Both the position numbers and the translations under genes were made by a program. The notes under the pieces are model-generated. The model searched no databases and was not told where the DNA came from. It worked only from the letters and a program-made list of their open reading frames with translations. Below, in pieces: positions 1-64,000 of a stretch of 64,000 bases of DNA. Within the stretch, counting starts at the first letter, position 1, and each line of letters opens with the position of its first letter. This stretch comes from Microvirga soli (lineage in GTDB: Bacteria > Pseudomonadota > Alphaproteobacteria > Rhizobiales > Beijerinckiaceae): NCBI RefSeq assembly GCF_016734765.1, contig NZ_JAERQE010000020.1, positions 1 through 64,000 on the forward strand, written 5' to 3'.

Positions 1-84
1 GTCGGCGCCGAGCAGAAGTGGCTCTCCACCACCGGCTTCCTCGACAAAATCGACGAAAACCTCAAAAAAGCTATGGCGGCCTAA
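1..84 (+). CDS. C-terminal tail of an unidentified protein (5' end outside window)
   Basis: The frame is open from the first base and stops at TAA 82-84, giving 27 residues ending in KIDENLKKAMAA. The tail is helical and charged and matches no family I can name. Most of the gene lies upstream of the window. A small palindrome follows it, then the TauE-like gene on the same strand. Confidence 0.45.
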   Translation, partial: VGAEQKWLSTTGFLDKIDENLKKAMAA

Positions 85-95
85 GAAACAAAATT

Positions 96-119
96 CCTCT
101 CCCCACCTGTGGAGAGAGG
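96..119. repeat. short palindromic intergenic element
   Basis: CCTCTCCCCAC and GTGGAGAGAGG form an imperfect inverted repeat just after the stop at 84. The sequence style (CCTCTCC/GGAGAGG) matches the larger repeat at 60470-60594, so it is probably a minimal copy of the same dispersed family. It could also act as a weak transcription stop. Confidence 0.4.
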
Positions 120-206
120 CGTATGTGCGGCGCGTCGGTTCAGACAACCGGCCGTTCATTCAAGGGGGCGGAGGGCTGCCTCTCATCCTCGATAAGGCAG
201 CTTCTC

Positions 207-1058
207 GTGTTTGGCATCCCTCTTTTCGACTTGGCATGGCTCGTGGTGGCGCTTCTCGCAGCGGGTGCCATCACCGGCCTGCTGGCAGGCGTGTTCGGCG
301 TCGGCGGCGGTGCTGTAGCCGTACCGATCCTCTACGAACTGTTCCGCATCCTGGAGGTGCCGGAAGAGGTGCGCATGCCGCTCTGCGTCGGCACATCGCT
401 GGCCATCATCATCCCGACCTCCATCCGCTCCTTCAACACACACCGGGCCAAGGGCGCAGTCGACATGACGATCCTGCGCGTCTGGGCCGTGCCCGTGGTG
501 ATCGGCGTCGCCATCGGCAGCGTCATCGCCCGCTATGCTCCCGCTGACCTGTTCAAGGCCGTCTTCGTCGTGGTGGCCGGCATCTCGGCCATCCGCCTGC
601 TCTTCGGCAAGGACACCTGGCGCTTCGGCCTCGACATGCCGGCAAAGCCCATCATGATCGCCTATGGCTGGCTGATCGGCATTCTCTCGGCCCTGATGGG
701 CATCGGTGGCGGGCAGCTCTCCAACCTGTTCATGACCTTCTACAACCGGCCGATCCATCAGGCGGTGGCGACCTCGTCCGGGCTCGGCATCCTCATCTCG
801 ATCCCCGGCGCCATCGGCTACATCTATGCCGGGTGGCCGCACATGGCCGACTATCCCGACGTGGTGGCCTTCCAGCTGCCGCTGGCACTCGGCTATGTCT
901 CGCTTCTCGGCTTCGTGCTGTTCATCCCCACCAGCACCTGGTTGGCCCCCGTGGGCGCACGCCTCGCGCATCGCCTCTCCAAGCGCCGGCTTGAGGTGGC
1001 CTTCGGCATCTTCCTGCTGCTGGTCTGCGCCCGCTTCGCCGCAAGCCTCCTCACCTAG
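207..1058 (+). CDS. TauE/SafE-family membrane transporter (sulfite/organosulfonate exporter-like)
   Basis: Product of about 283 residues, nearly all hydrophobic helices. The family's two related half-repeats are visible: the N-terminal half carries GVFGVGGGAVAVPIL and the second half carries ALMGIGGGQLSNLF, the glycine-rich motifs of TauE/SafE (DUF81). Members move sulfite, sulfoacetate or other small anions across the inner membrane. I chose GTG at 207, preceded by AAGG, because the open frame upstream overlaps the previous gene and has no membrane-protein character. Substrate cannot be told from sequence. The IS110 element begins about 60 bases after its stop. Confidence 0.85.
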   Translation: MFGIPLFDLAWLVVALLAAGAITGLLAGVFGVGGGAVAVPILYELFRILEVPEEVRMPLCVGTSLAIIIPTSIRSFNTHRAKGAVDMTILRVWAVPVVIGVAIGSVIARYAPADLFKAVFVVVAGISAIRLLFGKDTWRFGLDMPAKPIMIAYGWLIGILSALMGIGGGQLSNLFMTFYNRPIHQAVATSSGLGILISIPGAIGYIYAGWPHMADYPDVVAFQLPLALGYVSLLGFVLFIPTSTWLAPVGARLAHRLSKRRLEVAFGIFLLLVCARFAASLLT

Positions 1059-1119
1059 GTTATGTGCCGGGCTGATGAATTCTCTACAATGCCTTCCACC
1101 CGGAATGACCGCAAATGGG

Positions 1120-1134
1120 ATGGTCCGGCCGTGC
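1120..1134 (+). repeat. left subterminal inverted repeat of the IS110/IS1111 element
   Basis: ATGGTCCGGCCGTGC, a perfect reverse complement of 2559-2573. It lies 57 bases before the transposase start. Confidence 0.8.
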
Positions 1135-1191
1135 TTCTGCCCCGCTTGTTTGTAAGCTGTGGGGCTTCGAGCCACGTAAGGAGCACGTCTC

Positions 1192-2247
1192 ATGTCACGG
1201 TCTTCTGCCTCTGCCGCTATTGCCACCCTGGGCATCGATCTGGGCAAGAATAGCTTCCACCTCGTCGGTCAGGATCAGCGCGGCGCCATCGTGCTGCGCA
1301 TCAAGCTCTCCCGGTCCCAGCTCACGCAGCGCCTGGCCAACATCCCACCGTGCCTGATCGGCATGGAGGCCTGTGCCGGGGCCCACCACATCGGTCGCCA
1401 GCTTCAGGCACTCGGCCATGACGTGCGTCTGATCCCGGCCCAGTACGTGAAGCCTTTCCTCAAGGGCCATAAGAACGACTACCGGGATGCCGAAGCCATC
1501 GCCGAGGCGGTGCAGCGGCCCACCATGTCGTTCGTAGCGATCAAGACGCCCGAGCAGATGGACCTTTTGGCTCTGCACCGGGTCCGCTCGCGTCTGGTCA
1601 GTCAGCGCACCGGCGTGACCAACCAGATCCGCGGCTTCCTTCTTGAGCGGGGCATCACCGTACGCCAAGGGCTCGTGCCGTTGCGGCAGGCCTTGCCAGG
1701 CATCCTGAGTTCGTCCTCTGACGCTCTGTCGCTGCGCATCGTTCATCTCATCGCCGATTTAGCTGAGGATTGGCGTCGGCTCGACGAGCGCATCGCCCAT
1801 GTCTCAGCCGAGATCGAGGCGCTGGCGGCTGAAGATGAGCACTGTCAGCGCCTGATGAGCGTGCCGGGCGTTGGACCGATCATCTCGTCGGCTGTCGTGG
1901 CGGCGATCGGCACCGGGGCTGGGTTCAAGCAGGGGCGGGACTTCGGGGCTTGGCTCGGGCTGGTGCCGAAGCAGGAGTCGACAGGCGACCGCACCATCCT
2001 GGGCAAGATCTCGAAGCGCGGCAACAAGTCCCTAAGGACCCTGTTCGTGCAGGCCGCGCACGTCGTGCTGGTCCGTCGACCGCACGGAGCCAGGCTCGGC
2101 CTGTGGCCCTGGATTGAGACCGCGGGACGACGGCTGCATCGCAACATGCTGGTGATTGCCCTCGCCAACAAACTCGCTCGCATTGCCTGGGCGGTGCTGG
2201 CGCGCGGCCACGCCTATCAGCCCAGGAGTGCTTCTCATGCCGTCTGA
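1192..2247 (+). CDS. IS110-family DEDD transposase/recombinase
   Basis: Product of 351 residues, normal for the family. The N-terminal RuvC-like half contains the DEDD tetrad: D16 in GIDLGK, E59 in IGMEACAG, and D96 and D99 in KNDYRDAEAI. The C-terminal half has the Transposase_20 region, with the helix-hairpin motif MSVPGVGPI near residues 220-230 and KISKRGNKSLR near 275. IS110 enzymes are RNA-guided recombinases that use a bridge RNA encoded in the element. ATG at 1192 follows AAGGAG at a good distance. No stops or frameshifts. Confidence 0.95.
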   Translation: MSRSSASAAIATLGIDLGKNSFHLVGQDQRGAIVLRIKLSRSQLTQRLANIPPCLIGMEACAGAHHIGRQLQALGHDVRLIPAQYVKPFLKGHKNDYRDAEAIAEAVQRPTMSFVAIKTPEQMDLLALHRVRSRLVSQRTGVTNQIRGFLLERGITVRQGLVPLRQALPGILSSSSDALSLRIVHLIADLAEDWRRLDERIAHVSAEIEALAAEDEHCQRLMSVPGVGPIISSAVVAAIGTGAGFKQGRDFGAWLGLVPKQESTGDRTILGKISKRGNKSLRTLFVQAAHVVLVRRPHGARLGLWPWIETAGRRLHRNMLVIALANKLARIAWAVLARGHAYQPRSASHAV

Positions 2248-2558
2248 GGCGAACTTGCTCGTGAGCCTTTCCGGAATGGGTTCGCGTGAACCATCAACCC
2301 TGAGGATTGAACAATGACATCCGTCAGATAACCAGCAGTTTCCCGCCGAGGTCTGCGAGATGACGAAGGAGATGGACGAACGGTCTGCCCGGCGCAACCA
2401 CAAGACTGGGTGCCATGATGGCCCACAGAGGTCTTTCCGCTAGTCAGCCTTGGATGCGCGCGGATACCCATGATGGCCCGGAGCTGAGGCTCCACCCTGA
2501 GGCCGAATACATTGATGCAGCTTTCACGTTCGTCAGTCCGCCAACATCATCTTGCGAC
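2248..2558 (+). ncRNA. right-end non-coding segment of IS110 element; candidate bridge RNA locus
   Basis: This stretch of about 310 bases between the transposase stop and the right inverted repeat has no convincing gene. In the IS1111 subgroup the bridge RNA is encoded at this end. The segment carries a 12-bp direct repeat, CCATGATGGCCC, at 2413-2424 and 2468-2479. Placement of the RNA is inference from the family; I did not fold it. Confidence 0.35.
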
Positions 2559-2573
2559 GCACGGCCGGACCAT
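2559..2573 (-). repeat. right subterminal inverted repeat of the IS110/IS1111 element
   Basis: GCACGGCCGGACCAT, a perfect reverse complement of 1120-1134. Confidence 0.8.
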
Positions 2574-2579
2574 ACATTT

Positions 2580-2687
2580 GGTACGTTCCGGAAGAAGACC
2601 CGATGTCGGCTCAAGAACTCAATAGCTGACCTTCTAAAGAATACCGAAAATTCTTGGGTTGACCCACAACCGACCTTCGGCAGCTAA
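2580..2687 (+). pseudogene. 3' remnant of a small gene, homologous to the small gene at 15251-15442
   Basis: In this frame the sequence reads RKKTRCRLKNSIADL and stops at 2685-2687. The small gene at 15251 ends with RKKIWRRLKDSIADL followed by a similar Asn-rich tail. The nucleotide match runs from about 2588 to 2665 against 15368-15447, with scattered substitutions. The 5' part is missing and the homology begins within 20 bases of the IS110 right end, so the element or a deletion beside it probably removed the start. Function unknown. Confidence 0.5.
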
Positions 2688-2700
2688 GAGAAGCAAGAGT

Positions 2701-3087
2701 TCAACCTGGGGGCAGTGGGCGAGGTCGGGCGCCGCTGTCGATAGCAACGAACGTAAAGACTGCTTCAGTCACCTTAATCTCTTCGTCCCCGTCACGGGAT
2801 CGGCGCCAGGCTTCAACCTGGAACTTCATGGACGTCCGTCCCGTGGAAATCAGGTCGGCGTAGACCGAGACCTCGTCCCCCACATGAACCGGGGTGTGAA
2901 AGACCATCCCGTCGACTGCGACAGTCACGCAGCGCCCTCGAGCACGCCGAGCGGCTGCATTCCCGGCAGCCAAGTCCATCTGCGCCATCAGCCAGCCGCC
3001 GAATATGTCCCCCGCCGGGTTCGTATCCGAGGGCATTGCAATCGTCCGGATCACAGCCTCGCGCGCACCGGGGATTTCAACGCTCAT
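2701..3087 (-). CDS. acyl-CoA thioesterase, hotdog fold, YciA/BACH type
   Basis: Product of 128 residues, the usual length for a single hotdog domain. The N-terminal part has MPSDTNPAGDIFGGWLMAQMD, the conserved active-site helix of YciA-like acyl-CoA hydrolases, including the N-x-x-G-D-x-F-GG-W signature, followed by VTVAVDGMVFHTPVHVGD. These enzymes hydrolyse cytosolic acyl-CoA esters. It lies 33 bases after the GntR regulator gene on the same strand and is probably the last gene of the acnA-tct operon, where it could release CoA from an accumulated intermediate. Start ATG 3087 follows AGGAAGGGAG. Confidence 0.85.
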   Translation of the reverse strand: MSVEIPGAREAVIRTIAMPSDTNPAGDIFGGWLMAQMDLAAGNAAARRARGRCVTVAVDGMVFHTPVHVGDEVSVYADLISTGRTSMKFQVEAWRRSRDGDEEIKVTEAVFTFVAIDSGARPRPLPPG

Positions 3088-3119
3088 GATGGCTCCCTTC
3101 CTAGCTCCAGCCGTCTCGC

Positions 3120-4040
3120 TCAGTGCTCCAGGATCGGCCTGATTTCCTGGAGATTTCCGATGGTGTGCTCCAGATGGCGGCGCAGGGCCTGCGAGGCCTC
3201 TTCATTCCGCTCCCGCTCCAACAGGTCGAGGATCTGGAGGTGCTCCTCGCATTGCTGGCGGTAGCGTTTGCGGTCGACCATTGAGCGATAGGAGAGCAGG
3301 CGCCGGACGCGGTTGATGCGCCGGACCGCATCTAGGAAGAACGGATTGCCGGATGCGCCGATGATCGCCTCGTGGAACCGCACGCCCCGCTCATGGAGCG
3401 CGGCGGCACTGTCCGTCTCGATGGCGCCGCCGAGCAGGCGGAGCTCTGCCTCGCGGCAGCGGGCGGCGATGTCACGATCAAGGCGGTAGGTCGGCTCCAG
3501 CAACGCGGCGGGTTCGAGCGCTAGACGTACCCTATACGTTTGCTCCAAGCTTTCCGGCGTTGTCAGCATCGGCGAGAACGACCAGCCGTAGCCAGGGCGA
3601 CGTTCGGCCCAGCCCTCCTGGGCGATACGGCCCAACACCGCATTTAACTGTGCCTTGCTGATCCCGTAGGATTCCTTGAGGTACGCCTCGGAGGCCGGTT
3701 CAGGCAGGCGGCCTTGGAGGTAGTCTTCCGCAATCCTGAAGTAGACCTCGGAAGCATCATCCTTGGTGGATAGGCCAAGGGTCTCGGGAGACACGTCCTT
3801 CACGTCCGACACGAAGTAGCCGCGGTTGCGCTGATGCGTCAGGACGCCCTTAGCGGCGAGCAGTTGCAACGCCTGACCGACCGGAAAGCGCGAGACGCTG
3901 AACCGCTCGGCTAGTTCCTGTGCAGTGAGGTGCGTTCCTGTGGCTAACGCGCCACTTCGGATATGCTCCAAGATCTGTGCGGCGAGACCTTCGGTCAACT
4001 CGCGTTTTCCGTTGACCGTGCGCTCCCCGGCTGAACTCAT
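3120..4040 (-). CDS. GntR-family transcriptional regulator (FadR/FCD type)
   Basis: Product of about 306 residues. A winged-helix GntR domain fills residues 10-80 (LTAQELAERFSVSRFPVGQAL is the recognition helix region). A second winged-helix-like stretch covers about 95-160, and a C-terminal helical FCD ligand-binding domain carries the metal/ligand-type histidines (RFHEAIIGASGN, then EEHLQILDLL). I take ATG 4040, which has GAGGG seven bases upstream. TTG 4067, with AGGTGGAG upstream, is an alternative start. The gene lies inside the acnA-tct operon and is the obvious candidate regulator of it, probably sensing a tri- or dicarboxylate. Confidence 0.85.
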   Translation of the reverse strand: MSSAGERTVNGKRELTEGLAAQILEHIRSGALATGTHLTAQELAERFSVSRFPVGQALQLLAAKGVLTHQRNRGYFVSDVKDVSPETLGLSTKDDASEVYFRIAEDYLQGRLPEPASEAYLKESYGISKAQLNAVLGRIAQEGWAERRPGYGWSFSPMLTTPESLEQTYRVRLALEPAALLEPTYRLDRDIAARCREAELRLLGGAIETDSAAALHERGVRFHEAIIGASGNPFFLDAVRRINRVRRLLSYRSMVDRKRYRQQCEEHLQILDLLERERNEEASQALRRHLEHTIGNLQEIRPILEH

Positions 4041-4152
4041 GAACATACCCTCGCATTCGACCTTCAAGATGGCTCCACCTTCTCCTTAACCGATTTGTCG
4101 AGATCCCGGTACTCCGGGACGCGAGGCCGAGAGAGCCTCGCCCCTCACGCTG

Positions 4153-5651
4153 TCAGTCCTCGGCTGCTCGGAACCGGCTCAGCCCCTTCATGACAAACGG
4201 TGCCAGAAGCGCCATCGCAGACAGGGACAGCAACGTGGCCGAGCCTGGGTTCTCGAGGAAGACCATCGGGTCGCCCAAAGTCATCTGCATGGCCCTCCGG
4301 AGCTGAGCCTCGGCCATGGGTCCCAAGATGAGGCCGACCACCATGGGAGCAACCGGATAGTCCCAGCGGCGTATCAGCAAGCCCAGGAAGCCGAACACGA
4401 ACAGCATCCCGACCTCGACCACAGAAGGCTTGGCTGCAACCGTGCCCATGGCAGCGAACACGAGGATGCCCGCATAGAGCCACGGTTGCGGGATTGCTAA
4501 CAACCGAACCCACAGCCCAACTAAAGGCAGGTTGAGGACGAGGGGCATGGCATTGGCGATGAAGAGGCTGGCCACCAATCCCCAGACCAGGGCCGGGTTC
4601 TCAGTGAACAGGAGGGGACCCGGGTTAAGCCCGTACTGCTGGAACCCGGCCAACATGATGGCCGCCGTAGCTGAAGTCGGGAGACCGAGGGTGAGCAGCG
4701 GGACGAGCGTTCCCGCCGCAGAGGCGTTGTTGGCGGCTTCGGGACCGGCGACACCCTCGATGGCTCCATGGCCGAACTCCTCCGGATGCTTCGAAAGCTT
4801 CTTCTCGGTTACGTAGGACAGGAAGGTGGGCACCTCGGCGCCACCGGCCGGCAGCGTCCCAATGGGGAAACCGAATGCCGCTCCCCGCAGCCACGGTTTC
4901 CATGACCGCCGCCAATCCTCCCGGGCCATCCAGAGCGAGCTCTTAATGGGCACGATCTCCTCGGGATTGCTCTTGAAGCGTGACGCCACGTACAGGGCCT
5001 CACCCACAGCGAAGAGGCCGACGGCAAGCGTCGTGACTTCGATGCCATCGAAGAGCTCGGGAATCCCGAAGGCCATACGGGCCTGTCCGGTGAGCTTGTC
5101 GATCCCGACGAGGCCCAGCATCAGTCTGATCGTCAGGCTCGTCAGCCCACGCAAGGGCGAGTCGCCGAAGGTGGCAGACACCGTCACGAAGGCGAGCACC
5201 ATGGGAGCGAAGTAGTCCCAAGGGCCGAAGTTGACGGCCAATTCCACCAGCCACGGCGCCAGGAACGCAAGACCGATGGTTGCGATCGTGCCCGCAACGA
5301 AGGAGCCGATGGCGGAGGTTGCCAAGGCGGACCGCCGCGGCCCGCCTTGGCCATCTTATTGCCCTCGATGGCGGTTGCCACCGAAGCGCTCTCGCCGGGC
5401 GCGTTGATCAGGATCGCGGTCGTCGACCCTCCGTACATGCCGCCGTAGTAGATGCCTGCGAACATGATGAGCGAGCCGGTGGGATCGAGCTTGAAGGTGA
5501 CGGGCAGGAGCAGCGCCACCGTCAGGGCCGGACCGATGCCGGGCAGCACGCCAACGGCGGTGCCAAGAAGAACGCCGACAGCCGCAAACAGCAGCTTCGA
5601 GGGCTCAAGGGCAACCAGGAAACCCTGGCCGAGGAAGACAAACGAGTCCAT
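4153..5651 (-). pseudogene. tctA: tripartite tricarboxylate transporter large permease TctA, frameshifted
   Basis: Two adjacent minus-strand frames together make one TctA of about 500 residues. The first (from ATG 5651) gives the conserved N-terminus ([21 protein letters not shown], then [18 protein letters not shown]) and reaches [10 protein letters not shown]. The rest, starting [20 protein letters not shown], continues in another frame to the stop at 4153. The break lies near 5325-5332, where one base appears to be missing from the expected GGTCCGGCCTTGGCA. Both halves are otherwise well conserved, so the lesion is recent or a sequence error. TctA is the channel subunit moving citrate-like substrates delivered by TctC. 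Confidence 0.85.
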
Positions 5652-5662
5652 GGCAGGCTCCT

Positions 5663-6135
5663 TCAGAACAGGTGCTCAAGTGGCCCCGCCGGCAGGGACA
5701 GCGTCAGGAGCTTGCTGAACAGCAAATGGATTGCGACACCGAGGACGAACCCAATGGTGGCATCGACCAGCAGCGCGCGCCGACCGAACGATCGTGAGGT
5801 GACGGCGAAGAGGGTGGTCGTTGCGAGAATGAAACCGGCACCGAACGCGATGCAGAGCAGCAGGGCCACCAGGCCGAGTGCGATCCAACCGATCGCGACC
5901 CATCGGCGTGCTCCGGGACGGGCAGCCCATCCCTGAATGCCACCACAATGTGCCCCAGACCGAGGGTGGCAAGTGCCACCGCGACCACCTACGGCATCGC
6001 CGCAGGCCCGATCCCGTAGGTGGCCGATAAGGTCTGGGCAGCCGCGTCCTGCCAATCCAGCGCGGCGAATACGAACAGTGCGAGACCGACCACCAGCGCG
6101 CGCTTGTCCGCGCGCCGCTTTGCAAGCAGCGACAT
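5663..6135 (-). pseudogene. tctB: tripartite tricarboxylate transporter small subunit TctB, nonsense plus frameshift
   Basis: From ATG 6135 the frame reads a TctB-like N-terminus (ALVVGLALFVFAALDWQDAA, then ATYGIGPAAMP). It then meets TAG at 5991-5989, where the family normally has tyrosine or another residue. The same frame continues with VVAVALATLGLGHIVVAF. Near 5895-5925 the coding signal moves to another frame, ending WIALGLVALLLCIAFGAGF through to the stop at 5663. So there are two lesions. TctB is the small four-helix membrane subunit of the transporter. The stop lies 11 bases before the tctA start. Confidence 0.8.
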
Positions 6136-6203
6136 TGCAAGATCATCCTGTGACGTTGAAGCCGGAAAAGGGGAGCCCGCATGGGCTCCCCAGGTGTCAA
6201 TTG

Positions 6204-7169
6204 TCAGGACTTCACGAGACCGACCGACTTGAGCACATCGCCGACGCGAACCTGCTCCTCCTTAAGAAAGGCGGTGAAGGGTTCCCCAGCGAGATAGAAG
6301 TCTTCCCAGCCGCGCTGCTTGAGGATCTCGGCCCATTCCTTCGACTTGACCACCTTCTCGACGGTGTCGGTCAGGGACTTCTTCTGCTCGGCCGTGATGC
6401 CCGGGCCGGCCACGATGGCGCGCCAGTTCACCACCTCGACGTCCAAGCCCTGCTCCTTGAGGGTGGGGACATCGGCGTTGGCGAGGCGCTTGCCGGACGA
6501 GATCGCCAGCGCCCGCAGCTTGCCCGCCTTGATCTGGCTTTCGAACTCGCCGTAGCCGGAGATGCCAGCCGTCACGCGCCCGCCGAGCATGGCCGCGAGT
6601 GCCTCGCCGCCCCCGGAGAAAGCAATGTAGTTGACCTTCGACGGATCGGAACCTGCCGCCTTGGCGAACAGGGCTGCCAGGATGTGGTCCGCCCCGCCTG
6701 CGGAGCCGCCGGCCCAGGTGACTTTCGCCGGATCAGCCTTCACGGCATCGGCCAGTTCCCTGACTGATTTGATCGGCGAGTTGGCCGGCACCACGATCAC
6801 GAGCGGATCGCCGGTCAGGCGTGCGATCGGAGTGACTTGATCGAGGGTGACCGGAGACTTGTTGGTGAGGATCGCGCCAACCATGGTGATGCCGTTGACC
6901 ATGAGCTGGCTCGGATCGCCCTTTGCCTGGTTGACGAACTGGGCCAGGCCCACGGTGCCGCCGGCACCAGTGACGTTGACCACCTGCACGCTCTTGGCGA
7001 GGCCCGTCTGCGTCAGCACCTGCTGGATCGAGCGAGCGGCCGAGTCCCAGCCGCCGCCGGGTCCGGCCGGTGCGATGATCTTGAGTTCCTGCTGCGCGAA
7101 GGCCGATGATGCGACGAGGGTCATGGTGGCAAAAGCGACGCCGCGGATTGTCTTGGTCAAGTGGCTCAC
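6204..7169 (-). CDS. tctC: tripartite tricarboxylate transporter substrate-binding protein TctC
   Basis: About 321 residues, full length for the Bug/TctC family. An N-terminal signal peptide ends at SSAFAQQ. The mature start LKIIAPAGPGGGWDSAAR is the family signature, followed by GAGGTVGLAQFVN and WAGGSAGGADHILAA. The GTG at 7169 is chosen because GGGAGGAA stands just upstream; the longer frame is not needed. Periplasmic binding protein for tri- or dicarboxylates. It is intact although its membrane partners tctA and tctB are both broken, and it sits 53 bases after acnA. Confidence 0.92.
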   Translation of the reverse strand: MSHLTKTIRGVAFATMTLVASSAFAQQELKIIAPAGPGGGWDSAARSIQQVLTQTGLAKSVQVVNVTGAGGTVGLAQFVNQAKGDPSQLMVNGITMVGAILTNKSPVTLDQVTPIARLTGDPLVIVVPANSPIKSVRELADAVKADPAKVTWAGGSAGGADHILAALFAKAAGSDPSKVNYIAFSGGGEALAAMLGGRVTAGISGYGEFESQIKAGKLRALAISSGKRLANADVPTLKEQGLDVEVVNWRAIVAGPGITAEQKKSLTDTVEKVVKSKEWAEILKQRGWEDFYLAGEPFTAFLKEEQVRVGDVLKSVGLVKS

Positions 7170-7222
7170 GAGTTCCTCCCTTGGGTTGCGTGAGATGATG
7201 AACACGAAGCGGACGTTGCCGC

Positions 7223-9892
7223 TCAGCGCCTGATACTCGGCGAGGCTTCTCGCCGAAGGTTTTCACCGTCGCCGGTGGTCTCGGATGCGGGCGTCTCGCG
7301 GCTTGTGGCCTCCGCGCTGACGACGCGACACAGGATGAGGGGGATGATGCCGCCGCCGCGCAGGATCTCGACCTCGAGGCTGGTCTCAATGGCGGCCGTA
7401 GCCATGAAGGCTTCGCTCTCGCCAGAGGCGCGACGGATGCTGACGGGCACCGCACAGCGCGGGCTAATCCTCGCCGGATCAGCATCGATCAGGATCTGAT
7501 CGCCCGGACGCAGGTGCAGATCGTTCGGATGGCGCTCCGCCGGAAGGCGTAGGGGCAGGATGCCCATGCCAATCAGGTTGGAGCGATGGATGCGTTCAAA
7601 GCTGGAGGCCAGCACCGCGCGGGCGCCAAGCAGCGCCACGCCTTTGGCTGCCCAATCCCTGGACGAGCCCATGCCGTAACGCTCACCCGCCACGACGACG
7701 ACAGAGGCGCCTTCATCGGCGTATCGCTCGGCGGCCCGGAACAGAGGCAGGTGGTCGCCGGAGCCGACATGGATCGTGAAGCCCGGTGCGATCTGTGGAT
7801 CGAGGAGGTTGCACACGGACTTGTTGGTGAACAAGCCGCGGACCATCGCCTCCCAATTGCCGCGCCGGGATGCGAAGACGTTCAGGTCACGAGGGTTCTC
7901 GCCGCGCTCGACCAGATACTCCGCCGCCTCGCTTCGCGGCGGAACGGCGCCGGCCGGGGAGATGTGGTCGGTTGTGATGTCGTCGCCAAGCACGAGCAGG
8001 GGATGGGCCGCATAGGTGCCGAGCAGTGTGCCCTTGCCGAAGCCCGCGAAGGGTGGGCGCCGGATGTAGGTCGAGCTCTCATTCAAGGGAAACAGCGGAG
8101 TGCCGGGAGCATCAAGCACCCGCCAGGTGTCGCTGGCCTCGGCCTCGTCGTACGACGTGTCGTAGTCGCCTGCATCGATGGCCATGGCGAGCGCCGCATC
8201 GATCTCGTCGCCCGTGGGCCAGAGATCGGCCAGCCGGATGTCTTCGCCTGACGCCGAGCGGGCAATCGGATCGGCGACGATGTTGCGGTTGACGTCGCCG
8301 GCCAATGCAAACGCGACCACAAGAGGAGGAGAGGCGAGGAAGCCCGCTTCGAGCTGCGGATGCACACGCCCCGGGAAGTTGCGGTTGCCCGACAGCACGG
8401 CGACGGGAAGGATCCCGCGTTCAGCCATAGCCTGGTCGATCACATCAGGCAGCGGGCCGGAGTTGCCGATGCATGTGGTGCAGCCGTAGCCGACGATGCC
8501 GAAGCCGACGGCTTCCAGGTCCTCCAGCAATCCAGCGCGCCGCAGGTAGCGTTCGGCCGTCGGCGAGCCCGGCGCCAGCGAGGTTTTCACCCAGGGCGGC
8601 GGCGTAAGGCCGAAGGCGCGTGCCTTGCGTGCCACAAGACCTGCGGCGACAAGGAGCCTTGGATCGGACGTATTGGTGCAACTGGTGATCGCCGCGATGG
8701 CCACGGCACCATTGCCGGGCTGATCGGCTGATGCCGGGGCAGGCCGGGCCGCCAGCATCGGTGCCATTGCCTCGACGGTTTGGCCTGCTGGAATGCGGTC
8801 CTGCGGCCGGCGGGGGCCGGCGAGGCTGACCTCGACCTCGTCAAGGTTGATCGCGACCACGTCCGTGAAGCGGGGAACGGCTTCCGGGTCGAACCAGAGG
8901 CCTTGCCGCTTGGCGTAATCCTCGACAAGGCGAACGTGCTCGGCGGAACGGCCGGTCTCGCGCAAATAACGCAGGGTCTGATCGTCGATGGGGAAGAAGG
9001 CGGAATTGGCGCCGAACTCCGGGGTCATGTTGGCGACGACGGCGCGGTCGCCGGCGGAGAGCGTCGAGACGCCCTCGCCGAAGAACTCGACGAAACGGTC
9101 CGCCAGATCAATCCGGCGCAGGCGCTCGGTCACGGTGAGTGCAAGATCGGTCGCTAGCACGCCCTGCCGGAGGCGGCTGGTGAGGCGGACGCCGACGATC
9201 TCCGGCACACGGATCATCACCGGCATCCCGAAGAACACGCTCTCCGCCTCCAGGCCGCCGACACCCCAGCCGAGCACGCCGATGCCGCTGATCATCGGGG
9301 TGTGGCTGTCGGTGCCGATCAGGGTGTCGGGCATGGCCCAGGACACACCGTCCCGTTCCATGGTGGTGACGACGCTCGCCAGACGCTCGAGGTTGAGCGT
9401 GTGCATGATCCCGGTGCCGGGCGGATGGACGCGGAACCCGGTCAGGGCGCGCGTGGCCCACTTCATGAAGCGGTAGCGCTCGGCATTGCGCCCGTACTCA
9501 CGTTCCATGTTGCGTTGAAGGGCATCGCGAGAACCGAACACGTCGACACCGAGGGAATGATCGGTCGAGACGTCTACGGGCAGAACAGGATTGAGCCGGC
9601 TCGGGTCGTGCCCTGCCTCGGCCAAGGAAACGCGCATGCCGGCGATGTCCACCAGGGCCGGGCCGCAGGTGGTGTCGTGCATCAGGACGCGGCCGGGCAG
9701 GAACGGGATCTCCTCCTCGCTTCGTCCAGTATCTAGCCAGTGAAGGATCGCAGCCCTGGCCCGGGAAGCATCCTCGCCCGTATTGCGCAAGACGTTCTCC
9801 AGCATGATGCGCAAGATGTGCGGCAGCCGCTCGAGGTCGGCGCCCGCCGCCGCCGGTAAATCGACCATGCGGTGACGTTGGCCAGCGCTCAT
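7223..9892 (-). CDS. acnA: aconitate hydratase, AcnA type
   Basis: About 889 residues. The iron-sulfur cluster cysteines are present in SCTNTSDP and in GYGCTTCIGNSG. The N-terminal domain has DTLIGTDSHTPMISGIGVLGWGVGG. The C-terminal swivel domain has GDDITTDHISPAGA and GERYGMGSSRDWAAKG. It interconverts citrate and isocitrate in the cytosol. I take ATG 9892; an in-frame start at 9997 would add 35 residues of no family character. First gene of the operon with tctCBA, so probably dedicated to imported citrate or a related tricarboxylate rather than the housekeeping copy. The long C-terminal tail is variable. Confidence 0.92.
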   Translation of the reverse strand: MSAGQRHRMVDLPAAAGADLERLPHILRIMLENVLRNTGEDASRARAAILHWLDTGRSEEEIPFLPGRVLMHDTTCGPALVDIAGMRVSLAEAGHDPSRLNPVLPVDVSTDHSLGVDVFGSRDALQRNMEREYGRNAERYRFMKWATRALTGFRVHPPGTGIMHTLNLERLASVVTTMERDGVSWAMPDTLIGTDSHTPMISGIGVLGWGVGGLEAESVFFGMPVMIRVPEIVGVRLTSRLRQGVLATDLALTVTERLRRIDLADRFVEFFGEGVSTLSAGDRAVVANMTPEFGANSAFFPIDDQTLRYLRETGRSAEHVRLVEDYAKRQGLWFDPEAVPRFTDVVAINLDEVEVSLAGPRRPQDRIPAGQTVEAMAPMLAARPAPASADQPGNGAVAIAAITSCTNTSDPRLLVAAGLVARKARAFGLTPPPWVKTSLAPGSPTAERYLRRAGLLEDLEAVGFGIVGYGCTTCIGNSGPLPDVIDQAMAERGILPVAVLSGNRNFPGRVHPQLEAGFLASPPLVVAFALAGDVNRNIVADPIARSASGEDIRLADLWPTGDEIDAALAMAIDAGDYDTSYDEAEASDTWRVLDAPGTPLFPLNESSTYIRRPPFAGFGKGTLLGTYAAHPLLVLGDDITTDHISPAGAVPPRSEAAEYLVERGENPRDLNVFASRRGNWEAMVRGLFTNKSVCNLLDPQIAPGFTIHVGSGDHLPLFRAAERYADEGASVVVVAGERYGMGSSRDWAAKGVALLGARAVLASSFERIHRSNLIGMGILPLRLPAERHPNDLHLRPGDQILIDADPARISPRCAVPVSIRRASGESEAFMATAAIETSLEVEILRGGGIIPLILCRVVSAEATSRETPASETTGDGENLRREASPSIRR

Positions 9893-9990
9893 GATGTCGG
9901 CGGTCTTTGTAATCGGACCCTCCTGCGTTTCCTGTGAATGGTTTGCGGCCTGGTTCTTGGTGAATCGGACGCGCCCATCGCAGAACTTAA

Positions 9991-10031
9991 TTTGCATAAT
10001 ACTACTGATAAATGCAAGTATAATTGCATTT
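9991..10031. promoter_or_regulatory. operator candidate between acnA and lactonase genes
   Basis: The AT-rich intergenic segment holds a perfect inverted repeat AAATGCAA (10010-10017), six-base spacer, TTGCATTT (10024-10031). A third half-site TTTGCAT lies at 9991-9997. It sits between the divergent acnA operon and lactonase gene, the place expected for the operator of the operon's GntR regulator. Assignment to that regulator is inference. Confidence 0.55.
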
Positions 10032-10043
10032 AAAGTTAGAGAT

Positions 10044-10958
10044 ATGTTAATTGTTGTTCCGTGCCGAGAGGCCGATGCCGTAGCCGGGATGAGAGGAAAT
10101 CACCTGGGAGCAATGACTTCGCGGGCTCTTAAAGCCAATCAGGAGACCACAGCAGGCAGGGACCCGGTTCACCTGAGCGTCGACCCCGGCAACCGCTTCC
10201 TCATCGTGGCCAACCACGTCACGTCGAGCCTAGCGGTGTTGCCGCCGCACGAGGACGGCTCGCTTGAAAAGCTTGTGGATCTGGTCGTCCTTGAGGGGCA
10301 GATTGGCCCGTATCGTGTTGAGCAGCCCTTCGCCAAGCCCCATCAGGTCGAATTCGATCCCAGCGGGCGCTTCGTCATCGTCCCGGACAAGGGACTCGAT
10401 CAAATCTTTACGTTCGGGGTTGATGGCATAACGAGCAAACTGCTCGCGATGGATGCGCTGCCGGCTCCAGCCCGAGAGGGTGCCGGACCGCGGCATGTTT
10501 CGTTCCATCCTGATGGTGCCGTTGCCTATGTCGTGAACGAGCTCGACTCCACCGTCACGGCCTACCGGCGCGATCCCGGATACGGCAGTCTGTCACCGTT
10601 TCAGGTTGTGAGCGCCCTGCCAGACACGTTCGTCGGCCACAGCCGTGCTGCCGAGATCATGGTGTCGAAGGATGGGCGGTTCCTGTACGCGTCAAACCGG
10701 GGGCATGACAGCATCGCCATCTTCTCCGTTGATCCGGCTTCGGGCCGGTTGACGAATACCGACTGGGAGAAGAGCCATGGCAGAACTCCCCGCTTCTTCA
10801 CACTCGATCCATCCGGAGCATGGATGTTCATTGCCAACGAGGACAGCGACAATATCGTAGCCTTCAGGGTCGATCAGCAGACCGGAATGCTGTCGCATGA
10901 GGAGGTGTCCGTCCGAACCAGCAGCCCCGTATGCATCGTCTTCGCGACCACGGTGTAG
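10044..10958 (+). CDS. lactonase-family beta-propeller protein, probably 5'-truncated
   Basis: About 304 residues. Repeated propeller strands are clear: GRDPVHLSVDPGNRFLIVAN, KPHQVEFDPSGRFVIVPDKG, GPRHVSFHPDGAVAYVVNEL, GRFLYASNRGHDSIAIF and GRTPRFFTLDPSGAWMFIAN. This is the lactonase/6-phosphogluconolactonase (Lactonase_7) family, usually about 340-390 residues. Here the clear homology starts directly at a blade that normally follows 70-80 residues of earlier propeller, so the first blade or so seems lost. Start uncertain: ATG 10044, 10089 or 10113, none with a strong ribosome site. Divergent from acnA. A role opening a sugar-acid or muconate-type lactone would fit the family but is unproven. 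Confidence 0.65.
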   Translation: MLIVVPCREADAVAGMRGNHLGAMTSRALKANQETTAGRDPVHLSVDPGNRFLIVANHVTSSLAVLPPHEDGSLEKLVDLVVLEGQIGPYRVEQPFAKPHQVEFDPSGRFVIVPDKGLDQIFTFGVDGITSKLLAMDALPAPAREGAGPRHVSFHPDGAVAYVVNELDSTVTAYRRDPGYGSLSPFQVVSALPDTFVGHSRAAEIMVSKDGRFLYASNRGHDSIAIFSVDPASGRLTNTDWEKSHGRTPRFFTLDPSGAWMFIANEDSDNIVAFRVDQQTGMLSHEEVSVRTSSPVCIVFATTV

Positions 10959-11050
10959 GTGCGTGCTCGAGGCGTCCGGGCACGCTGAATTCGAAAAGGA
11001 AATGGTCTCATGGCGAATGTCGACAGAGAACGCGCGAGTGTCTGGCCCCA

Positions 11051-11762
11051 ATGGGAAGCCTGCGGATAGCGGTTGCAGTAGGCAGTGCAATCTCTGCGGT
11101 CTGGACGAGGCGGGATGCAGAAGCGGGTGAGCCCCGCGGCCCGACGGTGGATCTCGCCAGGCACATCGCCGAAGGCCTTGGCGTTCCCTTGACTCTCGTC
11201 GAGTGCGCGAGCTCGGGAGAGATCATCGAGACTGCCTCATCAGGAACCTGGGATGTGTCGTTCGCTCCCGTGGATGCCGAGAGAAAGAAGCTTGTCGACT
11301 TCGGTCCGAACTACTTTCTCGGCGAAAGCACCTACATGGTTCCGGCGGGATCGCCGATCACCAGCATCGAGGAGGTAGATCGCAAGGGCGTCCGAGCCTA
11401 TGGAATTGAGAATATCGCCACGATCCGCAGTGCACGCAAATCTCTGAAGAACACATCGGCCATCGGGCTCCAGGGCCTTGATGAGGCTCTCGAAAGGTTC
11501 CGCAATGGCGAGGTGGATGCGCTCGCCCTCGGGAAGGAATCCCTCCGGAGCCTGCTCCCGCGGTTTCCCGGGCGCACGGATGCTGGACAGTCATTTCCAT
11601 GCCGCTGGCACTCCGGTGGCAGTGCCGAAAGGCCGAGCCGAAGCATTGGAGATAATCAGTGGCATGATCGAAGATCTGACGGGCGATGGAACCGTTCGCC
11701 GGGCCTTCGATGCTCACGGCATGGAAACGGCGACGGTCGCACCCGCCGGATCACGTTCCTGA
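11051..11762 (+). pseudogene. amino-acid-type periplasmic binding protein (SBP_bac_3), frameshifted
   Basis: The first frame, from ATG 11051, reads LRIAVAVGSAISAVW, GEPRGPTVDLARHIAEGLG and DFGPNYFLGESTYMVPA, a family-3 solute-binding protein. The signal then moves by one base near 11570 (in CCCGGGCG) to GARMLDSHFHAAGTPVAVPK and stops at 11762. Together the pieces give about 237 residues, the family norm. No signal peptide is seen and the N-terminus may also be disturbed (ATG 11010 is in a third context). No transporter membrane genes lie nearby. One extra base explains the break. Confidence 0.75.
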
Positions 11763-12115
11763 AGAAGTGCACGGTCTGATCAGCTGGAATGTGAAGTTGT
11801 GAACCAAACCGGACGTTATCGATGTTCTTTATCGTCGCGAACTGTGCACAAGCTAAGGTGAGTTGACGCAATGTTGCCCCATGGTCTTGAAGGTCAGGGC
11901 ACTGTTCAAAATCCCGAGTGGGCGCGAGCGGCTGGGCTTAATCGGGTAGACCGGCTCGGCGCAACCCTTCTGCATACCTGGATCTTACTTCCACGTCGGA
12001 ATAGGCCCCTGTCTCTTCCACCTGGATATGCGGAAAGCCTGGTGAAGCCGAAGCACTTGGCACAGTGAAGCCCTTGCCTCGTCCAGCTTCCCTAGCGTGC
12101 CATATGAAGCCACCA
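11763..12115. other. intergenic, no recognisable feature
   Basis: About 350 bases between two gene remnants. Short open frames exist, but none has a ribosome site, composition or motif that would support a gene. Likely degraded sequence. Confidence 0.4.
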
Positions 12116-12541
12116 TCATCCTGTGCGCCCTATATAGTTGGGACGGTCGAGGATGAAACGCCTTGTCACCAAGATGACCTCTTCATAATTTCCGGCAGCG
12201 AGATCGGCCATCGGCCTGATCGTAGCGTACTCGCTCGTGAGGAACGGATCACGCGGGCTCAAGCGTATTGCTCGATCAAGGGCTTCGATGCTTGCCCCAT
12301 GGTTGCCGCTCATTGCCAGGGTATAGCCCAAGTAGGCATGGACCGGCGCGAAGTTAGGGTTGATCTTGATGGCCGTTTCGAGAGCAGCGATGGCTTGCTC
12401 GGGCTCTCTCCGCCGAGAGTGGACGAGACCAGTCGCGAGGCGAAGCCAAGTTTCCAGCTCATCCAGTAGGGCTGCCCGTCTGACATGCTCTTCAGCGAAC
12501 CTGACCAACTCCCGCTGCCGGTCAAATCCACGATGTCCCAC
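12116..12541 (-). pseudogene. fragment of a TPR-containing (adenylate-cyclase-like) protein
   Basis: This minus-strand frame reads tetratricopeptide repeats, for example EPEQAIAALETAIKINPNFAPVHAYLGYTL and GASIEALDRAIRLSPRDPFL. These are typical of the C-terminal TPR part of alphaproteobacterial class III cyclase or TolB/TPR proteins. Both ends look cut: there is no catalytic domain upstream and the last repeat stops abruptly after RRFILDRPN. No start signal is convincing. Probably a remnant in this decayed stretch. Confidence 0.55.
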
Positions 12542-13104
12542 ATCTTCCTGTAAGGCCAGCTCATAAGATCATGGGGGTAGGCGTAGTCTGGGTGCTCGGT
12601 ATCCATGCCGAGGGTACCGTGATCATCTGACGTCAGATCTGGCGAGAGCAGGTGCTGAAGCTTCAGGCCATCAAGGGCGGCATGACTTTTGGCGTGGAAG
12701 CGAACATGAGCCCGGAGTTCTCTCGCGATCTGGAAAAGGAGACCGCCTGTGCGATAGAGCGCGCTTGCGAAGGCATCAGGCCATCACGAGTGGCGGGCGG
12801 CGGAGCCTTCTGCCGCCTCGCACCTATTGTGTCGTTCGTATCCTCGTCTACGGGAAAGTGAGGGAACTGCACTTCTCGGAAGTAGGCCGAGTGTCTGCTC
12901 AAGCAGGGAACACTGGACCTTCCTGTGAAGGCATGGGTCATCGCCTCCTGCCCATGTGCAGCCATTCAGCACGGGATATAGGGAGCTTCTTGGACCTACT
13001 TTTGGAATGCCGGTAACATACAAACTAATTGGGATTTTCATTCTACCCACGCACGGGCCACTGTTCGCCCGTGCTTGAATACTCATTCCACCAAGGAGGG
13101 TTCG
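12542..13104. other. intergenic, no recognisable gene
   Basis: About 560 bases between the TPR fragment and the FAH-hydrolase remnant. Several short open frames lack motifs and ribosome sites on either strand. I see no repeat or RNA structure I can support. Confidence 0.4.
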
Positions 13105-13627
13105 TTAGCCACTGATCCGCACTGTCAACGCTCCCAGCCTGTCGATGGTGCCCGCGAGTTCGTTACCTGGCAGCACCGGGCCGACGCCGGCAGGGGTTCC
13201 GGTCAGAATGATGTCGCCTGGCTGTAGCATGAAATACTGGGACAGGTTCGTGATGATTTCCGGCACTTTCCAGATCATCAACTTCAGGTCCGAATCCTGC
13301 TTTGTCTCGCCATCCACCGTGAGACGGATGAAGCCTTCCGAGATGTGCCCGACCTGCTCGACGGGGTGAAGAGGGCTGCAGGGACATGACTCGTCAAAGG
13401 ACTTACCGGCCTCCCAGGGCAAGCCACTCTTGCCGAGATCCATCTGAAGATCGCGACGGGTCATGTCGAGGCCGATGCCGTAGCCATAAATATGATCAAG
13501 CGCATCGGCAACGCGGATGTCCCTTCCGCCTTTCTTGATCGCGACGACCAGTTCAAGCTCATAATGGTAATTTTCCGTCATGGTCGGGTAAGGAATTGAG
13601 CTTCCATCCTGCACGATGCTGTTGGTC
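13105..13627 (-). pseudogene. fumarylacetoacetate hydrolase family protein, 5'-truncated at an IS3 element
   Basis: The minus-strand frame gives the C-terminal three quarters of an FAH-family enzyme: SIPYPTMTENYHYELELVVAI with the metal-site E-x-E, then GYGIGLDMTRRDLQ, and near the end ILTGTPAGVGPVLPGN, a hallmark of the fold. The preceding part (normally ending in a Phe-Phe-x-Lys-Pro motif) is missing, because the frame runs into the left end of the IS3 element at about 13628. FAH enzymes cleave or hydrate beta-diketo acids in aromatic catabolism. The missing 5' part is not found on the other side of the IS. Confidence 0.8.
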
Positions 13628-13687
13628 TGCCTCCTGAAAAGTGATCCTCCCTGAAGTATGGCTTTTGAGCCGAAGGAGGACTGAGAC

Positions 13688-13966
13688 ATGGGCAAGAAGA
13701 GGCACTCGGCCGAAGAGATCGTTGCCAAACTGCGGCAGGTGGACGTGTTGACCGCACAAGGTCGGACCGTGGCAGAGGCCATCCGGCAGATCGGCGTGAC
13801 GGAGGTCACGTACTATCGCTGGCGCTCCGAGTACGGCGGCCTCAAATCCGATCAGGTCAAGCGGCTGAAGGAGCTGGAGACGGAGAACGCCCGTTTGCGC
13901 CGGGCTGTCTCTGATCTCACCCTGGAGAAGCTGATCCTCAAGGAGGCGGCCTCGGGAAACTGGTAA
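13688..13966 (+). CDS. IS3-family transposase OrfA (helix-turn-helix protein)
   Basis: 92 residues. It opens with KKRHSAEEIVAKLRQVDVLT, the start of the HTH_Tnp_1 domain, followed by the recognition helix (IRQIGVTEVTYYRWRSEYGG) and a leucine-zipper-like tail (RLKELETENARLRRAVSDL). It binds the terminal repeats. It ends at TAA 13964-13966, directly after the frameshift site that yields the OrfAB fusion transposase. A good ribosome site (AAGGAGG) precedes ATG 13688. Confidence 0.93.
   Translation: MGKKRHSAEEIVAKLRQVDVLTAQGRTVAEAIRQIGVTEVTYYRWRSEYGGLKSDQVKRLKELETENARLRRAVSDLTLEKLILKEAASGNW
13954..13960 (+). promoter_or_regulatory. -1 programmed ribosomal frameshift site (GGGAAAC)
   Basis: In the orfA frame the codons are TCG GGA AAC, so G-GGA-AAC matches the X-XXY-YYZ slippery heptamer. 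Slipping back one base gives GGG AAA and continues as KLVSPARRRAC into orfB, while the zero frame hits TAA two codons later. This is the standard IS3 arrangement for making the fused transposase. Confidence 0.85.
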
Positions 13967-13989
13967 GCCCCGCCCGCCGTCGCGCCTGT

Positions 13990-14823
13990 GTGGTTCACGT
14001 GATCGCCAAGTATGGTGTCTCGGAGCGGCTGGCCTGCCGGATCCTGGGCCAGCACCGTTCCACACAGCGCAAGATCCCTAGACAGCCGGAGGATGAGGCA
14101 GCTTTGACTGCGGACATCATCGCTCTGGCCACCCAGTACGGCCGCTACGGCTACCGGCGCATCACCGCTCTTCTGCGGGATGCCGGTTGGTGGGTGAACA
14201 AGAAGCGGGTCGAGCGGATCTGGAGACGGGAGGGGCTGAAAGTGCCACAGAAGCAACCCAAGAAAGGAAGGCTCTGGCTCAACGATGGCTCGTGCATCCG
14301 GCTGCGGCCGGAGTATCCGAACCACGTCTGGTCGTATGACTTCGTCGAGGATCGCACCCATGACGGGCGCAAGTTCCGCATGCTCAACCTCATTGACGAG
14401 TTCACGCGCGAATGCCTGGCCATCCGAGTGAGTCGGAAGCTGAAAGCGGTCGATGTGATCGATGTGCTCTCGGACCTGTTCATCCTGCGTGGCATTCCAG
14501 GTCATGTTCGTTCCGACAACGGCCCTGAATTTGTGGCCAAAGCGGTCCGTGAATGGATCCCAGCCGTAGGAGCCAAGACGGCTTACATTGAGCCGGGTAG
14601 CCCATGGGAGAACGGCTACTGTGAGAGCTTCAACTCAAAGCTTCGAGATGAACTGCTGAAAGGAGAGATCTTCTACACCTTGCAGGAGGCACAGGTGATC
14701 ATTGAGAACTGGCGCCGGCATTACAACACGGTGCGTCCGCACTCATCCTTGGGCTATCGGCCACCCGCACCAGAGGTCTTGGTACCAGCTTCCAAGCTCG
14801 CGCCGCGGCCAATCCTGAATTAA
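13990..14823 (+). CDS. IS3-family transposase OrfB (DDE integrase core)
   Basis: 277 residues as an independent frame from GTG 13990; in the -1 frame it is open from the slippery site near 13954, so the active form is OrfAB. An HTH_21 region (RYGYRRITALLRDAGWWVNK) is followed by the rve integrase core. The catalytic residues are D in YDFVEDRTHDG, D in HVRSDNGPEF and E in GYCESFNSKLRDELL. The C-terminus is WRRHYNTVRPHSSLGY, as in IS407-like members. No stop or frameshift damage, so possibly functional. Confidence 0.93.
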   Translation: MVHVIAKYGVSERLACRILGQHRSTQRKIPRQPEDEAALTADIIALATQYGRYGYRRITALLRDAGWWVNKKRVERIWRREGLKVPQKQPKKGRLWLNDGSCIRLRPEYPNHVWSYDFVEDRTHDGRKFRMLNLIDEFTRECLAIRVSRKLKAVDVIDVLSDLFILRGIPGHVRSDNGPEFVAKAVREWIPAVGAKTAYIEPGSPWENGYCESFNSKLRDELLKGEIFYTLQEAQVIIENWRRHYNTVRPHSSLGYRPPAPEVLVPASKLAPRPILN

Positions 14824-14852
14824 CATCACACCCGGATCACCAACTCGGGGCA

Positions 14853-15242
14853 GGCCACCTCCAGGCGCAGGCTGCCAGGTTGGCGGCCGGGCGCGACACG
14901 AGACCGGAGGTCAAGGAATACGCGGCGGCAGCGGCCGATTTCCGCGCAGGCCTTCTGCAACGGCTTGAGGCCTTCGGGAGAGAGCGCAGCATACCACTCC
15001 CGGCTACGAAGGAATTCGAGCATCAGGTCATCATCGAGAACCTGGAGCCGCTCGATGCCCTTGAACTGAGCCGACGCTACGCAGAGATCCAAGTGCAGGC
15101 CCTTGATCGGGAAATCGGCATCTATCAAGCCGCAAGCCGGAGCCCACATCAGGAAATCAAGGAATTCGCCGTTCAGGCGCTTCCCGAGTTGCAGCAGCGG
15201 CTTAAGGGTGCGCAGACGATGTACGATGCCATCAAGCCTTGA
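14853..15242 (+). pseudogene. DUF4142 protein, 5'-truncated at an IS3 element
   Basis: The frame is open from the IS right end and encodes the C-terminal half of a DUF4142 (ferritin-like helical) protein: LAAGRDTRPEVKEYAAAAAD, then LPATKEFEHQVIIENLEPLD, and the closing HQEIKEFAVQALPELQQRLK. These are the family landmarks, normally preceded by a signal peptide and a first helix that are absent here. A TTG at 14880 could start translation but would lack the export signal. The IS3 right boundary explains the loss. Confidence 0.75.
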
Positions 15243-15250
15243 GCAGACCC

Positions 15251-15442
15251 ATGAAGGTTCGCTCAGGAGGGGGCTACTGGACGGTCGTCGCGTATGCCAA
15301 CATCCGCTTGTCCATCTCAGACAAGAAGGCCACTGGCTCGCTACAAAGGTCCGTTCCCGGCACACACCGGAAGAAGATCTGGCGTCGGCTCAAGGATTCA
15401 ATTGCTGACCTTCCTAACGATCCAGCAAACTTCCCGGGTTGA
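15251..15442 (+). CDS. small hypothetical protein with RKK...SIADL tail
   Basis: About 63 residues from ATG 15251 (TTG 15239 overlaps the DUF4142 stop). The sequence is basic in the second half: HRKKIWRRLKDSIADLPND. I recognise no family. Its tail is shared with the remnant at 2580-2687, which argues that it is, or was, a real protein-coding sequence. It could equally be the tail of a larger lost gene. Ribosome site weak. Confidence 0.35.
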   Translation: MKVRSGGGYWTVVAYANIRLSISDKKATGSLQRSVPGTHRKKIWRRLKDSIADLPNDPANFPG

Positions 15443-15508
15443 TTCAACTTGGACATGCCCCATTCCGGGATCCTGCCGCATCGCCGTTGCGTACAAACTT
15501 ATCGCTGA

Positions 15509-16408
15509 TCAGAACCGTGCGCTGAGGCCGAGCACGGGTCCGTGCTGGAGCATTTCGAACTCGTAGCGCTGTCGACCCTCGCCCTGGGCATAGTCGACAT
15601 AGAGCGCCCGGTAGCCGATCACGCCCGAGAAGCTGATGCCCTGGTAGGTGCCGAGCTCAAAGCCGTAGGCGCCGATGGCTTGCCAGGAAAAGTCGCTCCC
15701 GACGCCGAACCCGCCGATGTCACCGCGCAGGACAAGCTCGTGTCCGGGCGCCACCGTATAGCGCAGGCGTGCGCCGATGATCGGATCGAGCCAGTCGACG
15801 GAGCCGGAGCGCGCGAATGCCCGAGTGCCGACTACTTCAACGTCGCCGACACTGACAGCAGCCGTGACGTCCAGCGAAAGATCGGCCTGCTGGTACCAGT
15901 ACCTAGCGCCGCCAAGAACGTCGAAGGCCAGCGGCCCGGAGCGTGCCACCTCGTAGGCGGCGCCGACCTCGGCGATGGTCATTTCGATATTGAGACCAAG
16001 CGACGTGCCGAGCGTGCCGGTCACGCCGGGTGCTGGCGTGCGGTTCCGGATGTTGTCGCGCCCAAGGCCGATTTTGGTCCAGGCCACGTTGCCCAGCAGG
16101 ACGAAGGGTCCGTTTCTCGCTTCAAAGTCGCCCATCAGAGCCACGAGCGCATCGCTCTTCTCGACGATGTCGATGAAACTCGCGTCGACCTTCACTGAGC
16201 GTCCACGCACGGTCTGGGTGCCATTCAGCGCGGTGAGCCAGCCATACGGCACGAAGCGGAAGCTCCATGAGGGCGGCATGGGAAGCGCGTCGGCGACCGG
16301 CTCCCGGATCGGACCCATGTCTGCGGCACATGCGGTTCCGGCTGTCCCGAGCATCACACAAAGGAACGCGAGTACCGCACGACGAGATCTCAGGGTGCCG
16401 GTCTGCAT
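15509..16408 (-). CDS. outer-membrane beta-barrel protein
   Basis: About 299 residues. A signal peptide ends at GTACAAD. The mature part has alternating hydrophobic strands with many aromatic girdle residues and ends in phenylalanine (GLSARF), as outer-membrane barrels do. ATG 16408 has GGAGG seven bases upstream. Similar proteins occur as predicted porin-like or OmpA-barrel proteins in Hyphomicrobiales; the specific role is unknown. It follows the DUF1254 gene on the same strand after 95 bases, so the two are likely cotranscribed. Confidence 0.7.
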   Translation of the reverse strand: MQTGTLRSRRAVLAFLCVMLGTAGTACAADMGPIREPVADALPMPPSWSFRFVPYGWLTALNGTQTVRGRSVKVDASFIDIVEKSDALVALMGDFEARNGPFVLLGNVAWTKIGLGRDNIRNRTPAPGVTGTLGTSLGLNIEMTIAEVGAAYEVARSGPLAFDVLGGARYWYQQADLSLDVTAAVSVGDVEVVGTRAFARSGSVDWLDPIIGARLRYTVAPGHELVLRGDIGGFGVGSDFSWQAIGAYGFELGTYQGISFSGVIGYRALYVDYAQGEGRQRYEFEMLQHGPVLGLSARF

Positions 16409-16503
16409 GATCATCCTCCAGGGTTCGTACCGTGCCGGCTACCGCCGACCCCGGGATCGCTGAGCGAGGTCACCCGCCATCCTAGGGTCGGATCGGCGTG
16501 GGG

Positions 16504-17949
16504 CTACGCCCGATCGGACACCTTCCTGACCGGTGGGATTGTCCAGGTGCCGTCGATAATCGACGGGTTGGTCTCATTTGGCCAGTACATCCGGAGCATG
16601 AGGATGAACTTCCCGGCCGGGGCGGGCAGCCAGTTCGACTCCTTGTCCTCCCCCGGGGAGTCCTTCTGGATGTAGAGGTCGACCGAGCCGTCCGGGTTGG
16701 GCTTCAGGTCCTGGCGCGCGCTGACCGAGTAGCGATCGATCGGATTGGGCACGAAGAAGTAAGCGCCGTCGTACATGGTCAGGGACCAGAAGCCCTCCAC
16801 CGGCGGCAACTGGCCCTTGGCAAAGCGCATGACGTACTTGTTGGCCCCGTCATAGACCTTACCCTCACCATCCTTCTGCGACGTCGGATAGACGGCGTCC
16901 TGCGGGCGATTGGCCCCGAGGCCGATCGCCGTGACGAGGGCCCGCATCAGGTAATCGGTGCCATAGATGCCGGTCTTCGTCGTGAAGCCCCAGCCATCGA
17001 TGTCGTGGACGTCCTTGTTGATCTTGAACTGGATCATAATCCGGTCGTTGGCGATCTCGGGAATGCGCTTGGCGAAGTCGGCCCGCAGCTTGCCGGCGTC
17101 AAAGTCCTGACCGGGCACGAGCCCGATCCGGGCGAATTTCGCAAGCGCAGGGGCATCCGCCGCCGACGGCGGGTTCGTCTTCATCAGTTCCGCCAGCAGG
17201 GTGAAGTACGCCACCGCGTCCATGCGGTTCACCTGGTCGCGCACAGCGGTCTTCATGTCGATGGAGGGATCGACCTTTCCGGCGGGCGGCGTGTACGGCT
17301 TGCCGTAGGCGCTGAGCGGCACCAGTTTGACCTGATCCTGGAGTGCATGCACCTCAGCGTAATCCTCCGGCGTGCCGGTGCAGTAGATACGGCCGAGCAG
17401 CCAGACGATATTGGTCGGCGACTTGTACTGCTTGACGCCCGCCGGCAGCGTGCCGCTCCAGCCGGGCCCGGTGATGGCATAGGTCTGGGCACCGGTTCCC
17501 GTGGTGCGCTTGCCGGGAACTTGGAAGACGTTCGTCCAGCCGTCGAGCATCGGCATGAGGAAGTAGCGGTCCTTCATGTCGGGCAGGCTGAGCACCCAGG
17601 GCTCCTTACCGACGTCGAAAAACGCAGTCGTATAGAGCGTGTCGGCGTTGGGTGCGGTCACGTCCTTAAAGGAGGGATCGGGGTATTGCCGCAGCTTGAT
17701 GACCTGACCCATCGGCGCCCGCGTGCCCTCGGGGGCTGCCACGTTGGTGATAACACGGCGCGTCATCTCCATGGTGACCAGCGGGTAGCCGTAGATATAG
17801 GCATCGGTCGCCAGCCAGAAGTCCTCAAGGCCTTCGTCGATGCCCAACAGCTCACCAAGGTGAGCTTCACTAACCGTACTTACGGAGGTCCCAGCAAGTA
17901 GGGTCAAGGCACCGATAGTCGCCTGGCGCCGGGTCAGTTTCATCGTCAT
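16504..17949 (-). CDS. DUF1254/DUF1214 domain secreted protein
   Basis: 481 residues from ATG 17949, which has GGAGAA upstream. The N-terminus LTRRQATIGALTLLAGTS resembles a twin-arginine signal. Next comes DUF1254 (DAYIYGYPLVTMEMTRRVIT, then TAPNADTLYTTAFFDVGKEP) and the C-terminal DUF1214 (VEGFWSLTMYDGAYFFVPNP, then NWLPAPAGKFILMLRMYWPN). Such proteins are exported and widespread; some family members have been tied to phthalate or other xenobiotic contexts, but no reaction is established. The upstream regulator-like gene at 18150 is on the same strand. Confidence 0.88.
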   Translation of the reverse strand: MTMKLTRRQATIGALTLLAGTSVSTVSEAHLGELLGIDEGLEDFWLATDAYIYGYPLVTMEMTRRVITNVAAPEGTRAPMGQVIKLRQYPDPSFKDVTAPNADTLYTTAFFDVGKEPWVLSLPDMKDRYFLMPMLDGWTNVFQVPGKRTTGTGAQTYAITGPGWSGTLPAGVKQYKSPTNIVWLLGRIYCTGTPEDYAEVHALQDQVKLVPLSAYGKPYTPPAGKVDPSIDMKTAVRDQVNRMDAVAYFTLLAELMKTNPPSAADAPALAKFARIGLVPGQDFDAGKLRADFAKRIPEIANDRIMIQFKINKDVHDIDGWGFTTKTGIYGTDYLMRALVTAIGLGANRPQDAVYPTSQKDGEGKVYDGANKYVMRFAKGQLPPVEGFWSLTMYDGAYFFVPNPIDRYSVSARQDLKPNPDGSVDLYIQKDSPGEDKESNWLPAPAGKFILMLRMYWPNETNPSIIDGTWTIPPVRKVSDRA

Positions 17950-18149
17950 GACAATTCTCCGTTGCATATGGGATCTAAGGACTGCGCGACACTTACCCGG
18001 CATGGCAGACGGTCCTGACCTGCGCCTCCTCGGCTCAACGGCACCAGTGAGTGCAGTCCTTCGGGTTGCCGTGCCTACTGCCCGGACGCTAGCAACGGAC
18101 AGAGCGTCGCGCCTGTAGCATCATGTAGTTTACGGGGAGGTGAGGATGG

Positions 18150-19994
18150 TCAGCGCTTGGGCGGCACTGCCTGGAGCGTCGCTTCCGCGGCCGTTCGGCC
18201 CGGCACCGGGAAGCCGGCCTTGCGCGCTCCCTCGGCAAAATGGGCCGCGTCCTCCGGCCGGTAGTTCCGCTTGGCCATCTCGTCGTCCCAGCGCTCGAAG
18301 ATGGTCGGGCGCATGCGCAGGAACTCGTCACGGGCTTCTGCGGCTTCCGAAGCCTTGCCGAGTTGGGCATAGATCACGGCGGCAACGAAGTGATAGAGCG
18401 GAAACTTCTCCAGCGCCGCCTGCCGGATCAGGCTTTCGGCACGGACGTAGTCGTGCTGCATGTAGGCATAGACCGACAGCGTGCCGCTGTAGTAGCCGGA
18501 ATGGCCCGGGTTGCGGGCGAGCGCCTGCTCCAGCAGCTCGGCGCCGCGATGCCAAGCCCCCGCTTGACCCAGCCGGGTCCCGAACTCACCGAGCAGCTCC
18601 GTGTCGTTTGGATTGAGCGCCACCGCCCGCTCGCCGACTTCCAGCGCCTCGGCAGGCTGCTGAGCGAAGAACAGCGCCATCATCAGGGATTGGAGCGACC
18701 GCACGTTCTCCGGATCGAGGCGGGTGGCGTGGCGGGCGGCATCGAGAGAACGCTCGATAGGCGTGGCAGATCCGATCCTTGGATTGAACCCGAACCGGTC
18801 CTCGTCGAGGTACAGGACGGCCAGCATCGCCCAAGCGGTCGCGAAATCCGGATGGAGCGCCACAGCCCGCTCCAGGCAGGTCCGGATCGCGGCATGGCTC
18901 TCCTCGGACAGCGCCGCCCGGTAGTCGTAGAACCGCAGGGTGCACTCATAGGCTTCCAGGTCGCCGGGCGGGCGGGCTCCGGCTCGGGTTTGGTGGGCTC
19001 GCTGGATGATGCCGTAGGGCTGCGCCACCGCGGTGGCGACCTTGCGCGCGACATCGTCCTGGATCGTGAAAAGATCGCGGGCCTGCAAATCCTCGTCATA
19101 GGTCTGCGACCACAGGACGGCGCCCGTCTCCGCATCGAGGAGCCGGCCCGTAATGCGAAGGCGGTGCGCTGCAGCCCGGACGCTTCCCTCCAGCACGTAG
19201 CGGACGCCGAGGTCATGGCGGATGCGGGCGATATCGGTGCCCGGCGGGATGCTATGAGACGTCTCACGCCCGATGACGGTGATTTCCTTGAAGCGGGCGA
19301 ACTGGCTCAGCACCTCCTCGGTTAATCCGTCGGCGTAGGTCTTGGCCGCTGGAGACTCCCCCAGTGCAGCAAATGGCATCACGACGAGGGCTGGTCCCCC
19401 AGGGGGCAGGTGGGCCGACGCTTGAGGCGTATGAGCCAAATTGGTCTGCCACAGGGCCCACAAGACAAGCCCGGCAAGAAGGAGGACCACGATGGAGGCA
19501 GAGGCGAGCCACGCCGTCCAGTTCTGCGGCGGCGAGTTGCCAGCATGCCCTTTTGGCCCGGTGAGCGTGGCAGAAGTCGTTGCCGGAGCAGCATGAACTT
19601 CGCCAGCTGGCGGTTTGCTCCAGGCGAAGTGCGGGACGTACGCTCCCTTCGGGATGGTGATGACCACCGGGTCGGACCGGCCGCCTGAGAGATAGTAGCG
19701 CTCCAGGGCCCGGCGCAGCCGTCCGGCCTCGATTCGCACGACCGGGTCGCCCTGGGCATCGAAGTCCGAATTTCGCTCGAACACCTCGGTGCCGATGGCA
19801 TAGGCCTTGATGCGGTCAGCGCGACCGGCGAGCGTCTCCTCGACCACATAGCGCAGGAACCTGCGAGCCCGCGCGGGAGCATCGAGCTCGGGGCTGGCGA
19901 AAAGGATATCGAGCTGGGCGCGCACGTCCTCCGCCGCGGGCGGCGACTGCGCCTGCGGCGAGGCACCGACAGTGCCTTCGCCTCTGCCGAGCAT
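18150..19994 (-). CDS. membrane-anchored TolB-like/TPR protein (adenylate-cyclase-associated type)
   Basis: About 614 residues. A cytoplasmic N-terminal domain (RRFLRYVVEETLAGRADRIK, then DPVVRIEAGRLRRALERYYL) is common in alphaproteobacterial signalling proteins. One membrane helix (SIVVLLLAGLVLWALW) follows near residue 170. The TolB/FlgO-like domain starts LVVMPFAALGESPAAKTYAD. The C-terminal half is TPR repeats. There is no cyclase catalytic domain. Close relatives are annotated as adenylate cyclase by transfer only. ATG 19994 is chosen over an upstream in-frame codon because the region before it lacks domain character. Confidence 0.75.
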   Translation of the reverse strand: MLGRGEGTVGASPQAQSPPAAEDVRAQLDILFASPELDAPARARRFLRYVVEETLAGRADRIKAYAIGTEVFERNSDFDAQGDPVVRIEAGRLRRALERYYLSGGRSDPVVITIPKGAYVPHFAWSKPPAGEVHAAPATTSATLTGPKGHAGNSPPQNWTAWLASASIVVLLLAGLVLWALWQTNLAHTPQASAHLPPGGPALVVMPFAALGESPAAKTYADGLTEEVLSQFARFKEITVIGRETSHSIPPGTDIARIRHDLGVRYVLEGSVRAAAHRLRITGRLLDAETGAVLWSQTYDEDLQARDLFTIQDDVARKVATAVAQPYGIIQRAHQTRAGARPPGDLEAYECTLRFYDYRAALSEESHAAIRTCLERAVALHPDFATAWAMLAVLYLDEDRFGFNPRIGSATPIERSLDAARHATRLDPENVRSLQSLMMALFFAQQPAEALEVGERAVALNPNDTELLGEFGTRLGQAGAWHRGAELLEQALARNPGHSGYYSGTLSVYAYMQHDYVRAESLIRQAALEKFPLYHFVAAVIYAQLGKASEAAEARDEFLRMRPTIFERWDDEMAKRNYRPEDAAHFAEGARKAGFPVPGRTAAEATLQAVPPKR

Positions 19995-20139
19995 GGATCG
20001 GTCCGTTGTCCGTGGGCGTACGAGACGCCTCTTTCCGTAACCTACCGTAACATACTCCCCATGCGTGCGGTATGGGTCAATGCTGGCAACCGTGTGACAG
20101 CGCACCCGCGCTGTTTGATCCCGGCACCGGGGCTATGCC

Positions 20140-20388
20140 ATGCACCACGCCGTCCAGGCCGCCATCGCCTGCTTCCCGGACCGGGGACATGCAATCGAGG
20201 AGTTGGCCCGGATGGACGAGAGCTTTCAATCGCTCTGCGAGGATCTTGCCGAGGCACAGGCAGCCCTGGTGCGGTGGGAACGCTCAACCTCTCCCGTGGG
20301 GGCGGCACGCTGCGCCGAGTACCGGATCCTCGTGAGGGACCTCGCGGCCGAACTCGCGGCCGAACTGGATCGACGCGCAAAAGGATAG
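20140..20388 (+). CDS. small conserved hypothetical protein
   Basis: 82 residues: an N-terminal helix (IACFPDRGHAIEELARMDES), then FQSLCEDLAEAQAALVRWE and a C-terminal coiled segment (LVRDLAAELAAELDRR). The layout (FP-x-R at the start, SLCEDL in the middle) matches a family of about 80-residue proteins I recognise from rhizobial genomes, with no known function. Soluble, acidic and helical. It is followed after nine bases by the secreted protein gene at 20398. Confidence 0.65.
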   Translation: MHHAVQAAIACFPDRGHAIEELARMDESFQSLCEDLAEAQAALVRWERSTSPVGAARCAEYRILVRDLAAELAAELDRRAKG

Positions 20389-20397
20389 GGGATTGCC

Positions 20398-20745
20398 ATG
20401 AGAGCCTGTCTGCCGAATTGCCTGCTCCTGTCCGGCGTATTCCTGATGTGCACGGCCGCGGCGCAGCAGCTCCCCCGGCTTGACGTCGAGGCAACCTGCC
20501 GTGCCGCGCCTCGCCTGCTTGCGGAGGATGCCAATCCGTTCGACGGCTGCATGAGGGACGAAAGGGATGCGCAACGCCAGCTCCAGGAAATGTGGAGCGG
20601 CGCGGCTGCAGCCCACCGCCAAGCTTGCGCGGAGGAGGCCCAGATTGGCGGCACGCCCAGCTACGTCGACATGCTCACGTGCTTGCAGATGGCCCAGGGG
20701 AACACTCCAGCGGCCGAGCCGCGACGTCGGCGTACGCCTAACTAG
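20398..20745 (+). CDS. small secreted Cys-containing hypothetical protein
   Basis: 115 residues. A signal peptide ends at TAAAQQ. The mature domain has four cysteines and the recognisable pattern DGCMRDERDAQRQLQEMW, then GGTPSYVDMLTCLQMAQG. This is a conserved periplasmic family in Hyphomicrobiales (CLRDE and SYVELLTC motifs) without assigned function. The cysteines probably pair. AGGATAGGGG precedes ATG 20398. Likely cotranscribed with 20140-20388. Confidence 0.7.
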   Translation: MRACLPNCLLLSGVFLMCTAAAQQLPRLDVEATCRAAPRLLAEDANPFDGCMRDERDAQRQLQEMWSGAAAAHRQACAEEAQIGGTPSYVDMLTCLQMAQGNTPAAEPRRRRTPN

Positions 20746-20802
20746 AACAAGTGGCGTTCCATGAAACTGCGAGCCATTCCGTCATCTCTACGAAGAACTT
20801 AG

Positions 20803-21207
20803 CTATCGGATGGCAGTGGCTTGCGACCAGACGACCATCCACTCTCCATCGCGGTTCTCGTAGGTGTCGGTGTGCCAGTAGTCACTGAGGGGGATTTTGT
20901 GGCCGCCGAAGACAACTTCGAGCTGAGCGCGATAACGAAGAATAGCCACTCCGTCGTATAGCCGCACGGTAATGTCGCCTGGCTGCCATGTCACGTACTT
21001 AAGCTGCCCGGAGGCGATCGCGCCCATGTAGTCTTCCTTTGAAAGAGCCACACCGATTGGCGTGATCAATTGGAAGTCTGGGGCATGAAGTTGTCGCGCC
21101 TGATCAATATCGGCGCTGACCAGGGCGCGAAGCCTTGCTCGTTCCGTGTCTCGGAGAAGATCGGCCTCGCTGGTTGGCGAGATCTCGCGAATGGTCGGGA
21201 TTGTCAT
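20803..21207 (-). CDS. NTF2-like/DUF4440 protein
   Basis: 134 residues from ATG 21207 (GGAGAACACAC upstream). The cone-shaped SnoaL/NTF2 fold is suggested by ARLRALVSADIDQARQLHAP, DFQLITPIGVALSKEDYM, and the closing WHTDTYENRDGEWMVVWSQA, as in DUF4440 proteins. These bind small hydrophobic ligands or have isomerase-like roles; none can be assigned. It lies downstream of the reductase gene at 21262 on the same strand and is probably cotranscribed with it. Confidence 0.8.
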   Translation of the reverse strand: MTIPTIREISPTSEADLLRDTERARLRALVSADIDQARQLHAPDFQLITPIGVALSKEDYMGAIASGQLKYVTWQPGDITVRLYDGVAILRYRAQLEVVFGGHKIPLSDYWHTDTYENRDGEWMVVWSQATAIR

Positions 21208-21261
21208 GTGTGTTCTCCACATTGGAAAAGAGATCGATTGATCTCTGTTAGAATGGGTGGG

Positions 21262-22335
21262 TCAGGCTTGTTGGATCGCTCGCTCGACGGGTATCAATCC
21301 CAGATCTATGAGGCTTTGTGCACTGGCCCGGATACACTCCTCGTCCGGTCGTGAGCTCCAGTTCAGGATGCGTCTTGCTTTTGCTGAGCTGACGCTCAGA
21401 TCCCGACCGAGTTCGTGAATGATCGTTCGTGCGTTTGGATCGGACTTCGCCATGTCTCTGACGACGTCATCGGGGACTTCACGGATCGGCAGTTGGGAGG
21501 CATGGTTGGGAAAGGAGCGCGCAAGAACGGCCACTAGATCCTTGAGCCAGAAAAATCTTCCGCCAACAATGAAGCGTTGACCGCCGGCGGCTGGATTCGT
21601 CATCGCACGGATGTGGGCATCCGCGGCATCGCGTACATCCACAACGGAAAAGCCAAAGCGTGGAATGCCCTTGAAGTGCCCTGACATCAGGTGATGGATC
21701 AAGCCCACGGACGTCCCAATCTTCGTGCCGAGCAAGGGCCCAAGGATGACGCTCGGATTGATGACGGCGAGGTCAAGTCCGACTTCCCGCGCAAAGGCCC
21801 AAGCCGCCTTCTCTGTCAGTGTCTTCGATTTGTAATAGGGAGTCGCACGGGGGCTCTCCGGGTCGGTCCAATGTTCCTCGGTGAAGGGCGCCTGGCCACC
21901 GCCATGGTTCGTGGCCGCTACGGAAGACGTCATGACGACACGATTGACATGAGCCTGGTGTGCCGCACGGAGCACTCTCAACGCACCATCATGGGCTGTC
22001 CGGATCAGTTCATACTCATTGTCGGGGAAGCCTGGGGGGAAGGGTGACGCCGTGTGAATGACATACCGGCAATCTTTGACAGCAGCAGCCCAACCGTCAT
22101 CACTATCAAGATAGGCCCGCACAAAACTGAGGTTCTCCGCAACACCGCTGTCACTATGGGACCCAAGTTCATCGCGTATTGCATCGCTCCTGCTGATGTG
22201 CCGCAAGCTTCCTCGTACCCGATACCCTTGCTCAAGCAACTGCAAAGCGATGTGGCCCGCGAGAAAGCCGCCGATACCCGTCACCAGTACAGTTGTATTC
22301 CTAGGGCTAGCGCTGCCCTCCGGCGCAATGGTCAT
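21262..22335 (-). CDS. extended SDR, dihydroflavonol-4-reductase-like NAD(P)-dependent epimerase/reductase
   Basis: 357 residues. The Rossmann motif is TGIGGFLAGHIALQLLEQGY near residue 20. The active-site region is VVMTSSVAATNHGG, then TPYYKSKTLTEKAAWAF with the Y-x-x-x-K pair. AVINPSVILGPLLG follows, typical of the DFR/cinnamoyl-CoA reductase branch. It would reduce an aldehyde or ketone with NADPH in the cytosol. It stands downstream of the TetR-operator-bearing intergenic region and the secreted protein gene, so it may belong to the same regulon. Confidence 0.88.
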   Translation of the reverse strand: MTIAPEGSASPRNTTVLVTGIGGFLAGHIALQLLEQGYRVRGSLRHISRSDAIRDELGSHSDSGVAENLSFVRAYLDSDDGWAAAVKDCRYVIHTASPFPPGFPDNEYELIRTAHDGALRVLRAAHQAHVNRVVMTSSVAATNHGGGQAPFTEEHWTDPESPRATPYYKSKTLTEKAAWAFAREVGLDLAVINPSVILGPLLGTKIGTSVGLIHHLMSGHFKGIPRFGFSVVDVRDAADAHIRAMTNPAAGGQRFIVGGRFFWLKDLVAVLARSFPNHASQLPIREVPDDVVRDMAKSDPNARTIIHELGRDLSVSSAKARRILNWSSRPDEECIRASAQSLIDLGLIPVERAIQQA

Positions 22336-22474
22336 CAGAACTCCTTTCGGCCGCGCCTGCGGCGGCTTCCAAAATTAGACAGCGGAGTGATTGTGACGAG
22401 AACGGCTTCGCCATGCTGGGTGCGGGACTATAGCCTTGACCGCGTCAGCCTTTCCGACGCGGTGTCCACTTGGC

Positions 22475-22921
22475 TCACTTCGTTATGACAGTTACCAAGG
22501 CAGTCACCGGTTTGCCGTCCACGAGAACGGGCTTGTGGTGATCATCGGCAAGGAGGACACCGATTACGTGCTTGCCGGCAGTGTTTGAGCAATGGCCAAA
22601 GCGAGCCTTGATGAGATCCCCTCCGAAGTCGCTGTTCATGCTGTTGAAGGGCTTGCCCGGGATGTTGCACGTGTCTCCATCCGGATCGATCTTCAGATGG
22701 ACATGGCCGCATTGGCGGTTCGTGCCGCATTGTCCCGCAGGGAGCAGTGTGAAGTTGCTCTTCACCACGATGCCTATCGCTTTCTCAGGATCATTCCCAA
22801 GGTCAATGGATGAATCAGGTTGCGGCCAAACGATCTCCAAGCTGGGGCGGTCTTCGGCGTGAGCCAACCTGATCGGCGACGCCAGGAGAGCGAAGCTGAT
22901 TATCAAGGCAGGGCGAAACAT
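22475..22921 (-). CDS. secreted DUF4399-like protein
   Basis: 148 residues from ATG 22921 (GGAG six bases upstream). A signal peptide ends at RLAHAED. The mature part reads GHVHLKIDPDGDTCNIPGKP, then HCSNTAGKHVIGVLLADDHH. The His-x-His-Leu plus G-x-H-x-x-x-V-x-L-x-x-D-x-x-H layout resembles DUF4399, a periplasmic domain of unknown function. Four cysteines. The gene is divergent from the TetR gene and its start is 18 bases from a perfect operator palindrome, so it is the prime target of that repressor. Confidence 0.65.
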   Translation of the reverse strand: MFRPALIISFALLASPIRLAHAEDRPSLEIVWPQPDSSIDLGNDPEKAIGIVVKSNFTLLPAGQCGTNRQCGHVHLKIDPDGDTCNIPGKPFNSMNSDFGGDLIKARFGHCSNTAGKHVIGVLLADDHHKPVLVDGKPVTALVTVITK

Positions 22922-22939
22922 GTGGTTCTCCATCTGTAG

Positions 22940-22956
22940 TGTAATCAGTGATTACA
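22940..22956. promoter_or_regulatory. TetR-type operator O1
   Basis: TGTAATCA-G-TGATTACA is a perfect 8-bp-arm palindrome with a one-base centre, located between the divergent secreted-protein and TetR genes. Size and symmetry fit a TetR-family site. Confidence 0.75.
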
Positions 22957-22981
22957 TGTGAGGGAGACCAGGTCAATAGAA

Positions 22982-22998
22982 AATAATCGCTGATTACA
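22982..22998. promoter_or_regulatory. TetR-type operator O2 (imperfect)
   Basis: AATAATCG-C-TGATTACA repeats the 17-bp layout of O1, with a perfect right arm and five of eight left-arm bases. Its centre is 42 bases from that of O1, four helical turns. It lies 24 bases before the TetR start, consistent with autorepression. Confidence 0.6.
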
Positions 22999-23021
22999 TT
23001 GCGGCATGGTATCGATCAGGC

Positions 23022-23702
23022 ATGGCCAAGAAATCTGTCACGAACGCAGGCGACCAGCCCAAGCCTTATCACCATGGCAATCTGGTCGAAGTGCTCATTG
23101 CAGCAACCGTGGAACTCATCCAGGAGCGCGGGATCGAGCAGTTGTCCGTGCGCGAGGTGGCGAAGCGCGCCGGTGTCTCACCGGGGGCGCCGTTCCGGCA
23201 CTTTCGGTCAAAAACTGCACTTCTGACGGCTGTTGCCGAACAGGCCATGGACCGGCTGACCCAGGCTGTCACCAAAGCCGTGTCGGAAATACATAGCGCA
23301 GATCCCGCAGTCGCTTTCGAGGCGATCGGGCAGGCCTATCTCGAATGGGCGTTGGCCAATCCCACGCATTTCCAGATCATCAGCTCCCGCACCCTGATCG
23401 ACTTCGAGGCCTCCTCTAGTCTGCGCGACCAGAACAGAGCCATTCGTGAGACGATGGTTGACCTGTTGGTCCAAGCCCAACAACAGGGCCAGCTTGCCTC
23501 GGGGGTCGATGTGGATCATCTCGTTCTGGCGGCGCGTGCCTATGTCTATGGCTTGGCACGCATGGCCATTGATGGTCATTTTCCGGAGTGGCATCCATCC
23601 GAACCGCCTGCCATCGCCGTTCGCAGGGCGCTGCGCCTCTTTATGAGCCAGATGATTATCGCATCAAGGTATGGTCTCGTGGAGCCGAAGAATCCCTCCT
23701 AA
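23022..23702 (+). CDS. TetR/AcrR-family transcriptional regulator
   Basis: 226 residues. The DNA-binding domain spans about 20-70: LIQERGIEQLSVREVAKRAG, then the recognition helix in SPGAPFRHFRSKTALLTAVA. The C-terminal part (YLEWALANPTHFQIISSRTL) is the WHG/TetR_C_33 ligand domain. It is a dimeric repressor released by a small hydrophobic ligand. The two 17-bp palindromes just upstream are the likely binding sites, controlling itself, the DUF4399-like gene and perhaps the reductase and NTF2-like genes beyond. Confidence 0.92.
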   Translation: MAKKSVTNAGDQPKPYHHGNLVEVLIAATVELIQERGIEQLSVREVAKRAGVSPGAPFRHFRSKTALLTAVAEQAMDRLTQAVTKAVSEIHSADPAVAFEAIGQAYLEWALANPTHFQIISSRTLIDFEASSSLRDQNRAIRETMVDLLVQAQQQGQLASGVDVDHLVLAARAYVYGLARMAIDGHFPEWHPSEPPAIAVRRALRLFMSQMIIASRYGLVEPKNPS

Positions 23703-23781
23703 GAGACACTCTCTGCCAGTGAGTGCTTGTCGAAAAACTTACCGCTAGATTCAGGGTCCATTTTGCGCGTTAAGACATCCA

Positions 23782-23880
23782 CTAGGCGGCACGGGCGGCC
23801 TTGGCCAAAATCGCTTCGCGCTCGGAAAACAGGGTCAATGCTGCAGCGAGCTTTACCCAAGTGACGACAAGCGTGGCATC
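23782..23880 (-). pseudogene. possible C-terminal remnant of an unknown gene
   Basis: On the minus strand about 32 codons read continuously to TAG at 23784-23782, ending LTLFSEREAILAKAARAA. The Ala-rich ending looks like a genuine protein tail, but no start or upstream domain remains. The rest of 23703-24001 shows nothing else. Confidence 0.3.
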
Positions 23881-24001
23881 TACTATCGATCTGCTAACGG
23901 CGCCGAATGACCGCGGTCAAGTACATGAATGCCCAAATTGCCTTTGCAGTAGAGGCTTCTCCCGTTACGTTCTCGTGTGAAATCACGGAGCGGGGCGTTT
24001 G

Positions 24002-25297
24002 ATGAATGGATACGGGGATACCTACTACGCCCGCACGCTCGCTGATGGGTCGCAACGGCCTTCTCTTGAGGGAGCAGTGACCGTCGACGTCGCTGTCGTC
24101 GGCGGTGGACTTGCGGGGCTTACGGCGGCACTCGATCTGGCACGGGCGGGGCGCTCCGTAGCGGTTTTGGAGGCTGAAAAGGTCGGGTGGGGAGCGTCAG
24201 GGCGGAACGGGGGCTTTGTTGGACCCGGGTATGCGACAGGTCATGCCGATATCGTCCGCATGGTCGGAGCCGAGCAGGCGCAGGCTTTGCACCGCCTTTC
24301 GATCGAGGGCGCCCGGATTGTCGAGGAGAACATCGAAAGCCTCGCCCTGGGTGACAACAAGCGGGTCCACGGCAAGTTGAGCGTGCTCCGGTATGATGAT
24401 CCGGATAGCCTTGAGCGGAATTGCGAGATGATGCAGAGGGAGTTCGGCTATCACCTCGAAGTGATGCCGACCGATGCTGTACGAGGCGTCTTGCGCTCGC
24501 AGAAATATCATCAGGCACTTTACGACCCTGCGAGCTTTCACTTTCACCCTCTCAACTATGCCCGGTCCCTGGCAAAGGCTATCGAGGCCTTGGGTGGGCG
24601 CATCTTCGAACAATCCCGGGTCACTGGATGCGATCTCGACCGGGCGGAGAAAACTGTCAGGACATCGCAAGGGGAGGTGAGGGCGCGAGACGTGGTTCTG
24701 GCCGGTGGAGGGTATACGGACGATCTGGTGCCTCGCTTGCGTCGAAGTATCCTGCCGATTGCAACCTATGTGCTGCTGACGGAGTCAGCACCCGAAAAGC
24801 TCGCCGAGGCGGTGCGCACGTCGATGGCGATTAGCGACAACCGGCGTGCTGGGGATTACTACCGCCTCGTCGACGACGGACGGCGCCTTCTCTGGGGCGG
24901 CCGGATTACGACGCGTACCACCGAGCCTCGTCGCCTCGCTCAGATGATGCAGAAGACGATGATTTCTACCTACCCGCAACTCGAAGGCGTACGTGTGGAA
25001 ACGGCTTGGTCGGGCCTCATGGCCTATGCTCGTCACCTGATGCCGCTCATCGGGCAGCTTCAGTCGGGAGTCTGGTATGTGTTCGGCTTCGGCGGGCGCG
25101 GCCTGAACACGACGGCCATCGGAGGGCGCGTGATCGCGGAGGGGATCCTCAAATCAAGCGATCGCTACCGGCTTTATGAACCCTTTAGTCTCAGGTGGAA
25201 TGGAGGTCCGTTCGGCGTTGCCGCGGCACAGCTCACCTATTGGACCTACCAGGCCATGGATCTCGCCAAGGAGCGTCGAGCCGCCCGCGTTGATTGA
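24002..25297 (+). CDS. FAD-dependent amine/amino-acid oxidoreductase (DAO family)
   Basis: 431 residues. The FAD-binding dinucleotide fold is VDVAVVGGGLAGLTAALDLA, with the acceptor acid in VAVLEAEKVGWGASGRNGGF, the latter typical of DAO and gamma-glutamylputrescine oxidase (PuuB-like) enzymes. The C-terminal FAD contact is GFGGRGLNTTAIGGRVIAE. It oxidises a C-N bond of an amino acid or polyamine derivative to an imine, with O2 or a quinone as acceptor. ATG 24002 is used; TTG 23999 precedes it directly. Convergent with the amino-acid ABC transporter genes, suggesting a shared substrate. Confidence 0.88.
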   Translation: MNGYGDTYYARTLADGSQRPSLEGAVTVDVAVVGGGLAGLTAALDLARAGRSVAVLEAEKVGWGASGRNGGFVGPGYATGHADIVRMVGAEQAQALHRLSIEGARIVEENIESLALGDNKRVHGKLSVLRYDDPDSLERNCEMMQREFGYHLEVMPTDAVRGVLRSQKYHQALYDPASFHFHPLNYARSLAKAIEALGGRIFEQSRVTGCDLDRAEKTVRTSQGEVRARDVVLAGGGYTDDLVPRLRRSILPIATYVLLTESAPEKLAEAVRTSMAISDNRRAGDYYRLVDDGRRLLWGGRITTRTTEPRRLAQMMQKTMISTYPQLEGVRVETAWSGLMAYARHLMPLIGQLQSGVWYVFGFGGRGLNTTAIGGRVIAEGILKSSDRYRLYEPFSLRWNGGPFGVAAAQLTYWTYQAMDLAKERRAARVD

Positions 25298-25324
25298 CGT
25301 GGACCTCCGGCTCCGCAGGATCCG

Positions 25325-26437
25325 CTAGTCGTGCCCGAGGCGCATCCGGCGCTCCAGAAAACGGCTATAGGCGCCCATCCCGTAGGAGAAAACCAGGAAT
25401 ACGGCGGCCGCAAAGACATAGCCCTCCAGCACGGCAATACCCACCCAATTGGGATCCGTCATTGCTGTGCGCACGGTGGAGAGGAAATCGAGAAGGCCAA
25501 TGATCGTGACAAGAGTCGTGTCCTGGAAGAATCCGATGGAGATGTTCACAAGAGGCGGAATCGCGATCTTCAGCGCCTGAGGCAGTACGATGAGGCGCAT
25601 GGACTGCCAATAATGCAGCCCCATGGCGCTGGCGGCTTCGTGCTGCCCCCTTGGAATCGCCTGCAGCCCGCCGCGCACGGCTTCTGCTATATAGGCCGCG
25701 GCGAAAATGATGATCGCGATCTGAGCCCGCAGCAGCTTGTCCACGGTGATCCCGCTCGGCATGAAAAGCGGCAGCATGACCGACGCCATGAACAGAATGC
25801 TGATGAGCGGCACGCCTCGGATCACCTCGATGAAGACGATGGCGATCACCCGGATGGCAGGGAGCTTCGAAGAACGGGCCAAGGCGAGCACGACCCCAAG
25901 GGGGAATCCGAAGGCCAGACCAACGGCCGAGAGCAGAAACGAGAGCGGCAGGCCGCTCCATTGCGTCGTCGGCACATAGGGAAGTCCGAAAATTCCGCCC
26001 CAGAGCAGGACCGCAGTGGTCAGGATCGTGCCACCCCAGAGAACGAGGAGCTTTTTGTTCCAGAAACGCGGGATCATTGTGATGGCGATCGCGCCGAGGA
26101 ACAGAATCATCGCGAGCGCAACGCGCCAATGCTCGTCGTAAGGATAGACCCCGAAGACCATGAAACGGAGCTTGGCTTCGTAATAGGGAAAGCAGGCACC
26201 TTGCCCCACCTTGCAGGCCTGGGCGCCCCCCTCGGTGACGGCCCGGGTCACGAGCCAGCCATAGGAGCCTTTGATCCCGAGCCACATGAGCCAGAGACAG
26301 ACCAAGGTGATCAATGCATTGACCGGGGTCCCGATAAGGGGCTTGAGCGTCCGATGGAGCAGGCGGCGTTCCACACCCGGGTCGCGCCGAATCGGCATCT
26401 TCAATTGCGCTTCGGCAATGTCGGTTGCAGTCGTCAT
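25325..26437 (-). CDS. aapM: amino-acid ABC transporter permease, AapM type
   Basis: 370 residues with an N-terminal extension and extra helices, as in the general L-amino-acid permease AapM, then the BPD_transp_1 core. The EAA coupling loop is EAVRGGLQAIPRGQHEAASA followed by MGLHYWQSMRLIVLPQALKI. ATG 26437 starts three bases after the aapQ stop, with AAGGAGCG inside the end of aapQ, so translation is coupled. The ATP-binding gene aapP that normally follows is absent; the next gene is on the opposite strand. Confidence 0.9.
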   Translation of the reverse strand: MTTATDIAEAQLKMPIRRDPGVERRLLHRTLKPLIGTPVNALITLVCLWLMWLGIKGSYGWLVTRAVTEGGAQACKVGQGACFPYYEAKLRFMVFGVYPYDEHWRVALAMILFLGAIAITMIPRFWNKKLLVLWGGTILTTAVLLWGGIFGLPYVPTTQWSGLPLSFLLSAVGLAFGFPLGVVLALARSSKLPAIRVIAIVFIEVIRGVPLISILFMASVMLPLFMPSGITVDKLLRAQIAIIIFAAAYIAEAVRGGLQAIPRGQHEAASAMGLHYWQSMRLIVLPQALKIAIPPLVNISIGFFQDTTLVTIIGLLDFLSTVRTAMTDPNWVGIAVLEGYVFAAAVFLVFSYGMGAYSRFLERRMRLGHD

Positions 26438-26440
26438 GAC

Positions 26441-27613
26441 CTAGCGCTCCTTCAGCGCGACGCGGCTGTTGTACCAGTTCATGAACAGGGAGATTGCAAT
26501 CGATAGACCGAGATAGACCAGCATGAAGATCGCGATGCCTTCGATCGCCTGACCGGTCTGGTTCATGGTCGTGTTTGAGACCATCACAAGGTCCGGGTAT
26601 CCGATTGCGATGGCAAGCGACGAGTTCTTGAAGAGGCTTAAGTAGCTGCTGGTGAGGGGAGGAATGATGACCCGCAAAGCCTGAGGAAGGACGACCAGCC
26701 GCATAGTCAGGCCGTCTCTCAAACCAAGGGCGCGTGACGCCTCCCATTGGCCCTTACGCACCGACAAGATGCCGCTTCGCACGATCTCGGCGATGCCGGC
26801 CGAGGCGGAGAGGGCAAGGCCGATGAGGAGAGCCGTGAATTCCGGCGTGAGCTGCGAGCCGCCGGTCAGGCGAAAGCGCCCTTTCTCGGGAAGACTGACT
26901 GTGAACTCAGGCTGCATGATCAGGAACGAAAGAGCAGGCGGCAGCAGGAGTGCAAAGGCAATCAAAGGCCATGTGGTTCGCTCTTTGCCGGTTTTGATGC
27001 GCTCTGCGATCGTGTGGCGGCGAAGGGCAACCGCCAGGCCTCCTCCGAGAACGAGCGCGGCGAAAATGATCGTGTGAGCACGGGTCCAGACCAGGGACGG
27101 AACGGTCAATCCACTGTTGCTCATGAAGACATGAGGAAGGATTTCCCATGCTTCCCGGACAGTCGGCAGGCCGGTGACGATCAAGGCGTACCAGAGGAAG
27201 AGATAGAGCAGGAGAGGGACGTTCCGCAGCGCCTCCACGTAGAGGAAGGCGAGAAGAGCAAGCAAGGGATTGCGCGACAGGCGCGCGATGCCGACGACGA
27301 GGCCCAGAATTGATGCAAGCACGACGCTCCAGGCCGAAACCCAAACCGTGTTGACGATGCCGGCCAGAATGGCACGACCATAGGTGTCAGTTGGCTTGTA
27401 GTCGATCATCGTCTGGCTGATGACGAAGCCGGCCTCGCGGCTCAGATAGCCGAAGCCCGTGGCGATGTTCTGCTCTGCAAGCTTCTGCGAGACGTTCGAA
27501 AACAGATAAAGACCAAGAAGGACGATGCTCCCGACAGCGAGCACCTGATAAAGAATCGCCCGGAAGCGAAGATTGTAGAGGAGCCTCGTCGCGCTCATCG
27601 AATCTGCCCGCAT
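26441..27613 (-). CDS. aapQ: amino-acid ABC transporter permease, AapQ type
   Basis: 390 residues. The long AapQ layout shows a first helix (VLAVGSIVLLGLYLFSNV), a periplasmic domain, and the transmembrane core with coupling loop EIVRSGILSVRKGQWEASRA, then LVVLPQALRVIIPPLTSSYL. AAGGG precedes ATG 27613. Together with AapM it forms the membrane channel for polar amino acids. It lies 66 bases after the binding-protein gene. Confidence 0.9.
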   Translation of the reverse strand: MRADSMSATRLLYNLRFRAILYQVLAVGSIVLLGLYLFSNVSQKLAEQNIATGFGYLSREAGFVISQTMIDYKPTDTYGRAILAGIVNTVWVSAWSVVLASILGLVVGIARLSRNPLLALLAFLYVEALRNVPLLLYLFLWYALIVTGLPTVREAWEILPHVFMSNSGLTVPSLVWTRAHTIIFAALVLGGGLAVALRRHTIAERIKTGKERTTWPLIAFALLLPPALSFLIMQPEFTVSLPEKGRFRLTGGSQLTPEFTALLIGLALSASAGIAEIVRSGILSVRKGQWEASRALGLRDGLTMRLVVLPQALRVIIPPLTSSYLSLFKNSSLAIAIGYPDLVMVSNTTMNQTGQAIEGIAIFMLVYLGLSIAISLFMNWYNSRVALKER

Positions 27614-27679
27614 GATGACCCTTTCCGGGAAATGCTGAAGACGAAGCGGGCGGCCTCAAGGCCGCCCGCAGATCTCAGA

Positions 27680-28717
27680 CTACCGGAACGGCGGTGAGTA
27701 GAGCAGGCCGCCCTTGTTCCAGAGCTCATTTGGGCCACGTGAGAGGCCGAGACGCGTCTCAGGGCCGAGGTTGCGCTCGAAGAGTTCGGCATAGTTTCCA
27801 AGCGACTTGATGACGTTGTAGCCCCACTTGTTGTCGAGGCCGAGCATCTTTCCGAGGTCGCCATTCACGCCGAGCATGCGCTGGACTTCCGGATCCTGGC
27901 TCTTGAGTTGTTCGTCGACATTAGCCTGTGTGATGCCCTTCTCCTCGGCAGCCACGAGCAAGTAGATCGTCCAGCTCAGGATATCGCGCCAGTTCGGATC
28001 GTTCTGACGAACCGTCGGAGCGAGCGGCTCCTTCGAGATGGTCTCGGGCAGGACGACGTAGTCCGAGGGATTGTTGGCAATGGCGCGCACGGAAGCGAGA
28101 TCCGAGCGATCCGAGGTGATGGCATCGCAGCGGCCGTTGAAGAACGCATTGCGCCATTCGTCGGAGTTCTCGAACACCACGGATTCATACTTGATGTTTC
28201 GGGGGCGGAAGAAATCCTCGAGGTTTTGGAGAGTGGTCGTGCCCGGCAGGAGGCAGATCGCGGCATCGGCAAGTTCGCCGGCGCTCTTCACGTTGAGCTT
28301 GGTCGATACCATCAGGCCCTGACCATCGTAGAACACTACCGGCCCGAAATCGAGGCCGAGGGATGCGTCGCGTGAGAAGCTCCAGGTGTTCTGGCGGGAC
28401 AGGACGTCGACCTCACCAGACTGAACGGCCTGAAAGCGAACATTCGTGTTCAGCGGGATGAAGTCGACCTTGTCGGGATCTGCAAAAATTGCCGCCGACA
28501 TTGCTCGGCAGACGTCGACATCGAAGCCGCGTCGCGCGCCCTTGTCGTCGGCATAGGAGAAGCCGGGTGAGACGGGCGAGACGCCGCAAAGGATCTTGCC
28601 GCGCTTCTTGACCGTGTCGAGCGTCGCCTGGGCGGATGCTGGCGCAGCCGAGACGGCGGCGACACCAGCAATGAGGCCCATTGCAAGCCAACGGGTCAAA
28701 GATCTGGATTGTGTCAT
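27680..28717 (-). CDS. aapJ: amino-acid ABC transporter substrate-binding protein, AapJ type
   Basis: 345 residues. A signal peptide ends at APASAQA, then LDTVKKRGKILCGVSPVSPG with the AapJ-type cysteine. SYADDKGARRGFDVDVCRAM and VDVLSRQNTWSFSRD follow, both diagnostic of the AapJ/BztA family. ATG 28717 is the sensible start because a longer frame only adds basic residues before the signal peptide. Periplasmic receptor of the transporter encoded just downstream. In related bacteria the set transports a broad range of L-amino acids. Confidence 0.92.
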   Translation of the reverse strand: MTQSRSLTRWLAMGLIAGVAAVSAAPASAQATLDTVKKRGKILCGVSPVSPGFSYADDKGARRGFDVDVCRAMSAAIFADPDKVDFIPLNTNVRFQAVQSGEVDVLSRQNTWSFSRDASLGLDFGPVVFYDGQGLMVSTKLNVKSAGELADAAICLLPGTTTLQNLEDFFRPRNIKYESVVFENSDEWRNAFFNGRCDAITSDRSDLASVRAIANNPSDYVVLPETISKEPLAPTVRQNDPNWRDILSWTIYLLVAAEEKGITQANVDEQLKSQDPEVQRMLGVNGDLGKMLGLDNKWGYNVIKSLGNYAELFERNLGPETRLGLSRGPNELWNKGGLLYSPPFR

Positions 28718-28905
28718 TGTATTCCCTCTTTCCGTGCGCCTTATCCGGCCGCTACCCGTCAAAGCTAGACCCTAACCAACCCGAGTTTCAAGGGTAGAAT
28801 TTCCCAACGTAAGCCGTTCCGGAACTTGCCGGTTGACCAAAAGGGATGCACAGTCGCGTACCTTCCGTGGCGACGTTCGCTGCCGCTCATCATTCGCGAG
28901 TTATC

Positions 28906-30543
28906 ATGCCGATCCTGCCCAAAGCCGATATCGTCCTCACCAATGGCCGGATCTTCCGCGGCCTTTCAGAGCAGGTGACCGAAGCGATTGCGCTCTGGGC
29001 TGGGCAGGTTCTAGCGGCGGGATCGGCAGCCGACATGGAGCCTCTCATCGGACCGCGGACACGCGTGATCGATCTCGCGGGCCGCCTTGCCACTCCTGGA
29101 TTGTGCGACTCGCACATGCATCTTCTCCCTTACGGGGTCATCATGGGGCACGTGGATGTGCGCGCTGCATCTGCGCCAACTCTCACGGCCTTACTCGAAA
29201 GAGTTAGGCAGCGTGCCTCGGTTACGCCGCCCGGCCAGTGGATTCAGGGGCGCGGATACGATCAGTTCGAACTCGACGTCAGGCGCCACCCTTTGCGCGA
29301 AGAGCTTGATGCCGTGGCCCCCGATCATCCGGTTGCGATCGTGAGAGCGTGTGGCCACGTGACGATCTGCAACTCGAAGGCGCTGGAGCTTGCAGGGATC
29401 GACGAATCGACCCCCGTTCCGCAGGGAGGTGCCATCGAGCAGCGGGACGGGCGCCTGACGGGCCTTTTGGCCGAGACCGGACGCGACCGTCTCAAGGCCG
29501 TGCTGCCGGAGCCGACGGATCAGGAACTCGTTCAGGCCATCGACGATGCCGGCCGCGCCTGCCTGTCCTATGGGATCACCAGCGTGATGGATGCGGGTGT
29601 CGGCATGAGGGCAGGCTACCGCGAGGTCGCTGCTTATCGCACAGCCCAACGCCTCGGACGCCTTCCCGTGCGAACGACCCAGTGCCTGCTTGGAGGTCCA
29701 GGCGGTATCGTAGAGCAGGCCTATGCTGATGGCGTGGTGACGGGCGCAGGCGATTCTATGCTGCGCGTCGGTCCGGTGAAGATCTTCACGGATGGCAGCG
29801 CCGGTGGCCGGACGGCCGCCATGAGCGAGCCTTATGTTGGAGACCCGAAGACCACGGGCCTGATGCTTTTGCACGACCACGAGATGAACGACCTTGTGCA
29901 TGACTATCACGCCAAAGGCTATCAGCTGGCTGTTCATGCCATCGGCGATGCGGCCATCGAGCAGACGCTGAATGCCTTCGAACTGGCTCTCGAAGCAATG
30001 CCAGATGCCGACCGGCGCCACAGGATCGAGCACGCGGGCTATGCCCGGGCCGACCAGAATGCTCGCATGCAGCGCCTGGGCGTTCAGCCGGTGCCGCAGC
30101 CTGTGTTCATCTACGATTTCGGGGACCTATACGTCTCCGTCGTGGGGGAAAAGCGGGCAAAGCCATCCTATCCTCTCAAGACCTGGATCGATCTCGGCTT
30201 CAAGCCTGCCGCCGGCAGCGACGCGCCTGTTTGCGACATCAATCCCTTCCCGAACTTCTTCTCTATGCTCACCCGAAAGACTTCCCATGGCACAGTCATG
30301 GATGAGCGGGAGGTGGTATCCATCGAGCAGGCCATCACCGCCTTCACGGAGTTCGGCGCCTATGTGAACAAGGCCGAGCATGAATGGGGCCGCCTCGTGC
30401 CGGGTCTTGCGGCGGATGTTGCTGTGTTCTCCCGCGATCTTCTGACGACTTCGCCTGAGGAAATCCTCAACGATACCCGCTGCGATCTCACGATCCGCGG
30501 AGGCGAAGTGGTGTTCGACCGTCACGGAGAGACGGCCCGCTGA
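28906..30543 (+). CDS. amidohydrolase, YtcJ-like (Amidohydro_3)
   Basis: About 545 residues. The N-terminal beta-sandwich is ADIVLTNGRIFRGLSEQVTE. The metal-site HxH is in GLCDSHMHLLPYG, the barrel His region in YQLAVHAIGDAAIEQTLNAF, then RIEHAGYARADQNARMQRLG, and the conserved Asp in AAGSDAPVCDINPFPNFFSM. This is the YtcJ/NfdA branch of metal-dependent amide or formamide hydrolases. Start uncertain: ATG 28906 begins the domain, while a frame from 28846 adds 20 residues. It ends just before the bidirectional terminator at 30575 and faces the amidohydrolase operon. Confidence 0.85.
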   Translation: MPILPKADIVLTNGRIFRGLSEQVTEAIALWAGQVLAAGSAADMEPLIGPRTRVIDLAGRLATPGLCDSHMHLLPYGVIMGHVDVRAASAPTLTALLERVRQRASVTPPGQWIQGRGYDQFELDVRRHPLREELDAVAPDHPVAIVRACGHVTICNSKALELAGIDESTPVPQGGAIEQRDGRLTGLLAETGRDRLKAVLPEPTDQELVQAIDDAGRACLSYGITSVMDAGVGMRAGYREVAAYRTAQRLGRLPVRTTQCLLGGPGGIVEQAYADGVVTGAGDSMLRVGPVKIFTDGSAGGRTAAMSEPYVGDPKTTGLMLLHDHEMNDLVHDYHAKGYQLAVHAIGDAAIEQTLNAFELALEAMPDADRRHRIEHAGYARADQNARMQRLGVQPVPQPVFIYDFGDLYVSVVGEKRAKPSYPLKTWIDLGFKPAAGSDAPVCDINPFPNFFSMLTRKTSHGTVMDEREVVSIEQAITAFTEFGAYVNKAEHEWGRLVPGLAADVAVFSRDLLTTSPEEILNDTRCDLTIRGGEVVFDRHGETAR

Positions 30544-30574
30544 TAGACTTGTCTTGGAAATAGACGCCAATAAG

Positions 30575-30602
30575 AAAGGCCCCGAGATCACTCGGGGCCT
30601 TT
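30575..30602. terminator. bidirectional rho-independent terminator
   Basis: AAAGGCCCCGAG, loop ATCA, CTCGGGGCCTTT: a perfect 12-bp stem followed by TTTCTT on the plus strand and TTTCTTATT on the minus strand. It sits between two convergent genes and serves both. Confidence 0.93.
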
Positions 30603-30623
30603 CTTGCTTCATGGACCTGCCAC

Positions 30624-32075
30624 TCAATTGCGGATGGGGAAGACGCGGGGGCTCAGCTCTTCGAGTTCCCGTCCCGCCCAATCGCGCTGGGACGCCGACG
30701 CAATCGCTTCGGCTTGGCCTCGGCGCAGCATCTCGATGTCTCCGCCGATGTCGAAGTCCAGAACCTCTCCGTCGCGAACTACCTGACGACCGTCCACATA
30801 GACATCCCTGATGGCTCGATCATTGGCAGAGTACACGAGGCTGCGGATAGGCTCGTAATCGGGCTGCATGTAGGGATTGCTCATGTCGACGACCGAGAAA
30901 TCCGCCTTGCAGCCGGGGGCAAGACGACCCAGGTCCGGGCGGCGGATCATGTCGGCGCCAACGGCCGTGGCTGCCATGAATGCGTCCCGCGTGGTCGATG
31001 CCGTGAAGCTCCCTGCAATGATCCGGCCAGCGTAACAGGCCATGCGGAGTTCATCGAGCATGTTGTGGGGGAAGCTGTCCGTGCCTATGCCGACCTGGAT
31101 GCCTGCCTTCATATAGCGGCTGAGGGTGTTCAGGGCGATGCCGCGCCGCGCGAAGACCACAGGGCAATGTGCGACCTGAGCCCCGCTGTCGCGCAGGCGC
31201 TCGAAATCGTTGGCATGCGGCCAGTGCAGCCAGGGGTGGTCGTTCAGGAAGATGCAGTGACCAATGATCGTGTCCGGTCCGAGGGCGCCGATCTTGTCGA
31301 GCCATTCGATGGGTGTGCAGCCATAACGGCGCATGATCTCCTGGAACTCGACGATGCTCTGCGCGGCATGGATCTGGATCGGCTGGTTACGCTCGCGGGC
31401 AGCATCAAGCGCGTCGCGGATCTGTCCCTCCGTGCAGGTGTCGATCTGGGCTGGCGTGAAGTAGCCGGTGATGCGTCCGCTCGGGTGCTTTGAGGCCGCA
31501 TCGGCGATCTCGATCGCCTCGCGCAGCAGCCGGTCTCCCGTCGCCGGATCGAGATTGTATTCTACCGAGTGGCCATTGGTGGTTTTCCAGGGGCCGGAGC
31601 GGAACATCCCCCAGAGAACGGCGCGAATTCCGGTTTCCGCATATTCGTCAGCCCAGGTCTCGCGCGGCCTGCCGAGGTCGCAGATGGTGGTGACGCCGCT
31701 CTTCAGGAGCTCCGATGCAGCGACGCGAAGCGCCGGGCGCGTGTACTCAGGGCCGATCTGGAACACCGGCATGAACTCATAGAGCGAGCTCTGACCGAGA
31801 CGTGGACTCCCCAGCTCTTCCAGCATGCCCTTCCAGCCGGGTTCATGTCCGGGATGGCTGTGAATATCCACAAAGCCGGGAATGATCATCATCCGGCTGG
31901 CATCGACCTCCTCATCGGCTGTGCCGGAATAGCCGCTCCCGACATGGACGATGTCCGATCCCCGGATCACGAAATCGGCGTTGCGGAGGTAGACATGAGA
32001 GCGGGCTGCTTCGTCCCAGGCGACGATCCAGTCACAATTTCGGAAGAGGGTCATCTTTGCGACGGTGTCGGTCAT
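30624..32075 (-). CDS. amidohydrolase/deaminase of the TrzN/AtzB-cytosine deaminase group, copy 1
   Basis: 483 residues from ATG 32075 (GGAGCTTTCT upstream). Metal ligands: HxH in GFVDIHSHPGHEP, His in PIQIHAAQSIVEFQEI, His in IIGHCIFLNDHPWLHW and Asp in VGIGTDSFPHNMLDEL. The C-terminal sandwich ends RDVYVDGRQVVRDGEVLDFD. The closest pattern is chlorohydrolase/deaminase-type subtype III amidohydrolases acting on ring amines or amides. It is a clear paralogue of 32806-34254, with the same N-terminal motif VAWDEAARSHVYLR. Last gene of the operon before the terminator. Confidence 0.88.
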   Translation of the reverse strand: MTDTVAKMTLFRNCDWIVAWDEAARSHVYLRNADFVIRGSDIVHVGSGYSGTADEEVDASRMMIIPGFVDIHSHPGHEPGWKGMLEELGSPRLGQSSLYEFMPVFQIGPEYTRPALRVAASELLKSGVTTICDLGRPRETWADEYAETGIRAVLWGMFRSGPWKTTNGHSVEYNLDPATGDRLLREAIEIADAASKHPSGRITGYFTPAQIDTCTEGQIRDALDAARERNQPIQIHAAQSIVEFQEIMRRYGCTPIEWLDKIGALGPDTIIGHCIFLNDHPWLHWPHANDFERLRDSGAQVAHCPVVFARRGIALNTLSRYMKAGIQVGIGTDSFPHNMLDELRMACYAGRIIAGSFTASTTRDAFMAATAVGADMIRRPDLGRLAPGCKADFSVVDMSNPYMQPDYEPIRSLVYSANDRAIRDVYVDGRQVVRDGEVLDFDIGGDIEMLRRGQAEAIASASQRDWAGRELEELSPRVFPIRN

Positions 32076-32126
32076 AGAAAGCTCCACAGAGACAGGGAAA
32101 GGTCGATGAGAAGAGTGTGAGTGCCG

Positions 32127-32798
32127 TCAGGACGCGAGAGCCTGCGAAAGGCGGACATGACCGACCGCCATGGCGACGGCGGCCTGGGTTGGCTCGACGA
32201 CAGGAATCCCTACGGCTTCCTCAAGGGCAGCGCGATAGCGCGCCATGCCGGCGCATCCCATCACGAGGACGTCGGCTCCGTGAGTGGTTTTCAACGTCCG
32301 CCCGACCTCGATCATGCGGCCAAGGGTTTTCCCCTCATCCGACAACTCCGCAACACCGAGCCCAATGGAAAGGTCGGCCGCGAAGCGGTCCATGACGCCC
32401 ATCGCGCCGAAATAGCGGAGATGCCTTGGAATGGAGGTCGGCAGGATGGCGATGACGCCGAAGCGCTGCCCGAGGGTGAGCGCCGTCAGCACACCGCATT
32501 CAGCAATTCCGAAGACGCGGCGGCGGCTCTGCTCGCGCAGGGCATGGAGACCCGGATCCGAGAAACACGCAATCACGAAGGCGCCTGCGCTCTCCTCCAG
32601 GTCGGAGGTCTTGCGCAGCATCGGCATGATGACGCCGTCTACATCCCGCTGCGACTGGATCCCGGGTGGCCCCTCGGCCAGCGAGAGGCATATGATGTCA
32701 GGCCCGTCGGTGCTTCTCAGGGGCGTTACGGCTGCACCGATTGCTGCCGTGACCGCCTGCGAAGAATTTGGATTGATGACATAGACCGAAGAGCTCAT
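32127..32798 (-). CDS. Asp/Glu/hydantoin racemase family protein
   Basis: 223 residues. The N-terminus VYVINPNSSQAVTAAIG is the family signature (INPN-s). The two catalytic cysteines are in FVIACFSDPGLHAL and VLVMGCAGMARYR. Family members racemise 5-substituted hydantoins or aspartate/glutamate without cofactor. It lies seven bases after one amidohydrolase and 51 before the other, and in the same run as a hydantoinase, which favours the hydantoin-racemase role. Start ATG 32798. Confidence 0.9.
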   Translation of the reverse strand: MSSSVYVINPNSSQAVTAAIGAAVTPLRSTDGPDIICLSLAEGPPGIQSQRDVDGVIMPMLRKTSDLEESAGAFVIACFSDPGLHALREQSRRRVFGIAECGVLTALTLGQRFGVIAILPTSIPRHLRYFGAMGVMDRFAADLSIGLGVAELSDEGKTLGRMIEVGRTLKTTHGADVLVMGCAGMARYRAALEEAVGIPVVEPTQAAVAMAVGHVRLSQALAS

Positions 32799-32805
32799 AG
32801 TTGCT

Positions 32806-34254
32806 TCATCCCCGGGCCGCAAGGGGCAATGAATAGGGCGCCAGAACAGACAGGGGGCGACCCTGCGGATCGTCCTGCTCCGCTCTTCGGGAGGCGCGCC
32901 TCTGGGCATCCTGGAGTTCTCGGATCGCCCCGTCGTAATCCAGGTTGGCGACCCGGCGATTCTTCACGACGGCTCGACCGTCCACATAGACATCGCGGAT
33001 GGCACGCTCTGCGGCGCAGTGGATCAGGTTGCGCAACGGATCGTGGATCGGTTGCATGGCCGGGTGGCTCAGGTCGACGAGCGACAGGTCCGCTTTGGCA
33101 CCGGGCGTCAGGCACCCGATATCGCTACGGCCGAGTGCCTTAGCTCCGCCAACCGTAGCGGCAGAAAAGAGATCACCCGTACTGAGGTCGAAGACGCTGC
33201 GCCCGGCAACGCGCGAGCAGATCATAGCCTCGCGCATTTCCTCGAGCATGTTGAACGGATAGCTGTCTGTGCCGATGCCGACATTGACGCCTGCACGGAG
33301 ATAGCCGCCGAGGCTTTCCAGTGTCATGCCGCTGCGCGCGAAGGTGACGGGGCAGTGAGCGACCGAGGTGCCGCTTCGGGCGAGCCGGTCGAGATCGTCG
33401 CGGCTGCGCTGCCGGGTCCAGGAATGATGATCAAGGAAGATGCAGTGCCCGAGGATCAGATCCGGTCCCAGGATCCCGAGGCGCTCCAGCATGGCCGGCG
33501 CCGTCTCTCCCGTTCGTCGAAGCAGTTCCTCGTGCTCGGCCATGGTCTGCGCCGCATGGATGGTGATCCGCATCCCGCGACGGCGCGCTTCAGCCACCGC
33601 CTCCTTGATCAGCTCCTCCGAGCAGGTCTCTATCTGCGACGGCGCGATCACGCCATCGATGCGGCCGCTGGGATGAGCACGTGCCCGGTCCACGAAGGCG
33701 AGGGCTTCAGCATAGCGCTCCCGTCCTCTGGCCTCGTTCCATTCGAAGTCGAGACGATGGCTGCCGGCCATGCGCCATTGGGCTTCGCGGAAGCCGGGAG
33801 CGAGATAGGCCCGCAATCCACTTTCCGCCGCCAGGGTGAGCCATTGCGCGTGAGGTGATGCGATGTCGAGATGCGTGGTGACGCCGCTGCGCATCAGGTC
33901 GCCCAGCATCACCGTCTGGCAGGCGGCCTTGGCGTCGTCATCGGAATCGATCAGCGCTGAGTATTCATAGAGTGCGTTGCCCCAGAGAGCTGCGGTGCCG
34001 GCATCCTCGAACAGCCCCTTGGCGATGGGCTCGTCTCCGGAATGACAGTGCACGTTTACAAAGCCGGGCATCACCATGATGGAAGCGCCGGCAATCTCCT
34101 CATCGGCACGGCCGTCGTAGGCAGGGCCGACATAAAGAATCCCTGCTTTGGAGAAGGCCACATCGGCATCCTGCATGTAGACGTGTCTCGATGCGCCTTC
34201 GTCCCAGGCGACCACCCAAGCGGCTTTTCGGACAACCGTTACTGTGTCAGTCAT
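32806..34254 (-). CDS. amidohydrolase/deaminase of the TrzN/AtzB-cytosine deaminase group, copy 2
   Basis: 482 residues. Same architecture as the copy at 30624: VAWDEGASRHVYMQDADVAF at the N-terminus, GFVNVHCHSGDEP with HxH, MRITIHAAQTMAEHEELL, LILGHCIFLDHHSWTRQ and VGIGTDSYPFNMLEEM. All metal-site residues are present, so both copies should be enzymes. Two active paralogues flanking a racemase suggest different stereochemistry or successive substrates. Downstream spacing to the racemase is seven bases. The C-terminus carries an extra charged helix (DAQRRASRRAEQDD). Confidence 0.88.
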   Translation of the reverse strand: MTDTVTVVRKAAWVVAWDEGASRHVYMQDADVAFSKAGILYVGPAYDGRADEEIAGASIMVMPGFVNVHCHSGDEPIAKGLFEDAGTAALWGNALYEYSALIDSDDDAKAACQTVMLGDLMRSGVTTHLDIASPHAQWLTLAAESGLRAYLAPGFREAQWRMAGSHRLDFEWNEARGRERYAEALAFVDRARAHPSGRIDGVIAPSQIETCSEELIKEAVAEARRRGMRITIHAAQTMAEHEELLRRTGETAPAMLERLGILGPDLILGHCIFLDHHSWTRQRSRDDLDRLARSGTSVAHCPVTFARSGMTLESLGGYLRAGVNVGIGTDSYPFNMLEEMREAMICSRVAGRSVFDLSTGDLFSAATVGGAKALGRSDIGCLTPGAKADLSLVDLSHPAMQPIHDPLRNLIHCAAERAIRDVYVDGRAVVKNRRVANLDYDGAIRELQDAQRRASRRAEQDDPQGRPLSVLAPYSLPLAARG

Positions 34255-34323
34255 GATGTGGTGAACCGATGCAAAGAGAGGAATGTTGGTGGGTTGGAGG
34301 GCCGCTTGGTCTCGGCCGCGTGC

Positions 34324-35781
34324 TCACAAAAGATGTGCCCCGAAATTGGTCTGTGGGTTGAATTCCGGGCTCAGGCGTCCGGTCGGCCGCATCGATGCGG
34401 CAGCCTCACGCAGCTGCAGCTGGCCTGACCCAGGCGTGGCCTGGAGCGTCCCATCGGCGATGATCACTTCACCCCGGCGCAGGACAGTCTCGGGCCAGCC
34501 ACGCAGCATGCGGCCGGAAAAGGGGTTGTAGCCAACATTGTCGTGCAGTCCGTCATCGGTGAGCATGACTTGGCGATCAGGGTTCCAGATCGCGATGTCG
34601 GCGTCTGCTCCCACAGCGATGGCGCCCTTGCGCGGGTGAAGGCCGTAGATCTTTGCCGGAGCCGTCGCCGTCAGCTCGACGAACTTCTCCAGGCTCGACC
34701 TGCCCTGGCTCACCATGGCGTCGAAGAGCAGCGGCAAACGTGTCTCAAGTCCCGGCAGTCCATTGGCGATCTGCTTGAAGTCCGGATTGGCACCGGCGGA
34801 AAGCTTGCCGCTCTCATCGAACCTGTAGGGCGCGTGATCGGAGGAGACGACCTGAAGATCACCGAGTTCGAGTGCGCGCCACAAGGCGTTCTGATCCTCC
34901 GTCGAGCGGGGAGGAGGGCTGCACATCCATTTGGCGCCCTCCAGACCCGGCCGGTCGAGATCCTGCGTCGTCAGAAACAGGTATTGCGGGCATGTTTCGG
35001 CAAAGACCTTGATGCCTTCGCCACGGGCGCGGCGAATGACGGCAGCACCTTCAACAGTGGAGACATGGAACAGCATGATGGGCTGATCCAGAAGCTGTGA
35101 AAAGCGGATGAGCCGCTCGAAAGCCTCGATCTCGCATACGCGCGGGTGGCTTACTCCGTGGAACTTGGGCTCGATATAGCCGCGAGACACAAGCCTGTCG
35201 GCCATCCACTTGATCATCCCATGGTTCTCGGCATGGGCGCAGACCAGGGCCCCATACTTGCGGGCCACCATCATGACATCCAGAACCTGCTCGTCGAGAA
35301 GGCGAACGCGATCGTAGGTCATGAAGATCTTGATCGATCTGTGCCCGCTCTGGATCAGTTCCGGCAAGTCGCGTTCCAGTGTTTCCGGCGTCGGGTCGGA
35401 AATCCAGAGATGGAAAGCGTAGTCGGTCACGGCACCGGCTGCAGCAAGGCGCGTGTAATTCTCGACCACCTCACGCAGGCTGTCGCCGCGATGCTGAGCT
35501 GCGAAGGAGATGACAGTCGTCGTCCCGCCGAAGGCAGCCGAGCGGGTCGCCGACTCGAAGGTGTCGGCGTTCATCAGCCCGCCGCCTGAGAGCTGCTCAA
35601 TATGGCAATGGGCATCAACGCCCCCGGGCAGGATCAGCTTACCTGTCGCATCAATGTTGCGTCGTCCGTCTGGAAGGTTCCTGCCCAGTGCTACAATCTG
35701 GCTACCATGAATCGCAACATCAGCGGTCGCTACGCCTTCGACAGTCGCAAGCCTTCCGCCTTTGATGACCAGATCGTACAC
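34324..35781 (-). CDS. dihydropyrimidinase/hydantoinase
   Basis: 485 residues from GTG 35781 (GGAGCG seven bases upstream); a frame from ATG 35841 would add 20 residues. YDLVIKGGRLATVEGVATAD starts the beta-sandwich. HxH lies in GGVDAHCHIEQ and the carboxylated lysine in HRSIKIFMTYDRV. Other ligands lie in VCAHAENHGMI, IMLFHVSTVEG and VSSDHAPYRFD. This is a cyclic amidase that hydrolyses hydantoins, dihydropyrimidines or similar rings to carbamoyl acids. Cysteine instead of Thr/Leu in HCH is mildly unusual. No separate N-carbamoylase gene is seen nearby. Confidence 0.92.
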   Translation of the reverse strand: MYDLVIKGGRLATVEGVATADVAIHGSQIVALGRNLPDGRRNIDATGKLILPGGVDAHCHIEQLSGGGLMNADTFESATRSAAFGGTTTVISFAAQHRGDSLREVVENYTRLAAAGAVTDYAFHLWISDPTPETLERDLPELIQSGHRSIKIFMTYDRVRLLDEQVLDVMMVARKYGALVCAHAENHGMIKWMADRLVSRGYIEPKFHGVSHPRVCEIEAFERLIRFSQLLDQPIMLFHVSTVEGAAVIRRARGEGIKVFAETCPQYLFLTTQDLDRPGLEGAKWMCSPPPRSTEDQNALWRALELGDLQVVSSDHAPYRFDESGKLSAGANPDFKQIANGLPGLETRLPLLFDAMVSQGRSSLEKFVELTATAPAKIYGLHPRKGAIAVGADADIAIWNPDRQVMLTDDGLHDNVGYNPFSGRMLRGWPETVLRRGEVIIADGTLQATPGSGQLQLREAAASMRPTGRLSPEFNPQTNFGAHLL

Positions 35782-35905
35782 GAGGGGTCGCTCCCTGAAG
35801 CTTGGTATTGTGATATTGTTCAAGCTCTGTTCTGCATGCAATCTAGGCAGATAGAGTGAAGCTCAGCAAGGGGCCTACTTTCATATCACTGCTAGAAACC
35901 GCCTA

Positions 35906-37531
35906 TTAGGGCGAAGTCTCGGAAGGGCGGTTGGCTTCGAGACATCTCTTCGCCTCGAGTTCCTCTCGGATGGTTCTCTTCGTGATTTTTCCGTATGCCG
36001 ATTTCGGTAGGGTATCCCAGAAGAACACGCGCTTCGGGAGCTTGTAACGGGCTATCCTGCCATCAAGCCAAGCGAGGAGTTCACCCTCGCTGAGCGACTG
36101 ACCAAGTCGCAAAGCGCAGACGGCCACGCCCGCTTCGCCCCAGGTCCTGTCAGGCACGCCCAATACCGCGACCTCGGCGACAGCCGGGTGGGTGAGGATC
36201 TTCTCCTCGATTTCGCGTGGATAGATGTTCGAGCCGCCCGAAATATACATATCCGAGGCGCGACCGGTGATGAACAGGAAGCCCTCCTCGTCTACATGGC
36301 CGAGATCGCCGGTCCTGAACCAGCCGTCCCGAAAGGCTTTCGCGTTAGCCTCCGGGTTGTTGTAGTAGCCCGCGAAGACGGCCGGGCCGCAGACGCAGAT
36401 CTCACCTGTCGCGCCCGCCGGCACCTCGCGCCCCTGATTGTCCTTGATCGAAACCTGCATGCCTGTGCGCTCGTAGCCGCAGGTGCCCACCTTCACGTCG
36501 GGGCCATCCTCGGGATCATGGAGCCAGGGAGGCAGCACGGTGATGTTGCCGGTGACCTCGCCGAGACCAAAATACTGCACCAGCACTTTTCCGAGTTTCT
36601 TCAGCGCGTGCTTCTGGTCCTCCCGGTACATGGGGGCGCCCGCATAGATCACGTAGCGCAGAGACGAGTGATCGTGCGCGTCGACCGAGGGGTGTTCCGT
36701 CAGGAGCTTCACGATGGTCGGCACCGTGAACATGTTCGTGACGCGCCACATCTCGACGAGCGCCCAGGCCTCGTCGACGTCGAAGCGTTCGCTCGACAAC
36801 AGCACGGTCTTGGCGGCTCGTGCCACCTGCACGAGCTGGTGGATGCCGGCACCGTGGGACAGAGGCGCAACCACCAGGGATGCATCGGCATTTGTCGTGC
36901 CCGGCATCAGGTCGCAGAGATGATTGGTGATCACAAAGGCCATCTGACCATGGGTCAGAACAGCAGCTTTGGGACGTCCCGTCGTTCCGGAGGTGAAGAA
37001 GAACCAGCAGGGATCGTCGTGCTCCACCGCCACTGCCGACATCGTTTGCCCCAGATGATGCTCGACCAGATCGTCATAGTTGTCTCCGATGCTCGAACGG
37101 CCGATGGAGATCTGAAACCGTATAGCTGGTGCTGCCTCGCGGACCTTTGCGGCATGCTCCGGAAAGTCGCCATGGCAAATCATGACTACGGAGCTGCTCG
37201 CCTGGGCCAGATAGGCGACCTCATCCGGAGTCTGGCGGAAGTTCGTCGGCACCCAGACGGCACCTAGCCGGAAGCAGGCGAACATCGATTCGAACATCTG
37301 GTTGCAGTTCTTGGACTGCACCAGCACCCGGTCACCTTTCCCGATGCCCTTTGCCGCGAGCGCCGCCGCCATGGCATCGACACGTCGGTCAAGCTCGGCC
37401 CAGCTCCATGTGCGCTCGCCCCAGACGAATCCGATCTCCTTGCCGTGCCGACGTGCGGCCTGACGCAGGATGTGGGATAGATTCATGACCCGCTTCGTTG
37501 CCGGCGTGATGAGGGGAGGGGTGCTGTTCAT
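35906..37531 (-). CDS. acyl-CoA synthetase (AMP-forming, ANL superfamily)
   Basis: About 541 residues from ATG 37531 (ATG 37486 is an alternative). The adenylation P-loop is WFFFTSGTTGRPKAAVLTHG. A5 is YFGLGEVTGN, A7 is DGWFRTGDLGHVDEEGF, A8 is ITGRASDMYISGGSNIYPRE, and the catalytic A10 lysine is in PKSAYGKITKRTI. It activates a carboxylate to its CoA thioester. It is downstream of the IclR gene and upstream of the hydantoinase, so it may activate the carbon skeleton left after ring opening. Substrate not inferable. Confidence 0.92.
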   Translation of the reverse strand: MNSTPPLITPATKRVMNLSHILRQAARRHGKEIGFVWGERTWSWAELDRRVDAMAAALAAKGIGKGDRVLVQSKNCNQMFESMFACFRLGAVWVPTNFRQTPDEVAYLAQASSSVVMICHGDFPEHAAKVREAAPAIRFQISIGRSSIGDNYDDLVEHHLGQTMSAVAVEHDDPCWFFFTSGTTGRPKAAVLTHGQMAFVITNHLCDLMPGTTNADASLVVAPLSHGAGIHQLVQVARAAKTVLLSSERFDVDEAWALVEMWRVTNMFTVPTIVKLLTEHPSVDAHDHSSLRYVIYAGAPMYREDQKHALKKLGKVLVQYFGLGEVTGNITVLPPWLHDPEDGPDVKVGTCGYERTGMQVSIKDNQGREVPAGATGEICVCGPAVFAGYYNNPEANAKAFRDGWFRTGDLGHVDEEGFLFITGRASDMYISGGSNIYPREIEEKILTHPAVAEVAVLGVPDRTWGEAGVAVCALRLGQSLSEGELLAWLDGRIARYKLPKRVFFWDTLPKSAYGKITKRTIREELEAKRCLEANRPSETSP

Positions 37532-37571
37532 GAGGATCGTTCCGAATGGACGGGGTGGTGGATGCACATGG

Positions 37572-38381
37572 TCAGGCTCCTACGGGCAGAAACATCTTCC
37601 GGAGCTTGCTCTCGATACTATCGACCTCAGCTCTGAGATGGCGGACGAGGTCCTGCTGCCGTCCTGCGCTCATGCGGCTGTCGATGGCCGCGAGACTCAG
37701 CGCGCCGGCGATCCGCCCGTCCGGGAACCTGATCGCAAGGCCGAGGCCCCAGGAACCGGCGACAATGCGCCCTGGATTGAGCGCGTAACCCTGCCGGCGC
37801 GCCGCTGCGATATCGCCACGGATCTGCTCCAATGGATAATAGGCATAGTGGATCTCGAGAGCCTTCCTGTTCGCAGCGATGATGGTCTCCACCTCATGGT
37901 CATCGAGGGAAGCCAGCATGGCGAGCGAGCCGGCGCCGATGCCGAGAGGATGCTGATTTCCAACCTGCAGCGCATGGGTGCGCACGGGGTAGGTGCCTTC
38001 CTCCCGATGCAGGCAAACGGCATAATTGCCGCGCCGCACGGAGAGAAAGCTCGTATCCATCGTGACATCGGAGAGGCTGCGCAGGCTCTCGAGCGAAAGC
38101 TCCAGCAGGCCATGGCGGCGAGACGCGAGGGTGCCGAGCACATAGGCTTCCTCCCCCAGATAATAGCGCCGTGTCCGCGCCTCCTGTTCCACAAGGCCGG
38201 CCCGCATGAGCGCAAGGAGAAGTCGCCTCGCCGTCGGCTTGTTGAGGCCGCTCTCCTCAACGACATCGCTCAGTTGAACTCCGCGTTCCGCTTCTCGCCC
38301 GACGAGCGCCAGCAGGCGCAGAGCCCTGTCTACGCTCTGCGAGCCTGACAGATCTCCAGTCGTCAAGGAAGCGTCATCCAT
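37572..38381 (-). CDS. IclR-family transcriptional regulator
   Basis: 269 residues from ATG 38381. The winged helix spans about 15-75 (QSVDRALRLLALVG, then VEESGLNKPTARRLLLALMR). The effector domain follows, with GNQHPLGIGAGSLAMLASLD and GSWGLGLAIRFPDGRIAGALSLA. IclR proteins regulate catabolic operons and often themselves. A perfect palindrome lies 12 bases upstream of the start. It is the first gene of the six-gene minus-strand run and faces the TRAP binding protein gene across 411 bases, so it may control both directions. Confidence 0.92.
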   Translation of the reverse strand: MDDASLTTGDLSGSQSVDRALRLLALVGREAERGVQLSDVVEESGLNKPTARRLLLALMRAGLVEQEARTRRYYLGEEAYVLGTLASRRHGLLELSLESLRSLSDVTMDTSFLSVRRGNYAVCLHREEGTYPVRTHALQVGNQHPLGIGAGSLAMLASLDDHEVETIIAANRKALEIHYAYYPLEQIRGDIAAARRQGYALNPGRIVAGSWGLGLAIRFPDGRIAGALSLAAIDSRMSAGRQQDLVRHLRAEVDSIESKLRKMFLPVGA

Positions 38382-38392
38382 GGCACAAATCC

Positions 38393-38415
38393 ATCGGTCC
38401 ACATGATGGACCGAT
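38393..38415. promoter_or_regulatory. inverted repeat upstream of iclR-type gene (operator candidate)
   Basis: ATCGGTCC, seven-base spacer, GGACCGAT: perfect 8-bp arms starting 12 bases before the regulator's ATG. A likely autoregulatory IclR site. Confidence 0.6.
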
Positions 38416-38527
38416 AGTGGTGGTCCTTATCCTTTCTCTCAGGCTAGATCGCTTCGACCTATGTTGCAATGGTTCGCAAGACGTGTATCTTTTTGCGATC
38501 ATCTGAGAAACAAAGATCCATAAGATG

Positions 38528-38542
38528 GACCTGACGCAGGTC
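38528..38542. promoter_or_regulatory. second inverted repeat in the iclR-TRAP intergenic region
   Basis: GACCTG-ACG-CAGGTC, perfect 6-bp arms, within the 411-base gap between the divergent IclR and TRAP genes. It shares the GACC/GGTC core of the site at 38393. Nothing else in the gap could be supported. Confidence 0.4.
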
Positions 38543-38792
38543 ATTTGTTGCTCTTGTGGCCCGAACCGGAGAGAGCAGGATAATCGTTGAGGGAGCCGCC
38601 GTGAAGTTCTCTCAACCTTGCGTGCAGGCCGTCCCGGTTCCCTCGATTGGAGCGTGAGAGATGTTACGCTGTATTTGAACTTGGTTGTCGCTGGCGCCAC
38701 CGTCGCCCCGCTTCCAAGCATCTCCACCGCCTTCCTGTGACACGGGAGAACGCCTTAAGTCGCTTTAAACAACAAGTATGAGGGAGAGAAAC

Positions 38793-39803
38793 ATGATCAT
38801 TTCACGCCGGACCCTGCTGCAGGGCACCACATCCGCCGCACTCGTCGGCAGCTTCGGAGTTCGTGCCCAATCGGCCGAATTCACCTACAAATATGCCAAC
38901 AACCTGCCTGTCACGCACCCGATGAATCTGCGGGCGAAGGAAGCCGCCGACAGGATCAAGCAGGAAACGGGCGGACGGGTCGAGATCCAGATCTTCCCCA
39001 ACAACCAGCTCGGCTCGGACACGGATATGCTGAGCCAGGTCCGCTCGGGCGGAGTCGAGTTCTTCACCCTATCGCCCTTGATCCTGTCCACCCTTGTGCC
39101 CAATGCCTCGATCAGCGGGATCGGTTTCGCCTTCCCGAACTACGACAGCGTCTGGAAGGCCATGGACGGCGAGCTCGGCGCCTATGTGCGCGGCCAGATC
39201 ACCAAGGCCAATCTGGTCGTGATGGACAAGATCTGGGACAACGGATTCCGCCAGACCACGAGCTCCAACAAGCCGATTCAGACGCCGGACGATCTGAAGG
39301 GCTTCAAGATCCGTGTGCCGGTAAGTCCGCTCTGGACGTCCATGTTCACCGCCTTCGGCTCTGCCCCGGCCAGCATCAACTTCGCAGAAGTCTATACAGC
39401 GCTGCAGACGAAGATTGTCGACGGGCAGGAGAACCCGCTTGCGATCATATCGACTGCAAAACTCTTCGAGGTGCAGAAATTCACGTCCATGACCAACCAC
39501 ATGTGGGATGGGTTCTGGTTCCTGGCCAATCGCCGCGCCTGGGAGCGGCTGCCGGAGGAGCTGCGCCCGATCGTCGCCAAGCACCTCAATGCTGCCGCCG
39601 TCGAAGAGCGCGCCGACGTGGCGAAGCTGAATGCCGGCCTTAAGGACGAACTCGTCTCCAAGGGCATGCAATTCAACGATCCTGATCCGGCCCTCTTCCG
39701 CGAGGCGCTGCGCAAGGCGGGCTTCTATGCCGAGTGGAAGAAGAAGTATGGCGACGAGGCCTGGGCCATCCTCGAGAAAGCCGTGGGCACCAGCCTCGCC
39801 TGA
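38793..39803 (+). CDS. TRAP transporter solute-binding protein, DctP family
   Basis: 336 residues. The N-terminus ISRRTLLQGTTSAALVGSFG is a twin-arginine-like signal. The mature protein reads YKYANNLPVTHPMNLRAKEA, then GRVEIQIFPNNQLGSDTDML and the carboxylate-binding arginine region LKGFKIRVPVSP, followed by FAEVYTALQTKIVDGQENPL, the DctP signature. It is the periplasmic receptor for an organic acid. GGGAGAG precedes ATG 38793. The membrane genes dctQ and dctM that usually follow are not in the window. Confidence 0.92.
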   Translation: MIISRRTLLQGTTSAALVGSFGVRAQSAEFTYKYANNLPVTHPMNLRAKEAADRIKQETGGRVEIQIFPNNQLGSDTDMLSQVRSGGVEFFTLSPLILSTLVPNASISGIGFAFPNYDSVWKAMDGELGAYVRGQITKANLVVMDKIWDNGFRQTTSSNKPIQTPDDLKGFKIRVPVSPLWTSMFTAFGSAPASINFAEVYTALQTKIVDGQENPLAIISTAKLFEVQKFTSMTNHMWDGFWFLANRRAWERLPEELRPIVAKHLNAAAVEERADVAKLNAGLKDELVSKGMQFNDPDPALFREALRKAGFYAEWKKKYGDEAWAILEKAVGTSLA

Positions 39804-39815
39804 TCTCCACCGTCG

Positions 39816-39838
39816 CGACCGGCGGGTTCCGCCGGTCG
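39816..39838 (+). terminator. strong stem-loop after the TRAP binding protein gene
   Basis: CGACCGGCGG, loop GTT, CCGCCGGTCG: a perfect 10-bp stem 13 bases after the stop. There is no T-run, so it may stabilise the upstream mRNA or attenuate read-through into the SDR gene rather than terminate outright. Confidence 0.55.
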
Positions 39839-39882
39839 TATCATGCTTCCTGTGGACCTGATCGGACGCGTTGGAGAACTGC

Positions 39883-40686
39883 ATGGTCGACCGTCTGAAG
39901 GGAAAAGCGGCCATCGTTTTCGGGGCTGGATCCTCAGGAGCCGGCTGGGGCAACGGCAAGGCGGCGGCGGTTGCCTATGCCCGCGAGGGAGCCCGCATCG
40001 CCTGTATCGATCTCGTCCAGGAGGCGGCGGAAGAAACGGCATCGCTCATTGCACAGGAGGGCGGCGAGGCTGTCGCGCTTGCTGCGGACGTCACCGCAAC
40101 GAGTTCGGTCGAGAATGCGGTCGCTCAGGCTATCACGAGTTTCGGTCGCATCGACATCCTGCATAACAATGTGGGCGTGACCCATATGGGTGGACCGGTC
40201 GAGCTGACCGAGGAGCAGTTCGAGGCAGCGTTGAAGCTCAATATCGGGCCTGTTTATCGCACCGCCAAGGCGGTGATCCCGCACATGCTTCGCCAGGGAG
40301 GCGGTGCCATCGTCAACATTTCTTCCCTCGCGGCGATCCGATGGACGGGCTATCCCTATTTCGCCTACTACGCCACCAAGGCGGCAGTGAACCAGGCGAC
40401 GGTGGCGCTTGCGATGCAATACGCCCGTCAAGGAATTCGGGCCAACTGCATCATGCCTGGTCTCATCGACACGCCGCTGATCTACCGGCAGATTTCCAAC
40501 CAATACGCCTCCGTCGAGGACATGGTGGCTGCGCGCAATGCGGCCGTGCCGATGGGCCGGATGGGAACGGCCTGGGATGTGGCCAACGCGGCGGTCTTCC
40601 TCGCGTCAGAAGAAGCGCAGTTCATCACAGGCGTTTGCCTTCCGGTGGACGGCGGACAGAGCTGCGCCGTCTCCGAGTTCCGTTGA
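39883..40686 (+). CDS. short-chain dehydrogenase/reductase
   Basis: 267 residues from ATG 39883 (GGAG six bases upstream). Cofactor motif AAIVFGAGSSGAGWGNGKAA, NNVG in DILHNNVGVTHMG, catalytic Ser in AIVNISSLAAIRW, Tyr/Lys in YFAYYATKAAVNQ, and a C-terminal GVCLPVDGGQSC. It is a classical SDR acting on a hydroxyl or keto group with NAD(P). The insert in the glycine motif (GSSGAGWGNG) is longer than usual and recurs in a known SDR subgroup. It follows the TRAP receptor and precedes the PPC-domain gene, probably one transcription unit. Confidence 0.92.
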   Translation: MVDRLKGKAAIVFGAGSSGAGWGNGKAAAVAYAREGARIACIDLVQEAAEETASLIAQEGGEAVALAADVTATSSVENAVAQAITSFGRIDILHNNVGVTHMGGPVELTEEQFEAALKLNIGPVYRTAKAVIPHMLRQGGGAIVNISSLAAIRWTGYPYFAYYATKAAVNQATVALAMQYARQGIRANCIMPGLIDTPLIYRQISNQYASVEDMVAARNAAVPMGRMGTAWDVANAAVFLASEEAQFITGVCLPVDGGQSCAVSEFR

Positions 40687-40735
40687 CGGAACAGGTTATA
40701 GGTGCGGAATGATGCTGCGGGAGTGTTGATTGACC

Positions 40736-41593
40736 ATGAGGCGCATCGATCATCCTGGGCCCGCTGCATCGGAGCGCATTGCTGCCGTCACCGGGTCTGC
40801 CGTTCCGCTCCGTTTCGTGCTGGAGCCAGGCCTGACGGTCGATGAGGCCGTTGCCGCAGGCATGAACGGTGCCGACTGTATCGGCGGCTTCGTTGAATTC
40901 CGGGGCGGCCGATGCGAGCCGTTCCGCTATGTGAAGCCGGCCACATCCTCTGATCCGCGTTATGTCGCTTGGTACAGCGAGACCTTCGAACCGGCCGGGC
41001 TGGTAAATGTGACTCGCGCCTGTGCCGTCGTCGGAATCCGGGACGGCAAAACCTTCCTCCATTGCCACGGCGTCTGGGACACGTCCGAGGGAACGCGTAT
41101 GGGCCACATGCTTGCTCCCTTGTCCGTGGTCGCGGAACCCATCGAGGTAACGGGCATCGGGTTCAAGGATGCCACCTTTGAGGCTGTTCCGGATCAGGAG
41201 ACGAACTTCACCTTGTTCGAGCCGGCTCACAGGGCCGGGGCAGATCCTGCAATGGCAGGAAAAGGCGCGCTGGTTGCAAAGGTCCGGCCCAATCAGGACA
41301 TCATCCTCGCCGTCGAAGACATCTGTTCGCGGCATGGAATTACAAGAGCCAATGTCTATGGCATCGGCAGCCTGAACGAGGTGCGCTTTGTCGGTGGAAC
41401 TCGCGTGAATTCACACGCGACCGAGGTGCTGATCCGCCATGGCGCAGTGCAGAGTAACGATGGGCAGGCTCACGCGCGGCTTGTGGTCGATGTTGTCGAT
41501 CTGGAGGGCGGTATCTCCTCAGGAGAAATCGTCCGAGGCGACAATCCCGTGTGCGTCACCTTCGAACTCGTCATCGAGGCAGTTGAGGTATGA
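40736..41593 (+). CDS. tandem PPC/DUF296-domain protein
   Basis: About 285 residues with two PPC (DUF296) domains. The first is roughly residues 25-140, with KTFLHCHGVWDTSEG containing the histidine pair. The second is about 155-280, with LAVEDICSRHGITRANVYGI and HARLVVDVVDLEGGISSGEI. Single PPC domains trimerise and are found in plant AT-hook proteins and in bacterial proteins of unknown role. A two-domain form next to an SDR suggests an accessory or enzymatic role in the same pathway. TTG 40730, better spaced from GGGAG, is an alternative start. Confidence 0.75.
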   Translation: MRRIDHPGPAASERIAAVTGSAVPLRFVLEPGLTVDEAVAAGMNGADCIGGFVEFRGGRCEPFRYVKPATSSDPRYVAWYSETFEPAGLVNVTRACAVVGIRDGKTFLHCHGVWDTSEGTRMGHMLAPLSVVAEPIEVTGIGFKDATFEAVPDQETNFTLFEPAHRAGADPAMAGKGALVAKVRPNQDIILAVEDICSRHGITRANVYGIGSLNEVRFVGGTRVNSHATEVLIRHGAVQSNDGQAHARLVVDVVDLEGGISSGEIVRGDNPVCVTFELVIEAVEV

Positions 41594-41594
41594 A

Positions 41595-41617
41595 GCCTGG
41601 GAGGTGTTTTCCCAGGC
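41595..41617. terminator. stem-loop between convergent genes
   Basis: GCCTGGGA, loop GGTGTTT, TCCCAGGC: a perfect 8-bp stem two bases after the PPC gene stop and just before the convergent GAF gene stop. No strong T-run; a possible weak terminator. Confidence 0.45.
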
Positions 41618-41621
41618 GGGA

Positions 41622-42122
41622 TCAGCGTATTTTCTCGAATTCGGATGTGGCGATGTGCCGGACAGCCCTGTCGGCATAGAGCTTCAGCTCCGCCTTGTCG
41701 CCTCGCGAGAAGGAGCGGGGTTTCGTGTCGATCAAGCACAAGGCGCCCAGCCTGATATCCTTCAGGAAGATCAAGGGAGCCCCGGCGTAGAACCGCACGA
41801 AGGGAGTTCCAGTGACGAAGGGATTATCCCTGAAGCGTTCATCCGCCAAGGCGTCTTCGACGACGAAGACCTCATCGCTCAGGATCGTATAGTTGCAGAA
41901 GGCCGCGTCCCTCGGCGTCTCGCCCGTCTCCAGGCCCTGCGCCGCCTTGATGCGCTGCCGGGCCTTGTCCAGCAGAGTGAGTGTGCAGATGGGAGCGTCG
42001 AAGTATTGTCGAGCCTCCTGGCAGATCCTGTCTAGCGCCGGATCCACTGTAGCATCGAGCGCACCGGTCTCAAGAAGGGTCTTCAGGCGCTCTGCTTCGT
42101 TCGGGCCGATCGGGAAGGACAT
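41622..42122 (-). CDS. stand-alone GAF-domain protein
   Basis: 166 residues, a single GAF domain: DPALDRICQEARQYFDAPIC, then TPRDAAFCNYTILSDEVFVV and FYAGAPLIFLKDIRLGALCL. The C-N-Y-T-I pattern is common in GAF sensors preceding cyclases or kinases. There is no output domain, so it may act in trans, possibly on the nearby phosphatase module. ATG 42122 is used; ATG 42146 would add eight residues. Ligand unknown. Confidence 0.82.
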   Translation of the reverse strand: MSFPIGPNEAERLKTLLETGALDATVDPALDRICQEARQYFDAPICTLTLLDKARQRIKAAQGLETGETPRDAAFCNYTILSDEVFVVEDALADERFRDNPFVTGTPFVRFYAGAPLIFLKDIRLGALCLIDTKPRSFSRGDKAELKLYADRAVRHIATSEFEKIR

Positions 42123-42296
42123 TGCTCGTGGTCTCAAGTGCTCCATTCCTGAAGCATACTTATTGGAAGGGTTATTGGCGGACGGGAGTTGGAGTATTCA
42201 GGCGGTGAGACGCCCAGTCTAAGTTGAACGTAACGCGCTGACGTTACCAGTACCCTATTGGGGTTAATCAGGTCCTATTATGGAGCCCGTGGGATC

Positions 42297-43322
42297 TCAG
42301 GTCACAGTTCGGTTCGTCGCAAGTGCATCCTTGACCGCGTGCCAAGCCGGTTTTCTTCGGATCGCACCATCGAAAAGCAGCGGCCGCTGCGGAGCGCCGT
42401 CGGGCCGAGGTCGGAAGCCATTCAGCCAAGTTCGGTCGTCGGACAGCCCCCATGTGCTTACGGCGAGGACCTCGGCCTCGTCGAGGACGAGATCGAGATA
42501 GGCTCGGTAAGTTTCGGCCACGATGGTATCGCGCTGCTTCCGGTCTCGGGGGCAGAGGTGATCCGACACGTCCATTTCGGTGATCATGACGCTCAGGCCC
42601 ATGGCCCGAACCTCGCGAAGGAAGGCTCGAAGCTCCTGATGGTCCCTGGGCTGCTCCAGGGCGGTCAGGTGAGACTGGATGCCGAGGCAAGCGATCGGGG
42701 TGCCTCTGGCTTTTTCCCGCTCGAGCAGGGCGAGCATCTGTCGGCGCTTCTGCTCGGCCGCTGGTGAGGTGTATTCGAGCCCCATTTCGTTGAGAACGAG
42801 AACGGCCCTCGGGTCCAGGGATGCGGCTTCGCGAAAGGCGGTTTCGATATAATCGGGACCAAAGGCCGCGGCGAAGCGTGTTTCCCGCAAACCATTTCCC
42901 CGCCCGTGGGCAGGTTCCAGCGGCTCGTTCACCACATCCCAGGAATGCATCTGCCCGGCATATCGTGTCACCGTTGCTCTCAGGTGCTCCAGTGCGGCTT
43001 CCCGGAAGCGATTGTCGGCCGCATTCCGAAGGGCTGATGGAATGGCTTCATGCCACCAAAGGGTGTGCCCATGAAGGGCCAGACTATTGTCGGATGCAAA
43101 GGACACCAAGCCATCGGCGGACGCGTAGTCAGGGAGTTCCGGAACCTGGCATATGGCGTCCCATTTCATCTCGTATTCTGACGTAACTATAGAACACTCA
43201 CGAAGAATTGCCCGGGTGAGAGGTTGCGATAGAAGATGGGAGGTGCAAAGAGCGGTGCCGAAAAGCAGGCCATTTTGAGCAGCAGCGCTCGACAAGCTGC
43301 TCTTCCTTGGCCCATGGTGCAT
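42297..43322 (-). CDS. glycoside hydrolase family 10 (endo-1,4-beta-xylanase-like)
   Basis: 341 residues from ATG 43322 (GGAGAGG upstream). GH10 barrel landmarks: EYEMKWDAICQVPELPDYAS, then HGHTLWWHEAIPS. The acid/base Glu lies in HSWDVVNEPLEPAHG and the nucleophile in VMITEMDVSDH, then STWGLSDDRTWLN. No binding module. The N-terminus is only weakly hydrophobic, so export is not certain. It cleaves beta-1,4-linked xylan-like or related glycans. Its neighbours are polysaccharide-synthesis and control genes, so it may trim the cell's own polymer, as BcsZ does in cellulose systems. Confidence 0.9.
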   Translation of the reverse strand: MHHGPRKSSLSSAAAQNGLLFGTALCTSHLLSQPLTRAILRECSIVTSEYEMKWDAICQVPELPDYASADGLVSFASDNSLALHGHTLWWHEAIPSALRNAADNRFREAALEHLRATVTRYAGQMHSWDVVNEPLEPAHGRGNGLRETRFAAAFGPDYIETAFREAASLDPRAVLVLNEMGLEYTSPAAEQKRRQMLALLEREKARGTPIACLGIQSHLTALEQPRDHQELRAFLREVRAMGLSVMITEMDVSDHLCPRDRKQRDTIVAETYRAYLDLVLDEAEVLAVSTWGLSDDRTWLNGFRPRPDGAPQRPLLFDGAIRRKPAWHAVKDALATNRTVT

Positions 43323-43391
43323 TTCATTCCTCTCCTTGAATGATATCACAGAAAACTTCCGTCCAACACGATCCCGCTATAGACCCCATCG

Positions 43392-45386
43392 ATGAAGATC
43401 CGCCACATCCTGTTGATCCTGACGGCATTCCTCGGCGCTGCTTTGCTGGTTGCCGTCGCGTTCCAGATTCGTGACGAACTCCTCGGATATCAGACGGCGG
43501 AAAGGATGGTGGCGTCGAATACGGTACGGGAGCGGCTTCTGCTTGGAACGGAAGCTCTCGCGAATGAGCGCAGCCAGACATACGTGCTGCTGATCGGGCA
43601 GAGGAACGAGGCCGGTGGTATTGCGGAACTCCGCGACGTGCGGCGACAGGTGGACGACCTGCTGAACGCAGCCGAGAACGAGATTACAGCCACCCAGGCG
43701 TCCCTTAGCAACACCAACAACAGCCTCGCAACCGTGTCGCGCATCCGTCAGGAAATCGGGACCCTGCGGCAGCAGGCAGATCAGTCTCTCGGACTTGCAG
43801 AGGGCACAAGAGGGGATCAGTTCGCCCCGCGTTGGTTCCAAGAGGCCAATCGCCTCGTGGAGGAGTTGCAATCGTCCCGGATGACCATTCTGCAGCGGGA
43901 GAGGCCGCTCGACCCGGTTCTCAGAACCGAGGCTAATCTGAGAGCATTTGGTGCCATCCTGAGTGAGAGCATCGCCCGAAACCAGGCCTTGATGAGCCGA
44001 GCCCTCGAGAATTCGTCCGGAGTCGGAGGATTTGAGATTGACGCAATTAGTCAGAATGCCGGTCGTGCGGCACTGGCTTGGGAACTCATAGACGGCCAAA
44101 TGACTGTGCCGTTAAGCGAGGGCGTCAAGGACGTTGTTTCAAGGACCCATGAGAACTACAGCTCGACCTTCGCGCCGCTTCAAAGGTCCTTGCTTGCGGC
44201 GCTTATTGGGAAGGTGCCGCCCACGCTGGCTCCCGCTGAATGGTATGACCTGACCGGGCGGACGCTGAGCAACATCGCTCTGATGCAGCGGGAACTCCTT
44301 GGCAGTACGCGGGAACGGCTTGAGGCTGAGCTCAGACGAACTCAACGGTCGCTAACCCTGTGGTCGGCCCTGCTCCTGCTGGGGGCTGCCGCCGTTCTCA
44401 CGAGCATCCTGGTCGTGCGCCGAAGGGTGGTTCGGCCTCTGGAAGGCCTTAGTCAGGCCATGCTCAGGCTGGCCGACAATGACCTGGAGATTCCCCTGCC
44501 GCGTCTCGCCCGGGCTGACGAGATCGGTGAAATGAACGATGCGCTTCGGGTCTTCAAGGCCAATGCCATTCAGCGGCAGAGGACACAGAACGAAAAGCAG
44601 GTGCTCCATGCCCGCCTTCGTGAAGCCTATAGCCAGCTTCAGAAGGATCTGGAGGCCGCAGCCGTGATCCAGCAGACGATGCTGCCCCTGTCCTCGCGGA
44701 TCGACGGAGTGGAGTATCACGGCCTGTTCCGCCCATCGAGCCTCATCGCCGGCGACACCTATAACGTGGTGCGACGCACAGACGGCGCTGTTGGGTTCTT
44801 CCAGGTCGATGTCGCCGGCCATGGAGCGGCCGCCGCGCTGGTGTCGGTTGCCTGCCACCATGCCCTTTCGCAGGCCATCCTAACTCGGACGCAAGGTACG
44901 CCCCTGGAGGAGATCGCCGTCCAGATTAACGATGAATGGCCGGAGGATCTGCCGTACTTCACGATGATCTTAGGAGAGATCGATTCCCGTTCGCAGCGCG
45001 CGAGCATTGTCCAGGCGGGGCATCCTTCGCCGCTGGTGATCCGTTCCAATGGCGCTGTCGAGATGATAGGCGAGGGCGGATTTCCCGTCGGGATGCTCCC
45101 TGCTGCGTCTTACGAAAGGCTTGAGTTCGATCTCGGGCCCGGCGATCGGCTCTTCATCTACTCTGACGGGCTTGTCGAGGCTGAAGATCAGGACGGCGAG
45201 CAATTTTCTGAGGCTCGCTTGCGCACCCTCGTGCACGACACTGCCGGGGAGCCAAGCTCCATGCTGCTGGGCAAGCTCGATGATGTCTTGCGGAACTGGC
45301 GGGGCTCTGAAACCCTGGACGATGACTTGAGCGTTCTCATGCTGGAACGCTTAGCCGAAAGGATCCCTGCGAATGCTGTCCACTGA
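43392..45386 (+). CDS. membrane-bound PP2C/SpoIIE-type serine phosphatase with HAMP domain
   Basis: 664 residues. TM1 spans about 5-25. A periplasmic helical sensor fills 30-320 and TM2 is about 322-342 (ALLLLGAAAVLTSILVV). HAMP covers about 343-395, a coiled linker 395-425 ends EAAAVIQQTMLP, and then comes the PP2C domain. Metal-site residues lie in LIAGDTYNVV, QVDVAGHGAAAALVS, IYSDGLVEAED and LDDDLSVLML. It should dephosphorylate a STAS antagonist in response to an envelope signal. The gene overlaps the STAS gene by 14 bases, so coupling is tight. RsbU-like in logic, but with its own sensor. Confidence 0.92.
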   Translation: MKIRHILLILTAFLGAALLVAVAFQIRDELLGYQTAERMVASNTVRERLLLGTEALANERSQTYVLLIGQRNEAGGIAELRDVRRQVDDLLNAAENEITATQASLSNTNNSLATVSRIRQEIGTLRQQADQSLGLAEGTRGDQFAPRWFQEANRLVEELQSSRMTILQRERPLDPVLRTEANLRAFGAILSESIARNQALMSRALENSSGVGGFEIDAISQNAGRAALAWELIDGQMTVPLSEGVKDVVSRTHENYSSTFAPLQRSLLAALIGKVPPTLAPAEWYDLTGRTLSNIALMQRELLGSTRERLEAELRRTQRSLTLWSALLLLGAAAVLTSILVVRRRVVRPLEGLSQAMLRLADNDLEIPLPRLARADEIGEMNDALRVFKANAIQRQRTQNEKQVLHARLREAYSQLQKDLEAAAVIQQTMLPLSSRIDGVEYHGLFRPSSLIAGDTYNVVRRTDGAVGFFQVDVAGHGAAAALVSVACHHALSQAILTRTQGTPLEEIAVQINDEWPEDLPYFTMILGEIDSRSQRASIVQAGHPSPLVIRSNGAVEMIGEGGFPVGMLPAASYERLEFDLGPGDRLFIYSDGLVEAEDQDGEQFSEARLRTLVHDTAGEPSSMLLGKLDDVLRNWRGSETLDDDLSVLMLERLAERIPANAVH

Positions 45387-45708
45387 TCTACGCGATAATG
45401 TTCTCGTCGTCCGAGTTGAGGAAAAGCGGATCGATGCCAGCAAGGCTCCGAAATTCAAGGATGAGATAACACGGTGCATCGAGGCCGGACAGAACCAGAT
45501 CGTCCTCGACCTGAGCCAAGTCGACTTCATCGACAGCTCCGGCCTTGGGGCTCTCGTCACCTGCCTCAAGCGTCTCGGCCCAAAGGGGAGTCTTGCGGTT
45601 GCAGGCGCCACAGGCGCTGTCAGCCGCCTGTTTACCCTGACCCGCATGGACCGGGTCTTTGCCCTTCACCCGAATGTGGACACTGCGGTCGAACAGCTTT
45701 CCGCCTGA
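45373..45708 (+). CDS. STAS-domain anti-sigma-factor antagonist (RsbV/SpoIIAA-like), copy 1
   Basis: 111 residues, single STAS domain. QIVLDLSQVDFIDSSGLGAL contains the phospho-acceptor serine (S56 of D-S-S-G). Unphosphorylated STAS proteins bind and neutralise an RsbW-type kinase or another partner. Start inside the 3' end of the phosphatase gene and the kinase gene 32 bases further on make a three-gene phosphatase-antagonist-kinase operon. Confidence 0.92.
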   Translation: MLSTDLRDNVLVVRVEEKRIDASKAPKFKDEITRCIEAGQNQIVLDLSQVDFIDSSGLGALVTCLKRLGPKGSLAVAGATGAVSRLFTLTRMDRVFALHPNVDTAVEQLSA

Positions 45709-45740
45709 TCCCTCGCCGCCAGAGCGCAGAAAGAGCCACG

Positions 45741-46184
45741 ATGGTCTCCTCCATCAGCCTCTCCATCGACAGCGACCTCGACAAGGTGTCGCTCCTCGCC
45801 CGGGCCGTTCGTGCCTTATGCGAGGACCTGCTCAGCCCAGACGACCAGGATGCCGTTGAACTCAGCCTCGTCGAGGCCATCAACAATGTCATCAAGCACG
45901 GCTACCATGGGGAGCGTGGCAAGGACGTCCAGGTCGCGGTCGGGCTTCAGGCCGACCAGGTTATGATCGAGGTCATCGATCATGCTCCCCCCATGCCGAC
46001 CCAGGTCCTGGACAACGCCTCGGAGGATCGTTTCGACTTCGACGAAACCGATCTTGCCGATATCCCCGAGGGGGGTATGGGTCTGGCCCTCATCCGCATG
46101 AACATGGATGAGGTCGAGTATCACTCAAGCGAATCCGAGAACCGCCTGCGCATGGTCAAGCGGATTGCCCCACTCTCGCGATAA
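45741..46184 (+). CDS. RsbW-like serine kinase/anti-sigma factor (HATPase_c_2)
   Basis: 147 residues, single GHKL ATPase domain. The N-box is ELSLVEAINNVIKHGY (E45, N48/N49), the G1 region is MIEVIDHAPPMPTQVL, and the G2 box is EGGMGLALIRMNMDEVEYH. Such kinases phosphorylate the STAS antagonist and sequester an alternative sigma factor or another client. The client is not encoded next to it. G1 has Ala in place of the usual first Gly, which is common in this subfamily. Ribosome site AGAAAGAG. Confidence 0.92.
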   Translation: MVSSISLSIDSDLDKVSLLARAVRALCEDLLSPDDQDAVELSLVEAINNVIKHGYHGERGKDVQVAVGLQADQVMIEVIDHAPPMPTQVLDNASEDRFDFDETDLADIPEGGMGLALIRMNMDEVEYHSSESENRLRMVKRIAPLSR

Positions 46185-46192
46185 GCCCTGAC

Positions 46193-46657
46193 CTACGGTG
46201 CGGAGGCGACGGTTGCGATCCTGTCCTGCAGGGAAGGGAAGGCGACCGCCGTTGCTCCCAGCGCTGAGACGAGAACGGGCGTGACCTCGCCTGTCTGGCG
46301 CTCCATGTCGGCAATCACCCTCTGGGCCCGCGTCAGGCCGTCCTCGGGCCTCAGAATGCTGAGTTGAACGGCAGACGCGAGTGATGTCAGCAAAGCCGCT
46401 CGCGAGGCTGCGGCATTCGGCTCGGCGGAATACATCTCTTCCGACCGTTGAAGGTTGGCCTTCACCCTTGCCTCGACCGCAGGCGAAATGCTCGGAGGAG
46501 CATTCCGCTGGCGAGCGAGCTCGGTCGAAACGCGACCCTGGATCCGCTCCTCCGTATCCAGGGACTCGAGATAGATGATGATTCCCGTCGAGATCGTCAG
46601 TGCCGCAATGAAGGTGATCTGCCCTCGGGCCTTGAGGAGGCCTTCTCTGAAAGTCAA
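46193..46657 (-). CDS. hypothetical membrane-anchored protein
   Basis: 154 residues. One membrane helix at about 13-30 (ITFIAALTISTGIIIYL), then a soluble helical region with Glu/Arg/Ala-rich segments (VEARVKANLQRSEEMYSAEP) and a hydrophobic tail. No family recognised. Topology suggests an N-in, periplasm-facing protein. It is convergent with the RsbW-like gene, eight bases apart. Confidence 0.6.
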   Translation of the reverse strand: MTFREGLLKARGQITFIAALTISTGIIIYLESLDTEERIQGRVSTELARQRNAPPSISPAVEARVKANLQRSEEMYSAEPNAAASRAALLTSLASAVQLSILRPEDGLTRAQRVIADMERQTGEVTPVLVSALGATAVAFPSLQDRIATVASAP

Positions 46658-46974
46658 CGTTTAGCCTCCGGTAAGCTTGGTACGCGATACGACACGGCTC
46701 TGCCGTGAGAAGAGGCCCGAAACCTAATCGCCCTGCACCTGACAAGGCAAGAGAGATGCGGTCGCCAGAGATGGGCAGGCGAGCATCCCTTGTCCTTTTG
46801 AAACATAGTAACATTTATTCTCCGGTCACAATGCCATGATCCGGCAGCGGCATTCTGGTGCGATCCTCCTCAAATCGGGTTAATCCGTTAGGGACGAGTC
46901 GTCGCCCAGCCGTTGGAGAGTTCTCTGAACTCAGGTGAGGCGGAAGGGTCGGACAGATCGAGTGAAGGAGGCCT
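46658..46974. other. intergenic region between divergent genes
   Basis: 317 bases holding the promoters of the hypothetical membrane protein (minus) and PIG-L (plus) genes. There is an AT-rich patch near 46795-46830. I could not define a promoter, repeat or RNA with confidence. Confidence 0.35.
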
Positions 46975-47772
46975 GTGAGCGGTCGTATGTTTGGACCATC
47001 CCTTTTCATCCAACCGCATTACGATGACGTTCCGCTCTCCTGCGGTGGGACCTTGGCCCTCCTGGCCGAGGGCGGGCATGAGCCACGCATGGTCACGGTG
47101 TTCGCCAGCGAACTGGTCGATGAGATGATTGGAGAGTTCGCCGCCTGGAAACATGAGCGGTGGCAGGTCAAGGATGCGGAGCAGGTCTTGGCCGTTCGCC
47201 GTGCCGAGGACGCGGAGGCTGCCCGGGCTCTTGGCTCCTCCGTCCGCTGGCTCGGGTTGCCGGATGCCATCTACCGCGGACAGCGCTACAAGTCCGATCC
47301 CGAGCTTTTCGGGGCCTTGAAGGCCGAAGAGCTGGAACTCGCCGCTCATCTGGCAGAGGAAATGCGCCAGCTGCCGGAATGGCGTAGCGACATGCAGGTC
47401 TTTGTTCCCTTGGGCATTGGCTTACACGTAGACCATCAGCTGGTGTTCGAGACCGGCCGACACCTCGCATCCGCTGGAGTCAAGGTCTATGCTTATGAGG
47501 ATTGCCCCTATGCGATCCACACACCTGCCGGAGTCGAGGCACGACTGACGACGCTGGGTGATGCGGTTGGCGAACCTGTCATTGTGCCCATCGCCAAGAC
47601 CCTGCAGAAACGCCTCGATTCGATCGCCTGCTACCGATCCCAGGTTCCTGTGATCTTCCGGTTCACATCGGATTTCAGGGCTGCCGTTACAAACTTTGCG
47701 CTAAAGACGGGCGGCGATGCCGGACCCGCTGAGCGATTCTGGCCTGTTCATGCGTATGGTGGCTCGAGATGA
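46975..47772 (+). CDS. PIG-L/LmbE-family N-acetyl-sugar deacetylase
   Basis: 265 residues from GTG 46975 (AAGGAGG upstream; ATG 46987 is possible). Zinc motifs are FIQPHYDDVPLSCGG (the usual PHPDD has Tyr for Pro here) and GIGLHVDHQLVFE (HxDH). PIG-L enzymes remove acetyl groups from N-acetylglucosamine-containing molecules. No signal peptide, so cytosolic. It overlaps the second STAS gene by four bases (ATGA), which implies translational coupling between a sugar-modifying enzyme and a partner-switch protein. Confidence 0.88.
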   Translation: MSGRMFGPSLFIQPHYDDVPLSCGGTLALLAEGGHEPRMVTVFASELVDEMIGEFAAWKHERWQVKDAEQVLAVRRAEDAEAARALGSSVRWLGLPDAIYRGQRYKSDPELFGALKAEELELAAHLAEEMRQLPEWRSDMQVFVPLGIGLHVDHQLVFETGRHLASAGVKVYAYEDCPYAIHTPAGVEARLTTLGDAVGEPVIVPIAKTLQKRLDSIACYRSQVPVIFRFTSDFRAAVTNFALKTGGDAGPAERFWPVHAYGGSR

Positions 47773-48098
47773 TTGTTGAAATGGAACACACGGAGCAGGG
47801 GATTGCCCTGGCTCGCCTGTCAGGGCGGTTGGATGCCGCCGCAGCTCCTCGTGTCCTGGCTCACCTGAAGGATGCCGTGGCTGACGGGAAAAGCCGTCTT
47901 GCCGTTGACTTGTCCGAAGTCTCGTTCATCGACAGCACCGGGCTCGGCACCCTGGTGTCCGGCCTCAAGGCTGCTCGCAAAGCCGAGGGCGATCTTCGCC
48001 TCGTCGCGCCTAGCCCCCAGGCGCAGCGTCTGCTGCGCCTCACGACCCTCGATCGCGTTTTCGTCACGTCCGACACGCTTGATGAGGTATGGGCTTAA
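47769..48098 (+). CDS. STAS-domain antagonist, copy 2
   Basis: 109 residues. SRLAVDLSEVSFIDSTGLGT places a threonine (T57) where copy 1 has the phospho-serine, as in RsbS-like stressosome proteins or alternative antagonists. About one third to one half of positions match copy 1. It is coupled to PIG-L by an ATGA overlap, and its stop overlaps the convergent glycosyltransferase stop by four bases. Confidence 0.92.
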   Translation: MIVEMEHTEQGIALARLSGRLDAAAAPRVLAHLKDAVADGKSRLAVDLSEVSFIDSTGLGTLVSGLKAARKAEGDLRLVAPSPQAQRLLRLTTLDRVFVTSDTLDEVWA

Positions 48099-49948
48099 GA
48101 CGCCTGCGACGGCAGAGCGCCTTCAACAATAGCGGCCTCGAATTCAGGATCAGGCTGCCAATAGGCCGCCCGGATTACCGGGAGCATCGACAGGGCGTTG
48201 CTGAATCCCCAGAGGGTGTTGGCGATCATCGCCCCAAGCGTATAGCCCTCGCGTCCCGTCCCATAGGCCAGCCAGCCCCAGGCGAGACCCGCCATGGTGA
48301 CGACGACCAAGGCAATCTGCCACCTGACGAGACGACCGTAGGTTCCGACCTGCCTGTCCTTGGGCGTGACTGGAAACGAGATCTTTTTTCCTCGCACGAC
48401 GGCCCATAACGCCTGCATATTCAGCGGGAACATGGCGAGGTACCAGGCGCGGCCCTTGGCATTCGAGTTGCCCCACATGGCGACGAGCTGGGAAAGCTCG
48501 TTGAGCAGCAGGAACGGCGCGATATGCACGAAGAAATCGAGCGAGTAGCCTGAGACCGGAGCGACCCCAGAGAACAGGAAAACTATGGGTGAAACGAGGA
48601 AGATGATGTTCCAGAGTGGAGCCAGGTACGAGTAGAAGGTCGACCCGTACATGAGCTTCTGCGGCAGCGTCAGTCCGCGCCGGAACAGAGGGTTGTCATG
48701 GGCGAGAATATCCAGGGTGCCGCCGGCATATTTGAAGCGCTGGATCGTCCAGCTGAGCAGGTCGTTGGGCGACAGCATCCTTGCCTGAACGACCGGGTGC
48801 AGAACCGACTTCCAACCGCGCTCGCGGTCGCTGTGCAGGACGATGGACGTGTAGATGTCCTCGGAAACGTGGAACTTGTAGGGCTGGAACTCTTCTTCCA
48901 GGGCGCTCTGCCAGCGCATTACATCGCTGATGGAATCGGTGATAGCCTGCTCGCCGGTCAGTTGGCGGGCGGCCTTCTCGTTGCGCCCAGCTGCGGCGGC
49001 GACCTGATCGGACCATTGGCGAAGTGCCGCCTCCATGACCGCTTCGCGCCGATGGATCGAACCCGCGCCGCAACAGAAGCTCGCATTCGCCCAGTTGCGC
49101 CGGCGCAAAATCACGTCGAAGAAAAGCTGTGGATCGTTTGCGAACGGATCCTCCCCGACCTGAACCGGCCCGAACACGCGCTCGAAAGCTCGTCCAATGC
49201 CCCTCCCGAAACCACCGAGCCGGCGTCCGAGTGCGGCTGGCAGCGGTATTCCGGGTGGAATGTCGTAGAACCAGTGCGGAGTCTGCACCCAGGCAACCTT
49301 CGGATCCCGGAAATAGCCGAGCGTCTCTTCTAGGAAGGTAGGGAACGGATGCATGTCGGCATCGCAGATCAGGATGAAATCCCCGGACGTGGACGCCATG
49401 GCATTTCTGAGGTTGCCGGCCTTGAAGCCCACGTTGTCGGAGCGGGTGAGATAATTCACCCCTTCTTCCCGCGCGACCGCTTCCATGGCCGGGCGCTTGC
49501 CGTCGTCGAGGACGTGAACCCGCAGATCGATCGGGTGAGGATAGGTGAGCTTCTTGGCGGCCTGCAGACCGACGCGAACGAGTTCAGGATCCTCGCTGTA
49601 GGTGGCGAAGAAAACGTCGACGGACACAGGCCTGTCGGTCACGTCCGCATCGTCGGTGCAATCGCGGACAGTCACCGGAAGAGGAGCGCGCACGGGAGAT
49701 TGGGCACTCCAGAGATTTGCCGTGAAGAGAACAAGGCCGATGAAGGAGCCCGTCTCGGCGATCAGAAGAGGGATCGAGAACCAGAGAGCATCGTAGTTGA
49801 TGGAGTAGAACCATCGCCAGCCGATATACCACGTGCCGAAGACGAGGCTCGCCGTGCAGAGAAACTGCCACACTGTTTCATGCCAGGGCGAATACGGAAG
49901 CGGAGTCCAGGGCGTCTGACTCTGAAATCGGGACAAGGGACGGGACAA
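48095..49948 (-). CDS. processive GT2 glycosyltransferase, cellulose-synthase-like, without PilZ domain
   Basis: 617 residues. Two N-terminal helices (about 33-52, 55-80), then the GT2 domain. Substrate-binding Asp lies at 148/149 in RVHVLDDGKR and metal DxD at 196-198 in LICDADMHPF. The base Asp is 364 in HVSEDIYTS. The Q-x-x-R-W acceptor motif appears as QRFKY at 403-407. At least four C-terminal helices follow. BcsA-type enzymes are about 250 residues longer because of PilZ; none is present, so c-di-GMP control via PilZ is not expected. It probably polymerises and extrudes a beta-glycan. The product is unknown. Confidence 0.9.
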   Translation of the reverse strand: MSRPLSRFQSQTPWTPLPYSPWHETVWQFLCTASLVFGTWYIGWRWFYSINYDALWFSIPLLIAETGSFIGLVLFTANLWSAQSPVRAPLPVTVRDCTDDADVTDRPVSVDVFFATYSEDPELVRVGLQAAKKLTYPHPIDLRVHVLDDGKRPAMEAVAREEGVNYLTRSDNVGFKAGNLRNAMASTSGDFILICDADMHPFPTFLEETLGYFRDPKVAWVQTPHWFYDIPPGIPLPAALGRRLGGFGRGIGRAFERVFGPVQVGEDPFANDPQLFFDVILRRRNWANASFCCGAGSIHRREAVMEAALRQWSDQVAAAAGRNEKAARQLTGEQAITDSISDVMRWQSALEEEFQPYKFHVSEDIYTSIVLHSDRERGWKSVLHPVVQARMLSPNDLLSWTIQRFKYAGGTLDILAHDNPLFRRGLTLPQKLMYGSTFYSYLAPLWNIIFLVSPIVFLFSGVAPVSGYSLDFFVHIAPFLLLNELSQLVAMWGNSNAKGRAWYLAMFPLNMQALWAVVRGKKISFPVTPKDRQVGTYGRLVRWQIALVVVTMAGLAWGWLAYGTGREGYTLGAMIANTLWGFSNALSMLPVIRAAYWQPDPEFEAAIVEGALPSQAS

Positions 49949-50132
49949 GAAAGACGGCTCCGGGAAGATAGGCTGGAGGCAAGATGCCTCTGGTCTGGGG
50001 ATAAGAATAGGCTATTTTCTAGGAAAGAAAGTTAGGTGCGGCGAAGCCCTCGCCAGATCCGATCTTTACCTGCCATAAGGGCAAAATCCAGATACTGCCC
50101 CTCCTGAATTTGTGATTCGAGATTCTGAGACG

Positions 50133-53100
50133 ATGCATAAGCGTAGGCTTGCCCTTCGTATCCGGTTCGCAAGCCTCGTTTTCCTCTGTGGGTTCGGGCT
50201 GGCCGCATCACCCGCTCTGGCCCAATCGGCCCAGGAGGTCGTGGAGCAGGCCAGGCAGGCTGCTTCCACTAATGACAACCGTGAAGCCGCTCGTCTCTTC
50301 GAGCAGGCCCTTACACTTGCTCCCGAACGCCGAAACGAACTCCTGCTCGAATATGCAGATCAAGTTGCCTATGCAGGCCGCCCGGCCGATGCCGTGCCGC
50401 TTTACCGTGAGCGCCTGGCAGATCCGGCCCTCGACACTACCAACCGTGAAAGGGCCGACCGGGGCCTGGCCTTCGCTCTCCTGTGGAGCAGCCGGTTCCA
50501 GGAGGCGATTCCCGCCTGGGAGGCTCGTCTCAGGGTTGATTCCGGCAGTGACGAGGCCAGGAAGGCTTTGTCCGATGCCTTGGTCGGAGCAGCCCGACAG
50601 GCAGGCGAACGCTCCGACAATGCAAATGCCAGGACGCTTTTCGGCCGGGCCATCGAGACCGCCTCGCAACGCCGCCATGAGCTGCTGCCGGAACTGGCCG
50701 ATCAAACCGCCTATGCTGGCCAGCCAGCGCAGGCCGTGCCGCTCTATCAGGAAGCCCTGCGAGATGGCAGCCGCTCCGAGGATCAGCAGCGCCGCCTGAG
50801 GCGAGGGCTGGCCTTTGCGCTGCTATGGAGCGGCCAGTTTCCGGCTGCTGTGGCGGCCCTTGAGGATGTGCTCCGGGCAGTTCCCGATGACGCTCAGGTC
50901 CGGCAGGGGCTGGCGGAAGCCCGAGCCGGCGCCGAGAGGAGCCGCGCACAGGCGGTGCAGCCTTCGCAGCCCATCCCATCTCCAACGCAACCCCAAGCAC
51001 CCGCCGCTCCAGCCTCGCCGGCCGATGCGGCGATCGCGGCGGCCCGCGAGGCTGCCGGCCGCGGCGCTAACAAGGAGGCGGCTTCACTTTTCGAGCGGGC
51101 GATTTCGCTCGATCCCTCAAAGCGCGGCCAGATCGCTCGGGAATATGCCGACCAGCTCGCTTTTTCCGGTGAGCCGGCCAGAGCGGTTCCGGTCTATCGC
51201 GAGGTTCTCGCCCGTCGGGATCTCTCGTCCACCGAGCGTCAGCAGACGGGCCGCTCGCTGGCCTTCGCGCTCCTGTGGAGCAGCAAGTTCGAGCAGGCAA
51301 TCGAGGCCTGGGGCGGCATCTTGCAGGCCGACCGGAGCGATGCAGAGGCCCGCAAGACGCTCTCCGACGCCTATGTGGGTGCCGCCCGTCAATCAGCTGA
51401 GCGCACACGCAATGCCGATGCCGCTTCCTTCTTCCGAAGAGCCATCGAGACCGCTCCGCAGCGCCGCCAGGAACTCCTGCCGGAATACGCCGATCAGACA
51501 GCCTACTCCGGCAATCCGGCCGGTGCGGTCCCGCTCTATCGCGAGGCGCTGCGCGATGGCCAGCGCCCCGAGGCGGAGCGCCGGCGCGTGCGGCGCGGCC
51601 TTGCCTTCGCGCTCCTCTGGAGCAACCAGTTCCGCGAGGCTATCGCCGCCTGGCAGCCGCTGTTCCGAGAAAATCCACGCGACGAGGAGGCCCGCAAGGC
51701 GTTCTCGGATGCCCTCGTCGGTGCCGCGCGCCAGGCCGCAGGGCAGACCCGCAACGCGGAAGCGGTGAACCTCTTCGAGCGCGCCTTGACCGTCATGCCG
51801 GGGCGTCGCCGGGAACTGTTGCGGGAATACGCCGAGCAGATGCTCTATGCGGGCCAGCCGTTGCGGGCGATTCCGCTTTTCCAGGAGGTGCTTCAGCGCG
51901 CTGACCTGACCGCCCAGGAGCGGCGGGACGCCCAACTCGGCCTCGCCCGTGCGTTGGCCTGGAGCGGTCAGCAGAAGCTTGCAATCCCGGTCTTCAGCGA
52001 AATCCTCGCGTCGAACGCAAACGATGTCGATGCCCTTATCGGCCGCGGCAACGCCCTCAACGACATTACTGAGCACAGGGCGGCCCTAGCCGATTTCGAG
52101 GTAGTGCTCTCACTCCAGCCCAGCAATGTGGAAGCGATCCGCGGCGCTGCGACCGCCGAGAGGTCGATGGGCTTGCCGCGGGCGGCCCTGGCCCGGCTCG
52201 AGCCTCTTCTGGCCAGCGGCGACCAGAATCCCGCCACGCTCTTCATCGCCGCTCAGGCGCGGCGGGAGATGGGGCGCCCGGATCTGTCCGAGGACTATGC
52301 GAAGGCTGTTCTGGCGCAGAAGCCTGGTGACGCAGGCGCCCAGGCGCTGCTCGATCAGCTCTATCAAGAACGCCGGCCCCTGACGCGCATCGAGAGTTGG
52401 TACGCCCGCCGCTCGGACGACCTCGCGATCTGGTCGCTGCAGGGCTCCCACGAACTGACCTTCAATGACGGCTTGACGAAGCTCGGCCCTCAGGCTCGAT
52501 TTCTGCGCTTGCGGGGCGGCGATTTTCCGAGCGTCGACATCGCCAGCATCGGCATCGCGGGTCAGCACAGGTTCGGCGATCATGTCGAGCTCAAGTCATC
52601 GATCTTCCTGAACGTTGAAGACGAGTCTCAACGCAATCTTTCCGACGGGGACGACGATCAGGACGTCACGCTGACATACGACACGATTCTAAGCCTCATT
52701 CCATCCGATCTGCTCCGCTTCGACCTGAACCTGACGCGGCGCTACGCGGATGAGAACACGTATTCGATCGTGAAAGATATCCTGGCGAACGATTTCGGCC
52801 TCAAGGCGATCGTGACGCCGGACAATGCGACTCGCTTTGCCGCTCAGGCGATCTACAGCCACTACTCCGATGGCAATGAGCGCGCCTGGGGTCAGGTCGA
52901 ATTCGCCAAGCGTTTCACGGCCAATCCCTATCTCTGGCTGGGCGCACGCTACACGGCCTTCCAGTTCGCGGAGGTGGTCGATAACGGCTACTGGAATCCC
53001 AAGCGCTACCAGTCCCTGGAAGCAAGCGTCCATTTCTACGGCCCCCTGGCCGAGAGATGGTGGTTCGATCTTCAGGGGGCTGCCGGATATGGCTGGAGCG

Positions 53101-53303
53101 AGCCCGGCGAAGGAGGCTTCGTGTCTTACGCCGCCGCGCGCCTGAACTACGATTTCACCTCGCAGGCGACCTTTGCCCTCTACGCAAGCCACCTCGTCTC
53201 CTACGCACGCTCGTCCGAAAACGATGGCAACTTCGATACCGGAGAGGACGACGAGCCGTTCAGCCGCTGGTCCTTGGGTGGGGAGTTGAGGATCCGGTGG
53301 TAG
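50133..53303 (+). CDS. large TPR plus outer-membrane barrel protein (polysaccharide export, BcsC/PgaA-like)
   Basis: About 1,056 residues. A signal peptide ends at ASPALAQS. Residues about 30-760 are TPR solenoid with a roughly 115-residue unit repeated five times; the landmark GLAFALLWS recurs at 50464, 50809, 51256 and 51598 and as a variant near 51950. A Pro/Ala/Gln linker lies at about 275-300. From about residue 765 the sequence is barrel-like (RIESWYARRSDDLAIWSLQG onward) and ends WSLGGELRIRW with a terminal aromatic. PgaA, BcsC and AlgK/AlgE systems use this plan to carry polymer across the outer membrane. Divergent from the glycosyltransferase gene. Confidence 0.85.
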   Translation: MHKRRLALRIRFASLVFLCGFGLAASPALAQSAQEVVEQARQAASTNDNREAARLFEQALTLAPERRNELLLEYADQVAYAGRPADAVPLYRERLADPALDTTNRERADRGLAFALLWSSRFQEAIPAWEARLRVDSGSDEARKALSDALVGAARQAGERSDNANARTLFGRAIETASQRRHELLPELADQTAYAGQPAQAVPLYQEALRDGSRSEDQQRRLRRGLAFALLWSGQFPAAVAALEDVLRAVPDDAQVRQGLAEARAGAERSRAQAVQPSQPIPSPTQPQAPAAPASPADAAIAAAREAAGRGANKEAASLFERAISLDPSKRGQIAREYADQLAFSGEPARAVPVYREVLARRDLSSTERQQTGRSLAFALLWSSKFEQAIEAWGGILQADRSDAEARKTLSDAYVGAARQSAERTRNADAASFFRRAIETAPQRRQELLPEYADQTAYSGNPAGAVPLYREALRDGQRPEAERRRVRRGLAFALLWSNQFREAIAAWQPLFRENPRDEEARKAFSDALVGAARQAAGQTRNAEAVNLFERALTVMPGRRRELLREYAEQMLYAGQPLRAIPLFQEVLQRADLTAQERRDAQLGLARALAWSGQQKLAIPVFSEILASNANDVDALIGRGNALNDITEHRAALADFEVVLSLQPSNVEAIRGAATAERSMGLPRAALARLEPLLASGDQNPATLFIAAQARREMGRPDLSEDYAKAVLAQKPGDAGAQALLDQLYQERRPLTRIESWYARRSDDLAIWSLQGSHELTFNDGLTKLGPQARFLRLRGGDFPSVDIASIGIAGQHRFGDHVELKSSIFLNVEDESQRNLSDGDDDQDVTLTYDTILSLIPSDLLRFDLNLTRRYADENTYSIVKDILANDFGLKAIVTPDNATRFAAQAIYSHYSDGNERAWGQVEFAKRFTANPYLWLGARYTAFQFAEVVDNGYWNPKRYQSLEASVHFYGPLAERWWFDLQGAAGYGWSEPGEGGFVSYAAARLNYDFTSQATFALYASHLVSYARSSENDGNFDTGEDDEPFSRWSLGGELRIRW

Positions 53304-53380
53304 GCGGGTTACGCGTCAACCCTCAGGAATTTTCGTAGCATCCCTCGCAGATTGCGGCGTGAAAGACTATTTCTGCCCAC

Positions 53381-54163
53381 ATGACAGACTCACGCGACTG
53401 GTTCCCCTCCGACGAGGAGCCCAACCCCATGCGGGCCGCTCAGGCCGGCATGAAACCCACCCTGCCAAAGCGCTTCTACAAGGAAGCCGGCGTCGAGGAG
53501 CGGGACGGCCTGTTCCATCTCACCCTCGATGGCCGAACGGCAAAGACGCCGAGCAAGCAGCCCCTAGCCGCGCCCTCTCGGGCGCTGGCTGAAGCCCTGG
53601 CGGCGGAATGGCAGGGGCAGGGTGGCGAGATTGACCCTTCCACCATGCCGGTCACCCGCATCGTCAACTCCGCCATCGATGGCGTCGCGCCTCGAAAGGC
53701 TGAGGTGGTCGACGATCTCGTCCGCTATGCCGGATCGGACCTCGTCTATTACCGAGCCGGCGAGCCCGAGCGTTTGGCCAAGTCTCAGGACGAGGCCTGG
53801 AGCCCAGTGCTCGACTGGGCGAGGGACGCCCATGGCGCCCGCTTTGCCTTAGGCGAGGGCGTAATGCATGTGGCGCAGCCGGAGGAGGCAATCGCGGCCA
53901 TCCGCCGGGCTATCGAGCAAATCCGATCGCCGTTTGCGCTTGCCGCGCTGCACGTCATGACGACCCTATCCGGCTCGGTGCTGATCGCGCTTGCCCATGC
54001 GGCAGGCCAACTCGATACGGACCACGCCTGGGCAGCCGCCCATGTGGACGAGCTTTACCAGGAAAGTGTCTGGGGCGAGGACTACGAGGCCATGGAGCGC
54101 CGTCGTCGGCGTGAGGCCGATTTCCGGGCCGCATCCTTGGTCTATCGCCTGGCGCAGGCATGA
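53381..54163 (+). CDS. ATP12-family F1-ATPase assembly chaperone
   Basis: 260 residues, typical for alphaproteobacterial ATP12. KPTLPKRFYKEAGVEERDGL, then FHLTLDGRTAKTPSKQPLAA is the ATP12 N-terminal signature. LADPSTMPVTR-like residues (GEIDPSTMPVTRIVNSAID) and WGEDYEAMERRRRREADF near the end complete it. It binds the F1 alpha subunit during ATP synthase assembly. In related genomes it lies next to pccB, as here. It is read in the same direction as the TPR gene but 78 bases away and probably independent. Confidence 0.92.
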   Translation: MTDSRDWFPSDEEPNPMRAAQAGMKPTLPKRFYKEAGVEERDGLFHLTLDGRTAKTPSKQPLAAPSRALAEALAAEWQGQGGEIDPSTMPVTRIVNSAIDGVAPRKAEVVDDLVRYAGSDLVYYRAGEPERLAKSQDEAWSPVLDWARDAHGARFALGEGVMHVAQPEEAIAAIRRAIEQIRSPFALAALHVMTTLSGSVLIALAHAAGQLDTDHAWAAAHVDELYQESVWGEDYEAMERRRRREADFRAASLVYRLAQA

Positions 54164-54166
54164 AAA

Positions 54167-54197
54167 GAGCCGCCGGCGCGACAGGCAACGGCGGCTC
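54167..54197 (+). terminator. stem-loop after ATP12 gene
   Basis: GAGCCGCCG, 13-base loop, CGGCGGCTC: a perfect 9-bp stem four bases after the stop. No clear T-run. The remaining gap to pccB (54198-54365) shows nothing else I can support. Confidence 0.5.
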
Positions 54198-54365
54198 AGG
54201 CCTGCTCTGTCAGGCGCTTGTTTCTGTAATAAAGAAACACATCGCTCCCGACTCGCGCCGGTTGATCTGAGAAGTGCTGTGGAGCGCACACCCATAGTGG
54301 GATTTTGACACAGGCACGGCTGTGCTAAGCGGGGGATCATTTTTTCCGGGAGTCAGGGTCCAGCC

Positions 54366-55898
54366 ATGAAAGACATGCTCGAACGGCTTGAGGAGCGGCG
54401 CGCGCAGGCCCGCCTCGGCGGCGGTGAGAAGCGCATCGAGGCGCAGCACGCCCGCGGCAAGCTGACCGCCCGGGAGCGCATCGAGCTCCTGCTCGACAAG
54501 GGCTCCTTCGAGGAGTTCGACATGTTCGTCGAGCACCGTTCCACCGATTTCGGCATGGATAAAGCCAAGATCCCTGGAGACGGCGTCGTCACCGGCTGGG
54601 GCACCGTCAACGGCCGCACGATCTTCGTCTTCGCCAAGGATTTCACCGTCTTTGGCGGCTCACTGTCCGAGGCCCACGCCCAGAAGATCACCAAGATCCA
54701 GGACATGGCGCTCAAGATGCGCGCGCCCATCGTCGGCCTGTTCGATGCGGGCGGCGCCCGCATCCAGGAGGGCGTGGCGGCGCTCGGCGGTTATGGCGAG
54801 GTGTTCAAGCGCAACGTGATCGCCTCGGGCGTGATCCCGCAGATCTCGGTCATCATGGGCCCCTGCGCCGGCGGCGACGTCTATTCGCCCGCCATGACCG
54901 ACTTCATCTTCATGGTGCGCGACCGCTCCTACATGTTCGTCACCGGTCCCGACGTGGTGAAGACCGTCACCAACGAGACCGTGACGTCGGAGGAACTGGG
55001 CGGCGCCAAGGTCCACACCACCAAGTCGTCGGTCGCCGACGGCGCCTACGACAATGACGTGGAAGCGCTGCTGCAGGTGCGCCGCCTCATCGACTTCCTG
55101 CCCGCCAACAACATGGACGGCGTGCCGGAGATCCCGAGCTTCGACGAGCCCAATCGCACCGACGACAGCCTCGACACCCTGATCCCGGACAACCCAAACA
55201 AGCCCTATGACATGAAGGAGCTGATCCTGAAGGTCGTGGATGAAGCCGACTTCTTCGAGATCCAGGAAGCTTACGCGAAAAACATCATCACGGGCTTCGG
55301 GCGCGTGGAGGGCCGCACGGTGGGCTTCGTCGCCAACCAGCCGATGGTGCTGGCTGGCGTGCTCGATGCCGATGCCTCGCGCAAGGCCGCGCGTTTCGTG
55401 CGCTTCTGCGATGCCTTCAACATCCCGATCGTCACCTTCGAGGACGTGCCGGGCTTCCTGCCGGGCACCGCACAGGAATATGGCGGCCTGATCAAGCACG
55501 GCGCCAAGCTGCTCTTCGCCTATTCGGAAGCAACCGTCCCGCTGGTGACGGTGATCACGCGCAAAGCCTTCGGCGGCGCTTATGACGTGATGGCCTCAAA
55601 ACACATCGGCGGCGACGTGAATTACGCCTGGCCCACCGCGCAGATCGCCGTGATGGGCGCCAAGGGTGCGGTGGAGATCATTTTCCGCCAGGACATTGGC
55701 GATGCGGAGAAGATCGCAGCCCGCACCAAGGAATACGAAGACCGCTTCATGTCACCGTTTGTTGCCGCCGAGCGCGGCTACATCGACGAGGTGATCATGC
55801 CGCATTCGACGAGGCGGCGGATTGCGCGCGCTCTGGCGATGCTCCGGCACAAGGAGACCGAGCGGCCCTGGAAGAAGCACGACAACATTCCACTTTGA
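54366..55898 (+). CDS. pccB: propionyl-CoA (acyl-CoA) carboxylase beta subunit
   Basis: 510 residues, full length. N-terminal biotin-side half: [61 protein letters not shown]-terminal acyl-CoA half: [20 protein letters not shown] and [20 protein letters not shown], with Asp in [14 protein letters not shown] typical of propionyl-CoA specificity. It transfers carboxyl from biotin to propionyl-CoA to give methylmalonyl-CoA. Its partner pccA starts 6.5 kb downstream. A terminator follows. Confidence 0.95.
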
Positions 55899-55926
55899 GA
55901 GCCAAGAGCTTCCGCTCACGATCCGA

Positions 55927-55957
55927 GGCAGCCCCGGAAGATTGTTCCAGGGCTGCC
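55927..55957 (+). terminator. rho-independent terminator of pccB
   Basis: GGCAGCCCCGGAA, loop GATTG, TTCCAGGGCTGCC: a 13-bp stem with one mismatch, followed by TTGCTGTTT. It lies 29 bases after the pccB stop and abuts the end of the convergent small gene. Confidence 0.85.
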
Positions 55958-55964
55958 TTGCTGT

Positions 55965-56237
55965 TTAGAGGGAGGAACCGAACGTCCCTCCCGGCGTCTC
56001 CAGCTTTCTCAGCCAGTTCCTGTGCTGCAGAGTTGTTCCGTTCGGTGCCGTTATCGATGAGTCGGCAGGCTCTGCCTCCACCTCAAGAACATAGGGAAAT
56101 GTGCCGCCCGGCGTCTCCAGCTTGCGGATCCATTCCTGATGCTGAGAGCGCGTTTCCTCAGCACGCACTATGCCGATTGAGCCTGCCACAGCAGCCATGA
56201 ACGTGACGACGAATAGCGCGACAATGCAGCTTCGCAC
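55965..56237 (-). CDS. small secreted protein with a duplicated LETPGGTF motif
   Basis: 90 residues. A signal peptide (IVALFVVTFMAAVAGSIGIV, cleavage near VRAEE). The mature peptide of about 60 residues contains two near-identical 16-residue units: HQEWIRKLETPGGTFP and HRNWLRKLETPGGTFG, separated by an acidic linker (EVEAEPADSS). No cysteines. I recognise no family. The duplicated unit argues strongly for a real coding gene. Periplasmic or secreted; function unknown. Confidence 0.7.
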   Translation of the reverse strand: MRSCIVALFVVTFMAAVAGSIGIVRAEETRSQHQEWIRKLETPGGTFPYVLEVEAEPADSSITAPNGTTLQHRNWLRKLETPGGTFGSSL

Positions 56238-56472
56238 GGTTATTCCTTTTTGAGTTTGAAAGGGGAAAGCAGGAGCAGAGTTGAAGGTTAGCGCGCAGGT
56301 CCTTGCTCGTCAAAGCGATCACGCGCGGTGCTCTGTCACGCTTGCCTCGGAGTCGGGGATTTGTGATACCGCGTTAGCGGGCCGAATCTGTCTCGAAGAG
56401 TTGATGACGATCTTCGGATCCCATGGCCGTTTCCGGCGTTCTGCCGTCACCTAAAAACTAAGAGGATCGGGA

Positions 56473-57639
56473 ATGCACGCCAAGGGCGGCCGCAGTACAG
56501 TGATCGATTTCTGGCGCGGACTCGTCCTCGTCATCATCTTCGTGAATCACATTCCGGGGAACATCCTCGAGCATCTGACGCCGCGAAACTACGGTTTCTC
56601 CGACGCGGCCGAAGCCTTCGTGTTCATCTCGGGCCTCTCTGTTGCGCTCGTCTACTATCCACGGCTACCAAAGGGTGATGTTCTCGGCGTCATCAGGCGC
56701 TGCTTCCGGCGGTCGTTCGAACTCTACCGCATGCATCTTATCATGACCGGCGCGGCAGTAGCTTTGTTCTCTGTCGGCTATGTGGCCAGCAACGATGTCG
56801 GGATGCTTGAGGTTCATGGCCGCGGCGCCGTGTTCGACGATACGGCGCGCGGCATTACGGGTATTCTCCTGCTCGGCCATCAGCTGGGTTATTTCAACAT
56901 CCTGCCCCTCTATATCGCCCTGATGCTGTGGGCACCGGTTGCGATGATCCTCATGCGGATCCATGTCGCTTTGGCCGCCGCAGTATCGATCGGTATCTAT
57001 GCACTGGCGCGTGCCGACGTGCTGGCGATCCCGAGCTGGCCCGAGCCGGGGCGGTGGTTCTTCAACCCCTTCGCTTGGCAGCTTCTGTTCACGCTCGGGA
57101 TCTTCACGGGGGCTTTTCTTGTTCGCAGAGAGGTGGCCTACCAGCGCTACGCCTTCGCAGGAGCGGTAGCCTTCCTCGCCGTATCGACGGTCGCTATGAC
57201 CGACGCCTTCGGCCTCTATCCGAACCTGCTTTGGAGCACCTTCGTCAATTTCGACCTCGTCAAGAGCGACCTCGGGCTTGGTCGTCTGCTTCACTTCCTG
57301 GCGCTTGCCTATGTGGTGACCCAGCTTCGGATGGGGCAGGTGCTGGAAAAGACCACATTCGGAGCCGAGATGGCGCGCCTCGGGCGCAACGCCCTGCCGG
57401 TCTTCGCAGTCGGTTCTGTCCTGAGTGCCGCCGGAGAGGTCATGATGACGCTGGCAGCCGTCAAGTCCTCCGCTAGTCCGCATGTGGTGGGTATGGTATT
57501 TACCCTCTTCGGAATTCTCGCACTTCTCGGACTGGCACGATATCTCGAATGGAAAAAGAAAGGCTCGACCGCTCCCAAGCTGGAGCGCGCCGGACAATCT
57601 GGCCTTGTGTCGGTTTCACCCGGGCAACTTCCGCGTTAG
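56473..57639 (+). CDS. opgC: OpgC-family membrane acyltransferase
   Basis: 388 residues, ten or so membrane helices. STVIDFWRGLVLVIIFVNHI has the arginine and histidine of the OpgC/acyltransferase-3-like active site. Then NYGFSDAAEAFVFISGLSVA, ILPLYIALMLWAPVAMILM and LGRNALPVFAVGSVLSAAGE are conserved in OpgC_C. OpgC adds succinyl groups to osmoregulated periplasmic glucans. It overlaps or abuts an SGNH hydrolase gene, a pairing common in glycan O-acylation. Whether its target is a periplasmic glucan or the exopolysaccharide encoded upstream is open. Confidence 0.88.
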   Translation: MHAKGGRSTVIDFWRGLVLVIIFVNHIPGNILEHLTPRNYGFSDAAEAFVFISGLSVALVYYPRLPKGDVLGVIRRCFRRSFELYRMHLIMTGAAVALFSVGYVASNDVGMLEVHGRGAVFDDTARGITGILLLGHQLGYFNILPLYIALMLWAPVAMILMRIHVALAAAVSIGIYALARADVLAIPSWPEPGRWFFNPFAWQLLFTLGIFTGAFLVRREVAYQRYAFAGAVAFLAVSTVAMTDAFGLYPNLLWSTFVNFDLVKSDLGLGRLLHFLALAYVVTQLRMGQVLEKTTFGAEMARLGRNALPVFAVGSVLSAAGEVMMTLAAVKSSASPHVVGMVFTLFGILALLGLARYLEWKKKGSTAPKLERAGQSGLVSVSPGQLPR

Positions 57640-58394
57640 TGTCCCTCCTGGTCATCGGCATGAGCTATTCCGCCTTGTCGGACGAGGCGGGCTGTTCGGG
57701 TGCCAAGCCGATTTTGTCGGCCCAAGCTAAGATGGAGCGTCTTGCTTCAAGGCTGAAGAAGAGCGAGCCTGTTCGGATCCTGGCCATCGGATCCTCCTCC
57801 ACCCAGGGCATCGGAGCATCCTCCCCGGCCTTTTCCTATCCGGTCCAGCTCCAAGCGGATCTCACCCGTATCTGGAAGGGCACAGTCGTCATCGAGAATG
57901 CTGGAATAGGCGGGGAGACGATTCCCGAGACCGTCGCACGCCTTGAGGCTGCTCTCCTCAAGGCCGACAAACCGGATCTCGTGATCTGGCAGGTGGGCAC
58001 GAACGACGCCGTCATGGGTGGGGACGAGGGGCAGTTCTCCGACTTTCTGCGGCAGGGGATCGATGCCGCGCAGGAAGTCGGCGTCGAGGTCCTTCTTGTC
58101 GACCAGCAGTACTTCCCGGCCATCAAGGACCTTGGGCGTTATGAGCGCTTTGTCCGCCTTGTCGGGACCGCTGGAGCCGCCGAGCAGGTCCCCGTCTTCT
58201 CTCGCTACAGGCTGATGAAGGCTTGGGGCGAAAGATCACCAGATGTCCTAGGCTCCATGCTGTCGAGCGACGGCTTTCACATGGGTGACCGAGGGTATGA
58301 CTGCTTGGCGCACCTGCTGGCTGACAGCCTCCGTGCCATGGTGGCGCCTGCTGAGGCGCCGAACCGCGCCGTTGCGGCCGCCCCACGTCCGTAG
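57549..58394 (+). CDS. SGNH/GDSL-type hydrolase, exported
   Basis: Up to 281 residues. Block I: RILAIGSSSTQGIGASSPAF with the nucleophile Ser. Block II Gly in NAGIGGETIPETVARLE, block III in IWQVGTNDAVMGGD, block V in SSDGFHMGDRGYDCLAHLLA (D-x-x-H variant). Start uncertain: ATG 57549 lies inside opgC (91-base overlap), while GTG 57639 shares its G with the opgC TAG (TAGTG). The hydrophobic stretch ALVSLLVIGMSYSALS looks like the export signal. An esterase or O-acyltransferase acting on the same acylated glycan as OpgC is plausible. Confidence 0.82.
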   Translation: MEKERLDRSQAGARRTIWPCVGFTRATSALVSLLVIGMSYSALSDEAGCSGAKPILSAQAKMERLASRLKKSEPVRILAIGSSSTQGIGASSPAFSYPVQLQADLTRIWKGTVVIENAGIGGETIPETVARLEAALLKADKPDLVIWQVGTNDAVMGGDEGQFSDFLRQGIDAAQEVGVEVLLVDQQYFPAIKDLGRYERFVRLVGTAGAAEQVPVFSRYRLMKAWGERSPDVLGSMLSSDGFHMGDRGYDCLAHLLADSLRAMVAPAEAPNRAVAAAPRP

Positions 58395-58507
58395 GGCAGG
58401 GCTGCGGAGCACCCATTGCGCCTAGCTGTCGACCTCGGGTAAGGCGTTGTCCGAACATTCCCGGCGGAATCCTTCGGGCCGGATGACTTTGCGAGGCCCA
58501 TCGACAC

Positions 58508-59593
58508 ATGCCCTTGGAAACCGCGTGCAACCGCAACTGGGTCTCCACCGCCATCCAGATCATCGAGGCGGACTTCAACCGTTCGTCGGACACGCATCTC
58601 TTGCGTGTGCCGCTGCCGGCCGTCCCGGGTGTCGAGCTCTATCTCAAGGATGAATCAACCCATCCATCGGGCAGCCTGAAGCACCGGCTGGCGCGTTCGC
58701 TGTTTCTCTATGGGCTGTGCAACGGCTGGATCGGGCCGAACACCACGATCATCGAAGCCTCGAGCGGCTCGACCGCCGTGTCCGAGGCGTATTTCGCCCG
58801 GATGCTGGGCCTGCGCTTCATCGCCGTGATGCCGCGCTCCACCTCCGCCGAGAAGATCGCGCAGATCGCCTTCTATGGCGGCGAGAGCCACTTCGTTGAC
58901 AGCCCCGCTGAGATGTATGCGGAGAGCGCGCGGCTCGCCGAGGAACTCGGCGGCCATTACATGGATCAGTTCACCTACGCCGAGCGGGCGACGGACTGGC
59001 GCGGCAACAACAATATCGCCGAATCCATCTTCAGCCAGATGGGCCATGAGGAGCACCCGATCCCGAGCTGGATCGTCGTGGGGGCGGGGACCGGCGGCAC
59101 CTCGGCAACGCTCGGGCGCTACATCCGCTACCGCCGCCTGCCGACGCGCCTGTGCCTCGCCGACCCGGAGTCCTCCGTGTTCCACCGGCATCTGGCGGAC
59201 CGGGAGGTCTGCACCGTGTCAGGGCCGCCATCCGTGATCGAAGGAATCGGCCGCCCGCGCTGCGAGCCTTCCTTCGTGCCTGACCTCATCGACCGCGCCT
59301 ATGCGGTGCCGGATGCGGCGAGCATTGCGGCCGCGCGGGTGCTCTCGCGCCGCATCGGCCGCTCCTGCGGTGGCTCCACCGGCACGAATCTCTGGGCCGT
59401 GGTGCAGATCGTCGGCGAGATGGTGAAGCACGGCGAGACCGGCTCTGTCGTGACGCTTCTGTGCGATTCCGGCGAGCGCTACCGCAGCACACATTTCGAC
59501 GATGCCTGGCTCGCATGCCGCGGTATCTGCATCAAGGCCGCCGAGGAGGCCATGGAGCAGTTTTTCGAGACGGGGATCCTTGCCGCTTCCTAA
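58508..59593 (+). CDS. PLP-dependent cysteine synthase/desulfhydrase family protein (Cds1-like)
   Basis: 361 residues. Fold-type II PLP enzyme. Lysine in [19 protein letters not shown], substrate loop in [20 protein letters not shown], phosphate loop in [20 protein letters not shown], and a serine near the C-terminus in [20 protein letters not shown]. The branch with [12 protein letters not shown] is annotated cysteine synthase-like; the mycobacterial member Cds1 is a cysteine desulfhydrase. It could make or break down cysteine; sequence alone does not decide. No adjacent sulfur genes. Confidence 0.85.
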
Positions 59594-59610
59594 GACGTGG
59601 ATGGCCGGGA

Positions 59611-59830
59611 CTGATCCCCGGATCAAGTCCGGGCACGGCCATGACGTTGGAAATCATACCTCACTGTCACTCCGGGGCCGCGCAGCGGAGCCCGACCCAA
59701 AGGGCCGCGCCGTAGGCGTGGAAATCCATCACCGCTAACGATGCAGAAAGAAGTGGGCCGCCAAGAGCCTCTTCCTGAATCGTGGTGTTTATGGATTCCG
59801 GGCTCGCCTGCGGCGCCCCGGAATGACAGT
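59611..59830. repeat. cluster of REP-like palindromic intergenic repeats
   Basis: Three palindromic units lie between two convergent genes: CCCGGA..TCCGGG at 59617-59633, a GC-rich unit CTCCGGGGCCGCGCAGCGGA near 59672-59692, and ATTCCGGG..CCCGGAAT at 59795-59824. The last two look like copies of one dispersed element. This is typical of alphaproteobacterial REP/BIME sequences. Confidence 0.65.
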
Positions 59831-59847
59831 GGAGTTCTGGACAGCCG

Positions 59848-60456
59848 CTATTCGGCGAACCACCGCACCAGCAATTGCAGATCCGTCTGCGACAGGTTGT
59901 GACCCGCCGTCAGAATCTCGTGCTGTATCTCGGCGCCGGATGCGGACAGAGACGCTGCAAGGCGCTTCGAATTATCTGCCGGAATGATCGGGTCCATGGC
60001 GCCCGAGACCATCAGCACTCGCTTGCCTGCAAGGTCTACCGCAGGAGCCCGGGACAGAGGCACCATGGCCCGCAGCAGCGCCGCGCCGGACAGGGCTTCC
60101 GGGCGCAGCATCAGCATGGCGGCGGCGATGTTGGCACCGTTGGAGAAGCCCACCGCGATGGGTGCCTCAAGCCCATAGGCCTTGCGCGCCTCTGTGACGA
60201 AATCCGCAAGCTCGTTCGCGCGAAACCTGACGTCCTCCTCGTCGAAGACGCCCTCGGCAAGACGGCGGAAGAAGCGGGGCATGCCGTTCTCCAGGATCTT
60301 GCCACGCGGGGAGAGCAGGGCGGAGCCGGGGGAGATCATGCGGCCGAGACCGAGAAGGTCGTTCTCGTCGCCACCCGTGCCATGGAGCAGCAGGAGAGGC
60401 GGACGGGACGGGTCCGTGGCGGGCTCGTAGCGGTGAATAAAGGACAGTTCGGTCAT
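59848..60456 (-). CDS. carboxylesterase/phospholipase, MhqD-like alpha/beta hydrolase
   Basis: 202 residues. Oxyanion-hole motif LLLLHGTGGDENDLLGLGRM, nucleophile Ser in PIAVGFSNGANIAAAMLM (G-F-S-N-G), Asp in VSGAMDPIIPADNSKRLA, and His in LTAGHNLSQTDLQLL. This is the small carboxylesterase family containing MhqD. It lies downstream of the MhqO-like dioxygenase on the same strand, and the pair is associated with quinone and aromatic electrophile detoxification in other bacteria. Confidence 0.9.
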   Translation of the reverse strand: MTELSFIHRYEPATDPSRPPLLLLHGTGGDENDLLGLGRMISPGSALLSPRGKILENGMPRFFRRLAEGVFDEEDVRFRANELADFVTEARKAYGLEAPIAVGFSNGANIAAAMLMLRPEALSGAALLRAMVPLSRAPAVDLAGKRVLMVSGAMDPIIPADNSKRLAASLSASGAEIQHEILTAGHNLSQTDLQLLVRWFAE

Positions 60457-60469
60457 GATTTTCTCCTTT

Positions 60470-60594
60470 CCCTCTCCCCGAAGCGGGAGAGGGTGCCCTG
60501 CGAAGCAGGGTGGGAGAGGGGCTGTGCTTAAACTTACTGCCCCTCTCCCGGCTCACTTTGTTCGCCACCCTCTCCCGCAGAGGGGAGAGGGCTT
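60470..60594. repeat. dispersed palindromic repeat between mhqO-like and mhqD-like genes
   Basis: CCCTCTCCCCGAAGCGGGAGAGGG forms one hairpin, CCCTGC-GAA-GCAGGG a second, and the right part repeats CCCTCTCCC and GGGGAGAGGG, so the whole 125 bases can fold as a large cruciform. It sits inside what should be a two-gene operon. Same sequence style as 96-119. Confidence 0.7.
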
Positions 60595-60599
60595 TGGGC

Positions 60600-61529
60600 T
60601 CACGCCAACTCAGGCAACCGAGCCTCGATGTCGCTCCGGCGCGCTTCCAGGAACGCCGGAAGCTTCAGCTCGGCGCCCAGCCGCTCCTGCGCCTCGTCGG
60701 CGGCGAAGCCCGGCTCGTCGGTGGCGATCTCGAACAGGATGCCGCCCGGCTCGCGGAAATAGACGGACCGGAAGTAGTTGCGGTCCTTCTGCTCCGTGGT
60801 CTGGAGGCCATGGGTCTCGGCAAGCTTTCTCACCATCTCCTCCTGCTCGGCATCGTCCTTGGCGCGGAAGGCCACGTGATGCACGGAGCCGCCGCCCATC
60901 CGGCCCGGCAGAAAGCCGCCGGCGCTGCGGATGTCGACCGTGCTGCCCATGAGCGCGTCCGTCTTGTAGCGTACGAGGGATCCATCGCGGGCCGCCTCGG
61001 TAAAGCCGAACACGTCCGTGAGGATTGCGCCCGTCCGCTCGCCGTTATCGACGAGGAGCGTGACGCCCTCCAGGCCGCGGATGGCATGCTCCGCCGGAAT
61101 GCCGTCCACGTTCCAAGCCTCCTCGGCCTCGGCATTCGGAATGCCGACGAGCGCAAGGCTGGTGCCGTGCGGGTCCTTGAAGGCCAGGACGCTCTGGCCG
61201 AAGCGCTTCTCCACGGTGCCGTGCTCGACGCCCTGCTCGATGAAGCGGTGCATCCAGAAGCCCAAGGAACCCTCAGGCACGCGGAAGGCCGTCTCCTGGG
61301 TGGTGCCGACGCCGTTGCGTCCGGGCGCCACATGCTCCCAGGGGAAGAAGGTCAGGATCGAGCCGGGCTGGCCGAGGCTGTCGCCGAAATAGAGGTGGTA
61401 CGTGCCGGGATCGTCGAAGTTGACCGTCTTCTTGACGAGGCGCAGGCCGAGGGCGCGGGTGTAGAAATCGAGGTTGCGACGGGCCGGGCCTGCGATGGCG
61501 GTGACGTGATGAATGCCGTGGTGCCGCAT
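60600..61529 (-). CDS. ring-cleaving dioxygenase, MhqO-like (glyoxalase/VOC fold)
   Basis: 309 residues, two VOC modules. First: GIHHVTAIAGPARRNLDFYT with the metal His, and YHLYFGDSLGQPGSILTFFP. Second: GGGSVHHVAFRAKDDAEQEE and YFREPGGILFEIATDEPGF with His and Glu ligands. This is the MhqO/MhqE subfamily of Fe(II) extradiol-type dioxygenases that act on hydroquinones. Start ATG 61529 has AAGGAACG upstream. Followed by the MhqD-like hydrolase across a palindromic repeat. No MhqR-like regulator seen here. Confidence 0.9.
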   Translation of the reverse strand: MRHHGIHHVTAIAGPARRNLDFYTRALGLRLVKKTVNFDDPGTYHLYFGDSLGQPGSILTFFPWEHVAPGRNGVGTTQETAFRVPEGSLGFWMHRFIEQGVEHGTVEKRFGQSVLAFKDPHGTSLALVGIPNAEAEEAWNVDGIPAEHAIRGLEGVTLLVDNGERTGAILTDVFGFTEAARDGSLVRYKTDALMGSTVDIRSAGGFLPGRMGGGSVHHVAFRAKDDAEQEEMVRKLAETHGLQTTEQKDRNYFRSVYFREPGGILFEIATDEPGFAADEAQERLGAELKLPAFLEARRSDIEARLPELA

Positions 61530-61806
61530 GGGAGCGTTCCTTAACGGGCAAGCGCGGGTTGCGCTGCGTTGACCGAGAAATAAGTATCACCAAGCTTCGC
61601 GGAAGTGCGGAAAGGGCGACCTTGCGGGAATGCAAGGCACCGGCAGCCTCATCGGCAAATCCGCGCAACCATTGAGGAATCCGATCCGTCAAGATTCCGG
61701 CAACCAAAGAGTCTCAACAAGGCTTAACCTCAACGGCGATTCAGCATGTCGTGTTAACGGTTTAGCCCTCCCGTCCGTGTGAATGTCACCTCGCACAAGC
61801 GATCAA

Positions 61807-61832
61807 CCGGCGTTGGACGAAAGAAACGCCGG
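61807..61832 (+). promoter_or_regulatory. stem-loop immediately upstream of ribosome binding site
   Basis: CCGGCGTT, ten-base loop, AACGCCGG: perfect 8-bp arms ending one base before GGGAGG (61834-61839) of the gene at 61847. It could affect translation initiation or mRNA stability. The rest of the 317-base gap back to 61530 shows no feature I can support. Confidence 0.5.
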
Positions 61833-61846
61833 CGGGAGGCAAACGG

Positions 61847-62260
61847 ATGTTGAAGGATCAACTTCGCGATTTCATCGACAGCGTCACCGAGAGGGGCCAT
61901 GTCTGCAATGATGACGTGGCGATGCTCCAAGACGAGATCCTCGTTGAGGGAATCGCAAGCCGTCTTGAGGCAGAGTCCCTGCTGGCTCTCGACCGCATCG
62001 TCACCGCGGTTGAAGGCTGGGGAACCGTGCTGACCAGGCTCGTGGCCGATTTCGTTATCTGGAAGCGTGCCCCTCGGGGAGTGGTCAGCAACGACGATGC
62101 CCTCTGGCTCGCGACCCTCCTGGAGGTCAGCGGGCCGTCCCCGAATGCCATGAGCATCGCCTATGCCATTCTGGACGAGGCCGGGCATGTGGATGTGGCG
62201 CTCCTCGACTTCATCATGCGCGGACGCCAGCAGGCGAGGCTGTCCCAGATCGCCGCCTGA
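61847..62260 (+). CDS. conserved hypothetical protein
   Basis: 137 residues, all helical and soluble: QLRDFIDSVTERGHVCNDDV, then LLALDRIVTAVEGWGTVLTR and SIAYAILDEAGHVDVALLDF. I recognise it only as a rhizobial hypothetical. A strong ribosome site (GGGAGG) fits ATG 61847. It precedes pccA on the same strand after 163 bases. No metal or catalytic motif stands out. Confidence 0.75.
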   Translation: MLKDQLRDFIDSVTERGHVCNDDVAMLQDEILVEGIASRLEAESLLALDRIVTAVEGWGTVLTRLVADFVIWKRAPRGVVSNDDALWLATLLEVSGPSPNAMSIAYAILDEAGHVDVALLDFIMRGRQQARLSQIAA

Positions 62261-62423
62261 CATATCTTCTAAAGCTAAATGCTGACCCAGCCCCGCTTCC
62301 CCAAGGCACGGATGTGCAGTAACGGAGGTGGGGCTAACTTTTTGGTGAGCGCATCGTTCTGAGCGAAAAACCGGGGCCACTTTTTCGCACGATGCGCCGT
62401 AGGCTGGAGCGTTCGAGGGTTCA

Positions 62424-64000
62424 TGTTCGACAAGATCCTGATTGCCAACCGGGGCGAAATCGCGTGCCGGGTCATTAAGACCGCCCGGCGGATGGGCATC
62501 AAGACGGTGGCGGTCTATTCCGACGCCGACCGGGATGCCCTCCACGTGGAGATGGCCGACGAGGCCGTCCATATCGGCCCGGCCGCTGCCGCTCAGTCCT
62601 ATCTGGTGATCGAGAAGATCATCGAGGCGTGCAAGCAGACCGGCGCCCAGGCAGTTCACCCCGGCTACGGCTTCCTGTCCGAGCGCGAGGCCTTCCCGAA
62701 GGCGCTGGCCGAGGCCGGCATCGTGTTCATCGGCCCGAACCCCGGCGCGATCGCGGCCATGGGCGACAAGATCGAGTCCAAGAAGGCGGCTGCTGCTGCC
62801 AAGGTCTCGACTGTTCCGGGCTATCTCGGCGTGATCGAAGGGCCGGAGCAGGCGGTGACCATCGCCGACGAGATCGGCTACCCGGTTATGATCAAGGCCT
62901 CCGCCGGCGGTGGCGGCAAGGGCATGCGCATCGCGCACTCCTCCGACGAGGTGGCCGAGGGCTTTGCCCGCGCCACGTCTGAGGCGGCCTCGTCTTTCGG
63001 CGACAGCCGCGTCTTCGTCGAGAAGTTCATCACCGATCCGCGCCACATCGAGATCCAGGTGCTGGGCGACAAGCATGGCAACGTGATCTATCTCGGCGAG
63101 CGCGAATGCTCGATCCAGCGCCGCAACCAGAAGGTCATCGAAGAGGCGCCGTCGCCGCTTCTCGACGAGGAGACCCGCCGCCGCATGGGCGAGCAGGCGG
63201 TCGCGCTCGCCAAGGCCGTGGGCTACGATTCCGCCGGCACGGTGGAGTTCGTGGCGGGCCAGGACAAGTCCTTCTACTTCCTCGAGATGAACACCCGCCT
63301 GCAGGTGGAGCATCCCGTCACCGAGATGATCACCGGCATCGACCTCGTGGAGGAGATGATCCGCGTGGCGGCCGGTGAGAAGCTGCGTCTGTCGCAAGAA
63401 GATGTGAAGCTCAACGGCTGGTCGGTGGAAAGCCGCATCTACGCCGAGGACCCGGTGCGCAATTTCCTGCCTTCTACGGGCCGGCTCGTCACCTACCGGC
63501 CGCCGAATGAGGGCGAGCAGGATGGCGTTACGGTGCGCAACGACACCGGCGTCTACGAGGGCGGCGAGATCTCGATCTATTACGATCCGATGATCGCGAA
63601 GCTCGTCACCCATGCGCCGACCCGTCTTCAGGCCATCGAGGCCCAGGCGACGGCGCTCGACGCCTTCGCCATCGAGGGCATCCGCCACAACATCCCGTTC
63701 CTCACGGCCCTGATGCAGCACCCGCGCTGGCAATCGGGCCAACTCTCCACCGGCTTCATCGCCGAGGAGTTCCCGCAAGGCTTCAAGGCGCCGGCCCCGG
63801 AAGGCGAGGTGGCCCTGCGCATGGCAGCGGTCGGCGCTGCCATCGATCACATCCTGAACGAGCGCAAGCGGCACATTTCAGGCCAGATGCGCTCCGCCGC
63901 CAGCCTGCGCTTCGAGCGCGAGCGGGTGGTGATGCTGGGCACGGAGCGCCATGAGGTCACGATCGAGGATATCGATGGCGGCTTCGCCGTGGTGATCAAC
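62424..64000 (+). CDS. pccA: propionyl-CoA (acetyl/acyl-CoA) carboxylase alpha subunit, 3' end outside window
   Basis: 525 codons visible and open to the window end. The biotin carboxylase domain starts [20 protein letters not shown]. The ATP-grasp glycine loop is [20 protein letters not shown], the active-site region is [20 protein letters not shown], and [20 protein letters not shown] follows, all complete. The visible part after about 450 is the start of the BT linker domain; the biotinyl-lysine domain lies beyond the window. It pairs with pccB to make methylmalonyl-CoA, which feeds succinyl-CoA. ATG 62424 begins the domain directly. Confidence 0.95.

Follow-up and report, generated by a model that had tools for sequence, protein, structure and literature searches.

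A PilZ-less polysaccharide synthase linked to a SpoIIE-STAS-RsbW partner switch in Microvirga soli and other bacteria

The window analyzed in this study, a stretch of 64,000 nucleotides from Microvirga soli (contig NZ_JAERQE010000020.1), harbored a locus combining a GT2 polysaccharide synthase with genes for a partner switch (Table 1). All genes named in the initial annotation were found by Pfam at checked coordinates, although its list was incomplete, the 154-aa stub having been overlooked. The locus is not a single operon, as GT2 and GH10 lie on the opposite strand. The suggested coupling of STAS2 to PIG-L was seen as a 4-base overlap between the PIG-L stop and the STAS2 start. The genome contained only one SpoIIE match, located <5 kb from GT2, so that the closeness of the two goes beyond chance.

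Table 1. Features of the synthase locus, with positions in the 64,000-nucleotide window.
Feature	Position	Strand	Evidence
GH10 glycoside hydrolase	42297-43349	-	PF00331 1.6e-73 (Pfam)
HAMP-linked SpoIIE (PP2C-type) phosphatase, membrane sensor	43392-45386	+	PF07228 4.3e-39, PF00672
STAS1, anti-sigma-antagonist-like, DSSG phospho-acceptor motif	45373-45708	+	PF01740 6.4e-21
RsbW/SpoIIAB-like serine kinase (HATPase_c_2)	45741-46184	+	PF13581 1e-25
154-aa membrane stub, TTG start, DUF3131-family N-terminal segment without glycosidase-like domain	46193-46657	-	N-terminus likeness
PIG-L (LmbE-like) de-N-acetylase, accessory	46975-47772	+	PF02585 1.1e-13
STAS2, DSTG acceptor motif, coupled to PIG-L	47769-48098	+	PF01740 2.6e-20
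BcsA-like GT2 synthase without PilZ	48095-49948	-	PF00535/PF13641; BcsA structures matched (phmmer)
TPR protein with C-terminal outer-membrane beta-barrel, PgaA/BcsC-like exporter (predicted)	50112-53303	+	TPR Pfam matches, AlphaFold

SpoIIE, STAS1, and RsbW (the trio) comprise a phosphatase, an acceptor-bearing STAS protein, and a GHKL kinase with active-site motifs, as identified by Pfam and motif alignment, and thus constitute a partner switch. The SpoIIE catalytic motifs were common to the carriers, with SDG changed to SDA in L116, and the STAS acceptor Ser/Thr was kept in 34 of 34 aligned rows, representing 33 loci (L130, included as a row, is the same locus as L044). RsbW matched the solved RsbW structure 6m36 (1.8e-5); across carriers its N-box was kept and its G1 box was variable, being altered in Microvirga (DHAPP). 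The DSTG motif of STAS2 was kept in all nine relatives having this gene. The sensor input differed by locus, with a HAMP membrane sensor in the window, receiver domains in other loci, and genes for hybrid kinase, globin, H-NOX, or GAF proteins near the trio elsewhere. In L158 and L160, the end of the STAS gene ran into the GT2 gene, with stop and start overlapping.

The lack of PilZ stated in the initial annotation was borne out, as no Pfam match was found in the window GT2 while the PilZ model detected this domain in the other synthase of the genome (L150). The GT2 of the minimal locus L126 was also without PilZ by Pfam. However, one of the two BcsA-like controls scanned by Pfam (L132) lacked it as well, and therefore PilZ absence alone is no marker of the GT2 clade. 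The locus resembles Bcs in having a processive-type GT2 with BcsA homology and the FxVTxK motif (FPVTPK, gating-loop-like) and, in some versions, a glycosidase and a TPR/barrel exporter. Besides the missing PilZ, it differs from Bcs in having QRFKY in place of QxxRW, a longer insert before the TED-like motif (54-58 aa, against 13 aa in the five BcsA-like controls, out of eight, that could be measured), a score below the cut-off of the CelA model TIGR03030 (228.5 bits, cut-off 699.1), and often a DUF3131 protein or stub after GT2. The insert was also found in Kapaibacterium L048, which has a related GT2 but no trio, indicating that it tracks the clade and not the switch. No family match for a BcsB partner was found by Pfam among the ten locus proteins scanned.

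A lack of conserved linkage in relatives had been named beforehand as evidence against such a system; the trio accompanied the GT2 clade through six orders and two classes. Collected by GT2 similarity alone, the clade included Devosiaceae, Nitrospirillum, Paracoccus, Sphingobium, Pantoea, Salmonella, and Vibrio. The trio lay within approximately 10 kb of GT2 in 31 of 32 loci, compared with 0 of 20 BcsA-like control loci; this count excludes L095 (last 47 GT2 residues only, broken SpoIIE), L035 and L043 (contig ends), L050 (trio present), and L130. GT2 was present in 17 of 48 Microvirga genomes, and strong SpoIIE and RsbW genes (SpoIIE >130 bits and HATPase_c_2 >80 bits) were found in 17/17 of these versus 1/31 GT2-minus genomes. 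The single exception (G182) was not accepted as having this switch in the absence of GT2, since its genes (L096) lie in other surroundings and scored low with the locus profiles (SpoIIE 88, RsbW 45, and STAS 50 bits). Any SpoIIE above the cut-off was found in 5 of the 31 GT2-minus genomes, and none >130 bits in 30 of them. In the family of Devosia, a genus of the order Hyphomicrobiales like Microvirga, GT2 was found in 8 of 136 genomes and was joined by the trio in all eight.

Ten plasmid loci from two classes, picked by GT2 similarity alone (10 of 17 close records, with H10-H14, H16, and H17 left out), contained a complete trio in nine cases; the tenth had no STAS match and carried an IS66 element between RsbW and SpoIIE. 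By megablast, most of the Salmonella locus was found in 0 of 5426 E. coli genomes, with one 35-base match. In a phylum sample, GT2 was found in 14 of 398 genomes, and the 12 newly taken loci comprised five with the trio, five with STAS only, one with SpoIIE only (L153), and one on a cut contig. One family had only a STAS gene at GT2; because the sequence around STAS-only loci is short (4.6 to 16 kb), a kinase might be located further off. Distances of GT2 and the trio were correlated (r 0.76-0.84), which may reflect shared descent only. A separate tree did not include L128, whose GT2 is split over two frames. At related GT2 loci on the Rhodobacteraceae side, the trio was found in 0 of 37 (L048 and L129 included, short-contig loci left out). 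STAS occurred there only as a degenerate fusion, and such fusions were rejected as a working partner switch because acceptor residues were lost (15 of 38).

The smallest gene set was SpoIIE-STAS-RsbW-GT2 (L126, L127). The system outlined in the initial annotation was retained in its four-gene core, while PIG-L/STAS2, GH10, and the TPR barrel, which vary among loci, proved to be accessory. GH10 adjoined the trio in all 14 Microvirga loci with that flank, as well as in Devosia L044, Nitrospirillum, and L151, and was not seen in several other carrier loci. Of the 14 Microvirga relatives, nine had PIG-L, in each case accompanied by STAS2, and PIG-L/STAS2 was not recognized in Devosiaceae or Nitrospirillum; this pair was therefore rejected as part of the core. 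The stub had no Pfam match; its N-terminus, M(T/S)FR..L..AR..., is common to the DUF3131 proteins that come after GT2 elsewhere, and a stub was found at the same place in L044 and L122-L124. DUF3131 was a frequent extra partner of GT2, and its predicted fold resembles beta-1,2-glucanases, which would give this uncharacterized family a genomic place and a likely fold. In the AlphaFold model of the TPR protein (pLDDT 78, pTM 0.41), the C-terminal part, from residue 771 onward, is folded into 15 long beta strands; its fold search was dominated by TPR superhelices, with no match informative on the barrel. In contrast to Pga (PNAG), the TPR protein fell below the cut-off of the PgaA model TIGR03939 (4.6e-11, 41.7 bits, cut-off 366.65), and the deacetylase is of the PIG-L type, not PgaB. 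An OpgC gene (56473-57639) in the window, a possible further member of the locus, is preceded by genes for ATP12 and a carboxylase subunit, and OpgC was found in relatives where these genes also occur; in the enterobacterial loci and in Paracoccus L112, it was linked to the locus.

Synthase-dependent polysaccharides are usually regarded as controlled by c-di-GMP. The window locus is best read as one Microvirga version of a system whose core is a PilZ-less BcsA-like GT2 with a dedicated SpoIIE-STAS-RsbW switch, the further components, namely DUF3131 glycosidase-like proteins, acyltransferases, hydrolases, and an exporter, being gained or swapped in a lineage-specific manner. We infer that the trio controls the polymer and that STAS, as its output, contacts GT2. 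With moderate confidence, we propose that this is a widely distributed polysaccharide system of the synthase-dependent kind, equipped with a partner switch of its own, in which STAS probably acts at the synthase. More specifically, and tentatively, STAS might be a direct regulatory subunit of this synthase class, with its phospho-state, set by RsbW and SpoIIE, gating polymerization in place of c-di-GMP and PilZ. An input, here through the HAMP membrane sensor, would activate SpoIIE, which would remove the phosphate set on the STAS serine by RsbW. Dephosphorylated STAS would then act on the cytoplasmic face of the enzyme, opening the gating loop and taking the job done in BcsA by c-di-GMP-bound PilZ, and STAS2 would act as a similar switch on PIG-L.

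Co-inheritance would suit transcriptional control equally well. RsbW might hold an RpoH, RpoD, or ECF sigma factor encoded elsewhere until STAS frees it for transcription of the polysaccharide genes. The trio shows homology to known regulators of sigma factors, and Nostoc HmpUVW has been discussed as possibly targeting such factors (PMC6495340). However, a SigB/F/G-type factor above the TIGR02980 cut-off was found in 0 of 9 carriers, compared with 1 of 14 genomes of the control set (presumably B. subtilis). Other sigma types matched this model weakly in all nine genomes tested; RpoD, RpoH, and ECF factors are possible targets. No sigma gene appears in nine annotated plasmid-locus gene tables, which are incomplete by nature, and the five loci with STAS at GT2 and no RsbW within 4.6-16 kb fit a STAS output better. 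We consider such an anti-sigma output rather unlikely.

A switch that signals via a diguanylate cyclase or some other regulator, as exemplified by Pseudomonas SiaABCD and HsbRAD, appears improbable. It would raise c-di-GMP or free a partner, the synthase responding by an unknown route. SiaA is the best NCBIfam match of SpoIIE, and SiaABCD is described as working through c-di-GMP and the cyclase SiaD (PMC8457831); however, the match reached 74.6 bits against a cut-off of 700, and GT2 has no PilZ. No diguanylate cyclase was found by Pfam among the 16 window proteins scanned, and none is named in the nine plasmid tables, with an EAL protein at the L114 edge. It is very improbable that the trio serves general stress and was joined to GT2 by chance in a mobile island. 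The several plasmid copies and the patchy distribution would agree with this, but the linkage survives rearrangements, strand changes, and loss of other genes, is absent from the BcsA-like loci, and involves the only SpoIIE of the genome, a gene that most GT2-minus Microvirga genomes lack at comparable strength.

In the open-licence literature searched, we found no study of this system and no description of a partner-switch-linked GT2 polysaccharide system, a weak negative. SypE/SypA, suggested in the initial annotation as the nearest precedent, is a fair one, with HmpUVW of Nostoc and SiaABCD of Pseudomonas as further close systems. In the V. fischeri syp locus, SypA is described as a single-domain STAS output with a conserved serine, switched by a kinase and phosphatase, whose level of action is unknown (PMC4517449, PMC11112999). 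The present locus shares these features in a polysaccharide setting, although SypE unites in one protein the activities encoded here by separate SpoIIE and RsbW genes. HmpUVW likewise divides phosphatase, STAS, and kinase among separate proteins, and its STAS protein HmpV is described as the output, passing the signal to an effector not yet defined, with hormogonium motility and polysaccharide as the processes concerned (PMC6495340, PMC8256260); however, judging from its locus tag, hmpV does not sit with hmpU/W (PMC10581220), and the passages on HmpUVW describe no link to one synthase gene. SiaABCD shares biofilm control and a similar SpoIIE phosphatase, but its output is a diguanylate cyclase.

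In V. fischeri and Nostoc, the way in which STAS proteins control polysaccharide when no sigma factor is involved is unsettled, and a four-gene locus such as SpoIIE-STAS-RsbW-GT2 brings this question within reach of experiment. If STAS gates the synthase, the single-domain STAS proteins of polysaccharide loci (SypA, HmpV) would gain a kind of target, namely the synthase machinery itself. A whole synthase clade, in two classes and also on Enterobacterales plasmids, has a linked protein-phosphorylation switch in place of c-di-GMP. Accessory block 3b of Klebsiella pneumoniae, unstudied and listed with the same gene set in a population-genomic survey (PMC12974863), corresponds to the present system by gene names alone, and a possible role for this block is thereby suggested.

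The gene set that the initial annotation had placed at 42297-53303 was recovered in full, with the TPR protein carrying a barrel at its C-terminus. Additionally, we found a gene absent from that annotation, encoding a small membrane protein (the stub) between RsbW and PIG-L. According to the coordinates, the SpoIIE and STAS1 genes overlap by 14 bases and RsbW begins 32 bases beyond STAS1, while a 4-base overlap joins PIG-L to STAS2 and another joins STAS2 and GT2 at their 3' ends. Genes for an OpgC-type acyltransferase and a GDSL-like esterase lie 3 kb beyond the exporter gene, OpgC being separated from the locus by ATP12 and a carboxylase gene; at the Paracoccus locus L112 and in Enterobacterales, OpgC lies inside the system.

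Features of the window, in gene order, and of the compared loci (L-numbers)
Feature	Sequence	Coordinates	Strand	Remark
Whole locus	window	42297-53303
GH10	window		-
HAMP-SpoIIE	window		+
STAS1	window		+
RsbW	window		+
Stub	window	46193-46657	-	154-aa membrane protein; corresponds to a DUF3131 protein reduced to its N-terminal segment
PIG-L	window		+
STAS2	window		+
GT2	window		-
TPR protein	window		+
OpgC-type acyltransferase	window	56473-57639	+
GDSL-like esterase	window	57549-58394	+
STAS-nucleotidyltransferase-hexapeptide fusion	L054	7692-9185		degenerate STAS domain; upstream of a related GT2; 38 similar loci
Separate RsbW/STAS/SpoIIE set	L096	5257-15255		genome G182, without GT2
Second, PAS-linked SpoIIE	L042	3156-4706	-	Microvirga subterranea; ~6 kb from GT2
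Decayed copy	L095	10001-13349		Devosia sp. A8/3-2; GT2 end only, SpoIIE in pieces
SPOR-carrying version of stub	L114	10794-11297		Sphingobium

The best named relatives of the window GT2 were from Microvirga species (85-98%), and the protein matched the solved BcsA at 4e-35 and fell far under the CelA cut-off. As claimed previously, it gave no PilZ match; PilZ was detected in the second synthase of the same genome (L150). The FxVTxK motif is the gating loop of BcsA under PilZ control. It is retained as FPVTPK in the window GT2 and followed by 87 C-terminal residues, versus 187-266 in eight BcsA-like sequences, these controls being mixed as to PilZ (by Pfam on two, L150 has PilZ and L132 lacks it). 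The insert before a TED-like motif comprised 54-58 residues in all 23 GT2s accompanied by the trio of SpoIIE, STAS, and RsbW, 54 residues in the Kapaibacterium GT2, and 27-57 residues in 17 of 18 GT2s measured from the Rhodobacteraceae side; the stretch before this motif had 13 residues in the BcsA-like controls measured (five of eight). This insert tracks the clade, not the switch, and is a candidate docking place.

A genome scan by GT2 similarity alone yielded 64 loci: 16 from Microvirga, two from Devosia, and one each from Nitrospirillum and a Kapaibacterium MAG, the remaining 44 coming mostly from Rhodobacteraceae. The stub, RsbW, STAS1, SpoIIE, and GH10 genes were all present in the 14 Microvirga loci having that flank, and PIG-L and STAS2 were found in nine of these, never one alone; SpoIIE and GH10 were broken into pieces in L037. 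The Nitrospirillum locus (L066) carried genes for GT2, DUF3131, receiver-SpoIIE, STAS, RsbW, and GH10 consecutively on a single strand, most ends overlapping. GT2 occurred in 8/136 genomes of the Devosia family, all eight with the trio, and was split over two frames in L128. In the decayed Devosia copy (L095), decay of the synthase and of the switch seem to go hand in hand. Of the 30 plasmid matches listed, with 468 further records beyond the listing, 17 showed 52-59% identity and the next 33%. Ten of these 17 loci were examined (two each from Paracoccus and Pantoea, and one each from Sphingobium, SC52, Pseudooceanicola, Chimaeribacter, Vibrio, and Salmonella), the unannotated Vibrio locus (L118) by profile and Pfam, and nine carried SpoIIE, STAS, and RsbW. 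No STAS was detected at the Pantoea stewartii locus (L121), where RsbW and SpoIIE are separated by an IS66 element at the site of the STAS gene in relatives; the switch of this strain appears broken. The locus is on plasmid pDSJ10 of strain DC283, with opgC in two pieces.

The linkage proposed for the locus was upheld by a neighbourhood check, in which a single profile set, made from clade members, was applied to clade and control loci alike. Of the 32 clade loci (13 Microvirga, 8 Devosia family, 1 Nitrospirillum, and 10 plasmid), 31 had the trio within ~10 kb of GT2, versus none of 20 BcsA-like loci from the bacterial family of the window, and, by the same profiles and distance, none of 37 Rhodobacteraceae-side loci, including L048 (Kapaibacterium) and L129. 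Solitary SpoIIE-profile matches appeared among the 20 controls in L140 (46 bits) and L142 (31 bits), and among the 37 in L092 (20 bits) and L048 (58 bits, a histidine kinase by Pfam). A conserved system is well supported.

Within the genus, GT2 (E<=1e-40) was found in 17 of 48 genomes, which are kin and not 48 independent trials. All 17 had SpoIIE above 130 bits and a HATPase_c_2 protein above 80 bits, and SpoIIE lay within 5 kb of GT2 in 16, GT2 sitting at a contig end in the remaining genome. Among the 31 genomes without GT2, five had any SpoIIE above the cut-off and only G182 had both proteins strongly, its SpoIIE/RsbW genes (L096) standing in different gene surroundings. By eye, the large genes upstream of that set resemble a peptidase-ABC exporter. 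A second SpoIIE above 130 bits also occurs in G149, G152, and G154 of this genus, besides the PAS-linked one of L042.

The smallest version (L126) consisted of SpoIIE, STAS, RsbW, and GT2 on one strand, RsbW ending ~10 bases ahead of the GT2 frame, and L127 had the same arrangement with an inserted GAF/PAS gene. No DUF3131, GH10, or other family of the locus was found at either, and by eye the flanking genes appear unrelated. An evenly spread phylum sample of 398 genomes contained 14 with a clade GT2, namely 12 newly fetched, the window, and G212, whose locus (L129) has the degenerate fusion type. Five of the 12 had the trio (L151, L152, L155, L161, and L162), with L151 being a full Microvirga-like locus including TPR barrel and GH10; L153 had SpoIIE only, and the contig of L156 terminates at GT2. 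The other five (L154 and L157-L160; stretches of 4.6-16 kb) had STAS only, its stop overlapping the start of GT2 in L158 and L160 and one gene intervening in L154; given these short stretches, kinase or phosphatase genes may lie further away. SpoIIE matches elsewhere in these genomes were strong for G887 and G941, reached 72 bits for G938, and were ~35 bits for G842 and G1022. These five loci come from one family with genomes of ~2 Mb. The most constant neighbours of GT2 are thus STAS, followed by RsbW and SpoIIE.

On the Rhodobacteraceae side, a STAS-nucleotidyltransferase-hexapeptide fusion-like protein was encoded upstream of GT2 in 39/64 loci, and Pfam confirmed the three domains in all three fusions examined. 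The acceptor position was Ser/Thr in only 23 of 38 alignable fusions and the motif Asp was kept in one, so the fusion by itself does not amount to a functioning switch. In a GT2 tree of 50 rows, 16 Rhodobacteraceae-side GT2s formed a well-supported group, and the trio label changed 3 times versus 16.9 in shuffles, with deep forks not resolved.

In trio loci, the STAS acceptor Ser/Thr and motif Asp were present in all 34 rows (33 loci). SpoIIE motifs were conserved, with SDG changed to SDA in L116, as was the RsbW N-box; the G1 box was variable, with an altered DHAPP in Microvirga. The inputs varied, being HAMP-SpoIIE in Microvirga and Paracoccus (L112) and receiver-SpoIIE in Nitrospirillum, Vibrio, and L126, with hybrid kinase, H-NOX, globin, or GAF genes near the switch. 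A changing sensor above a constant trio and GT2 is the pattern that a dedicated switch would show. Our preferred reading is that STAS acts directly on the synthase, and the main rival is a transcriptional output. A SigB/F/G-type sigma factor exceeded the cut-off in none of nine carriers and in one of 14 control genomes, RpoD- and RpoH-sized proteins matching this model weakly. Across 18 loci picked to span lineages, GT2 distances correlated with those of STAS (r 0.79), RsbW (0.76), and SpoIIE (0.84), with 0/5000 shuffles as high, although shared descent alone could explain this correlation.

The locus is a variant of an already known kind of system, itself new. The level of action of V. fischeri SypA is undefined, and the protein is believed not to work as an anti-sigma antagonist (PMC11112999; PMC4517449), the effector of Nostoc HmpV is undefined (PMC6495340), and Anabaena all4160 is a STAS-glycosyltransferase fusion (PMC8256260). 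Klebsiella block 3b has the same gene set, listed in the available part of a 2026 population study without functional work (PMC12974863).

A full DUF3131 protein was recognised in 11 of the 32 loci, the stub in 17, and its SPOR-carrying version in one (L114); none of these was recognised in L126-L128. The predicted DUF3131 model (pLDDT 87) was nearest to putative glucoamylases, an endo-beta-1,2-glucanase, and the cyclisation domain of cyclic beta-1,2-glucan synthase (TM ~0.5-0.6), and a profile search retrieved the latter synthase domain at 2.3e-7 over a short stretch of ~90 residues. The N-terminal membrane segment survives loss of the rest of the DUF3131 protein and is therefore probably part of the synthase complex. 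The hydrolases differed among loci (GH10, GH16, and GH2), and the Devosia locus L044 encoded an adjoining protein with a CBM60 xylan-binding module.
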